This document shows positions 1 to 64,000 of a stretch of 64,000 bases of DNA, piece after piece. The notes beneath the pieces are model-generated. The model saw only the letters and a program-made list of their open reading frames with translations. It was not told the origin of the DNA and did no database searches. The stretch covers positions 6,317,627 to 6,381,626 of the forward strand of contig NC_058495.1 of assembly GCF_020382885.2 (NCBI RefSeq). Direction: 5' to 3'. The first letter of the stretch is position 1; each line of letters begins with the position of its first letter. This DNA is from Scatophagus argus (lineage: Eukaryota > Chordata > Actinopteri > Scatophagidae). The translations under genes and the position numbers were made by a program.

Positions 1-723
1 TTTGATTTTTCTTCTTTTTCTGACTCAGAACCATCACTCTCTTCTGTCTTTCCTGAAATTTGAAACTGAATTTGTTAGATATAGTTCAGTGATCCATAGA
101 AGGATAGAATTACTGGTAGACCTGCCTTTTTTCTTTGTCTTCTTGTCTTTGTCCTTGTCTCCTGTTGTTTGGAACATGGATGATGAGCTGGCTGTTGATT
201 TCTTCTTTGATTTGCTTGACTTTGTCTCCTCTTCACTGTCATCACTGTCTGATTTGGCAGCTGCAGGGAAAAGGTATAAAGACTTTCAGTTAGTATTCAT
301 TTTTCTTAAGAACTCTTTCTAATCATTAATGACAGAATTTCCTGCCTAAGAGTCAACACTGGCATCAAGGTGAATGCTATACTGCAAAGTCAGCTAAGAT
401 GGAAGGCCTCATTTACAATAGCGGAGGGTCAATGGCTAAAAAAAGCGCAAACCAGATTTTTTTGTAGTTGTGATACTTGAAACACTCTTCAAAATGTAAT
501 CACCTTTCTTCTTGCTTTTTGAGTCTTTTTCTCCGCTTATCTGGAACATTGAAGCAGGTTCTTTCTTTTTGTCCTTCTCCTTTGACTTGGACTTTTTTTC
601 TTTTCCATCAGAATCTTTGTCCTCTGAAAATTGAGCAACAAGGAAAATTTTAAAAAATTTTGTCTATATATGAATGTGATACTAAACGGGAGAACCATGT
701 GGGCACACATGCTGAGAAATGCA

Positions 724-762
<39 letters not shown>

Positions 763-3700
763 TACATGTAGAGTATAAAGAGCAGGAAAATATTATACAT
801 TTGTAAGAGCAGAACAAATTTTTGACTATGCAGTCCTGATTTTGTGTGTGCTCAAATTGATTTTTTCCCCTCACTGTTCCTTCCAGCTGTTTTGTCAGAT
901 ACTAAACTCTTGGGAATGGAAGAGGGACTCAGGTTTCACCAGGGCCCACCCATATCTGGCTGCTAGGTTCATGTTTGGGTCATATCTTTTATAGTTAAAG
1001 TAGACCAAGGAAAAATTATGAAGCATTACATTAACAGATGAACAGATGAACAGATATTTGTCCTGTTCTTAGTCAGATTTAACATGCAAGAGATACCAAC
1101 TGCTAAAACTGGGAATACTTAGAAAATATCTGGGCAAAGGAAGCCAAATTCCTGGCTCAGATCTAGTGGCACAAGTCCTCTGTCCTAAAAACCTCAATTA
1201 CATTCAGAATCCTGTCAACACTCACTATTAAACCTTGTTCCACAATGACAAATCAGTCCCAACATGCTTTCATATCTTGACTTGCTGACAGATTACTGCT
1301 CAAAGCTGTTTGTGTTCACTGTATGGTTTGGGCTTTAATGAACTTTAGGGATAGAAAGCATATAGTTAAAAGCTGTAATCATTTCTCACTTCTGTCTAGT
1401 CACTGATAAGAATGGCAGTGACTGGTTATACTAAATGTTAACAAGTGTGCCTAAAGATTTAACACAATTTGCTATGTATGACAGTGACAGCCTGTTAGAA
1501 ATATGCGTGTAAGGAGGACTACAAGGTACAAATAATGGCAGAAAAAAAATCTAATAGAATTATGTTGTCACCTGTTTTTGTGTTTTTATTTATTTTTTAT
1601 TTTTTGGCTACTTGGGGGTAGTGGAAACAAGCTGAAAACACAACACTTAACTCAGCACCATCATAAAACTTGAAGTGGCTGGTTTCTGTTTGCTCATTCA
1701 TTTATGGTCCATTGTGTTAATTAGATAGTACAGACGGTGATCTGCTGTATCACTGTAAACTTGCAAAATCGCAAACTACAGTAATGTAATGAATGATCAT
1801 GATGAATGATGTAATTTACCATTCTACATAAAAGACACAATGAAATACAATAGATAGAAAAACAAAAATGCTGGTATGTACAGTCATATTATTGCACACA
1901 TAGAGTATATACATATTGTAAGGCTTATTGTAGGGATGGCTAGAAAGAAATATTTTAAAAACATGTTAGTTTTAAAAAATTAGCAGTAGCACATCAAAAA
2001 GGCTACTCAATAATTAAATCCATTTCACTTGTTAGCACAAACAGAGCATCTGGCTTTACAGGAGGAGCACCCACCACAAGCACAAGTTAGAGCAGGTATT
2101 CCTGCACTGATGGATGGTTCTGCTGGTGTGAAGGAAGGTTAAGTGAAGCTCAGAGGCAAAAGCACTGGCAATAATTCAACCAAATTATTAGAAAAGAGCA
2201 GGAACACTCTGGGCTGTATCATATATTAATTCAGTAATGAAGTGATATATAGCTCACTCTCTTAATTTTAGCTCAGGTCAAAGGAATGATGAACCACGCA
2301 CATCAAAGGTTGTTCTTCCCCACACAATAAAATGCATGTTTGTCACATTCAAATGTTTTTTTTCTTTTTTGTTTTGTTTGTTTATTTGGCCAAAAGAATA
2401 ATTAATGACATTAGTACTAGCACATTTCTGTTCAGATTCACTGGATGAATATTTCAAACAGAAAGTGAATAAAATTTTTCATGCAAAGAGATTAAATACA
2501 AAGTCAATGCATAGAAGTGAATGACGTAAATATGCAAAATTTGCACAAGTTGAAAATATTCAAATACAACTGGTCTGAGAAGTGGCGCGTAGCAGCTGGA
2601 TTTGGACTTGTAGTTGTTTTAATCACATTTTCCACAGATGATTACTTAAAGGGAAGCTACTCACCTGATTGTTGTGTTGTTTTGCATCTGCTACCAAGTC
2701 AGTGTTTCCACTCACTCACCATTAAATAAAAATCATCTAATCCTCTTAATAACATTAGTCCGATCTGTGTGACCTGACTGTCGTTCAGGTCACGCTGTTA
2801 ATGCCTTTAGAAAATGGTTTCCCTGCTTCTTGTCGTACCTTTAGGTTTAGACTTCTTTTCTTTGGCAGAACTTGCTGATGGAGAGCTGTCCTTCGTTGTC
2901 TTTTTTTTGGTCTTCTTTTTGGGGGTGTCTTCATCATTGTCATCATCGTCATCATCATCATCTGTGCCTGAACCTACAGAGATGGGAAACATATTTGTCA
3001 TCTGGGTTGATTTTTAGGTTTCAGGATTGATTTCCAAAAACAACTGAATGACGAATTCATTTGCATGGAATTTAATTAAAGTTAAAATTTTTTTAAACAA
3101 ATCCACTACTAATGCCACACCTTTCTTCTTTTTTGGAGCACTTTTGGCTTTCTTTTTTGGCTCTTTTTCCTTTTCCTTTTCTGGTTGTTCTTTATCTTTC
3201 TCTGGTTTCTTTTTCTTCACCTTTTTTCCATCTATAACATTGACAAGGAAATAGAGATGGAACCAGTGTGATTAGATGCATGCTAAACATCACAATTATC
3301 TGCTTGTCTGTATAAAATACATAAAATATCATAATTTTTTAAATGTTCCCCACTTTGGATGGCAGGGTTGTCCTCTTCTGACACGTCTTCATTTTTCTTG
3401 GTCTTTGTTTTTTTGGGCTTGGCCTCTTTTCCATTCAGCTTGTCTTCTGTTTTGCCGTTTACCTCCTCTTTCTTCTTTTTGGGTTTCTACAGGTTTTCTT
3501 TGAAGATACCAAGCAGACAAGATGACCAAGATAACAAACTGGACAAAATAAAACTGGGAGATTTAATTATATTTAGGTAAAATGTAATCTTGGAATACAT
3601 ATTAAAAATAGCAGCATTTAAATATCTCCATCAATAACATTAACTCACCATTACAAAGTCAAACCGGAAGCGGTATAAAGAAAGGAAAACAAGGTGAATA

Positions 3701-5295
3701 ATTGTATTGTTACTCCTTGTACAGCTATTAGTATTGTTGTTTAAGTACAAAATAGATACATTTTATGTTGAGTGGTTCACATGTAATTATATAAAGAATG
3801 TCCCGACATCAGGGCAGTAAGCATATTCATTATAACAATGGCAGTTGTAATAAAAAATATGTCTAGCGTTTGGCAAAGCTGTATTTTAAGTTGCTGTTTG
3901 CACTTCTGGCAGGAAGTGAATGAAGCAAGAGAGCATGAGGTAACTACACGTAAGCCTGCATTTTCTAGAACTGAACTATCTATCACTATTTTTTGATAAT
4001 GCAGTTCTGTAACACACAACAAAAACATGTTTTGTAACTGTTTTATATAACTTAGTCAGACCTCCTCCTGAGTACCGAGAAACTTAAAATCTCAAACACA
4101 AACACACTTTACATCACATGCATTAGACAACACAAGGTTGAAGTAGTTTATCAAGACATAAATGAGGAAACCGCTGATGAAAATATAGGGAGAATCAGAA
4201 AATGTTTACTATAATGTACTGATTTTAAAATAAACTTTATGCATAATCTAAATGTAAATCTTCCTAACTCTTTCTAGTATCTTTCATCCTGGGTCGTATA
4301 GACACAAAGTCCAAAGAAAGCTCAAACCCCTGGGGCTTCGTGCTCCCACCAGCATTCATTTCTGTGCTCTTACATGTATTTAAATATGATTTTTGTATAC
4401 CAGAAGTCTCCTATAAAACATATACGTGATAAATAAAAGGTTTTTACTGAATTTTTACCAAAACATTACCATTACAATGTATGATGACTAAACCTTTTTA
4501 GAAATTGACAGGAAAAATGTGTAACAATCTAAGTCACAGGGAAGGAGGTCAGTGTGATTGCAGCCAGCAGAGACAGTAAAGGTAATCCTATTAGATGTCG
4601 ATCCTACATGATGAACATCTATTTGTGTCGACAACTTAGAGTAAAGACAGCAGATCTGCCATTTGTCACATTGTAAGGTTTGGTGTAATGTCAGTTGTTG
4701 TCTTATAGTTATCAAATTTTTACACTCCAGTTTGCAATAGCATATTAGCTGCTATATTTTTCTATTACAAAAAAATATATGGAAAAGGCTAGTTTAAACA
4801 CTGTTGCAGTTGCATTTGGGACGGCACTGTAAGTGGTTTGGGTGAATGGATTACTGACTGCCTTCAATCCCTCATGCTTGTGTTTGCAGATGTATTGCAG
4901 CTCTATAGTTAAAATCAGACATCATCAGTCTAGATGCAAATTAATGACAGATCAATAGGCAGTCCATAATGTAGCTGTCTATATAGATGCTTTCCAGTTT
5001 TGAAATATTATCTCTTTTGATAACCTTCCTCTGATGCAAGTATTCTACATCACAAACAAGGCAAAAAAAAAGAAAGTTTGAAGATGCAATAACGAAGTCA
5101 GCCCAGCTTTAGCTATTGTTTTTTTGATAAAAGAAAAACTGTTATTAAAGTAACCTATGTTATCTCTTATGTCTTCCAAGTATCACTACATGTCAACACT
5201 GGGCAGCTGAATCAACACAGAGAAGCAATCTTATTTGAAAGTCAATAAGGAAACAAAAATCCACAGCCCCACCCTTTTACCTTCTCTGCAGACAT
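1..5295 (-). CDS. tulp1: TULP1-like tubby protein, N-terminal part (7 exons, runs off the left edge)
   Basis: Seven coding exons were assembled by eye, from 5' to 3': 5295-5281 (encoding MSAEK), 3486-3354, 3231-3121, 2973-2839, 623-504, 260-126 and 52-1. Reading phases agree at every junction (0, then 1 throughout), giving 233 codons in the window without a stop. The product is almost entirely Lys/Glu/Asp/Ser: KKKK blocks, an acidic DDDDDDD run in the fourth exon, and two copies of an SMFQ..G.KD motif in the fifth and sixth exons. Human TULP1, as I recall it, has a similar charged N-terminal half with acidic runs and an AAMFLVGEG motif before KKKG. The C-terminal tubby domain would lie left of base 1, so the identification rests on composition and this motif only. 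TULP1 acts in photoreceptors, in protein trafficking to the outer segment. The exon structure is firm; the name is tentative. Other lysine-rich families remain possible. Confidence 0.55.
727..757. repeat. Poly(T) tract
   Basis: About 31 consecutive T in the intron between the sixth and fifth exons of the lysine-rich gene's left half. It could be a retroelement A-tail seen on the minus strand, but no element body is recognisable beside it. Confidence 0.9.
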
Positions 5296-8200
5296 GGCGT
5301 GGCCTCCGACTTAAGCTCTACTGCTACTTCTTTTTTAAAGGTTAGAAAATAAAAAAGCAGGCTTCTCAGTGGAGATAATGAAAGAGTGAGAAAGCCCTGT
5401 ACTCACTGTGTCTCCATCAGCAGAAAGTTGTTAATAGGATTTATGTGTAAAGCCATCTGCTCTGTAGGAACACGTCAATGGGAGAAACCAAAAAAGGCAT
5501 GGGAGGAGGGAGAACACTTTATTTGTCACACGTTTTAACTCCCCAGACACCCAAAACTCTGTTTTTGAATCAAGAACACTTGTTACAACTTCAACTTCCT
5601 TTTGTTTCCTTCTATTGTTCTATTGTTTCTACTACTGTACTGTAGGTAAGACTGCCACTCATGTAGCATCTTTGTTCAGTGCTTTCGGTTTCAACAGGTG
5701 GAATGGGAATCTATACATGTGTCTATTTTAAATTTAAATTAAAGAGTCACCTGAACTTGCAAATGTGGGGTTGAAGCAATATCCTCATCCTCTTGAATAC
5801 TGCAGCAGAACAAAAGTTAAATGTATGTTATTAGTTAAAAGTAATAATATTAGTAACACATCATCTATTACAACTGTGTCATATTGTGTCATGTTCTTAA
5901 TACTTAAGAAAGACTTCTGTTTATTTTGTAGATAATCCCAGTCGCTTTTATAATTATGTTCTTGATTAATCTAGTCATTGTCTTGTGTATAAAATGTAGT
6001 GAAAAAAAAGGCCAGTACAATTTCCAAAAGCCCAAACTGGCATATTGGCATATTTTATCAAATTCCAAAACCCAAAAATATTTACCATAAAAAAATAAAA
6101 TAAAATAAAGAGACCAGCAAATGCTTACATTTGAGAATCTGGAACTGCTGATCTATCTGTGCATTCAACAATCCATCCTTGGATCAATGTAAATAGTTAA
6201 GCATAGCATCCATATTTTGGCAGTCAGCAGTCAAGAAGGTGTAATTACACACTTTCCATAGCCAAGTGAGCTCTGTGTTCTTACATTAACAGGTCTGACA
6301 GGGTATGGCAATTGGGCCTAAATGAGCCTGTCCGACAGCAACGATTATAGCTTTCCCTCAATACTTATTGGTTTAGCATCACTTGGCTGGTACCATAGGG
6401 AAGTAGGTATGTTAAAGTAGTAAAAAAACATTCAGGTCTCAGGCAGGACTAAGAGAGGCTGTGAGGAGGCTGTCTAATACCAAAATGGCCTCAAATGAAA
6501 TACATACACACATATTTGCTAAGCTCTGTATAGTTTTGCAGTAATGCAGACATACCTGTCCTGTGTCCAGGCCTCTTTCACAATGTGATTGTGGAGGGGC
6601 ATGGCTAATGTGAAAAAAAGGTTACATCCAGATTTTGGTCTTATTAAGAAAAAAATTCAAGTTGGAGTTTACTGAGAGAAGGATATCCAGTGCAAATCAC
6701 TACATTTAAACCTGTATGCAAGGTATAACATTAGGACCATAAAATACATAAACACAATCCCTCACTAAGTATGTAGAGGCGCACAGTGTCACTGTCTCTA
6801 TCCAGCTTGTGAATGTCCAAAAGGCTCCATATACATCCTGTAACCCACACAGGGGTCACATGACCTGACCTCTAAGAGGATTTTTAACAAAGCAACAGTT
6901 CCCCCCAGTGACTATCACACAACTATAGCACCCGACCCTTCAAATGGGATTACTCTAATCAGCTACTCACCACCTGTGAGCATTTCCTGGACTTTCATAG
7001 AAAAGCTTTGGAGCATCCTAAGTAAAAGAAATATGTGCATAAATTTATTGAGATCACTTTGACAGTGACAGGTAAAAATGCATTTCATAACAAGATCTCA
7101 GTTTGCTCCAGTTCAGCAGCTTGATGGTATCTGTGTGAAACAAGTGTGAAGCTAAAAAGTATAGCATTTGAACTTCCCCACAGAGATTTACCAAAGAAAT
7201 GTCAGCACTTCCTCAGTTGACCACCAGATGCTGCTGCGCCCCAAGAGACAAAAAATACAAAACCAAGAAGCAGCTGTGAAGCACCAGGGGGCACATGGAG
7301 GTACTGTAACTGTGCTCATGCTTTCATACTTTTAGAGGTGACTGACCAAACGTCAGAGGGACTATCTAAAAAAGTGAAAAAGAAAAAAAAAAAATAGAGG
7401 TAATAAAGGTGGTTTGCAAGAACCTCAAATGATATCCCAGTTCTGTCTGATTGAAGTCTCAGAGCTCACAAGAAGAGTCGGGAGAAAACTAGTAACAGCC
7501 GAAGTGAACAATAACACGTGATAGGAAATAAAGGACAAGTAATGTGTATTATGAGGCCAAATTCTTTGTCTCCCGTATCACTGTGCTGCTCACGCTGTCC
7601 AGTGTGCGGACTGTTGAAAAGGGTCTAAACTAATGGCTTTGCTGGCATTTCTGCAAACTCTTGACAGTAACATGGCAGTTGGCAGGCAGCCTAAGGAAGG
7701 CCAGCGACCTCAAGGGAGCAGTGGAGAAGCCATCAACATCTTAAAGAGACAGAAACTCCAGCGAGTTTCTCACCGTATACTATGTTTCCCCTCCATTTTC
7801 GTGTCATTATGTTTTATTACTGCGAGCAAGATGGTAAACATTGCTGAAGGAATTAGAAGCAGCAGGCCGTAAACCCAGTTCTTACTATACATACTTACTG
7901 TAACAACAAGTCTGACAGAAATGAAAACATGTGAATCAAAGTTATAGTGAAACAGGGACCGTTCAAAGCAATTGTGCAAACACTAAACCAGGAAGAATTA
8001 TGTTAAATACATACAGGTATCACTTCCATAGGCGGTGACCTGTGTTAGAGGAGGGAGTATGATGTTGATATTTTAGTTCACTACTGAGTTAAGTGCTGAA
8101 ACAGCACGTTGCTGAGGACGTGAACCCGGTGGCACTGTAAAGCTGGGTGAATCATCAACTCCGAGAGGGCCCATATCTCAGGAAGGACAAACAATGAAGA

Positions 8201-8962
8201 CGAAACAGGAAAACTGGGGGTAAATGAATCTATCCCCGAAGGAAAGATTGTTCGAGGAAGGTGGAGGTCTAGAAAAGAAGACAATGGCAGGAGGTCTTGT
8301 CCATTCATTATAGGTGGAAAGATGCTATTCAGGAGCAAAAATAGTCTCTTGGGTTGTAAACAAAATGAAACACACAATCTCACACTGTTGATTCAACAAG
8401 GTCACATCCTGAAAAATGGACAGACAAGTTTACTGTTCTCAGGTTAATATTACTGGTGATGAAAAAGTATTCATTTTGGCCTGAGGGTGGTTCCAGAGGA
8501 AAATGTGGTTGTCAAATCAAAAATGGATGGTCTTATAGTTTTTGATATTTAAAAAAAAATGCTAATTTGCTCACTAACATTATCTGGTTTGAATACCAAT
8601 GTTAGTGTTTTAGCATTTTCTTTTGTTCATGCTCTGCTTTGCTTTACAAAATTCTCCATTTCTTAGTTTAAGTCTGTGCAAAAGTAACCACTTTGACATG
8701 AAATAAATCCACAGAAGCCAGATGAAAATGAAAATTCAGACTGATTTCAGAGTTACAAAATCAGTCATTACCTCTGGACTCGATCGACCTGTGAGCTACT
8801 GAGGTATGAGCATGTAATATATAAAAATCATGTATGTAGTTGATATTTTACTTAAGTGTATCACAATATTTATTCATTCGCATTGTTTTTTCCTGTATGG
8901 TTCTTCCTATGTGACTCCTGTGGACCAACACTGACATCATCACATCACACTGACATCACTAA
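5296..8962. other. Intergenic sequence right of the TULP1-like start
   Basis: No supported gene. The first bases to the right are the 5' UTR and promoter side of the TULP1-like gene. The ORFs here are short, lack any recognisable family feature and are not flanked by coherent splice sites. Confidence 0.6.
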
Positions 8963-9327
8963 CATCCATCCATCCATCCATTTTCTATACCGCTTATCCG
9001 TCAGGGTCGCGGGGGAGCTGGAGCCTATCCCAGCTGACTACGGGCGAGAGGCGGGGTACACCCTGGACTGGTCGCCAGTCAATCGCAGGGCCAACACACA
9101 AAGGCAGACAACCACACACTCTCACACTCACACCTGATGGGGCAATGTAGAGTAGCCAATTAACCTAATGTGCATGTTTTTGGTACTGTGGGAGGAAGCC
9201 AGAGAACCCGGGGAAAACCCACGCAGGCACAGGGAGAACATGCAAACTCCACATAGAAGGGCCCAGACCAGGATTCGAACCTGGAACCCTCTTGCTATGA
9301 GGCGACAGTGCTAACCACTGCATGGCA
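8963..9327 (-). mobile_element. tRNA-derived SINE, minus orientation
   Basis: The right end, read on the minus strand, is a tRNA-like head. It has an A-box-like CAGTGGTTAGCAC (9308-9320) and a B box GGTTCGAATCC (9271-9281). The body carries the segments ACATGCAAACTCCA and GAGGCGGGGTACACC. The left end is the tail, seen as repeated CATC units. A second copy of the same family lies at 63602-63956 in the opposite orientation. The family is common in fish genomes; I do not assign a family name. The promoter boxes identify it as RNA polymerase III-type. Confidence 0.85.
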
Positions 9328-10598
9328 AATTTTTTAAATTTTTTTTTTTTTAAAAAAAGGAATTCTCCGCTACTGTTTCAAGGATGAGATTTGTATTCCT
9401 TTTGACATGAAAGTATGTTTGTTTTGCACTACACAGGTGGTCTTCGCCAGACCACCAGGGCTGACTTGGTGAGAGAAAAGAGATAACGCTGAAACACAAG
9501 TTCTCCGTGCTGTGCTCCAGCAGCAGTGCGCCACATCTAATAAGGAGGAAAGAGAACGCTCTTTTACTCTCTCTCTCTTCTTTGTTAATAAAACTAAGAG
9601 AGAGTATCTTCCCAGCAAGATACAAGGGAACAAAACACATGTAGTGTATTATGTGCCCTTATTGACTCATAACTTGGGTCACACCACACATATGCCCTCT
9701 TACACACACGCAGAGTGGTAGAAGAGGGACCAATGAGCTGTAGAAGAGTATACTGAGTATTTTAATGATTTACGGACTGTGTACAGTATTACTGCAAATT
9801 CCAATGACGACTGTGTTTTCGGAACCTCTGAGAAGAAACAGTGGTTTCTCATAATTTTTACAGTTTACGGTAGATGATGCAATGTTTACACCTTCTCTAC
9901 TGCATAGATAACTGTGTGAAGGTTTGCTGTGTTTACTGTACTGTGTTGTGTAGTACAGTAACAGCAATTTAAAACTTTGCACAGCTTTTAGGGACAGAGA
10001 AGAACAGCCGCCTCACTCTCATTTCTAAACGTTTACATCATTTTTGGCATTTTTAATATGATTTCAGGTTTTTAGTGCATGTGGCAAAATGCCTCAGAGA
10101 ACTCCCCCATTTAACATGTGCACAGAGAGGCTTTACAATAAAACAAGCACATTATAAGAAGCAGAGTTTTACCTAAACCTGCTTTTGCGCACTTTGTATC
10201 ATTGGGTGAATTATTTAATTTCTAATTTTAGTCAGAGTAAATATTACAGGTCTAAAACCCCGCAAAGGAGCAATGTGGAAGGTTTGATGAGAATCCCTTA
10301 GCAGAAATAAAGAAACAGCAGCCAGAACCTTGTATGAACTGTAACACAAGCAGTGCTGAGCCCCGTGAGAGCCTGACACACATCTGAAATGGAGGACAAA
10401 GTATGCAGGAAATAGTGGTGTAGCTTGCATTTCCTATTCTCTGGGTGTCTGTGATACAGACCAGCCTCTTCAGAGTCATCCAGACTACCATGGTTCCCTT
10501 AACAGATGAACAGATGCCTTAATGACTGAGCTTGCCTGAGCTGGCATTACACTGAGAGCAGAGAGTAAAAGTCCTGAGAGCGGTCACTGCCCTGAATC

Positions 10599-10600
<2 letters not shown>

Positions 10601-10646
<46 letters not shown>
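10601..10646. repeat. (AG)n microsatellite
   Basis: Uninterrupted AG dinucleotide repeat, 23 units. It also creates the spurious leucine/serine ORFs read on the other strand. Confidence 0.97.
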
Positions 10647-10649
<3 letters not shown>

Positions 10650-11695
10650 TGGCGGGAATGAGTGCAAAGAGCCAGCACTCCCCTTGGAGACTTGTCCCCT
10701 CAGTTTTTCTGAAACAGGCAGTGCTCTTTTGAAACAGCGCCAGTGGAGGCTGGCCCAAGCCCTCGTAGCAAAAACTTTTACAAGCTCGGTGTTTGTGAGC
10801 AGGAAGAGAAAGGCAGAGTTAAGATTTGCAAAGGGAGTTTGCAGCTTCTGTCCTCTTCCTCGACCTGCCTCAGCACAATGATTCATGCTTCTTTTATTGT
10901 TCATTTAAACTACGAATTCTTCAAGCATACGAACAGACATGACCTGGAAATACTGCAAGAGGAGAGAAGGGATTTAAAGTATAAGTATGGAAATAATGGC
11001 TTCAAAAAATGAAGAGCTGTGACGTCACAAAGGAAGCTGTCTTGGATATTGCCTGAGGAAAGATACTGATGCGTGTCTGTGGTACAGCGTGGCGTGGACA
11101 CGTTTGAAAATGAAAGCGCTGTGCCCTATTCAGGACTCACACATTGGATTATTTTAGTGTTTTTCATTTCTTGGTGATGGTCCACGGGAAACATTATCTT
11201 TGGATTCACTTGTTCCTAGAGACTGACCCCTCCCTTGCCCTTATTTTTGCTTCAGAGCTCCATGACACATTTTGTTACTTGTGGCTGTGTTGTGGTAAAC
11301 ATCCCAGACCACTTGTTTGGTTTGTGATGTTGACAGTAAACCATGGTTTCCATTCACTTGTACAATCAAATTAAATCGTCAGTAGTTGCCGTACTGTACT
11401 ATCATCTCTGCAGCAAATCCTAATAAAAACACAGGCAGGTGCAGAACAACTAAAGACGTGCAGGGTGACTACCGAAAATGGGAACTGTGAGGCATGTACC
11501 TGGGAATGCTGCCAACTGCTGACAAAAGGCTTTACTGCACGGGTTTGAGAGAAGCCTTTAACTCATTTGCTGTGAAATACTTCAGGAATATCTGGCACTG
11601 AATTGTTTGGCCAACTTTATATTAATATGTCAAACCTTATGGCTTCGCTACAGGACGTCATGTAAGTACTCACTTCTGATTCCTTTACCCGAGCT

Positions 11696-11700
<5 letters not shown>

Positions 11701-11726
<26 letters not shown>
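11701..11726. repeat. (CT)n microsatellite
   Basis: Thirteen CT units without interruption. Confidence 0.95.
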
Positions 11727-11731
<5 letters not shown>

Positions 11732-13675
11732 TTTCCTTACTGCCAGCACCTAATGTTACACTCAGGTAAAACATCTTTTTAGTGACATATAATCTACAGT
11801 TCATGTGCCTGTTTCCCATTGTGAGGCGAGTCGGTTCTTTCCCTCAAATAAAAACGCAGTTTTATGCATACTGCAGGTGGATCATATCTAGTAGAAGCAT
11901 GGAAGCACAATTTTTTGACTTTATGATTTCTTTTCCTGCCTCCCTTTCTTCCTACTGTCTCTCCCTCTTGGCAGTGGGGCAAAAGTGGGCAGGGAGAGAG
12001 GAGGGCATGGCCCAGAAACTGCTCTCAAGTCCCAGCCCCTGTTCAAGTGGGGTTGCTTGCTGGTACACTACTCAGCCTTTCCCTTGTCTCGCAGCCGAAA
12101 GAGAGGGATGTGGAAATTCATTCTTGTCTTATTTCTTACCCACCTTTTTTTCCCCTGCCACCATGGCCTAACTCTCTGCGGGTGAACACTAGCCTGACCT
12201 GTGCATAAAACTCACCTCCAGGTATTTCTCATTTTTGATTCTGCCTTTGTTTAGGCCTCAGTATTCCTTTTTTTGTACTGAAGTCTCCCTTTGTTAATTT
12301 CTGTTGCCCTTTTACACTTCTTTTATTGTTACCTTCCACATTGTACACGTGTCTGCTTTGCTTGCACTGAACACAAGGTCTAAATCTCCACCATTTATGT
12401 TTGAGTGAGACACATCGGGACCTTGTTTTAAATAATGTCGTTTCGTGGATTAAATGCATTATGGAATAACAACCAAAGCATTTACATAGTCAAATTAATG
12501 AGCAGTTTGTGTAAAAAGCATGTTTCGACAAAACACATGGCCTGAAGAAAAAGATATTTTAGCGGCTGTGTTCTGTAAGTAAAAAGCAGCATTTAATTAT
12601 AATTTACAGATAGTGGGAGCCTAAAGACATTACAACGCCACTGGCTTGAACAAACAAATTTTGCCCCATCAAAAGTAATTAATACCTCAAAGTTTCAAAC
12701 AGGAAATGCCGAGAGACAAGAGGCATTTAGCCCATTTTATTAAACATTCTGGTTTCTGTGCTGCACTATTACTATGTAGGTACGAGAAACCAGAGGCAAC
12801 ATAAAATTTCTTTCAGCTGTACTGTGGCTACTGCTCACCATGTATTTTGCCACAAAATGAAAAAGCATCCCACGGGTGGAATAAGCATTCTGAAAAAAAT
12901 CCGTAGCACTGCATACAGGCATATCGTCTACTTTTCCTAAATGTTCTTGAATGCCGCTGTTTGATAGACCTGTTCAAAAAAACCAGTATGAACCAGATCC
13001 CTCTGTTGGAGGCATGGTTCTATACATGAAGGGGCTTGCGTTGTAAGATTGCAGGGTCTCGCTTTCAGATCAAGCCTCTTCATTTTATTTGTTTTTTTTT
13101 AACCACAAGAGCCATGAAAGCTATAAAACTACTGCTTTTACTTTTTTATATATTACTCTCTTATATGAACCAGACTTGCTGCGAGCTGACTGTGTAAACA
13201 TTTTGGCACATGGTACTTGGTGTGCAGTTACGTGTGGTTTTGTTTGCATACAGTAGAGTCAGCTTTTGGGTTTGTGTTTGAGTGTATGATAACAGCAGAT
13301 TATGGCATACTGTACTGTAAAGATAGGCTGAATGAAAGCGAAAAGGTGGAGGGTGTAAGGAGACCGGGCAGATAGCGAGCATATGAACTTATTTCCTCTT
13401 CCCCCACACTTATCCTCAGATGAACTTGCTCTGCAGCTTGATGACATGTTGTTTGGAAAGCCATATCCTCCACTATTTGCGTTTCGCTCCTCCCCATGGT
13501 TTGAGTGAGTGTGTGGTTACCAGGATCAAAGTCTCTTTTTTGATTGTTGCTTTCATCAGGTCGCACTGCATACACACATTCAGCTCTTCCTGTTTGTTAG
13601 CAAAACTGATTCATGGGCTATAAACAGCATTTGATCTGACTCATTTGACTATGACCTTTTACGTAAACTATAGAT

Positions 13676-13713
13676 TAGAACAGTTGTAAGCGGTACCACT
13701 CACAACTGTTCTA
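13676..13713. repeat. Near-perfect 38-bp palindrome
   Basis: Arms TAGAACAGTTGT (13676-13687) and ACAACTGTTCTA (13702-13713) are exact inverted repeats. The 14-base centre AAGCGGTACCACTC is itself palindromic except at two pairs (88/101 and 91/98 of the 13600 block). There is therefore no real loop, so this is a cruciform-type palindrome rather than a microRNA-like hairpin. Confidence 0.9.
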
Positions 13714-16700
13714 GTTTTGAGCAAATGTTCAACCAGTGTCCTAACATTTGTTTTAATTTGTGTGGAAAATTAAATTGGCAGGTTTCCCATGACACTGTAG
13801 AGTCACATATGACAATAGTTCACTGAACAAATTTCCAAACACTCTCCTGTGAACATCTCAACTTTCAGGCGCTCATTGTATTGACATCAAGCTGCTACCC
13901 TTAACTAAAACAAACCATAAAGAGTAAAGAGTACTTGCAAAGACATTTTTCACTCTGGCCTCTTGAGACTGTCACCATGTGTATAGTAAAGATCCATCTG
14001 TCATACTTAACTGAGCAGTTAATACAGCAAAGTATGGGCATGATACACAAGCCTGGAGACAGGAAACTTCCATAGCCTGTATATACACCCCAAACAGTCT
14101 TCTAGTCTCATCACTCTATAAAATAACACATGATAAATAACCCACAGTAAAGCACTTAAAAACACTTCACATAACATGAAAATTTTTAAAAAGTATAAGT
14201 CAGGTAACCAACGGTGGAGTAAGATGTCATTTTTGTCAAGAATGTGCCATTAATGCTCAATAATCCCTCCGATAGTGAGTTTTACAAAAATACCATGTAA
14301 AATAACCATGTTTAAAATCGTAAACAGTGCACTATAAAAGATGTGGTGCTGAGTGCTTTGATCACGATACAGTAAGCCTTTAACATAATTATAATGATTA
14401 AGTCATATTATGACGTGACAACAACAAGTAAAAAGTTTACAGACACAGCACAGCTAGTGAATATAAACATTTACAGCAGAGAACATTGTCAGTCAAGTAG
14501 TAGATTAGATATAGAGGATATTTTAATGTTTTCTGTGTTTCTACATCCAGTAATAGAGGCAGTCCCCAAAATTTTAGACTGAGAATTTGAAAACCAGTTT
14601 AGCATTATTTTTTTTGTCAACCTACATGACTCAAGTACACGTAAAAAGTATGTATAAAGTAATAAACACCCAGCACCTTTTGTGCAGCAGTATTTTATGT
14701 TTGTACGTTGCCATTTTAAGGCCATCTTATTTATTCAACAAGAATTAAGCAAAAGTGGCAGGATTATGTATGTTCACTTACCAGTGGTGCTGTAGCTCTG
14801 ACATCCAATGAGCCATCACTCTCTTCTGCTGAGGCCCTCAATTCAAAATTAGTTCATCTAATGACTTTCTGAAATATTAAAATGTTGTAGGGGGTCATTT
14901 CCTCTCCAGATAGGGCAAGATATCAAAATGTGTAGTCCAGTGGCTCCCTGACTGTGGTCTTTCAGCTTTAATCTCTGGCTCTTTCTTATGAATCACTGCA
15001 TAGTTTTACCTCCAAGGCCATGTAAAAATTACTTGAAATCAAAAAAGTGTCATCTTATCTTAAAATTACTGTTTGTGAACTGCTGACAGGTTGTAAGACT
15101 GCATTTATGTTGCTTCTTGTTATTGGGGTCATAAGCAAATAAGGATAGTGGGTCATGGGTACAGACTGGGCAAGAGCTGCCAACAGAAACATAGTCTGTT
15201 AAATCATTTTTGCCTTTTTAAAAGGCCCCCCAGATTTTTAAAAGTGCTCATCTAGTGCTTAAAAAAGGGCTGTATTTGAAATAAATTCCATAAAAAGAGA
15301 ATAGAGAGTAAACAGGAACATGCTAAAAATAAAGACGGAACTTCAAATTGAAAAACTTTGAGTGGGTTCTAACTGTAAATTCTCTACAATACCTCAAAAA
15401 AAAAAAAAGAAAATGGAATTACCAACTAATTCAACTGCTGAAACTCTGTGCTTTTCTTTCTGAATCATACTGAGGAAGTATACTAGCTGGCTCCACACAT
15501 TAAACTCTGAATGTTTATACAGTAATTAATGTATTGAATATCAATCAGGGTACAGGCAGGCCAGATAAAATTACTCCTCTGGAATCAATTTGCAGCTGTT
15601 TTTTGCAGGAAAATGTGGAGTATAGCTCAGTTATTTGATGAGTCATTGAAATTACAACTGATCTGGACGTTATATTCTATATAAAATTGCCAATAATTCA
15701 AGTGAACATGCATGGCAGACTGAGTGCCAGATGGACTTGAGTCTTGCTGACTTGAGTTTATTAAACAGGAAACATCACAGATGATGAAATTCAGCTGAAA
15801 CGTCAAGCTCAGACAAAACGTAACATAACTTATCCAACATATGAACAGCGTCTGCTTATGGAACAATGGACCTTTCTCTAGATGTGTGAACACCTAGCTC
15901 ACACAGCACTGGCACTGCACTGCACTCTGGCAGCAGGCAGTGTCACCATACCTTATTGTGTGGTATCATACCCTCTCTCTGACATGGCATCCTCTCATTG
16001 CTTGGCTGCCAATACTCTCCTCCTCCCCTCAGCGGTGGGTTCTGCCATGCTGCATCCACGACATCACCCCCTTTTTGTCTCATTGAGATTCAGCTTGGCA
16101 CGCAGACAATGCCCATTTCTTGGCACCAAATATTGGAGAGAGCGGCATAAGAGAACCAACCTCAGTCTTTTCCCTCACAGTCGTCCCCCGTATTCCGTCG
16201 ACCATCATGGACCAACGCCAACTTGTAATGGGTATTTTTGTACCTTCATCTTCTAAATTTTCAGTTTGTTTGATAAAATGGATATCTTAAATAAGCTGAA
16301 CGTTTACAACTGTGAGACAAGCTGCTCTGGGTATCTCTATCTGAAGCAACAGTGAATGGCCGTGTCAGCGTTGTGTTGATTGTTCTTGGGTTGAGTGAGT
16401 CTTACATGAAGGTCATGGATTTCTAACACCATTCCGTTGTTATGCTCTGAAACAGAGCAGCCATTTTTCTATCATCAGCAGCTTGGGGATAGACTGTGAA
16501 AGTCAATCCATCACTTCCGGGCGTTGGAAAAAAAAAGACAAACATTTGCTTTAGTTCTTGGTTCTACCCACCCACATATATGGGATTGTAATGGAGGTGC
16601 TAATTAGGGTTTTCCTCTTGCATAGTTAGAAAAGTTGATGCACAATCACAAAAAGGATATTTGGCAAGCAATCAAGGTAAGAGTGGCTAAAAAAAAAAAA

Positions 16701-18123
16701 AGAAAAAAAAATTAAAAAAATTAAAGTACCTGTGTTTATTTGCATGCCTGAGTGGCCTGTGTTTGAAAGATCTAATTTGCTTGTGTTTTACAAATTCATT
16801 GTTTTACAAATTATGGCAGTGGTTTAGCAATCTTAAAATCATCAAACCAGAGCATCTTGTTGCTTGTTTGCTTTTATAATATTTTCCTTTAGATATTATC
16901 TGGCTTTTACAGCAATGACAATGAGAAAGCAACTTTTGAGTTGTGTTGTCTCTGTCCATAATATGGTCTTAGCTGTATGTAGACAATAGTATGTAGTTTG
17001 TAATAACTCTGGATGGATAAGCACGTGTCATTCCTACAAATAAATGATCCCAGAAGATATCATTGTTTCACCAGAGAACCACACAGGAATGACCCAATAA
17101 CTTTTCCTTGCAGCCACCACAACGTTTCTTGTATAAAAAGTTGAACTTATTCCTATTTTCGCTGCATTCCCTCTGCATTGGCCAGCCAGTTTGATACCAT
17201 TTACTTGTCTAATTAATTCAACATCTCAATTAAGGCCTCCCACTCTCTGATGCCCCTGTGCTTTTTCATTATGGCCGGATGAGCATGCCCTGGCACCACA
17301 GTCGCACAGCCTGCCAAAACATTTCAATCACTGTCGGCATTAATTAGGCCAAAGAGGAATTCAGAATGTTAATGAACTGCCCAGCCGCTTTTCAGCGACA
17401 GTTGTTCACATGCTAATTTATGCAAAGCCTCCTAGCCTTTGCATGGGTTGACCATCGTCTACCATAACAGTGTCTGGGCTCAGTCAGATCAGCCAAGGTA
17501 TGGCTCTGTCAGGGCCCAGACAGCTCTGCCCAGCTTGTGTCCCAGACTCCAGCTGGCACAGTAAACAACTCCTTTTCAATTGGCTTGAAGTGGCTTTCAC
17601 ACTGAGCAAAAAGGGCAATTTTCTGAAGTCAAATCTTCTGTTTCTCCACTAAAACATCTCAAGCAACACCAAAAATCAGGATTTCTCAGCATGTATTGAT
17701 GAATCAACAACAATGAATTCTCTGAAATATTTTATGAACAAGCAATTCCTTAAACCAGGCTCAAAACCCTTAATACCATTCACTGGGTGAAAATAAACAG
17801 TCTATCTTATAGATAGGGATTGGATGGAGGAGGAAGAGGCAGAAGGAGGTTGCACCACAGATGTTGGGTACAGGCGCCAAACAGCTCCACAAAATGGCAG
17901 AGGTACTGCCATTTTACTTATTTCCTTCTTTGCTTTACACGACTTTGTGGTTGTTGAGACAGCTACTAACCACTGAATCTGAGATGAGTATGACCTTTGT
18001 ATTTTGGCTTATATGCAGTCTAAAAGTTGCTTCTCAACAATTGTTTGCCCCAGGTAAATCCAAGAACTCACATATTCTCACTTTATTTTTCTCCCACAGC
18101 TCGACTGACAAGTTTCTGCTGTT

Positions 18124-18213
18124 CCCAAGGCTGAGGTAGTAGATTGAATAGTTGTGGGGTATGAGTCCTCCCTCTGAGATAACTATACAGTCTACTGTCT
18201 TTCCTAAGGAGAC
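18124..18213 (+). ncRNA. let-7e: let-7 microRNA precursor (let-7e/let-7k type)
   Basis: The mature 5p sequence occupies 18132-18153. It starts TGAGGTAGTAG, the invariant let-7 seed region, followed by ATTGAATAGTT. As I recall, this matches zebrafish let-7e and chicken let-7k rather than let-7f, which has TGTATAGTT at the end. The 3p arm is at 18183-18204 (starting CTATACAGTCTACTG) and pairs with it along most of its length. One A-A mismatch sits where the let-7e-specific A lies. The terminal loop is about 29 bases. let-7 silences mRNAs carrying complementary 3' UTR sites and promotes differentiation. A second let-7 hairpin follows 286 bp downstream in the same direction, so both probably come from one primary transcript. 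No host gene is visible. Confidence 0.93.
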
Positions 18214-18407
18214 AGGTTGATCTACTGTATGTACATGGGAAGATCCATGGATAAAGGAATTCATGGACTCAGTGAATAAAGATTTAAGAGATAACCCTCC
18301 CCACCCCCTCACCCCCACCTTGAGCTATACTTGCAACATGCATTAAAGTTTGTATATATTGAGTAAAGTCTTGTTTTTAAGGATATCCATTGGTGCCTGA
18401 AGTTGAG

Positions 18408-18504
18408 CCTGGCAAGGTGAGGTAGTAGGTTGTATAGTTTGTGGGATGGAGTAAATCCTACTCAGGTGATAACTATACAGTCTATTACCTTCCTTGAGAG
18501 GTAT
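18408..18504 (+). ncRNA. let-7a: let-7 microRNA precursor (let-7a/let-7j type)
   Basis: The mature 5p sequence at 18418-18439 starts TGAGGTAGTAGGTTGTATAG and agrees at every base with canonical let-7a; chicken let-7j has the same sequence as I recall it. The 3p arm is at 18473-18494 (CTATACAGTCTATTACC) and pairs with it, and the flanks CAAGG and CCTTG extend the stem. The loop holds GGGAT (18443-18447) and GGAG (18448-18451). These fit the known LIN28 cold-shock-domain and zinc-knuckle motifs respectively, so processing is likely LIN28-sensitive. The numeric suffix of the locus cannot be set from sequence alone. It is clustered with the let-7e type hairpin upstream. Confidence 0.95.
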
Positions 18505-19872
18505 AACAAGTGCTTGGAACAACCTCTTTCACACCTAAGGAGTAATGAAGGAGCCACTCTGATGCCATCTTGTGGTCAAAGACTATCATCACTATGGAAA
18601 TTATCTAAGCTTGAGGACATTTGCTGTGTGCATCTGGGACCATATTCACAATACATCTTAAGGCTAGCAGTAGATCCTAACTGGCAGAGATAGGAGAAAA
18701 TTCTGAAAGATATTTCACAAAATATTTTAACATTAAATTGGTCCTAAGAGAAGTTAGAGGCAATCAAGAGGACTCCTAAAGGCACAAAGACCGACTTTCA
18801 GTCAGTAATTTGCTGAATGTGTCTTGTCGAACTCATAATTCCTTCAGTGTTGCCCACTATGAAGAATTCAATTGGTTCAACAACACATCAAAATAAACCA
18901 ATACCACAGGAGATGACAGTTGTGCTGATTATCAAATCCTGAGCTGTCAGAGAGGCTCATCAAAACAAAAATGCACTCTTTAGAACCCAGTTTGTAATGA
19001 CCCACTGTAATAAACACATAACTAAAGGTAACTTCATGGCCATTGCTGGACTATGAGGTAAAATGGGAGCCATAGCATTTGTATGAAACTGTTGAAATTC
19101 AAGGGATTATATTTCTGAAGTCAAATCTTCTGAATTTAATCAGGCCCTTAAAATTAAAGAGTTTATTATTATTATTTCACAAAATAAATCACATTTTTTC
19201 ATGGCCTAAGGCTGCTCAAAAACTTTTGAAACTTTGCACATGCATACTCTGTGTCTGTTATGGGTTTGGCCATGGGTGGGGCAAAATGGCTAGCTTTGGC
19301 CCTCTATAAAGCAGCCCCAATAAAATTAAGCAGTATCATACCTAGATCTACAAAAAAAGCATCTTCGTGAAATTACCTAAATCGAACAGGAGTCTGCCAT
19401 TGAATTTTGAGCCCTTTTTTTTATTATTATTATTTTTTATTACCTCTTACAGGCTGTACTTTAACCCTGTTCCAACCAATTTATCATAACAGACTTCATA
19501 TCTGGTCAGTACAATGATGAACACTATAAGGATGAAAAGTTGTTCAGAAAAAGTTTTTGTTAAAGGCTTAGCTGTGGATAATCGATTTTTTGCCAGTTAT
19601 AGCAACCACCTACTGATTTAGGATTAGGAAATAATAATAAATATTTTATTCTTGAAAAGCTTTTTCATTGAACAGGACTGCCATGGTAACAGCAAATTTG
19701 ATATTTTGCCTTTAAATGGGAAGTTATTGATATGCTAGGGATAATTAAAAGCCCATGAAACTTGGCCCTGGTGTCCCCTTCAAAATGAAAGTGATATGCA
19801 GAAAGTGGTAGGCACATGAAACATCTCAAGATGAAAATAAATAGATAAAATACATTTTTAAATATTACTAAA

Positions 19873-19906
<34 letters not shown>

Positions 19907-21513
19907 TTGGTGAATTTTTCACCATTTAGAGGTTCTCTACTTAAACAAGCAGTGGCAGTGTGGAGTATTTTGCAATGGAACAATTCCTAGTTAACAAATT
20001 TAAGGGGGACTCCTACTGGTAAGATATATGACCCCAAAGTGAGTTACAAGTGACATTAACTTGAGAGTGAGCTACACAAACTAAGACTGTGAGCAACCAA
20101 AGTGTAAGTGTTACATTGATAATTTCTATGTAACTTGATGGCAAATGATGTTTTTCAATTATATTGGTCTGTGAAGAATAAAGAAACTTTAAACACAATT
20201 TGTTTCAAACTCCCCTACTCTTCTGACATGACAGTTTCTAACTGTAATTGTTGATCGCTGAATCTGAAACATTGCTGAAAACATGCAGTGAGTCGTAAGA
20301 ATTCAAAACTTTTTGAGTAAAGGTTATAAAATATAAAAAAGTTTAGTGTAAAAAAGTTAGTTATAAGGCTGAATAGTCTTGCAGGAGCCAGCAGTTTCAC
20401 TGCATGGTGAGCTTTCAACGAGTCCTCTTTGGAATGGCTAGTTTATACCCTTAGTCAGATGGGAAAATTAGACAGTGTGGTTGAAGCCTCAGCAAATAAA
20501 ACTCTGAATCATGTAACATTTATCTGAATGGAGAGTTGCCTGAAATGATGACTCATGAATGTGCATAAATCATCTTTTAAACTGTATTCATGAATATCAA
20601 ACACAAGTTTAATGTAACATCTACTTCTATATGTACAGAAAAAATACCACTGCTTAGAAATCCTCATTCTGAGGAAATGAAACAAGAGGCTAAACTATAA
20701 CACAAATAACCACAAAGCTGTAAACTTCAGTCCCTTTCAAAATAATGAGGAACTTGAACAGTTCTCAGCGCAGCGATTGTTTGTGAAAAAACACAAAATA
20801 TACAGTTGTCACTACAAATCAACAGCTGGTACTTGGGCGTGTATTGGCACTATTAAAAACCCACTGAAAAGTATACATATGTGTAAAGCGTAATGCCATC
20901 CAATCAAACAGCTCTGCCACAGAAAATAATAAAGTACAGATTCAGACAATTACGATACAGCTGACCTGACACCTGCGTGATACAGTATGAACAAATGACA
21001 GAACTTGTTGTAGTTCTGTTGGCTTGGATTACATTTTAAATATGTTTCTGTTTTCCTGGTCAAGCGTACACACAGCATAAAGCATGACCTGAAAGTACAT
21101 TAATTCCATTCCAAAGATGAGTGCACTGTAGGTTGGAACTGAGCAATGAAGAACGGGAACTTGAATAGAAACAGAAAAACACAGTGATATGAAACTGTGT
21201 AAAACCAAAGCTTTTTTTAAAAAAAAACAAAAAAAAAAAGTTGAAGTTTCCCTTTTCTGCATGGCACTGTTTGCAATACACACAGACTCACAGATCCATG
21301 ACACACCAAGATTACATTTCAGTGCACATGACCAGATATTTTCACTGAATCAACAAAGAAAATATAGTCTTCATCCAAGAGAGGTTGCTTTCCTCAACCT
21401 TTCACGCTGTGTTTTATACACTATTTAACAGTCTTAACACATTTAAGTGTCACATTGAAGTCTCAATAATCAAACAAACTTGGTCCTTTAGAGCAAACAA
21501 GGATTTTTTTCTT
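18505..21513. other. Intergenic region downstream of let-7 pair
   Basis: AT-rich, with no supported gene. It contains a (TTA)n microsatellite at 19872-19906. Part of it probably belongs to the 3' UTR of the divergent adenosine receptor gene on the minus strand. Confidence 0.5.
19872..19906. repeat. (TTA)n microsatellite
   Basis: About eleven to twelve TTA/ATT units. Confidence 0.95.
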
Positions 21514-22752
21514 TCATTCAATTTTAGCCACACTGTTTATGTTACTGCTGACATTGTTGTCTGTCGTCTGGCTTGTCTGAGTTGCTTGTTTTTCTGCACC
21601 ACATGCAATATACTTGGTCCAGAGCTTCAGATAAGCTGTCTTAATCTTTTTTATTTTGAATGCATACACAACTGGGTTTACAGCTGAGTTGGCATGAGAA
21701 AGCAGGATGCCAACATAAAAGGCTGTTTTTAGAATATCATTTGACCCACCAAAGTAAGCGATACAGTTCATGATGTGCAGAGGGAGCCAAGACAGGGCAA
21801 ACAGAGCCAAGACCAGAGACAGGGATCCTGCCAGCTGTTTCTCTTTCCTCAGGTAGTTCTGAGACTGGATTTGGGCACCATTGCCTGGTTTCTCTCGAAG
21901 GTTTCCTCGAATAGTACAGAAAATGTAGCCATACAATACAATCATCACCAACAGAGGGATGAGAGTACAGAGGAAAAAGTTGAAGTAAACCAAGTATGAC
22001 ATGGGGATCACTGTTATAAACCGACAGACAATCGTGGAGTTGACTGAGTTAGACGAGGTTTCCTGGTTGTTCCACCCGAGCATGGGAGCAAAACTCAGAG
22101 GTAATGCAACAAGCCAGCATGCTGCTACAACAAACCAAGAGTGTCTCTGCGCCACAGTCCTTTTGTACCTAAAAAGGAAAACAGTAATGACTGGTATCAG
22201 CAACAAGTATTTCTGACAGCAGTGTCATAAAATGAATATTTCAAAGTAAAAATGTAATAATTTAAAAATCTCAGTAAGAAAAAAATATCATTCAAAGCTG
22301 TTTTGCAGTGCTAGCCTTGCTAATGGTCAGTGTGATAAAATCAATATGTAAAACTTGGAATTATGCTTTTAGATTTTTATAAGCATTCTGAACCATACAG
22401 GCATTAGTGTGTCTGAATAATCTTACCTGAGAGGGATGTACACCCGGAGGTATCGGTCCACTGCAATAGCAGTGAGAGACAGCACTGAGACCAGGGTCAA
22501 CAGGATGACCACACAGCTGAGGAAAAGACAACCATGGAATGAAGTCTCCACCCGTCCGTCCACCACCACAGCCAACGGTATGGCCAAGCAGCCAACCAGA
22601 AAGTCAGCCACAGCCAGAGAGATAATAAGGCAGAAGGTAGGCTGCTGAATGCTTTTACTGGTCCACAGTGCCAAAATAACCAACGCATTACCAAGACAAC
22701 AACTAACAGCAACGAGCACCTCCAACAATGTGTAAATCACTTCCACATCCAT
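21514..22752 (-). CDS. Divergent adenosine A3-like receptor (class A GPCR)
   Basis: Two coding exons, 22752-22427 and 22168-21514, meet at an AG|G arginine codon right after [10 protein letters not shown], the usual intron position in adenosine receptors. The spliced product is 326 aa with seven membrane segments, D50 in TM2, DRY 99-101, WLP 236-238 and NPVVY 273-277. Ligand-pocket residues T86 (3.36), N243 (6.55), S266 and H267 (7.42, 7.43) and the ECL2 phenylalanine F159 are present. It departs from the family at 3.37, where leucine 87 replaces Gln or His, and LAGSL replaces the usual AKSL at the start of TM6. An in-frame ATG at 22824 would add 24 residues. I prefer 22752 because adenosine receptors have very short N-termini. 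ECL2 CRFI resembles the A3 CQFV pattern more than CEFE of A1. Probably Gi-coupled by family. The typical A3 copy lies head to head at 30539. Confidence 0.88.
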
Positions 22753-25661
22753 TGTGCTTCTTATCCAGCTAATGCCTGGTAGGTAATAGTGTAGTGTGTC
22801 TGAACTGAAACTCAGTCTGAACATCAGTGCGCTGTGCTACTTCTTTTATCATTCATCTTGGTCTTGTGAAACCTTTGAGGAAGTCTATTGACACTCTTTT
22901 TTTTTCCGTGTGTGTGTGGTTTTTTTTTTTTTTTTTTTTGGAGGATTTTATCATTATTTGTTTGTCATTGTAACATTTAACTTCATGCTCTGCCAAAAAA
23001 ATAAATAATTAAGTAGGTTGTCACATTATATATATATATTGTACAAAAGATAAAAATATAAGAGCACCCAAGATATGTTTGGAGGAAATGAGGCTAAATA
23101 CGTGATAACAAATGAGAGTGCTTTACAGACGCATACTTACCAGTACTTGCACAGAGGTGCATTCCCATTAGCTTGCATAAGCAGCAGTAATTTTATCTGC
23201 ATAGAAATTTTAAACTTTGTGATTCTTAGCATTAAATTCGCACCATAATGATGACCTTTTGTTTTGAAATACCCTGGAGCCTTAAAGGTGAGTTAATCAC
23301 ATTCATACTCAAAACTCCAACGTCAAGAATTCAGTGTAATTTCATTAGTTTCTTACAAAGACATAACAAGTCAAGACTGAACTGACAGGAGCTGGATGAT
23401 ATTTTCCTGCAGTTGCAGTATGATGTTGCAGTGACTTTCATGATGGATTTTTAATTTTTGTTCGGCGTTGTTGTTGATTTCACTGAGGTAACATTAGGTC
23501 CATTTTGTTGGGTTTCTAACAGGATGAAAGCATACAGAGCAGTATTAAATGCAGTTTTGAGAAATCCGCTTCCACTCTAACCCTGATCCTAATCTAAATA
23601 CTCAGAATGCATTGCAATGCAAAAGTTTGTTTTTGTTGTGTACAGGTGGTTGCTGTGGTGCTGCTGGTGGTGATTGTGTTTCATTATCTAATGAAATGAA
23701 ATTATTGGTCATTGTGTGTGAAGACAGTCCACCACAAGGCCAGGCTTAAACACTGCTGAAGGTGTTAGCAAGCTGAGAAACTACATGAACGACAGAGAAA
23801 GTGGAGGCAAAATATCCAAAAACATGCAAGCCTGACAGCTGTGAGTACTGACAATAGCCATGTTTGGTGGCTCCATTTATCATGTCATTGTTGACAATGA
23901 CATGTTGTTTGATAACGTGTGAAGGAGACAGGAGGTAGTTGGATATGGTTAGTGATGACAAAAATGTGCTGCACTTTCACAGTCAGATGAAGTTAATTTT
24001 GGGTTGGATATTCAAAAGACTTTCACCCCGGAGTGTGGAATATCCAGCCTAAATTCACTGCGGTGCTTGAACAGCGCTGAGCCGAAGAACAGGTTGTTGC
24101 TGCACCATTGAGAACAGACTCGTTCAACAGCTAAACCAGTTTCTCAAAGCACGCACTGACAGCAGTGAACAGTAACTGCCGGACAGGGTAGACTTTTCAG
24201 ACTGAGGTATGTTTGTGATGGCTGTTTTGCTTGTGTTTATATGACTGTGGCATGTAACAGAGTTCACTCTTATATTTATCAGTAAAAAAGGGAGAACTTG
24301 TAGAACACAGCCAACTCATCACTCACATATCTCCTAAGTGGACATACAGGCTGTGAATGTAGTCAGGCAGTGAACATTCATGTGTTTCAAATGAGCGGCT
24401 TTGGAGGGATTCCTGAAGTGAGTGTGTAAAGAGCACAGATACTTCCAAAATCTAGCTGCTTTTACTTTTTTCCTGACTTCTCACTGGTACCGATGTCCAA
24501 ACTGCAGTAGAGGTTTTATGGAGAGATTACATTTATTGATGACACCAGTGTGTACTATTTATAACAGTATTTACTTCCCCTGAGTCGCCTGCTTTTCCTT
24601 TTTCTCTTCCTTTTGAGTGGTCAAGCAAAAACTAGCATAATTAATTTTATAGGAGGGTTTTGCAGCCAGATCTGATTTTAGCCCTCTTATTTTTTTAAGA
24701 AAAGGATTTAAGAAATGTATATTCAGTGGCAGTTTCACTCTTGTAAAGCTTTGACTAAAAGTAAAAACATGTTCAAGGAACTTATTTTAGCATAACCGAG
24801 CCACAGGAGCCCTGGATTTTTTTTTAAGACAACATAAATACAAAATAAGAATATTTCAATTTAAGTTGGCATTACTAATACTAATAAACAATAAAGTGAG
24901 TACACTCAATTAGCTTCACAGTATGCGCTTAAATATAAACCATATTCACATACAATACTCCAATATTTAGAACACAGACCTACTATTTAAGCCTTATCAA
25001 AAACATTTCATTTGGACCAAATGCATGCATTTTCTTTTTACATTCTCTCACTGTGCACTGTTTAAACACTGACGTTATCCAAGGTCCAACAACTGTACAG
25101 CTGTGCTCCACAGACTCATTCATTTGTTTCAAATTTCCTTCATTTTCTGGCTGGTTTTGTGGAGATCAGGTTAGTCATGGTTAAACGCTGTGCCTGGGAC
25201 ATATGTGATGGTGATACTCGTTACTCAGACTCAGAGAGGTTGGAAGGAGATATACATTTCTTTTCATTTGTTAAATCAATCATTGATCAGCACGTGTATG
25301 CTAATACTAGCAGCTGAATGTATACACAAGCTTAATAATGATGTCAACAGTGATCATATCCTGCCTTACAGGAACACTCCTTATGGTATTGTTAAATGTG
25401 GGTTTACATGGTTTTGTGGGTTTTTTGGCTTTGTGCAAATAACTAATAGGTGCAAAAAGTTTTAGAGACGAGGGCGCCTGCAGCAGGGGGCAGAGACCAA
25501 AAGCTGCGGTCAAGTTGGACAGTTTTAGGCAGCCTTCGATCTGTACAGGAAGTCACAGAAGCACTCACATCCTGTTAGATATTAATTCAGTTTATGAAAA
25601 TGTTATATCAGGCCCATATATCAGTTTGTACACAGTCTTTATTTTAATTAGGACAGTTTAT

Positions 25662-26275
25662 TTCAATTCAGTTCAATTCAATTTATTTATATAGCACCAA
25701 ATTACAACAAAAGTTGTCTCATGATGCTTTCCAACTAGAGCAGGTCTAGACCAATCTCTTTAATTTGATTTTTGGTAAAGAGAGACTCAACAAAAACCCC
25801 ATGAGCAAGCACTTGGTGACACTGACAAGGAAGAACTTTTAGAGGGCAGAAACCTCAGAGGAGACCCGGCTCTATGTGGGCAGCCATCTGCCTTGACCGG
25901 TTGAGTTGAAAGAGAGGAGGGAGAGAGACAGAGAGAGAGACAGAGAGAGAGACAGGAAGAGAGGGGGGGCACAGACAGAGATGCTTTGCAACAGGGAAAA
26001 TAACACAGTATTGGAACAACAAAAAAACAGTATACAACAATAATAATAATGATAGTAGTAGTAGCAATAGTAATAGTAGTAATAATAATAATGCAGAAAT
26101 ATAACACATGGTAATAACAGTTGATGGTGTCACACAAGACTCTGGGGAAGAAGTCAAGTTAGTTACAGGCACTGATGGGACATGAACGTGTGTGTAAGGA
26201 GATGGAGAGGAGGGGAGAGATGATCAGTGCATCATGGGAGGTCCCCCAGCAGTCTAGGCCTATAGCAGCACAACC
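25662..26275. mobile_element. Interspersed fish repeat, non-autonomous
   Basis: It opens with CAATTCAATTTATTTATATAG, continues with segments such as CATGAGCAAGCACTTGG and GGCAGCCATCTGCC, carries internal GA-rich and TAA/TAG-rich simple repeats, and ends near GCATCATGGGAGGTCCCCC. I recognise this layout as a repeat found in many copies in teleost genomes. No reverse transcriptase or transposase remains. Its class is not decided here. Confidence 0.7.
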
Positions 26276-27513
26276 AGCCTTTTAAGTAACCTGTTAAAAT
26301 ACTGTACAGTTGATGCGTGATTTCTGTTCATGGTTTAACATGCAATTCCCACAAATTTATGTAAATAAGAATCACATCAGTTTATATATGCTGTTATAAA
26401 TCAGTTGATCAGACCTGTCCTACATAAAAAAAATTAAAAACATTAACAGTCAAAATGGAGGACAGAAATACAAGGCAAGGCAATAACTTTTAGTGTTGAT
26501 CTGTCAGATATTTAGACTTAAGGATTTTACATCTATACAGAGTATTTTAAGAATCCTCACATTCCACTGACCTCAAGTTTTTGTGCTGCTAATCACTTAA
26601 TTAAATCAGTCCAGTGTACACACAACTATGATATATCATCTGCAGATTATAATGTGAAAATCAAAATCACATTGGCTTATCTTTCCACTGTTCCAACAAT
26701 CAGTAAGTTGGTGTGGTCCAAATTAACCCTTAAATCACCCAGGTAGATGTGGAAAATATCAGCAGAGGAGTGAGAGCGAGGGTGTGAGAACGGAGGAAAC
26801 AGTGTGCTGACCACCATATTTAACATGATAAATTAAATGTTTATTTTTGACCAAATCAGAGCTAGTGATTGTTAAAAAAAAAAAAAAAAATACCAAAGAT
26901 GGTATTTAAAAAAAAAAAAAACCCAAAACAAAACAAAACAGAACAGAGTCCTCTGACTCAGTTGCAGGTAATACTGTTTCACTTTCACATTGTGATCTGT
27001 AGGTTTTAATTTCTACCTTTACCAAAATAAATAAATAAATAAATGTTATAGGCAAATGTTAATATTAGGCTTTTAAGATTGATTTCAAGAGGAAGGGTGA
27101 AGAACAAACATATGATGTTGGTGGTTGTTTGCTGCGTTGTTTGCTTTGCTCTGTTTTTTTTTTTTTTTTAGCCATTGCAGAAATTGTCACCTTTATTTTT
27201 GTGCTGATTCATGTGTCAACAATATGTGACCAAGCACCTGTCATCGGTTTCACTTCCCTTACCAGCATGAATGGAGCCCATTACTGAAAAGACATGACAG
27301 AAAAAGAAGATGTGCAAGCAAAGCAATGAATTAACATATATGTGAAAATGATGATAACCGCTCTACCAAGAGGAACTAGTTCTCGCTGAAAATGCCTTTA
27401 TCAATCACTTTTACCCGCAATCACACTCAACAAAGAAGGAGCCATGGAATCAGCTACCGTCTGCATATTGCCTTCTGACCTCATAATGACACTTCAAACA
27501 TCTGATCAAGCGA

Positions 27514-27556
27514 AATCAGTCAATCAGTCAATCAGTCAATCAGTCAATCAGTCAAT
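27514..27556. repeat. 8-bp tandem repeat (AATCAGTC)n
   Basis: Five full units and a partial one. Confidence 0.95.
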
Positions 27557-29520
27557 AAATCAATTGGACCCTATACTATGGCAGTTGAGCCTCCACCCCA
27601 AAAGACAGAATAATTAAAACTGCTTAATTAATCAAAACAGACTCACCAGTTAGCATTGTCTGAACACAATCCAATTCTTCAATTTATCTCTGATTTGACC
27701 TTAATTCAACCTGCCATGCTGCCTCGCACAAACCGACCCTTCCTCTCTCCCATATCTCTGCTCTCAAAGTGCTGCTCTCAAACATTCTTATTCTTCTTGG
27801 TTTTAGTGGTTTCAGTCTGGTATATGAACTATAGTTTACACAGCATTTTCTTACCACTACCACTACGATATTTCTTTATTTTGGCAGTGTAATGTGATTT
27901 AGTCTGATATTATCATTAATTTGTAGTGCATGTGACAAATAACTGCACTTTAAAACTTGAACTTGCCAAGTTAAATATACAGATGAACCAACAAGGCGAA
28001 AAGGAGGCTAGGCTAAATTTTATGTTTTCATGTGTGATTATTAACTACTCTGGAGGGATACATAAGCATCTGTAACAATCCAACAGTAGGACTAGACTAA
28101 ATTAGGCTTGCCCAGTATTCATGGAAACAACCCATACAATTGACCAAATATATGCAAAAGGTTGACCGATTAATATGAACACAAAATGAGGCCGCATAGT
28201 AGCTGTGACACAGTGAAGTAAAATCTACATTAAACTAGAAAGCTCACTAAGGATGCTGAGAATAATTTTGTTAATTGGAACCAGTAACAGAAACTTTACT
28301 GTCATGTAATCCCTGTGGCACATCTGCAAGCGGATCCCTGCAAGGCCTTAATCAAATTCATTACTTCTGTTTATCAAAAATTATGTGTTGCGGGTGCAAC
28401 CAAAGAGAGTCTTGTGTAGATGAATATCAGTTGAAGAAAACGTTATGTCTATACATGTATATGGTAATTACTAATGGCATATATCTAGGTTCTTTTATTA
28501 TTATTTGTTTACCCAGAGGCCAAAATAACCCTTATATTTGTGTGGTATGCTGAAACCATATACATTACAAATCTACAAAATGTTTTGTGCAAGCAATAAT
28601 CGATTGTACAGAATAATGTCATTTCTCAGTCATGTTACATGTAGGGATGCATGAGTACATTGGTAATACATCAGTATTAACTGATCAAAGCTTTAAAATA
28701 AAATATTGGCATCAGCCCAAAATCAGTGTTAATGCTTGTAGACTTGCACTTGAGCTAATAAAGGCATATGGGATGACAGAGCCCCAATAAAATTGATTCA
28801 CTGTCTGCTCATGAACACTCTAATGCATAGACCAGACCCTGAGAATATAGGCAATGTCCCAAAACAGCACCCTGAGTCATTACTTTTTCAAAAAGAAAAG
28901 AAAAAAAACAAAGTGATCAGCTTGAATACATTTACAGCCAAACGGGTTCATTGAATCTGCTTCCTTAAGCAACTGAAGACCATCTAAATGATTGCTTGCT
29001 CAGTGATACAGGCTGCCAAAGTTTTGTCATGCTCAGACAGACAATTAAATTAAGTTTTTGTAAGTAATTGAAGTTTTGGATCTAATTCCTACCTGCAGCT
29101 TACCCTGCAGACTCCAAGTTATGGAAAGACTGGAGTTAAAATATGTAGACAACAAGAGTAAGTGATCAAAAAAAGACTGTAAGACTGTGACACTGCTTTT
29201 AAGAGTCACCTCTTAAATCTGCATGTCAAAACATGCTCCGAAATGACAAGAGATAAAATTGCAGCAGATGGATAGATCTCTTTTTAAAATCACTGAGCTA
29301 AAATGCTGTCCCCACATATTATTTAATTATGATCAAAGAAAGATGGACCTCATGATTAAAATAGAACTAATGACTGTGCTTAGCTTAAAACGGGATGCGA
29401 TGCTGTGCTTAAGATGATAAAATCTAACAATAATTGGCATACATGACCCAGACTAAAGTCAGTGAGCTGGAACCAGCATTCATTGCACAATAAAATATGT
29501 ATTTAATTGGTTTTAATAAT

Positions 29521-29556
29521 TAATACCCTTACCCTCATTAATACCCTTACCCTCAT
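29521..29556. repeat. Exact 18-bp tandem duplication
   Basis: Two identical copies of TAATACCCTTACCCTCAT, 29521-29538 and 29539-29556. Confidence 0.95.
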
Positions 29557-30538
29557 GATACCGTTAATTGGTGTCAGGAAATATAGCAATTACTTTCTTT
29601 TAAAGAAGTAATTGTAACGTTGGGAAATGCTCTTATTTGTTTTCTTGACATAAGTTGAATGGGAAAATTAATTCCACTTTCATACCTGTTCACTTAAAAA
29701 AGTTGCAGCCAGAAACTGTTTAGTTTGGCTTAGCGAAAAGACAGGAAGCAGGGGAAACAATTAGCCCAGCTATGTCCAAACACAATCAGCACCACTCAGC
29801 TCACTAATTAAAAAGTTACAGTTTCTTTATTTAGTTAATAAACCAAAGTTTTAAAATGATAAGTTGTCATTTTACAGGGGACTATTTTTTGGCCATGAGT
29901 AGTGACTTTCCTGAAGCCTTGTCACATGTTCTGTAAGTATTGAGCAGTTGAAAATTTAACTTGCTAGTGTTTTCTAATGGACCAAATATGTAATATCGAC
30001 TCTTTCCTCAAACATATCTTTGGCATTGCATGTCCATTACTCACTACGCTGATATGGATTCATCCATTTGGGAGTTTGTTACATTTAACACCCTTCTCGA
30101 AATGTATCTGGACACTTATTACACGAAGATCAAAAACCGCACGTACACACACACACTGTTAATGTGAGCAAAACTATTGCTGCAGGGAGCTGCAGAAAGC
30201 AAAGTCCCTCCCCTCAGGTTTATGACTCCTTTTTAGTGAGAGAGTGAGTGAGAGAGTAGCGATGTAGAGGAGAAGTGATGCACTGGTACCCAGTCCTAGG
30301 CAGAGCTTGAACAACATGGTGAGGATTAAATGTCCAACATACTTTAATGAGCACTTCAGGACCACTCGTTGTTTCATTGCGGCAATAAGAAAAGAGTACA
30401 GTTCTTTCAGCTAGAGAACATACATAATGGAAGGTGTTTTTTCTGAAGCAAACCCAAAGTGGAGGCTAGAAGATTCAACTACCAGCTTTCTTCTTTTACA
30501 GTCTGAGTAAAGGTAAGCCTGACCTGTGAACAGTCATA

Positions 30539-31382
30539 ATGTCTTCCTCTCCTGGTATCAAGCCTCGGGAGCATGTGGACATGATGTACATCTCCATTGA
30601 GACAGCTATTGCCCTGGCCTCCGTGCTGGGGAATGTGCTGGTGGTGCTGGCTGTGTGTGTGAACCGGGCTCTCCGCAACACCACCTTCTGCTTCATCGTA
30701 TCTCTGGCTGTGGCTGACATCGCTGTGGGGGTTCTAGTCATCCCTCTGGCTATCATCATCAGTCTGGGATTCAGCACTCAGTTCTACACCTGCCTCTTCC
30801 TCTCTTGTCTACTATTGATCATCACCCAGAGCTCCATCCTTTCCCTGCTGGCCATTGCCATCGACCGATATTTGCGAGTTAAGATTCCCACCAGGTGAGG
30901 GACTGTTGTAAAACCAACTGTCTGTGCTCTCCTTTGCTAGTGTCATAAACTGATTAAAAGACAGTAGAGATTAGGTTAAGATTGTGTTGGATGATGAATA
31001 TTGCGACGACAATGTCTCAAACAGTATTACACTATCAATATAATTGGCAGTGTTTACAGTAAGGACAATAAAATATTCATAACTGAGAGCAACAGGAAGC
31101 TGATGTGATGGTCTGCTCCAGTCCATTTCAGCTTTCTTGCTAAAAATAGTCTATGATTCAAATTATTCCTCTAAAATTTGTGATTAATATAAGTGCCATT
31201 TACCCTTCCCAAGTCAAATCAAATAACTTTAATTTCTATAAAACTGTTTCAGATTGCTTTCAGAACCAGCATCCTCCTCAAAAGCAAAACCACTTAATTT
31301 TCTAATAATTCTGATTTCTAAGCCTGCCACAAGACTATTATAAGAAGAAGAACTTAAGTAGTAGAACCTATAGTCTCTGGTC

Positions 31383-31420
<38 letters not shown>

Positions 31421-32919
31421 GTAACAATGAGATAATGTTATACTTTTACTTTATACTTGACTTGTAATTAGTCTGTAGCCTTAGTTGTGTATTGCTGTAG
31501 TGACCAGCAGTGACCTGGTGAGCCTACTGCTGTAGCCCCATAGTAAATAGTTTCCTGGGTAAAGCAGAGGGCAGGAGGACATCTCGATCCCACAGGAGAT
31601 TACACCCAGTCCTAAGTGCCTGAAATGGGTCACTGCCTTTTTATTGTACCTGACTGTTTTCGTCAACCTGTAGAGGAATGTTTGTGAAGCTCCAAACAAA
31701 GGACCAGAGACACATCAGAGAGTATAAAAATGGAATGAAGTCTTCAGTGCCATGTGGTTCTGTGTTTTGCCTCCTCTGTATATAGAGATTAATCATTTTG
31801 GTGCATGCTACCCTTCCAGTCTCGTTTTTTTATTCTTTTTAACTCACTACAGGCAGACAAGAACATACCGTAACATTAATATAACTACTATCATTACTTT
31901 TAGCATCAGGGACCAAATCGTGTGCTTTTAGCCTCAGAGAGTCAATCAAGGTGGTTCTCAGAGTCACTCAGTGTTGATGTCTGATGTGGCTCTATATATC
32001 GTGGAATGGTTTAATGCAAATCAATGGGCTGGACATGGAAAGCTTTTAAATAAATTAAAATGTTCCCGTCAGCCTAAATAGCTGATATATGCACAGTTTG
32101 TTAAGGGATTTTGGCAGTGGGCCATACTACTTTTTGTTTACCAGTTCTATCCTGAAGATGTATATTCTGAACAATAACCTATGATCTGGCATATGTTCAA
32201 AGAAATCATCATGCAGTATGTATGTGTCCATTTAGGCTATTAAAAAACCTGTGTTCATTGCCTTTCCACCAATCCTGTTCAGGTACAGCACCATTGTGAC
32301 CCAGAGGAGAGCATATGTGGGAGTTTGTCTGTGTTGGATCCTCTCTTTCCTCACTGGATTGGTTCCGATGATTGGATGGAATAACCATGATGCTCAAAGG
32401 AATATCAGCATTTCCAGCAACATTGTCTGTGAATTCACCACTGTCATGAGGATGGACTACATGGTGTACTTCAATTTCTTCGGCTGGGTGGTGCTGCCAC
32501 TGTCTATAATGGTTGCTCTGTATGGGGAAATCTTTAGGGTGATCCGACGACAGCTTAACCGGCGTGCTGAAGCCTGCTGTGATAGAGACAGATACTATCA
32601 GAAGGAGCTGAAGCTGGCAAAATCTCTGGCGTTGGTGGTCTTCCTCTTCATTGTCTGTTGGCTGCCAATACACATCATGAACTGCATTACCTTCTTCTGC
32701 CCAAAGTGTGATGTACCCAAGTTTGCTGTGTATGTAGGCATTTTTATGTCCCATGTGAACTCAGCACTCAACCCAATGGTTTATGCATTCAGGATAAAGC
32801 GCTTCCGTGTCACGCTGATCCAGATTGCTCACCGCTGCATGTTGTGTAAATCCAGGGAGCCCACTCCATGCCCCACCAACACACCAGCCCTGACAGAGAA
32901 AGCGGATGTAAACATGTAA
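30539..32919 (+). CDS. adora3: Adenosine receptor A3
   Basis: Two coding exons, 30539-30894 and 32283-32919, joined by a GT-AG intron inside an arginine codon after [10 protein letters not shown]. The product is 330 aa, the usual size. Landmarks are TM2 D60, DRY 109-111, T96 and Q97 (3.36, 3.37), WLP 245-247, N252 (6.55), S275 and H276 (7.42, 7.43) and NPMVY 282-286. [12 protein letters not shown] in TM2 and [10 protein letters not shown] after ECL2 follow human A3 more closely than A1, although [10 protein letters not shown] near TM6-7 is A1-like. The acidic residue that A1 and A2A carry after the ECL2 phenylalanine is a threonine here, as expected for the non-acidic A3 pattern. The receptor senses extracellular adenosine at the plasma membrane, with Gi coupling expected from the family. 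The ATG is the first in frame, 38 bases after a possible acceptor. Confidence 0.92.
31384..31420. repeat. (TTA)n microsatellite in the adora3 intron
   Basis: About twelve TTA units within the intron. Confidence 0.95.
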
Positions 32920-33281
32920 CAAGTGCTGCATACTCCTGTAGACATGGTTTAAGTGAGATAGTCATGGGACTGTGTGATGTTTGGAATATCATCCCAGGAG
33001 CATGCACAACAAAGCACTTCACTGAGTCATGTGACACAATCAGTTCTGACCAATTCATATTTATTTGTAAGTTTTTAAGAAAGTAAGTGTGCATTCAAAA
33101 AGAAATACTGTCCCTGTTAGCCTGCATCATTTTGTTTACACTTAATGCTTCCTCAAATGATTCACATTGAATTATGATAAAATTATAATTATGTATTATT
33201 TAAATAATAGTATGTATGTCAGCAATTTAAGTGATGCAACAAACATTTAATGTTCAAAAGACTTGATGGTAGATTCACCAG

Positions 33282-33287
33282 AATAAA
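33282..33287 (+). promoter_or_regulatory. Possible poly(A) signal for adora3
   Basis: AATAAA, about 360 bases after the stop codon, the nearest good hexamer found downstream. Confidence 0.5.
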
Positions 33288-34494
33288 CATTCATAGCCTC
33301 TTCATTTAATATGTTGATGTAACATATTATTTCATATTTATAACATATATAATATATAATATAATATATTAGCATGCTCACAATGACAATACTGTCAAAG
33401 GATCCAGTATGGTTCAACACAAGGAAAACACGAAGACTTGTACCAAATTTCAAGGCAACAAATCCTGGAGGTGTTGCAATATTTCACTGAATTAGTGAAA
33501 GCTTTGACCTGCTGGTGGGGCTAGAAGAAAAATGAGGGGATTACCATAACCATTAGGATTCAGTCACTGGGCCCATAAATATCTCTGAGTATCTGAGTAG
33601 TAGTTACATAAAGAAAAGCAGAAGAGTCAGAATGGGAGGATTTATGGAGTAAGATCAATAAAGAGCACAGTGTGTTCTGAAATTTTATGTTTCACAGAAA
33701 ACCATTCACAGTAAGTGACCCCTCCTGGAAAGAAAATGAACAAAGTCACTAAAGCAAATGAAACAAAACATTCTTTATCACAGGATGCAGACACCTCTTC
33801 AGCTAATTCAGCTAGTTTAAGCCATATTTCAATAGCTGCGACAGAGTGTTGAAAAGGCTCTGAGGCATTTGAGTAAATTACCCACAGAGCATTATATGCT
33901 GAAGTGATTTATTCCAAATCTAAAGCTAAAGCTGCAGCTAAAGCTGTGTCACTTCTGCTTTGTCATCAGTTTGACTTCTGTTTCAGTCAATATCACACTG
34001 CTTCCACTCACACAACTTAATACATTGTACATGTTTACATGCACCTACCTGACATGTAGGTTTCGTGTGCATACTTCAGTGAGGTTCACAGAGATGTTTT
34101 TTTTTTCTTTTTCAAATTTATCACCTGACTGATTGTGACCACCTCAAACTTAGTGATTGAACAGTTTCACAAGAACAAAACTGTCACACTCTATCTGTCT
34201 CTGTCCGTCCCTCCCTCACAAACATACCAATACGTATTTTACCATCTGTCACCTTCATCCTTGTCAAGGGATTTGAAACTGCTGAGTGTGGTCTAATCCC
34301 CAGCCCTCGTCTTAGTGAGGGAGGTGCTGCATAACCGCCCTGGCATTTACAGACTTCGCACCACACACTCCTGTGGCTGGTGGCCTGCTGAGTACTGAAG
34401 GGACACAAGCATGATGTAGGTGTGGAGACAAAAAGCCATCATTCTCCCTTTTCTGTGTGCATCTTATCTCCATCCTAGGTTAATCTTCTGTGAG
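33288..34494. other. Spacer between adora3 and the small membrane protein gene
   Basis: No supported gene. An AT-rich part (33.3-33.4 kb) precedes a more complex stretch near 34.2-34.4 kb that may belong to the promoter or first exon of the next gene. Confidence 0.5.
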
Positions 34495-34632
34495 GTAAGA
34501 CCCTTCACGGTCATCCTAAAAAAGCTGCAACAAAGATTTAGAGCCTCATATGAGACACTGTACTTCTCGTAATTCTACATACTTTTTGATATTTAATATT
34601 ATCAGACAACTGAAGAAAACTTTAATTTGCAG
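34495..34632 (+). other. Probable 5' UTR intron of the small membrane protein gene
   Basis: The donor CTGTGAG|GTAAGA and the acceptor TTTAATTTGCAG bound a 138-bp interval that ends 17 bases before the ATG. Both sites are close to consensus. Confidence 0.55.
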
Positions 34633-34649
34633 AATCAAAGCACTGTATA

Positions 34650-34994
34650 ATGGCTGAAACGGAGGGAGCAGAGGGTGGCCGAGACTTGGAGGCTCCTGAG
34701 GAAGAGCTGGACGGCGAACAGGAAGCCTTGTTGCACTTTGGTAAATACAGTGAAGGTCGGCGTGCGCTACCTTGGGAGCAGTGGACCTTCAGAGAAAAGG
34801 CAAACTTTTATATCGACCGCATCTTCCTTGGGTTCTTAATCATATTCCTCATCTTGTTATTGGGAGAATGTGTCTATAAAATGTGGTATGTAACAGACGT
34901 GAAGAAGGTGGCAGCATTTGTGTCAGATTCAGTGGTCTTTCTGTTCAACTGGCTCTCCACCCAGGACAGAAAGGAGGAGCTGCTGGAACTGTAG
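34650..34994 (+). CDS. Small single-pass membrane protein, family not recognised
   Basis: A 114-aa single-exon reading frame. Residues 1-30 are acidic (Glu/Asp-rich). A segment with aromatic and basic residues, PWEQWTFREKANFYIDR, leads into a strong hydrophobic helix at about 57-75, rich in Ile/Leu/Phe. A second, weaker hydrophobic stretch follows at 87-102, and the end is charged (RKEELLEL). No signal peptide is seen, so a single-pass protein with a cytosolic acidic N-terminus is the simplest reading. The ATG has G at +4, sits just after a plausible UTR intron, and a poly(A) signal follows at 35142, which together support a real gene. It lies between adora3 and rplp2. I cannot name the family and infer no function. 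Confidence 0.72.
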   Translation: MAETEGAEGGRDLEAPEEELDGEQEALLHFGKYSEGRRALPWEQWTFREKANFYIDRIFLGFLIIFLILLLGECVYKMWYVTDVKKVAAFVSDSVVFLFNWLSTQDRKEELLEL

Positions 34995-35141
34995 GCTGTT
35001 AATACACTTGATGGCATTTTTTACAGAGTTGTAGGCACGTGTGATATGACAAAAGTCTGAAAAGAATCAATTTATCTTGACTGAAGATACAGTAATGTAT
35101 TAATGATTTCTGAACTTTATTTTTGACAATGAATTAATGGA

Positions 35142-35147
35142 AATAAA
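35142..35147 (+). promoter_or_regulatory. Poly(A) signal of the small membrane protein gene
   Basis: AATAAA 148 bases after the stop, in an AT-rich 3' UTR. Confidence 0.65.
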
Positions 35148-36174
35148 TAATGTGTGCAATTAACAGAGATGATTTGTACCATCTACCATCATTGTCCTTC
35201 ATTTGTGTATGTTTTCAATAGTTAACATGTTCTGTTCAGGCTGATGACAGTGCCACATATATTGTATATGTCTAGAAGAGAACTACTTTTAATCTCTGCA
35301 AAATGTCATTTAATGTTAAAATTAGTATCATGGTGTAATATGCAATATTAGCGAGAATGTAAATATTCAAATTTAAAAAAAGAGACCATTTAAGGGGAGA
35401 TATCAACTTTCAACATGTGAAACTAAGCTATAAGACCAAAATCCTTAGTAGTTTACAACTAGTACTACAGTGATTTGGTAGCTAAATGGAATATTTACAT
35501 TATATGCTACTTTCTAAGAGGGATACACATTTTTTGACATCTGTTATTTAGCAGTTATTTTAAAGATTAAGATTTTTACATAGAAATTATATAATCACCT
35601 TATAAATCATGCACTATTGTATATTAACCTACAAATTATGATATTTTGGCCAGTTACATCATTAAAATGCTGATTTATGCAACAGTAACAATAATAACAT
35701 TAATAATCAAAGAACATAACACTATGAGAGGAACAATTTTCCTGCCTAATGAGTATTGAGTTTTTGATAGTAAAGTATAGTACATTTCACAGGTAATGCT
35801 TTTTATATGTTCTATAGTTCAACCATTGATCTTAATTGAGTACTTTTACTTGAACTGGAGAATAAACATAGAGGCAAAAACGAATTGCTTCTACACAGTC
35901 TTGCAGTTTTTATAGCTTGTCTTCCAAGGAAGAATAATCTATTTCATTACATATAACATAATAGTCAGGAAAAAATAATAACAACAACAATAACAATAAT
36001 GATAATAATAAATTAAGTAACTTGTAATTTAAATATTAAATATATTCAGTGGTTGTAAATTATGAGAAAAATGGAACTGTTTTATCTTATTAAGAGGTTT
36101 ACTGAAACGCTGACACACACACGTCTGTCATCCAAATTGGACCAATGAAATCGACTCATTTCACTCTTTTACAT
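35148..36174. other. AT-rich spacer before rplp2
   Basis: No gene seen. It includes a degenerate AAT/AAC simple repeat at about 35968-36011. Confidence 0.6.
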
Positions 36175-36248
36175 CTTCCGGTACCGCCTCCCTCTCTCTT
36201 CCGGATACCTTAGCGTGACCGACGTTTCGTGTCTGTTTAGACTTAAAA
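36175..36248 (+). promoter_or_regulatory. rplp2: rplp2 promoter and non-coding first exon with 5' TOP tract
   Basis: The pyrimidine run CCTCCCTCTCTCTTCC (36187-36202) is typical of ribosomal protein gene start sites. Such transcripts begin at a C within the run and carry a 5' terminal oligopyrimidine tract, which places translation under mTOR control. The exon ends at AAAA|GTAAGT (donor at 36249). The exact start base is not determined. Confidence 0.75.
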
Positions 36249-37037
36249 GTAAGTCAAATTTTGAAATATTTCAGCTGTGTGTGTATCGATAAGATTTGTC
36301 CGACTGTACTTTCAGCATGACATGAACTTCGTTTAAAGCACTGAAATAATGTGGCGTCGCTTGAGCAGAAGTCGCTGTCACTAATGGAGGACAGTCTTGA
36401 GAAAACAGTGGGCGCCATGCTGTCTGTGAATCAAATATCTCACAGTTGCATGGTGTAAAGCTGCTAGAGAATTATTACGTACAGCTTAAAAGGGTAAACT
36501 ACAAACTGTAAACACTGGTCTTTATTTTTTTTCCAAATCTTTTTTCTGTGTGTGATTGAAGTCTTAAGTATCGTTCTAATGTGTTGTTAGCTAAAGTTAA
36601 TGTAAAGCTAACATCATACCGGGCTCCTCCCGAGCATATTTCAGCAACGTCACTCCCCCATTGTAAGATAACTTCAATATTTATTTCTGATTCTGATATT
36701 CTGAAGAAACCATTGTTATTTTGTGACGCAGCTCTGAATGCTCATCAGCATTTACTTCTTGTTGACACTACATTGTTGTTACTTGATAGACAAAGTAAAA
36801 AAGAAATACACCTGCCGTGTGGTGAAAGCATGGTGATTCTGAGCGCCGGAGTGAGATCCATCCGGGGACGATATCTCAATAACAGGATAGCCTACCACCT
36901 TTGGGCCCTTGTCTAATAATTAAATTTTGTACCAATGCTACTTCAAGAATAATTCAGTTTTGTTTGACATGTTATGGGCACTGTTAAACATGTTGGAACT
37001 GAAGTGAATAGTCGATTATTTAAATGAAGAAGAAGAA

Positions 37038-37363
37038 GAATCAGCTTTATTGACAGTATATATATTTTTACATACACACACTGCATTTATCCCATCCTTA
37101 GTTGAACACACACATGCAACACCCAGCAAATTACATGCAGTGAAACACACACACAGGAGCAGTGGGCAGCATCAAGCGCCCGGGGAGCATATTGGGGGGT
37201 TAAGTGCCTTGCTCAAGGGCACATCAGCCAGCTAATGGAGGGGGGGCATTTTTCGCATTAATCACTCCACCACACCCAAATTTTTCTTGCCCGTCCGGTG
37301 GGGGAATCGAACCGGTGAACCTCCGATCACAAGCCGCTTCTCCAACCTCTAGGCCACGGCTGC
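37038..37363 (-). mobile_element. tRNA-derived SINE in rplp2 intron 1
   Basis: Read on the minus strand it begins GCAGCCGTGGCCTAGAGG, a tRNA-like head with an A box. The B box GGTTCGATTCC lies at 37303-37313. The far end is an AATCAGCTTTATTGACAG segment next to a GAA repeat. It differs from the SINE family at 9.0 and 63.6 kb. Confidence 0.8.
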
Positions 37364-37847
37364 ATATATTCCTGCTTCTCTCACTGTTTTATGTTAGTAA
37401 ACAGAATACATTTGGGGTTTGATTGTTGATCACATCATGTAATCAATCTAAATACGTCAACTTTAACTATGGGGAGATTGTGAATAAACCTTTTTTAACT
37501 TAACTAGTTGTAGCTTGATAACAAAAAATTGTTCCTGTCTCATTATTTTCACAATTAATCACTTCAGAATATACGTATTGCTTGTTTTGTTAAGTGATTT
37601 TATGGCTGTCAGTCATCTTAACTCTGTACTGTAGGCCATTAAAAAAATGAAAAAAGATATTGGCAAAAGCAAGTAAGATCATCTTTAGTTATTTGAAGTG
37701 TAGTTTAACATGCATGCAAGTAACCAAAGCTGAGATGCAGGTGTCATTGTAGTATTTTACACTCCCAGACTTGCCAGTGTTGCATAACTTGCAGAGCTGC
37801 ATACATATTGTTCACCTGTCATTTTGTGTCTCTTGTGTCTATACAGA

Positions 37848-38606
37848 ATGCGTTACGTGGCCGCTTACCTTCTTGCTGTTCTCGGTGGAAACACCAGCCC
37901 CTCTGCAAAGGACATCAAGGCCATCTTGGGCAGCGTGGGAATTGAGGCTGACGATGAACGCTTAAACAAGGTGTGTTATTAAATGACAGTATTTCATGCA
38001 ATTTAAAAAAATCCACTGAAGATCCTGTGTGGCTGGACTTAAATCTCATATTTCTCTGCAGGTCATTAGTGAGCTCAATGGGAAAGACATCAATGAAGTC
38101 ATGAACTCGGGTAAATGCCTTGATGACCGTAAATTGAAGATTTCAAGATACCATATGTAGAAGAGGGCTAAAAGTTTTATTTTCCTTTTTACACAGGTCT
38201 GTCTAAGTTAGCCTCCGTACCAGCAGGTGGTGCTGTGGCGGCACCTGCCTCTGCTGCTGGTGGGGCTGCTGGAGCTGGGGCTGCTCCTGCTGCTGGTATA
38301 TCTAAACCTCTCGTTTTTTAAAACTAAATTAATAAATTGATGTTTTCAGGTTCAGTAGAATTAGAGATCTAAATGCTGTTATGTTGTTGTATTCCTATAG
38401 TAACAAATGTCATCTGTAGTTGGATTAAGCAGTCCTGAAACAAAGTTGACTGTATGAGGTATCAGAGCTGCTAAATGTTGTTGCTGACTCCTGTCTGTAT
38501 TGACTGTTGTCTCATTGTCTCATTTCCAGCGGAAGAGAAAAAGGAAGAGAAGAAAGAGGAATCAGAAGAGTCAGATGAAGATATGGGCTTCGGTCTCTTT
38601 GATTAA
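37848..38606 (+). CDS. rplp2: 60S acidic ribosomal protein P2
   Basis: Four coding exons, 37848-37970, 38062-38110, 38197-38295 and 38530-38606, all with GT-AG borders, give 115 aa, the same length as human RPLP2. The product starts [14 protein letters not shown] and contains the dimerisation domain (about 1-65), an Ala/Gly-rich hinge (about 68-92) and the conserved acidic tail [14 protein letters not shown]2 pairs with P1, and the dimers bind P0 to form the ribosomal stalk. The conserved tail recruits translation GTPases in the cytosol. A non-coding TOP exon lies 1.6 kb upstream. Zebrafish has more than one P2 gene, so which paralogue this is (rplp2 or rplp2l) cannot be settled here. Confidence 0.96.
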
Positions 38607-38631
38607 TCTAAATTCTCTTTGTTTAAAAAGC

Positions 38632-38637
38632 AATAAA
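38632..38637 (+). promoter_or_regulatory. rplp2 poly(A) signal
   Basis: AATAAA 25 bases after the stop codon, giving a very short 3' UTR as is usual for ribosomal protein mRNAs. Confidence 0.9.
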
Positions 38638-38639
38638 AA

Positions 38640-41637
38640 TGTAAAAGGTTTACACACATCCTTTTGTCCTGTTTAATTATCTTAGAATATATGTGACTTT
38701 GCAAAGGTAATTATTCCCAAGGATATTACCGTAAGTTTTCTAGAAATAAATTGTCTGGCTTTCGAGACTTGATGTTGAAAGCTATTTTGTTGTCTGCTAA
38801 AAATAGTCTGGATTGGGCAACTCGTCATTAGGCAATCCCGATCCTGCATGTGGTCAGTCTGTCCTACTGTTGGCCGGATCACTAAAACCACATAATGGCA
38901 CTGCCTTAAAGGGACAAGCCACAGTCCAACTATAAACACAACAGTGGCTCCACCACTAAGTTCAAAACAGGATTGAAACCCACTGCCACTTCTTTTAATT
39001 GCCATGTTATGTATGAGTTGACCTACGATAATGATTTCCGATCATATTAAAGGTTATGTTTATGTTGTTTGTGAACAGCTGTAAAACAGGCCTTTATTTT
39101 AATTACATTTTTCATACATAGTTGTTATGTTTGAAGTTGATTTTGTGGTCAGACAATTCATGATGTTGGTATTCTCATTTCCTGTACGGAAAAGGCAGGT
39201 GACAAAATTAAAATGTTTGTTTCTGAGATTATTGACAAACTTGTGAAGAAGTACAATTTAACAAGTTTAAAGAAAAAGTCAGCGATATGTTGTCAATAAG
39301 CAAAGCTTTAAGCAGGCTCCACTGTCCACAAGTTGTTTTATACTTACATACATAAAAAATGGCTTGTAAAACACACACTTCACTATTTAGGGTAATAATG
39401 ACTGCAGTGTTGTACATGCAGGAACACCTCAGAGCAGCAGAGCTGTCATTCATTGTATTAATTATACCTGTGCTTTCCCAGCTTTGACAAGCCAAAGTGT
39501 TGTGAAACTGGAACATGGTGTAGTATTTATGCTGATCTGTCACAGGTCATATCTACGTGCTGTATAAATGAGATGAGTCAAAGTCACATCACGATACATC
39601 TTTTGTTACTTCATTTTTATTCACTATTGAGCACTTATTTAGTCTGAACATGTCAGCACTGTTTTGTAATCTTCCATTACCTGCTAACATGCATGTCGTG
39701 TTTTGTCTTACCTCATACTGACCTGAATTCATTCAACCAAACATTCACATACACACACACACAAAACTCAGCCAAATTGAAAGCACTGTGAAACATGAAT
39801 CGCAATTCACATAAACACAAATAATCTGTGGTTTGTGTCACACGCAACACTGAGATCTGTGTTCATTGATTCATCTTACTGTCTCATTTGCTTCAGCTGT
39901 TCTCTTTTCTCTGGTGTATTTACATTTATTGCACAGTACTGTGCAGCTGGATGCACCACAATCTCTTGTGTGCCCTTTAATTGTAGGAGGATATAAGGAT
40001 GGCCTACCAATCCAACCAACAGCAGAATTACACCAGTGTTTGGTCACAAAACAGTGAAAAATGTATTGAAAATACCCTCTTTTCTTTGGTGAATGTGAGA
40101 ACGTGTGTTTTTTCGTAGCACTAAGCTGCTGGATAACAAAAATGTCTGTACCTGTGGGAACTTATTAATGTGGTCATCCATTTTGGTTGAAAGGTTACCT
40201 GCCTGCAGGGGAACCTGTTCCACAGGTGAGAACCATCACTTCACACTTTAAAGACGGAACTGACAGACTCTCACATTCCATTTCATAATCACCAAGCAGC
40301 TAGGAAGCTCTTACAGATGTTGTCAACATATCTGTTATCCTGTTATTAATGCTTACCTGATCAACCCAGACGGCATATGCTTGTTGCAGTCATTGTTATC
40401 ACATGTTCATATCATGTCAATTATTACAGGAATGTACCATTTAAAAATACCCTGTCCAATGCTGCAGGCTGTTGTCTCTCCAGATCAGTTCAGATGGTAT
40501 GTAGGTAAAAAGGCATGGCAGAAAGTCTTGATCATTCCTCAACCTTTCCACAACCAGTTTACTATACTTAGTAAGGCAGCGCTTTCATACCTTTTAGGCT
40601 TGGGAACCCTTAAATTGAAGTGTTTTCTGCTTATGACCTTGTCACTGGTGGTGTCCTGTTCCTCCAGAGAGAGATTTTTAGAAGGCAGAGGAGCTACAAT
40701 TATTAATTCAAAACCAAAAATGTTCTTGCTTGATGATTAGCAAATTTAGGGAGACATAAATTCACCTAACAAAGACTATAGCCTGACAGTGATGTATGGT
40801 TTCATAATGACAAACAATACAAATTTGAGTATTAATACATTAAATATCTTTTATTTGAGAATTAATATGAATGCCAGCATTCACATCAAGAACCAGCAAT
40901 TATGTCACATTTGTGTTAAGCCCCCATTAGGTGTTTTCAATATTGTGGCTGATCGATGTAGTCTGACTGACCACTCAAAGCACCTTACAACACCACTCAG
41001 CATTCATCCACTCACATCTATATGCTGGAGGCAGAAGATGCCATGCAAGGTGCCACCACCTCATCAGGAGCAAAAACCATTCACTGTTCAGTGTCTTCCC
41101 CAAGGACACTTTAACATATAGGCTGCAGAGGTAAGTGACTGAAGCATCGATTTCACAATAATTGGACGACCCGCTCTTTCTCCTGGTCGGTCCAACCAAT
41201 ATTGCACAGAGTTGTCTGGCTTATTAAAAGCTATTGCACTGCTCTTTTGTAACATTATAAATGAATGTACAAAAAGCACCAAATTCTGTGGTGGATTTGT
41301 AAAAAGAGCATGGTTGTCCTTCCATTTGAAGGAAAGCAGTCAATAAGGCACACACTTGCGCACACACTCAGATCTACCAAAGCCATTCAACTAGTTTCCC
41401 TGCAAACATCCTGTTGCAGCAGAGCTTTGCAAGCATTCGATCAAAAACCATATAATTCAAACGCAATTGGCAATGATTAGCTCTTAACAACATTAGCTTT
41501 CAAGTAGTCTATTGTGTTGTTACAAAAAGGGGAGTTCACGCTTGCAACACATGCTTTGCTACATCTGTGCTGTTGAGAGAAGTCGAAGAGTAAACATTTC
41601 GCTTGCAGCAATGGTTTTGTTTCGGCATGGCTGTCCC
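38640..41637. other. Spacer between rplp2 and bcl2l14 ends
   Basis: No supported gene. It contains a degraded SINE at 40965-41190 and probably the 3' UTR of bcl2l14, with a minus-strand AATAAA at 40850-40855. The 119-codon ORF at 40381 has no family features. Confidence 0.55.
40965..41190 (-). mobile_element. Degraded SINE-like repeat
   Basis: Segments such as CCACTCAAAGCACCTTACA, GCCATGCAAGGTGCCA, TCAGTGTCTTCCCCAAGGACAC and TTGGACGACCCGCTCT match my recollection of a common fish SINE. In intact copies a tRNA-like head follows the last segment. Here that head is eroded. Confidence 0.55.
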
Positions 41638-44600
41638 TCAGCTGTCACTGTCGGACACTGGGTGGTCTGTACACGCCTGTAAAACACAACGAAAGAGTTT
41701 TAACCCAAACCTCTACATGTGCCTGTTTTATTTCTGACTGTTCATATGCTGCAGTACAAAAAAACACCAAGCTACTTCTAGTGTTTCATGTTATGTTGAG
41801 TTTTTTTCCATTTCCAACATGTCTGACGCTTACCTGTGTGTATTCAAATCGATCCTGTAGATAGCGGTTCCCCAGGCCAGTAATGTGACCTACATTCTGT
41901 TTGGAGAGCCTGGCTATCTTGGCCGTAAAGTCGTATGTAAAGGCCAGCTTGACCAGCTCAGGTGCAGTGGGCAGGACAGTGGGAGGATCGTGGATTGGCG
42001 ATACTTCTTTCCCCACATACGCATCAGCCAACTTCTGAAAGGAAGAGTACGACATCCGCTGGAAGAAGCTGCTCAGGGTGGGATTATCCCTCAGCTGGAG
42101 GAGATAAGGAGAGGAAGGCTTTCAGTAAATACTGTGTGCTTTAACCTATTTCACTGCTAATCAATATTCATGTTAAAAGGACAAATACACCATAATATAG
42201 CTTAAATAATCACCAATAACTAACAGCTACTGATAAAATACATCTCTATGTCTTTCTTATTTCAAGTTCTTTCATGGTCAGACATCTATTGATGATGACT
42301 GATTGAACGACTGGCCCTAAAAATAAAAATACTGTGATTTACAATCACATGTGACAAAGTCAAGCAGCAAATCCTCACCTTCAACAAGCTCTAACAGTGA
42401 AACATTTTGCTTCAGTGCTTAATTAATTCTTAAAATAAATGGCAATTCACCTCCTATCAATAAACTAATCAATTAATTGACTTAATTTGGTGTCCAATCA
42501 TTGTATGACCAGTTTTTGCAATTTTTTTGCAGCTTTTTTTATGAGACAGTGAAATAGGGCAGTCACATGACCAGGCCTTATGACTTTCTCCTCTCTTGCT
42601 CATCTTACAATTTCACTACTGTTACCACCATTGTACACCATGTCTCCGCAGCTTTCTGGGAAACAGAACATATTACATGAAGCTGTGCTCTGGAGTTTGT
42701 ACTCTCTATTAACCTAACTTTATAAACCTTTTTATGGTTTACTGGTGAGTCTTTTACTTTCTGTTACTGCATAACAATTAATTCTTTAATAATTAACTAA
42801 AAGCATAATCTTATGCACAGCCAGACCCTGTCTGAAGCATTTAAAACAATTGTTCTGTAAGTATTCCCAAATTATTGAATGCTACACAGAGTTTCAACTA
42901 ATATTTTACTCAAAACAGCGACGAATACCAACCTTGTCATCTATGGCATCACCCTGTTCCTTTGTCAAAGCTATGATCCTGTTGATGACCTCCTCTGAGA
43001 TAAAGCAAAAGCATTTTTTGATTTTTAACAATGCGGAACAAAAACAAGCAGTCAACAGAAGTGACAGGATGGTGGTACATTTTGTAACTTCACAAAATCA
43101 ACATAATTTTGAAAAATCAAATGTAGTTGCTTATTGTCTGGTGTGTATTAAACAGATTGGCTTTGTATTACTACCAAATTTACTATCCTATTGCAAAGCT
43201 ATTTAAAGTTTAATACTGCTATGAACTCTACACTTTCACATTATAATAATGAAACACTTTCTCACCATCAGACAGAAGTTCAACTTCCTCCTTCTCTTGG
43301 AGCTCATGAACAATTTTTTCCAGTTCCTCTGAAACTTTCTCATAGTAAGAGTACGTTGGTTCTACGCTGACAATGGCTGAAAAGCAAACATCAGTTGTTT
43401 GTAAATGCAGTTCTGTAAAAGCAATAAAGCATTTTACAACAGTAATATGGCCAAGACTTCCACTAATTCTGGTTACAAACAAAACATTTTAAGAGTAAAT
43501 CACATTACTTGAAACTGTTTATACAAATACGCTAATCTATCCAGACATGCTCAGTACTCAAACTTACCTTCAACTCGGGTGATGTCAGTAGGGTTGAGAT
43601 CTTTACTATGTTTATGTGGTCTTATCACAGATATCCGCTTTTTGGAGAGGCTCCTCTTTATGGATTTTCTTCTCGTAGACTTTCTTTTTTGTAAAGTAGC
43701 TGGGGTTGTTGGCAGGCACATGATCGGGGTTTCAGAGGCCTCTTCTGCGTGGGAGACCTCGGGAATCTCTGATGGACCATCCTCCTCTTCACTTTTCTCA
43801 TCATTACTCTTCCGATTGAAAACACCAAACAAGCTTTTCCAAAACGAAGTCTTCTTGTTCTTCTTGGATTTTCTGGTGGGTTTTTCGGATTCTTCGTGAA
43901 GTGTGGCAGAATGATTCGGGGGAGGCTCGACCTCAGTAAATGTAGCAATATCCTCATCCTTTAATCCCTCAGCCAAGGAAAGAGATGGGTCACTGGAATG
44001 TCGTCTTTGCCTATTTGGCTTTGTCACCCACTTTTCTTTCCTCCCAGTCTTGTTGTGTCCCAGGGACCCATCATTTAGGCTGAGGCTGCGCTTGACGTAC
44101 ACCTCCAGCAGACGGATTGTATCCTTGTGAGGCACAGAAATCAACTGGCCGTTGGTAGGCCTGTGGTTTTTTGTGTGTGTTTCCATGGCTGGAAGACTAC
44201 AATTAACAACAAAACAAATCACACATATAATAAGCTTTAAGACTGTTTTGCATCAAACCTCTGCCAATCACAGTTTGAAATCACTTGTGCTCTAAGCAGA
44301 CAACGAGCAATTTGGAAGATTTTAAAGCTAAAATGACTGGTCGATTAATTGATTAATCTGCTGACAGAAAAATGTTTTTTGAGTAATTTTTCAAACAAAA
44401 TGCTCAACAATTTTGAGGATTGATTTTACTGATCAGATAAAATAAGCAATAAATTAATCAAGACAACAGTCACCAGATTTAATAGACAGTCAAGCAAGCA
44501 TTGGCTGCAGCCCAAAACTTAAGTGAGGTTGGACCTAATCATTATTTTCTTACTCTCATGACCAACTGATTAAAGGAAACCGTTTAATACTTAATATTTG

Positions 44601-44946
44601 CTTCATAATGACTTAAACAATTGCTCGATTATTAATTACAAATCGACTAATTTAATACAATTGATATGAATTACAGTTTTCAGTTGATTTTCTGTCTATT
44701 GACAAATCGATTAATTGTTAGTCATTTCAGACTTAAACTACAAACTGAGAAAAACATGTTTCTTTATGAACCAGAGAGTCCTGCATTAATGTTTCAGTTA
44801 CTGTGCGTTCATACTGTTTATGAACGCCACACACAAAAGTCATAAGGAAACGGAGGAAGTATCCGCACTGTATGTCTTATGCGCATGTAGCGCTATAGGC
44901 TAAAGCTAACGTTACAGTTTCCATGGACTCACCTCGTCTCCTTCAT
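41638..44946 (-). CDS. bcl2l14: Bcl-2-like protein 14 (Bcl-G type)
   Basis: Six coding exons, 44946-44933, 44196-43568, 43376-43266, 42994-42933, 42094-41834 and 41676-41638, are consistent in phase and give 371 aa. The first contributes only 14 bases (MKET + 2 nt). If the transcript starts later, ATG at residue 9 would serve. The large second exon is Lys/Ser-rich and holds KKTSFWKSLFGVF, matching KKSSWKAFFGVV in human BCL2L14. A BH3-like segment, IIALTKEQGDAID, lies at 258-270. LSSFFQRMSYSSFQKLAD and the TAKI...GLGNRYLQDRF stretch (about 325-355) match the C-terminal Bcl-2-like part of human Bcl-G. The predicted end, ACTDHPVSDSDS, lacks the tryptophan/glycine BH2 tail of the human protein. 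The family is linked to apoptosis regulation and, in mammals, also to protein trafficking. Name moderately sure. Confidence 0.78.
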
Positions 44947-45410
44947 TAGCAGTAGAATCGGTGAAGTATATGCGTCTGACTCGCAGTAGCTTGTCTTATG
45001 AAGTTGTTTCTCTCACGAAGGGGCTCTCCGAAGTGCCTTTACCTGCATACTCCACCCATGTTTGGACACGTCCCTGCCTTTTCGTACCTGCAGTCACGTA
45101 TATCGTCATGTTCAATCGGAAAAAGAGGACGGCGGAGAGGGAAAATCCTTCCTGCTCTACATAGCAGCTAAGAGACGTCAGGCTTTACAGCCTTGTTTAT
45201 GGTTTCGCCGTCTCTACTTTACTCTGCATTTATCATCCACGTCGAGTTGGCCACGATTTACAGGAAGTAAAAGCTTCATAGGTCATTTCCTATCAAGAAG
45301 AAACACTTAAGTTAATGTCACGTGCCTTAAGACCTTTTTTCAGGATGTTGAAGAGGCCGGCATAGTAAAAGTTTGCCATAAAATTACTTTTTGCATGGTA
45401 CCAAATCATC
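44947..45410. other. Upstream side of bcl2l14
   Basis: Contains the promoter or 5' UTR side of bcl2l14. Overlapping short ORFs on the plus strand have no family features. Confidence 0.5.
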
Positions 45411-45415
45411 AGTGG

Positions 45416-45760
45416 ATGAGGAAGTACGCAGATCTTCTACTTAAGTAACCTTAATGTATTAATACTAAAGTGTAAATAAGTATAAGTCCTTCATTCAAAG
45501 GTTTATTTGACTGAAATAGCATCAAAGTACAGTTCAAGAACCAAAAGTAAAAGTGGGCTACTCATGATGCAGAATGTCATGATGCAATTCTTAATATTGA
45601 ATTCTTGTATTCTTGTATTGTATTCTTATTCTAATGTGTAAGCACTAACGTAGCAGCTAGTAGAGGAGGTGCTGATTTAAACTGCTCATACAGCCGGGTA
45701 ATCAATATTTATGAGTTGATTTTGTGTTAATAAACTGAATGTGCAAAGTGTTGTAGCAGT
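45416..45760. mobile_element. Degraded fish interspersed repeat
   Basis: Segments such as GAGGAAGTACGCAGATCTTC, AAAAGTAAAAGTGGGCTACTC and GCACTAACGTAGCAGC follow a repeat I recall as very common in teleosts, of non-autonomous transposon type. A related piece seems to occur near 46.21-46.24 kb, and another fragment lies at 59140-59195. Terminal repeats could not be defined. Confidence 0.55.
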
Positions 45761-46111
45761 GTTAGGGAGTACTGACTAACTTGTAATTACACCATTAGTT
45801 GAACTATGTTTTGCAGTAACTTGCTGGTAGTTCAGCTACATTCAAGTTTTCATAAGGATCCAAGTAGTTAATTCACTTTTGTTCCATTTTCTGTGTTAGC
45901 TGCTGAAATTAAAGTGTTGATTCTTATAAGTAAATGCAAAAACTTGAATATATCAGGTGACAATAAGTCACAAGTACTGATTGTGGGTATTTACTCCCAA
46001 ATGTTCAGTTACAGGTTACATCCTACTTCAGAAGTTATCTGGATAACTGAGTAATCCTGCTTGATGTTGTTGATGGAGCAGCTGACTGATGGATATTGTG
46101 TATACAATAAC

Positions 46112-46145
46112 ATCAGCTTTGGTGTACATATACACCAAAGCTGAT
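46112..46145. repeat. Perfect inverted repeat, 15-bp arms
   Basis: ATCAGCTTTGGTGTA (46112-46126) and TACACCAAAGCTGAT (46131-46145) are exact reverse complements around the 4-base loop CATA. Confidence 0.97.
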
Positions 46146-49100
46146 ATTCCAGTACTTGCCCTTGATCAATGAGGTATTTTATACTTTTGGTTTATGTATG
46201 ACCTCAGTACAATGAGTAAAAGTATAAAGTGGCATAAAATATGTGAAATATATGCACATTATAGACAGATATATCGATAAATAGACCAAGATGGTAGAAT
46301 AATATAAGCTGCATCATACAGTATTACCAGTGAGCATGCTGCTAAATATCTGTGCTCACAGATAACAATGGTCTATTTCCAAAATTCATTAATGAATTGA
46401 TTCATTTTATTTTATAGCATAACAGTGTTTATTTCATAGCAGCGTACATAACACCATGACCAGTTTGTGTTTGTAGTGCCTTCAGTAAATAATGTAGCCA
46501 GAAGCTGTTATTTTTCTATACTGGTGAGCCATATCATTAAGCTAAGACGGGATAGCATAAGCCTTTACTGATTGATCCCTACAAGGCAAATTCAGGTGTT
46601 GCAGCGCTACAAGGACCAAAATAAGTGCATGTATATTCCAATAGCCACTGGATGCACTACGTTGAGAGATGTTTCTAATATTTAGACCGTTGTATGTAAA
46701 TCAATGAGAATAAAGACAATATGAGAAACTACTGCTGTGTGTAGTCAGGTTTATATACACATATACAGGTCAAGCTGTGTTATATACGGTATTGTATAAT
46801 GATGGTGAATTTTCCACATTTGTAGCCCATTACTCAGGTATCATTCTATGAGCAGGTTTTATTTTAAAGGAAAGCCTTGGTTTCCTGTAATCTGTCAGTT
46901 ACTGAATTTTTTCCACACAACTTTTTATGACCAAAGCCACTGACAACATTTTAAACTTTGTGATCTTATTTATCACTTTTGAGTTATGTAACTATCACTG
47001 CCCTGCCCTCCCCTGACACACATGAGCTGGGACTGGCCTGGCAGTACGTAGTGCAGTCAGACTCAAAATCTCCAGGAAGTGACCGTAATCAGAGTGAAAC
47101 TACTTTCATGGAAAGCAAATTTGTCTGTCAGTATCAACCAGCAGTTATTGTTTTCAGTGCATCTGATTTATGAGTAATCTCTTAACTGTTTACCGTCTAT
47201 GGGACACATGACACTTTTGTTTTAAACTGAAAGCAACATTTGAGCAACTGGTGACCTGGCCAGTTTGTGGTGCAACCAGTTTTAAGGTTAACAAAGCAGC
47301 TTCTGTTTATGTGTCATGCATTGTCTAGAGAGACTACAGCAGACTGTAGTTTATTCATTATCAGCCATCAGTGACCTAGTGACCCCAATTAGCCTATTCA
47401 TCAGTTTTTTAAAATGCATTTGATTTCTCCTAAGTGTGTTGCACTGTGAGGAGACTTTCATTCATTTCAGATACAAATGACATTTATTCAAATATTTAGA
47501 TACATTTTAACTGTGAATTGATAAGCTTTACGTCAGCTTTGCTTTTACAAGCCCCTCACTTCTTTTAGATTGACAATAGGGACAACACATTTATAAAGGC
47601 TTTAGAAAATGAAAAATCATTGTATGTTGTATTTTGAGCCACAAAATGTAGTACTTCAGTGAAGCCACAAGGTGTCACACTGCACACTGTGCAGCCCTGG
47701 AATACCGCCTACAGTCTATAATAGAATGTGTCCCTATTATATCTATCTGTATTTCCTGACAGACAAAGTACAAATACAAAGAAACTGAACTAAACTTGAG
47801 TATTTCCATTCCATGCCACTTTATACATCCACCCACAACTATCCAGACAGAAGAAAATGTACTTTTTATTCAAATACATTCATTTGACCACTGTAGTTGC
47901 TATTTTCTTTTCAGATTAAGATTTTACAGACAAACCAAATGATGAACAAATGAAATGCAATGCACTGTTAAAGATTAAACTAACCAAAATTATATAAAAT
48001 ATACCATCTATAACATCAAATGCATAAAAATGCTCCTAAAGCAATATTGAATCTATACTAATGAAAGTATAACATTCACATGGGCCAATGTCTCTACAGT
48101 GAGTGCTTTAGTTTGTGATACATTAAGTGCATTTTGCCAGGAACACTTGGCGCTTAACAAGTGGCATTTTCTATGTCTGACTTAAACATGTCATCAATGC
48201 CTGAATTTTAAGAGACTTTGCCTCACATTACCAGTCGATTTTAAGTGTTTCAAACAGAAATCTTTTCAGAAATTGAATGCATTCCTAAGATTTTGGAATG
48301 TGTTATCTAAAAGTACAAATACAATCCAGTTAAATACTAAACATTGAGATTGCAATGAATGACTCTTTCTTTATTCTAGAAGCTTGTTGGTACAGCGGTC
48401 TTTCCCATTGTCGGAATAACTAAATAAGTAGTTGTCTGCGCAGTGTTATCCAGATTCATCTTTGTAATGCACTGCAGCTGGATAATCACATTGCCTCTCC
48501 AATCAGTCATTTTTGGTTGATGCGAAGAGCAGCCTGTGGTCATCTGGAGAAGCAAAACATTGTGCACTGTTTGATCCCAGGTGATACTTTAGGTCACCTT
48601 CTTCATTTTTCATGGGCCTTAAGCAGGACAAATGTGAGACTCGCATTTCTTCCCACACAAGTCTGGCCATTGACCTCCAGGGCTGACGCACTGCAGAGGA
48701 GCAGTCACCGTGCAGTTACCTGTCATAAATCTTTATCTCCTTGAGTCATTACGCGCCCTCTCTGTTATGGGACTCCGTTCTCCAATCTTAAAGTGATGGA
48801 TGAGAAAACCCCTGGCAGAGCAGAACTGACCTGACAAAGCATATGCATACTGGAGAAAACAGTGGCATCCAAATTATAAATTACCTGTGCATAGAATATA
48901 GCCTAAATGCTTTATTGATTCACTACGGTTGACGTGTTTGATATATTAAGAGCTGATCATCAAAAACAGTCGTTTGAGACACTCTGAATTATTAAAGTAG
49001 ACCAAAATGTCATTTGAATAATTGAAGAGTAGAGTCCTGCCACAAACTCTCAGTCAGGATCATGGGAGTTTCTTGTTTTGTCACCAAAGGAGTACACGAG

Positions 49101-51917
49101 AGAACCTGTCAATGTACATGGCAACATGCATTAGTCTGTCCCTCAATACTTTCCCTGCCTGCCTGTGGCTCTTAGCTTCTTTTCTAGATCTAAGCTTCTC
49201 TTAGATCTTTTAAATCAGGTCACAGCTATATAGATTTATTTATTAAAAAGTTGAATAATTTCCTGAAACGTCTGGGATTTTAACAAAGTAAAACATAACA
49301 AAACTCTTATTTAATAATGACTGTATTTTCATTTTGAACATCTAGTACAACAGGATGATATGTAAGGGGTCTGTGTGAAAAAATAAACTTTAGTGTTCAT
49401 GTAATAAAGGTTAACCAGTGGCTTACTGATATAGTTTTAATAGTTTAGGGGCAATATTGGAGGTCTGTAATAGAAGAATAGCCTAATGTAAACCAGGTTT
49501 GTCTCTCCTAGAAATTATGTCTATGTATTACTGAATTGTTTTCCCAATTGTGTTGCTGACCAATGTAATTGGTGCCTGGATTATGTGGATAATGTGGGAA
49601 TCACTATGAGCAGATATCCTTCTCCAAGAGTGAATATTTTGTTAGAAAAAAAATAAATTGGCTGTCAGTGAACATTTTACTGATAGATTCAGCATCAGCA
49701 TTTTGCAACTTGCCAAAAATGTTAATTAGCAACATTGTGTTAATAAAAAAATATATTTTGCTCAGCAATTATGTTTCCTTCAAAATGTATTTACAGTTGC
49801 ACATTAGTTGTAAATGAATGTAATTTTTAGGAGGCAACATGTGGGCTACACTTGTTAGTTGGACTCAGTTTATACTTGGTTTTGGTCTTTTCGTGGGATT
49901 TGTAAAATAAAAAATAAAGGCAAAAAAAGAATATTAGCAGCTTTATACATCAGCAAATTAATTGGGGATTCTTATTTTATTCTGGGTAATAGTTACAGAT
50001 ATCTTCAAGTGATTTACATATTTTGAGACAGCAAAAATGAGAGAATGTGGGATGCGTGAATGACAGATTTCCAACATGAGTGAAGCAAATGAAACTGAAA
50101 ATGATAAACAGAATGACAGACATGTCCCTTCTGAGGAGTGTTTTATCTCACTGCGTCAGGATTCCTGATCCTCCATCACCTCCGGTGAGGAGCAGGGTGA
50201 GTCCACCTGTCCGTCCTTCATCCTGTCCAGTGCTGAGAGAGCAGATGGGGCACCTCACAAGCTTAGTTTATCTCGTGCCAAAAATATGCAGCTCATTTGT
50301 CATAATGCACCCTTTTCCTTTTGGTGAAGTTTATTTATTTAGCTTTTCAACTGAGTCATATCAGACCTGTAGTCACTTAAGGGGCTATAAAAGTAATGCA
50401 GAACCCATATCTTGTTCTTGGTCAGCAAAGTCAGGGCACAGAATCAATGGCTCAAGTCATAGGTGAGCACAGTTGAACTTTGATCAATATAAAACCCAGG
50501 AGGATTGTTTTGCCAGTCAATATTACACCTGCTGTGCTCTGAAGAAGCACCAGGTTCACAGTTTGATCAAAAACATAATTGCAAGGTTGCGGTCTGTCCT
50601 GCATTCAGGAAAGTTACCGTCAATGGCAGAAACAGGAGCCTTCAATACAAACACAAGCTGCCCAGGTCCAAGTGACTTTGCCCTCTGAAGGGCGTGGACT
50701 ACAGTAAACAGGCTGCTGTCTGTGCAGGTCTGAAATTGGCTCATAACGTGTCTGCTGACAAAACAGTAACCCAATCTACTGATACGAGACTCACCGTCTG
50801 AGCTTTCGTGTGAGACCTGTGCATTGTTTCCCTTAAAGCCTGACACAGCTTGTCACTGAACTGGAAAGTAAAGGGAAGAGTCATGCAACGATGATATTTT
50901 TAGGTCCACTAAGGACTGCAGTACAGTCTGCTGTGTCACAGTGATAGGACCATCTGCTGGTCTTTGAATGAATTTCTTGGGGTGAATCTTTATCAAAGGC
51001 AGGATGGATGTGATCTCTTCGTGGAACACCCGATGAATTATAAATGACAGACTCACATTGGCTTTGACCTTGTCAGAGCCACCTGTCTGTTAAATGCTAA
51101 AATGCTATCAGGCCTCCTCTTTGGTATATCACTGTGCGATCAGTGATCAGCAGGGCAGAAGGGCGGCCCGCTGACCTGACCGTTAACTACTGACTAAGAA
51201 GAACAGGCCTCTTAACAGTCATCAAAAACAAATCCAGTATCTTTTAGCAGGAAACGATTTTAACAGCTTTGTTTTATTGAGGGGGAAACAACTTGGAAAA
51301 TCTAAAGTCACAAGCATGGTACATACAAAACATGCACCGTTCAAAATTAGATATGGTTTTAATATACTGACAGAGAATATGTTCTCCACGGGACTGTATG
51401 GGACAGTTAGGCATGTGAAACAGCCAGCTCGTACCCTTGTAGGCTAAGATAGATAATCTTATAAATGATTCATTTGGTCTGCATATTTAGTTCGGTGCTT
51501 TTGAAACTATCCCAGTCAAAGGCATTGTCAACTCATAGCACTAGAATTTCTCTATCTAGGGAAGACTTGTGCCACTGGAAAGACATATATTATGTTTCAA
51601 TTCCACTTTTTTGGACTTATCCCAGAGATCCTGGAAAACAACAAAGTCTTGTTAGTCTTTTGGTTTTCCATCTGTTGCATTTCTTCAAGACTTCTATTTT
51701 TAGCTGAGCACTCATTTTTAATTAGATAAATGGCTTGTTATCCAGAAGACACAGCGACAAATGTCTGGTCTTGCAGTCAGCTATCTACATCATGACACCA
51801 GATGTACTTGTACTAATGTACTAAAATTATTTTTAAAAAAAGAGCCTCTCCCTCTTGGGATGTGACGCATTCAAATTCTCACTGGGGACAATTTTTTGAA
51901 CAGAGTAATACAGACAC

Positions 51918-51921
<4 letters not shown>

Positions 51922-51949
<28 letters not shown>
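51922..51949. repeat. (AG)n microsatellite
   Basis: About fourteen AG units. Confidence 0.93.
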
Positions 51950-51952
<3 letters not shown>

Positions 51953-53897
51953 TGCCATCATCCTATCAGTGCTGAGAACCAGCAGTGAGCAGGCGTTAAT
52001 AACAGCCGACATGAGGTGATAATGAGCATTTAGCCTTGAAGCCATACGCTGACACTTACACTTCCATTCAGCACTATTATGGTCGAAGAAAAGTTTAAAA
52101 ACTTTAAATTTGCTTGATGTCTAAATTCACACATAATCAAAAGGAAACTTTGGACAGATACATGTTTAATGAAAGGCACTCTTTACAGGATAAGTAAAAC
52201 ATAGCAAAGTATGACACTGCATACTGTACAATGTTGACACATACAGTTACAGTCCTCAAATATTAAGTGCTTCATAACGTAGTAAAGTGCTGAGTACCAA
52301 TGTGACTAACATTTGTCACCTGATTGCATTTTATTTTCATCAATTACAGATATTGCTCTTTCCTGGGTGAGCAATGCAACATAGTTGTTTTCCACCCACA
52401 GGTTATCATTATTGCATATTGTATGATTATTAGAAAGGCATTGACTGTGTTACAGCTACATCCACTGCCATTTCTATTCAAGCTGAATTTATATGTACAG
52501 TAAACTCACATACATGGCATGCATATATAGTACCAGTTCATGTTTTCCAGATGATACACAAATGTCACCATTTCACAAATCCAGGTCAAGTATTGGCTTG
52601 CACTATCTCATGGAATATAATGACCATCACTATAGATTAAAATGCCTTTATATATTTCGCTACAATAAATATGTCAAACTTTGAGTTACTGATAATAAGA
52701 GTTCAACCTCATTTCGGCACGCTATGCCATGCAATATATATGAAAGAACAAAAGTAAATGGAAAAATGTTCAAGTGCAAAAGTGAAAAGCAGTTTTTGTC
52801 TTTGCCCTTCTCTCTGTTCTCTCAGTCTAATATTTCACATTTCTATACACTGATATATTTTCCCTGTCAACAGCTGATGCTGTAAAGCTCCAAAAGTGCT
52901 CAAGAGACGTGAAAAAAAAACCTCCAGTGCAATGGATTGATATGGTCTTCAAAAAGTAAATTTGCACTATAATTATATTGTCTATATTGTTAGAAGATGA
53001 CCTGCACATACGGCTAAAGCTGCATGAGCTGGTAAGAAAAAGCCAAGTAATAAAAATGAGAACCATGTAGATATATATTAGCTTGTGATTTTTAATGCTG
53101 AAACTAAGAAGCTTCCTGATTTTGATTTATATTTTGCAGCCTATCTACAAGGCTAATCACAGCCGTGCTAACTTGCCAGCTATTTATCACAGAGATATTG
53201 TTATGCCATATCATATGGAGAAGTGCTGCTGGCTGAGCATTCACAACTATAGATTTGCTGATGAGACAGTGTGTGTGCCGATGTCCTCTTGCCTTAAACT
53301 GGATACGGTCTGCCTGACCTTGAAAACCATGCCAAGTTCTATCTAGATTTTGCTGAATAAGATGAATTGTAGACTAACATGGAACTGGGATGTGATATGA
53401 TCTCTGAGTATGTTTCCACTTTAAAAGCTAAGATTATTAAAACCATTTTTGATTTCTCTTATGGGATACATTTACTCTTATACAGGAGATTTTGGTCAAA
53501 TTTATAACTTTCTCTGCCTTTCACTTGTATAGTTACTGCAATCTACATGGTGAAATGTCCATAGCAAAAATGAGCCTTCACATTTTTCTTCAAATTGCAC
53601 TGGATGACAGATAATAATCCTAAATTTCATTTCTTCTCATCATGGTCAACTGGCATGGTAATTGCTGAGTTGTGTTATTTGCACTTTGACACATCCACAA
53701 GTACACAGACAACTTGTGTTAAGGCTGTCTCACCACAAAGTGCCTATTAATACTGTAACAATATGCACAAATGCTGCCATGTTTGGAGTACAAAATAGTG
53801 AGAAAGATAAACTGATTTTCATCCAGTATATCAATGTGTTTGGTTTGTCCATGTGTTTTTCATGTCTTTGATATAAATAAATACCTCAGTTTCTGTC

Positions 53898-55589
53898 TCA
53901 GTGCATGCCATTTTTCTCATTCTGCCAGGTGCCGTTACTTTTGTTTAGTGAAGGTGTGCTTCCATACTTGTTTGCAGCTGACGCTTTCTGGGCAGCCTCT
54001 GCTGCTGCATCCATTATCTGTTTCTCCTCCTGCTCAGTTTCACGGTGGTAAAAATAGTTAAAGTTGGAGACGATGACAGGGACGGGCAAGGCAATGGTCA
54101 GAACCCCAGCAATGGCGCAGAGGGTGCCAACCATTTTGCCTCCCATTGTGATGGGGCACATGTCGCCATATCCCACAGTGGTCATTGTCACCACAGCCCA
54201 CCAGAAGCCATCAGGGATGCTGACAAACTGTGTCTGGGGCTCATCCACTTCTGCAAAGTAGATGGCACTTGAGAATAGGATGACTCCTATAAAAAGGAAG
54301 AAGATGAGCAGCCCAAGTTCCCTCATGCTGGCCTTCAAGGTCTGCCCCAAGATCTGAAGCCCTTTTGAGTGTCGGGAGAGTTTAAAAATTCTGAAAACTC
54401 TCACTAGACGAATGATTCTTAAGATTGCTAGGGACATGTTTTGACCAGCGTTCACATCATCATCAGGAGTCGTAGCCAGCTCTGTTCCCAGGGTTACAAA
54501 GTAGGGAATTATAGAGACTATGTCAATGATATTCATGATGTTATTGAAGAAGTCACTTTTGCTGGGGCACACCACAAAACGGACACAGACTTCAAAGCAG
54601 AACCAGATGATACAAATAGTTTCCACAATGAAAAATGGGTCGGTGAAATATGCAATCAGGTCTTTAGTGGCAGAATGAGGAGATGAACTTTCTTCAGTCC
54701 CATTGACATATTGTGTTAAACCTTGAACAAAGTCATTGTCTTCCCTGAACTCTGGCAGAGTCTCTAGGCAGAAAATGAAGATAGAAATGACAATGACAAA
54801 CACAGAAACCAGAGCTACAGATTTGGCTGCACTGGAGCTTTCTGGGTATTCAAACAGGAGCCAGAATTGTCGTTGCAGTTCGTTGGTGGGCAAAAGGACC
54901 TCTGGCTCTTTGATGAATCCTTCATCTTCACGGAACTGCTCCATGGCTTCGTGACCTAACTCATAGAAAACGATTTCATTAGCAAAAACATCTAATGGAA
55001 CATTGGCTGGTCTGCGGATTCTCCCCCCTGACTGATAGTAGTACAGAATACCATCAAAGGACGGGCGGTTTCTGTCAAAAAAGTACTCGTTTCTCATTGG
55101 GTCGAAGAAGCTTATCCTCTTCATAGGATCACCAAGCAGCGTTTCTGGAAACTTATTCAGGGTGCTGAGCTGGGTCTCGAACATTAGGCCGGAAATATTG
55201 ATGACAACTTTCTCATCTTTTTCTTCCACGCAGTGCTTTTCAAACAAGTCTTCACTCTCATAGCAATCTTTCACCATCTTACTGAAGACACTGTCGGTGG
55301 GAGACTCACTGTTGATCAGAAGCTTCAGATTAGAGATCAAACTTCCACTGCTGGAGTTAGCTTTAGTGGTCAGAGTCAGAGGAGTGGACGGTGACAATCC
55401 TTCTTGAGCAGGCTGATGGTCACTTCGTCCTCTATGTGGCGACTGGTGGGGAGAAGTCATATGATGGGGTAAAAGATTCTGATCAGGGGCCTCTGAGGTA
55501 GGTGAAGTCGGGTATCCTGAGTCACTCGGGTCTCCCAAGTTGATGCCGACATCATCCATGTTCTCAAAATTAACAAGCGGCACCTCCAT
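53898..55589 (-). CDS. kcna10: Voltage-gated potassium channel subfamily A member 10
   Basis: An intact 563-aa single-exon frame. The start [13 protein letters not shown] matches MEVALVNFDNSDE near the human KCNA10 N-terminus, as does [17 protein letters not shown] after the T1 domain. Order: low-complexity N-terminus (1-126), T1 tetramerisation domain (about 127-225), S1 about 257-275, an N-glycosylation site N296 in the S1-S2 loop, S2 about 318-338, S3 about 350-367, S4 voltage sensor with R391, R394, R397, R400, K403 and R406, S5 about 424-445, selectivity filter TVGYGD 471-476 and S6 with PVP 502-504. It ends NEKNGMH, without the PDZ-binding tail of most Kv1 channels. An in-frame TAG lies upstream of the ATG, so the start is firm. 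Tetrameric plasma-membrane delayed-rectifier channel. Coding without introns is normal for Kv1 genes. Confidence 0.95.
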
Positions 55590-55755
55590 TCCTTGTGCGT
55601 ATGTTAGCCACAGCTCCTTCTATCAGCCTGGTTCAAATGCAGGAGACAGAGGGGACACCACAACCAGTGCCACGCTGAAGATACTGGCAGGGCTTCCCTC
55701 CACCTGATTATCATTCAGACAGTATACAACTTTTGGATTCAGTCCTCTGTGTAAC
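55590..55755 (-). other. kcna10: kcna10 5' UTR exon segment
   Basis: On the minus strand, TTTTACCTCCCATCTTCTACAG ends at 55756 and is a strong acceptor (pyrimidine tract plus CAG). The 5' UTR therefore appears to be spliced to an exon further right that I could not place. Confidence 0.6.
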
Positions 55756-55756
55756 C

Positions 55757-58700
55757 TGTAGAAGATGGGAGGTAAAAGAGCAAAGTTGCGTTAAATTTTG
55801 TTAAATGGTGCAATGCACTTTTGTTGGTAAAGAGATTTTTCTGTCAGCTCCTGTTTACATCAGCACAGAACTTGCCATCTGATACTGTGCTTGTGCAGTT
55901 ATTTTTTCCTCCCAATTCACTCTCATGACCTAAACGGAAACACAAACTGTGCAAGATTGGCTGTGAAAGTGCTTACACAGTGTATGGACAATATTATTGC
56001 TGATCGAGTGCTGCAGAACTTAACATGTTTAATTTCTTCATGGAAAAACATCTGATCCTTCACTTGTCTGAAAACAGAAACTCGCCAAAACATATTTATT
56101 CCTCTCAATATGAAAATATGTGTATTTTTTTTTCTTTGTCTAATGCTTTGGCTAATCCATTCCAAGACTGCTCGAGGTAGTCTGTCATGATCACATTTAC
56201 TTCAGTTAAGTAGCTGTTTATCATTACATTTGTCTCGTTCGGACAGGTAACCAAATCCTGACACGCTTTTTAAGCTGCAACCTCTGCGTCCACTTGACAC
56301 CAAGGGCCCTGCGCACTCAGACTTATCTGGTTCTATTTCCACTTGCATTGTAGCAGATATCGTAACAGTCCAGGATATAGGATTGAATTGTCTTATGTAA
56401 GGGCATCATGATAGGGCTTATGCAAAAAATAAATGTATTGATTGCGCCATGTCAGCAAAGAGGGGTTACAGAGTCCAAGAGAAAAAGACAGATGAAGACA
56501 CAGAGAAAAGAAAAGTGCTGTTAGCTCTACATCCTTCCAACTTGAACACTTTTAATTGTTTCTAAAAGCAAATTCTTGCTGCTAAACTGCGAAAATCTTC
56601 CCGCCAAACTAACACACAATCTGCACACAGCAGATTCACTACCCTTGTTCGAGTGGAACATCGAAGCCCCACAAATACACAAAAATATTTCTAATTAAGT
56701 GCTAAGTTTAACTCCAGATGTGTGCAGATGTCTGCACCACTCACCCATATCCCCGGCTCTGCAGAAGTTGTTGTGCCCTCTCTGTCCTGCTTGGCAGCTC
56801 TGCTGTGCTCCCCCTTCAATCTCTCGCTCATCCAGAATCACAATCAAGAGTGTCTGTAGCTCTATTAAAGCTCCCATTGGGTAATTTAATACCCTATACG
56901 AAACCAGAGATGCCAGAGGTACCCACATGCACTCACACCCTTACACACATGTGCACACACAAACACAGGCAAACACAAGCACATGCGGACAACTCACTGT
57001 ATTTTGAAAGTGGGGGTCACCTGGCTTTGTTCTCCCTGCTCCCTCCTCCGTCTGTGGCATAAGTGAGGATGGTATACGTAGCTCTCTGATAGGAGATTTA
57101 CTCTGCAGGAGCCAATCGCTGTTTGATGTGGCGAGGGGAGAGTGGGACCCACTCTTTCCCCCTGTTTCCTGCAGAGTAAGCATCCACATGCAGGATCATC
57201 CAATTCACCCTCACCTTGGGGATTATACTCTATTCTTCCCCTGTTACAATACTTGTAACTCTCAATAACTGCAGCAGCACACATCTGCCCAGCTACTTTA
57301 GCTTTCTCTTGTTTACATATTTAGTAATACATGTTGACATGAAGTGTTATTTCCTCTGACACCAATATTCCATGAAATTTTTATTGATTTTCTACTGTCA
57401 CAAATGTTTTCCAGAAATCTCCATACAACTTGCCTTTTAGAACAGCCCCATATACTGTGCTAATGCAAATCCATAAAGCACTTCTTTGGAAAAAAGAGAA
57501 AACAGCTAGTACACTAGAATCAGCTTTATTGATAAATACTATTCCGGACACACATTTCCCCTAGAGGTGTCAAGTATAAACTTGGAACAGGGTTCACAGG
57601 GCTGAGTGAGAGTAAAAACAGCTCTTTGGATAGAAAATCCTGGGGATGTTTTTTTTTTCTTCTTTTTTTTCATTTCATTTGTCCCCGCCAGTTCCAGCAC
57701 CTTTGTGCCTGCCAGCTACTGAAGGTTTGTCAGATTAATAAAGTAGCTCCATGGCTTTGCACAAATTTGACAAGCCTAATTAAATGTTAGATTCACATTA
57801 CAAAAATGGATTTATTTTTTTTTTAGCTCTGCTGAATTCTCTTGAGGAGCAAAAACTTTAATCAAAGTTAATCTTGTACTTTTTCAGAAGGGCGGCCAAA
57901 TTGGCATTGCAGGATGAATATTATGTTACCTGATAGAGAAGCAGTTGCCTGAAGTCGGAAATCACTACCTCATTCCCTCACTCTCGTCTTGCTGCAGCCA
58001 GCTGTCTGCCGGTCCCCTCTAACATTGCAGTGTGAGCAGCACCACTGCAGGCACATGGCTTCAAGGTCACAGGAAACTGTTTTAAGACTTTACAGCCTAC
58101 TCTTTCCTATACATCATCACACACCACCACCTGCAGAAATCTCATTATGTGTCCTCACAGGAACATCATGCTCATGTGCATCAGTGAATATAAACTTCAC
58201 ATGCTGTACCTGAGATTTACATCCAGGTTTGCACAGAGCAGGGGGACATAGGGACGTGCATGTGCGCACAAACATCACTCAGCTGACTCAACATGCTCCA
58301 TATATAATACGGGGATCTTTGACTTGTGTGATACTGCAATGTCCTGAACATGTCATTGAGAATGCAGTCAGCATGACCTGTCACTTAAACACCTCCTAAT
58401 ATAATCAGCTACCGGCAAGCAGAGACAGGAAGATGGACAGTGAGGGGGTGATCACAGACTGAGAGGGTAAATAATCGATCCATTCCGCTGCAAAACGATT
58501 TGTGTCAGTAAAAGTGGGAAAGGGGAGGTAAATGGGTGAGATGGACGGCAGCTGCAGCAGTGTCACTCATCTCAGGCCTCTTGACAGCATATCAGAGGGA
58601 CAACATTCCTCCATCCTTCTGCCCCCCACCACCATGACACTGTCACCTTACCCGTTAACAGAGTGTGTTGACAAAGCACTTCCTCCATCGGAACGCTTGT

Positions 58701-61700
58701 GTGAGAACTATACTGATGCTGCATAGGTACAAACACCTGTGCAGTTGTTGAGCCATGGATATCTGGCAGGGATAGCATCACTTAAGGGAAAATAAATTGT
58801 TATTCAAAAGTCAAAATGCTGCTCTATTTAGTGCCTGAAAACATAGTATAATGGTGTCCCATGTGATCTATTTTAACTAACATTAATATGCTCCTCTCTT
58901 CCTAGTATTCACTCTGCATGCTCTTATATTCTTCAGCTTTCCTTCTTTTATAGTTCAGCTTTGTAGCATGTTTCTAGCGACTGCAAAAATCTGCATTTTC
59001 TGGAATATTTTCAGCAAAACTGATTAATTTGCAAAGTCTATGAAACAAACCAATAAAAATATACTAATAATATTATTACTATTACTACTATTATACTTTA
59101 TTATTACTAATGCATCATATTGTAACTTAATTTTATTATTTTATATATTATTGGGTAGTTTCATCTACAAAAATGCATCATATTTTATCACACATCCCAG
59201 TGTATACTTTAGTTTTCTGACATTTTTGTTTTTAGTCAATGGGAACAGTTAGATATGAAATGAGTGGACGGTTGACTTGCATGAGAAGGCCCTGGCCAGG
59301 TTGAGACATGGGACGTCGTGACTGCACACAGCACCACTTCTATGTGAACTCTTAATCTGAAAAGTAAGTAGTATCTAAACCAGTCAAATAAATGTTGGGG
59401 ATTCCAGTATTCTGTCTCTTTTAGCTCTGTTTTACCAACTCCTGAGGGAGATATCTGACTCTTCACCTGCTAACTACAGCACTACGTGTTCACCTGCTGG
59501 TCCCTAACCTTGTCTGCACAATGATGCTGAACAGGTGGTACACAGCAAGAGAGCTTGGAGCTTTTTCTCTGAAAACAGCTGCCTGCTGTGTTCGACAGAT
59601 TCAAACTGCAGATTCAGCTGATAATTCTTTGTATGCTCATCCTTACAAACGAGACCTCTCGCATTACGCACTGTTTTCACATTGTCATTTGATTCATTTG
59701 TCACCATGAAACTATCAATTGAAGCTGCTTTGAAGGAATCCATAGATGTCATTGCTTTTAAATGCAAACAGTGATCTCATATTTACAGACAGTCATTATT
59801 ACTCTGCTCTGAAGAGTACATTGACTCTGATAAATGTGTTTGTGTCTGTTACTTATTCTGCTTTGTGGTGGTTATTTGACAATGCCTGATGAATGAGCTG
59901 ATGATCAGTGCAGTGTGTGGACCTTTAGTCTGACTTTCGACTTCACTTTGTCTGTTTTGTTTGTTTGTTTGATTGATCGTTTTTGATCCAGTTTTTTCGG
60001 TGTATGTTTTCCACACCATGTTTGTCTTTGGAAATGACAAAGTAACGAAATCTGTGGGCTTCTCATCTTTTGCACATGATCAAAGTAATTCCATCTCAAA
60101 ATCCCATATGCTCACCCAAGGGTGACACGATTTCAAAGTGCATGTCAGGTAGCTCGGATTAGATATTCCAGCCTGGTAATCTTATATCTATTGTGAAGGC
60201 AGCTCGTTATCCCAGTCTAGTAATCCTATATATTGAGGCAGAGGTTCTACTCATAGCAAATAACACACAAGGTTGGGTCAGGAGCATACAAGGGCATGAC
60301 AGCTACAGTATATATAAAACCCCATACTGCTCAAAACACAGTGTTAGGTAATGTAAAGTGGCATGTTCATCCAATGCATGAGAGTGGCACAAGTTCATAT
60401 GGATTCAGACTTAGTAGTTTTCAGCAGAGATGAGACACAAACCCTTGCAGAGGCATCGATCAGGATTTCTCAGTCACAATTTGGGATCCCTTGTGGGTCC
60501 ACTTCATATCCAGATGGGGATGTAAGTTTATTCATAAAAATGAAACAGAAATGAATTCTAATCATTTTTATTCAATTGTTTTTTCCTCTGTGAATCTTGA
60601 AAATAAATTACAAAAGAAATCACTAAGAACTGTAGGAGCATCCCCCGCTTTGAGGATCTGACCATGTGACTGCAATGTCCCCCGTGTGAGTCTGGTTTTA
60701 TTATTTAACCAGCGCAGCCATACTGAGATTAGAAATCTCTCTGCAACAGCAATGAAAAATAAGACAGAAAATATTGCATGATTATTAAATCCCAAATAAC
60801 ATTTCTACTACATGTACGTAAGATATTTCATCAAAGCATCTTAAATGACACTGTTTAAAATCATAAAAATAATTTAAACAATCACAAACAATAACTTAAA
60901 TCAGACAAATCGAGACGTTAGCCCCCACTTTCCGCATTTTTCTGCTTCTGAGATTTGAAATCACTGAGAGCAAATTTGGCAATTTTATATCCAGCTGCAG
61001 TACGTTCCACACAGCATGAACAGCAGGAAAGCTCTCTTAACCAGTTCAGATTGCGATTGCATGTCATTCCTTCAGTCTCTATCACTATCAAACAGAGGCA
61101 ATAATGCCTGAAAAGAGAAATGCAACACTCAAACACGTGACAAACTGAGAACAGTCGGGGTAAGAAAAACCCTGCCCTATACCTCCTTTAACAAAGTGTT
61201 TCCAAACATAATACTGTCACTGGTTCTCTACAATGACATGCGTGTAAATAACCTCATTGCAACATATTCAATGATATTGCTTATCTTTGAGGGGTCCCTT
61301 CAGGTATGTTATAAAACATGTAAAATACTAATGGACATTTCCTGGTGCCATTTTCATGAAAACACCAGAAACTGTGAAGTTCTTTTCGAAAGCTGAACTG
61401 TTGGACATATAGTGTATGCCTCCACTGAAAAGTCCCTCAGCCTGTGTGCACTGGGTGTTTCAGGCTTTTATATCACACCAGTTTAACTTTCAGATTAGTT
61501 ATGACATCGCAAAAAACCTGATCACACAGGCTACACTTAGTCTTACACTGAGACTGAGACAGAGTGCAGAAAAACTCAAACTTCACATTCATTATTCTGC
61601 ACAGTGAAGGTCAAATATCCATGGTAGTTAACGATAAACAAAGCACATTTCTGAGTGGGTTGGGATTTTGAATCAGCTGGTTTTTCAGTACTTTATGTAA

Positions 61701-63588
61701 AGTCAGTAATAGTTATTAAAATACTTTTTCTATCCTCTGTGAGTGCACTCTTCATTGTTTGGGCTGAGGATTAGTAGTTGATAGAGACTCCCATGCAACT
61801 CTGAGGACTGTTACTGCACTAAGGAGATTATGCAACACAGCAGATCAGCCTGGAGAATCACCCCCATAGATGAACAGTGTGGACTAAATACTACAGACTT
61901 AATTGAAATGTCTGGATTGTTTCCAGCCTCACTAATCAAAAGACAAGTGCTAATCTTGGATGACTCTTTGGACCTGACGCAGTAGAGGGAGGGGGTGAGT
62001 GTCCACAACAAACCAATCAGACTGCAACCACAACACTGAACACTGCAATCCTCAGTGGTTTAAACTCACTGATTAAACTACACTTTCTTTTGCAAACATT
62101 CACCCTTTTTCTCCTGCTCATCCCATCCTCTGCTATTAGAGCACAGGAACATCCTGTAGCATTTGAATTCATAACGTGTAAATTCCTTCCAATCACTATC
62201 ACACGCAGTGAGAAGACAACTTTTCCTTCCAGATACCATACAGGGAGAATGCATGCCATACACCACCCACTAGACATCAACATTGCTCACCGTTGGACAG
62301 GGAGGTTCCACGGCTTCAGGAGCTCCGAGTTCACGCAAAGCCTCCTGAGTTACTCTGGGCCTCCTCCCAATGCTCCATATGGCCTGTTGTAGTGTACAAA
62401 ACAGTGTGATAGTGAAAAATTATCAGTGAGCACCATCAGATTGAACATTAGCTGTAATTTTTTAACATTCAACTACAATGATCACATTTTTTTTAAAAAA
62501 AATGTAAGTAAAAGTAAAATAAGAATAATCCACATCAAAGCAATTCAGCATCAAAATCTGGAAGGTTTTCTCAATACTATAATTACTGATAATGAAAACT
62601 ACAGTAATTCTTTAACTTCTATAAAATAATCAGATTTCTTTTATTAGTTCTACTGCTTAAATTTAAAGCATCTATTTATTGAAAAAATGCCTAAAATCAA
62701 GATGTATACATTTGTCTGTGATTATTTTTTAATTTAAACCAAATACTAACACTGCATAGGTTAAGAACACTACACTAGTTTTAAAGTGAAAAGTATTAAA
62801 TTAAATTTACCTTGTTATCCACTAGCGACAGAAGCTTGTCTACACTCGGTCACGCATCCTCTTAGATTAAGTATCCAGTGGCAGAGTCTTAAGGAACAGT
62901 TGTAAATCTCTGTGAGGTTTTGACAGAAGGCGGGGAAGTTACAGTTAAATACTCCATGAAGAGACAGATGTTTTGAACAACACCTCATTCTCATCCGATT
63001 CACTCAGTCTGGATAACACGCAAATAAACAAATCCTCCCCATTCATATATATTCTTAGTGGCTGTAAAACAGGACACATCAGGACACTAGATGTCACTTA
63101 AGAAGCCAGAAACTCCTGTTTGTGCAGCATGGGGCTCATTTTTCTCACTGCTAGTGAAGTCCTGAACCTGTCTGTCTGCCTGCCAGGGGCTCTTGCTTGG
63201 CTCTCTATCATATTTCACACTCAGCATCCATTGGTCACATGCCAGTTTTGTTGTATGTGTTCACCTCTCTGCTCTCTTTCTTGTCTGTTTTATTTTTGTT
63301 GAAAGACAGTGGGCCTTGAAAATACAACAAGAATGATGTGTTTTGGTTATGCCATCACAAAGATACAGCTTCACAGTTATCTACTATGGCTATGCTAAAC
63401 TAACTCAGCCTCAGTTGTACTTTGTGTTTAGTGCTAACCAGCGTGCATTAGCTTGCTAACATGCTGAACTAAGATGGTGAACAAGGTAAAGATTATATCT
63501 GCTTAACATCAGTGTGCAAACATTGACATTTTGAGAATGATAGTATGCTAACATGAGCATTTAGCAAAAAAAAAGAAAAAAGTTTAAC
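55757..63588. other. Region upstream of kcna10
   Basis: No supported coding gene. It probably includes kcna10 leader exons and promoter. Repeat fragments are seen at about 57520-57620 (AATCAGCTTTATTGAT, like the 37-kb SINE) and 59140-59195, and 63360-63570 resembles a fish repeat rich in GCTAACATG words. Confidence 0.5.
59140..59195. repeat. Fragment of a fish interspersed repeat
   Basis: ATATTATTGGGTAGTTTCATC and AATGCATCATATTTTAT correspond to an internal part of the repeat type also seen at 45.4 kb, as I recall it. Confidence 0.5.
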
Positions 63589-63969
63589 TAAATACAGTTC
63601 CGGGCGGCACAGTCATGCAGTGGTTGTCACTGTTGCCTCATAGCACGAGGGTTCCAGGTTTAAATCCCGGTCTGGGCCCTTCTATGTGGAGTTTGCATGT
63701 TCTCCCTGTGCCTGCGTGGGTTTTCTCCGGGTACTTCGGCTTCCTCCCACAATACCAAAAACATGCACATTAGGTTAATTGGCTACTCTACATTGTCCCT
63801 AAGTGTGAGTGTGAGAGTGTGTGGCTGTCTGTCTTTGTGTGTTGGCCCTGTGATTGACTTGCGATCAATCCAGGGTGTACCCCGCCTCTCGCCCGTAGTC
63901 AGCTGAGATAGGCTCCAGCTCCCCCAGATAAGCGGTATAGAAAATGGATGGATGGATAAATACAGTTCC
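63589..63969 (+). mobile_element. tRNA-derived SINE with target-site duplications
   Basis: The element body is 63602-63956. It starts with a tRNA-like head GGGCGGCACAG and CAGTGGTTGTCACTG, has a mutated B box GGTTTAAATCC, and ends in (GGAT)n. It is flanked by an identical 13-bp duplication, TAAATACAGTTCC, at 63589-63601 and 63957-63969. Same family as the copy at 8963-9327, opposite orientation. Confidence 0.92.
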
Positions 63970-64000
63970 AGGGAACCTCTAGTATGTCGGTAGGTTCTTG

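Follow-up and report, generated by a model that had tools for sequence, protein, structure and literature searches.

A let-7e/let-7a-type microRNA cluster of Scatophagus argus, present in two chromosomal copies without GGAG at its usual place in the loop

Known let-7 clusters

Neighboring let-7e and let-7a genes have been published for several fish species, as let-7e/let-7a-5 in zebrafish, let-7e/let-7a-2 in medaka, and let-7e/let-7a-3 in fugu (PMC5372658, Table 1). The zebrafish genes lie within 3 kb of each other (PMC2427041, Table 3). In chicken, let-7j and let-7k adjoin on chromosome 26 and have been detected in lung and trachea (PMC2777939). In a review table covering five species, let-7j is entered for zebrafish alone and let-7k for no species at all, so that both are missing for human and mouse. 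The same review gives the human clusters as let-7a-1/f-1/d, let-7a-3/b, and let-7f-2/mir-98, ascribing them to the vertebrate genome duplications, and places mammalian let-7e in the mir-99b/125a cluster; the shared name let-7e therefore does not mean the same gene (PMC4742387).

Two let-7 hairpins in the window

The window, that is, the whole 64-kb stretch of DNA that was analyzed, covers C3 6317627-6381626 of an assembly of 570,666,677 bases (570.7 Mb) in 48 contigs. It contains two let-7 hairpins, hp1 and hp2, with the following parts (window positions):

18126..18207, plus strand: hp1, precursor hairpin of the let-7e/let-7k type (RF00027 score, 65.2 bits; fold z -3.5)
18132..18153, plus strand: mature 5p strand of hp1, the same as in the C8 duplicate
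18181..18202, plus strand: 3p arm of hp1, set from base pairing, with predicted ends
18412..18497, plus strand: hp2, precursor hairpin of the let-7a/let-7j type (RF00027 score, 75.0 bits; fold z -6.0)
18418..18439, plus strand: mature 5p strand of hp2, the same as in the C8 duplicate
18471..18492, plus strand: 3p arm of hp2, set from base pairing, with predicted ends

In an Rfam search of the window, both hairpins exceeded the gathering score (53.5 bits) of RF00027, the Rfam let-7 covariance model. Each folds into a stable hairpin with the seed GAGGUAG on its 5p arm, and only 1 of 200 shuffled sequences folded as well as hp1 and none of 200 as well as hp2. The mature 22-mers are TGAGGTAGTAGATTGAATAGTT in hp1 and TGAGGTAGTAGGTTGTATAGTT in hp2. 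Between the two precursors, the 5p strands agree at 20 of 22 positions and the 3p arms at 18 of 22. Allowing up to 2 mismatches to the let-7a 22-mer, 2 sites were counted when the window was scanned on both strands, with an expectation of ∼1.6e-5 at equal base frequencies. The 11-mer start TGAGGTAGTAG is weak evidence by itself: with no more than 1 mismatch allowed it occurred twice, a count reached in 21 of 100 shuffled sequences. The hairpins lie side by side on the same strand, let-7e type followed by let-7a type, if the 22-mer of hp1 is, as we take it to be, the mature sequence of zebrafish let-7e and chicken let-7k. Copies of this let-7e-type 22-mer numbered zero in the viral and zero in the prokaryote collections.

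The Rfam search, taken to an E value of 0.5, returned 5 matches in the window, namely, hp1, hp2, two antisense shadows of them, and a potassium channel editing signal (see below), so that a third hairpin or a further RNA family could be rejected. From 18000 to 18650, every one of the six frames is interrupted by stop codons, and neither hairpin is overlapped by a stop-to-stop frame of 110 or more aa. The initial annotation had described two plus-strand let-7 hairpins 286 bp apart within 18124-18504, with mature arms and 3p partners visible and no protein-coding gene around them. The scores, folds, and mature starts at 18132 and 18418 bear out this description, the 3p arms are present in both hairpins, the interval is off by no more than a few bases, and, judging by the frames listed above, the pair lies outside coding genes. 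The pair may nevertheless lie inside an intron of an unseen transcript. A coding host gene was considered and rejected: among the best 60 matches between 949 window frames of at least 35 aa and 200 kb of C8, the coding-like upstream ones belong to a repeat at 8.9 to 9.4 kb with copies elsewhere.

The let-7 set of the genome

A genome search with RF00027 gave 22 matches, corresponding to at least 21 let-7 loci above the cutoff, the remaining match being the antisense of one locus. The number 21 is a lower bound, since only the best 57 of 79,599 first-look candidates were scored. Fourteen of these loci form seven tight pairs and 7 are single. Judging by the mature sequences and by the zebrafish pair names of PMC5372658, the pairs presumably comprise one let-7a/f, two let-7a/b, two let-7g/h, and two let-7e/let-7a pairs. 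The latter two are the window pair on C3 and a pair on C8. The two let-7g/let-7h-like pairs (C8:3101273-3101785 and C8:13239806-13240142) share one chromosome, ∼10 Mb apart, whereas the let-7e/let-7a copies are on C3 and C8. The doubling of let-7 sets, like the size of the genome, is as expected for a teleost.

With the other clusters accounted for, the pairing supports the identification of the window pair as the published fish let-7e/let-7a cluster. It thus adds one more gene pair of an already known kind to a cluster already described, and it is probably also the counterpart of chicken let-7j/let-7k. The let-7e/let-7a-type assignment made initially finds support in the published fish pairs, in the adjacency of the two chicken genes, and in the review table without let-7j or let-7k entries for human and mouse.

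Duplicated block on C3 and C8

The second copy of the cluster is found in the following places:

C8:11740080-11740162, minus strand: let-7e-type duplicate of hp1, mature 5p strand as in the window
C8:11739768-11739854, minus strand: duplicate of the partner, hp2, mature 5p strand as in the window

The order and orientation of the two genes are those of the window, with a spacing of 308 versus 286 bases. The mature 5p strands are identical between C3 and C8 at 22 of 22 bases for both hairpins, and the hairpin stretches are 89.9% (hp1, over 89 bases) and 86.8% (hp2, over 91 bases) identical. The four 85-base flanks, by contrast, scored at or below the shuffled mean; alignable similarity is gone there, which argues that the hairpins are under constraint. 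In a tree of the 21 precursors, the let-7e-type copies grouped together with a support of 99/96 and the partner copies with 98/92; when the four bases of the loop slot described below were removed, the support was lower, at 94/88 (hp1) and 95/89 (hp2).

The window contains three likely protein-coding genes next to the let-7 pair:

21514..22836, minus strand: adenosine receptor gene A (two exon frames), converging on the let-7 pair, as does the receptor gene beside the C8 duplicate
30539..32919, plus strand: adenosine receptor gene B (frames spanning 30530-32919; its two exons together encode 330 aa), A1-like according to its best matches
53898..55619, minus strand: KCNA (Kv1) channel gene, a single open frame, with a counterpart on C8

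The best match of receptor gene A is A3 in the long exon and A1 in the short exon, and that of gene B is A1 in both. Genes A and B stand head to head; among the matches listed for 200 kb of C8 surrounding the duplicate, a single receptor place was seen. The best PDB match of the channel is KCNA2, and its N terminus resembles KCNA10. The coding region of this gene includes a match to K_chan_RES, the Rfam potassium channel RNA editing signal (54063-54176, minus strand; 113.3 bits against a gathering score of 51), which may be explained by coding conservation alone. Three further protein-like frames, 34626-34991 (plus), 41789-42121 (minus), and 43554-44252 (minus), had no Pfam match at an E value of 0.001; the last two could be parts of a single gene with some likeness to BCL2-like or BNIP5 proteins.

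When the 64-kb window was compared with 200 kb of C8, the strong matches confined to a single place were the KCNA gene (73% identity over 471 aa), an adenosine receptor gene (short exon, 62% over 107 aa; long exon, 40%), and the two hairpins. Other strong matches are multicopy and look like dispersed repeats. There were also four weak DNA matches of 38 to 126 bases (E values of 2e-8 to 3e-6), involving window positions 63405-63530, 29620-29743, and 24225-24262. In both copies, the receptor gene and the let-7 pair are convergent, and the KCNA gene follows farther out, oriented like the receptor gene. Presumably, the chicken let-7j/let-7k pair is likewise accompanied by KCNA and ADORA3 genes. 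The initial annotation had pointed out this neighborhood for the chicken pair; adenosine receptor and KCNA genes are present in the window as well as beside the C8 duplicate.

As far as the sequence comparison goes, the likeness of C3 and C8 is accounted for by duplication of a block and subsequent selection on its hairpins, and the teleost genome duplication would be the simplest cause of such a block duplication. The long exon of the C8 receptor gene (C8:11738251-11739167) extends over two reading frames, 11738251-11738790 and 11738844-11739167; an additional intron, a shift of frame, or an error in the assembly would account for the split. Window repeats at 8969-9322, 37081-37362, and 63602-63956 have copies in the neighborhood of the C8 duplicate with 79 to 88% identity, and the C8 places matched by the first of these repeats are also those matched by the last.

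Loop motifs of the cluster

In each precursor, the tetranucleotide eight bases before the 3p arm was taken as the slot of the GGAG motif, the arm being set from base pairing. For C8:3101692 the slot was set by hand at ten bases, a two-base shift, as its GGAG was seen at -10. GGAG occupies this slot at 15 of the 21 loci. The two let-7e copies have UGAG there, their two partners GGUG, and the two loci of the let-7a-3 type UCAG. GGAG is therefore lacking at this place in exactly three duplicate pairs. In the window, the relevant features are as follows:

18175..18178, plus strand: slot of hp1, UGAG, where 15 of 21 loci have GGAG
18465..18468, plus strand: slot of hp2, GGUG, where 15 of 21 loci have GGAG
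18448..18451, plus strand: displaced GGAG on the 5' side of the hp2 loop, with none in the C8 duplicate

Accordingly, neither UGAG in hp1 nor GGUG in hp2 fits the GRAG consensus at this position beside the 3p arm. The cold shock domain motif GNGAY is found in all four cluster loops (in hp1, its only copy adjoins the 3p arm) and in neither of the two let-7a-3-type loops.

On the tree built without the slot bases, the fewest slot changes are three. In topology tests on this tree, a single clade of the six motif-less loci was disfavored (p-AU of 0.030), grouping of the let-7e type with the partner was borderline (0.063), and grouping of the let-7e type with the let-7a-3 type was not rejected (0.127). 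Motif losses that are common to duplicates on different chromosomes are no recent accidents of the window copy.

The gene pair itself is ordinary and expected; what stands out is the loss of the LIN28 motif across the whole cluster. That both genes and their C8 duplicates are without this docking motif at the usual place is an unexpected feature. Among the titles and opening lines of abstracts that were covered, which represent only part of the literature, none reports on the state or loss of the motif in this cluster. One study of let-7 loops omitted rare genes such as let-7k from one of its analyses (PMC4232593). The cluster is not addressed in passages of PMC1388199, PMC7996739, PMC4858913, and PMC4159003, and let-7 goes unmentioned in PMC12688097.

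Possible escape from LIN28

The state of the slot suggests reduced LIN28 control of the cluster. Precursors without GGAG at its usual place might then mature while LIN28 restrains other let-7 genes, a reading that we consider possible, with the odds somewhat against it. Besides the motif counts, in which the cluster and the let-7a-3-type copies depart from the other 15 loci, two reports argue for it. The zinc fingers of LIN28 bind GRAG in the let-7 loop, which all human members have except let-7a-3, reported to escape (PMC5368188). Similarly, changing the GGAG of pre-let-7a-1 lowered Lin28a binding more than tenfold, and pre-let-7a-3 is cited as unbound (PMC5311490). Other data point in the opposite direction. 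In chicken DF-1 cells, let-7k-5p is given as one of 4 let-7 RNAs, out of 17, that changed opposite to Lin28B, the chicken loop being outside the present comparison (PMC7823903), and in the Xenopus mir-363 loop a changed GGAG left lin28a binding at 58% rather than abolishing it (PMC4982076).

The loops themselves also give reasons for caution. On C3, hp2 keeps its displaced GGAG, and the cold shock motifs remain in all four cluster loops, unlike those of the let-7a-3 type. The zinc knuckles have a relaxed motif, AGNNG, and the AGGUG found at the partner slot on both C3 and C8 fits it.

A broader proposal would be that the whole cluster, found in fish and probably in birds and unlisted for human and mouse, escaped LIN28 by losing GGAG from both precursors before the teleost duplication, forming with let-7a-3 a LIN28-independent branch that supplies let-7 in LIN28-positive fish tissues. 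We regard this as rather unlikely. The interest of the cluster would lie in whether mammals are without a set of let-7 genes from which other vertebrates can produce let-7 despite LIN28. The question of escape also bears on LIN28-driven regeneration in fish.

Functionality of the window copy

The C3 hairpins have longer branches in the precursor tree than those on C8 (0.21 versus 0.019 for hp1 and 0.14 versus 0.019 for hp2), as could be expected if the window copy were a decaying duplicate whose function is carried by the C8 copy. However, mature strands without a single change, good folds, and scores above the Rfam cutoff have been retained while flank similarity was lost, which makes decay very improbable; the branch lengths possibly reflect asymmetric evolution after duplication. 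Least credible of all is the production of antisense, mir-3596-like microRNAs from the minus strand, on which hp2 does fold well (z -4.7, 0 of 200 shuffles as good; hp1, z -1.2, 26 of 200), but the matches to RF04289 (55.2 bits) and RF00027 (37.3 bits) are below the gathering scores of 96 and 53.5, as expected of the reverse complement of a hairpin.

The locus can be described, with little doubt, as a two-gene fish let-7e/let-7a cluster in two chromosomal copies, on C3 and C8, that most likely works like other let-7 genes. By analogy with the family, a single primary transcript would carry hp1 and hp2, Drosha and then Dicer would cut out the 5p strands, and these would repress mRNAs through the let-7 seed. 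Motifs that help to define the Drosha site are weak, with CNNC at +20 in hp1 and none in hp2, and a basal UG in hp2 only. The predicted folds leave a uridine unpaired at the processing site (U18132, along with C18131, in hp1 and U18418 in hp2). An unpaired uridine at this site is described for group II let-7 precursors in PMC4742387, so that the precursors of hp1 and hp2 can be expected to be mono-uridylated as members of this group. The part played by mono-uridylation is a matter of dispute, little influence on Dicer cleavage in vitro being reported in PMC10806991.

Comparison with known let-7 clusters

Like the window pair, the zebrafish, medaka, and fugu clusters combine one let-7e with one let-7a gene. 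The table in PMC5372658 has one such cluster per species, as opposed to two here, a difference that annotation gaps in the other genomes could explain, the comparison being one of table entries. Chicken let-7j/let-7k on chromosome 26 form a tight pair, as the genes do here, although with 200 bases between their starts compared with 286 and 308 between the mature starts in the two copies from this genome; the comparison covers pairing and spacing. The human clusters let-7a-1/f-1/d, let-7a-3/b, and let-7f-2/mir-98 likely have counterparts in this genome, as judged by mature sequence and pairing, with tentative type names. The let-7e/let-7a type represents a further cluster beyond the human ones, and the table of PMC4742387 has no let-7j or let-7k entry for human or mouse.
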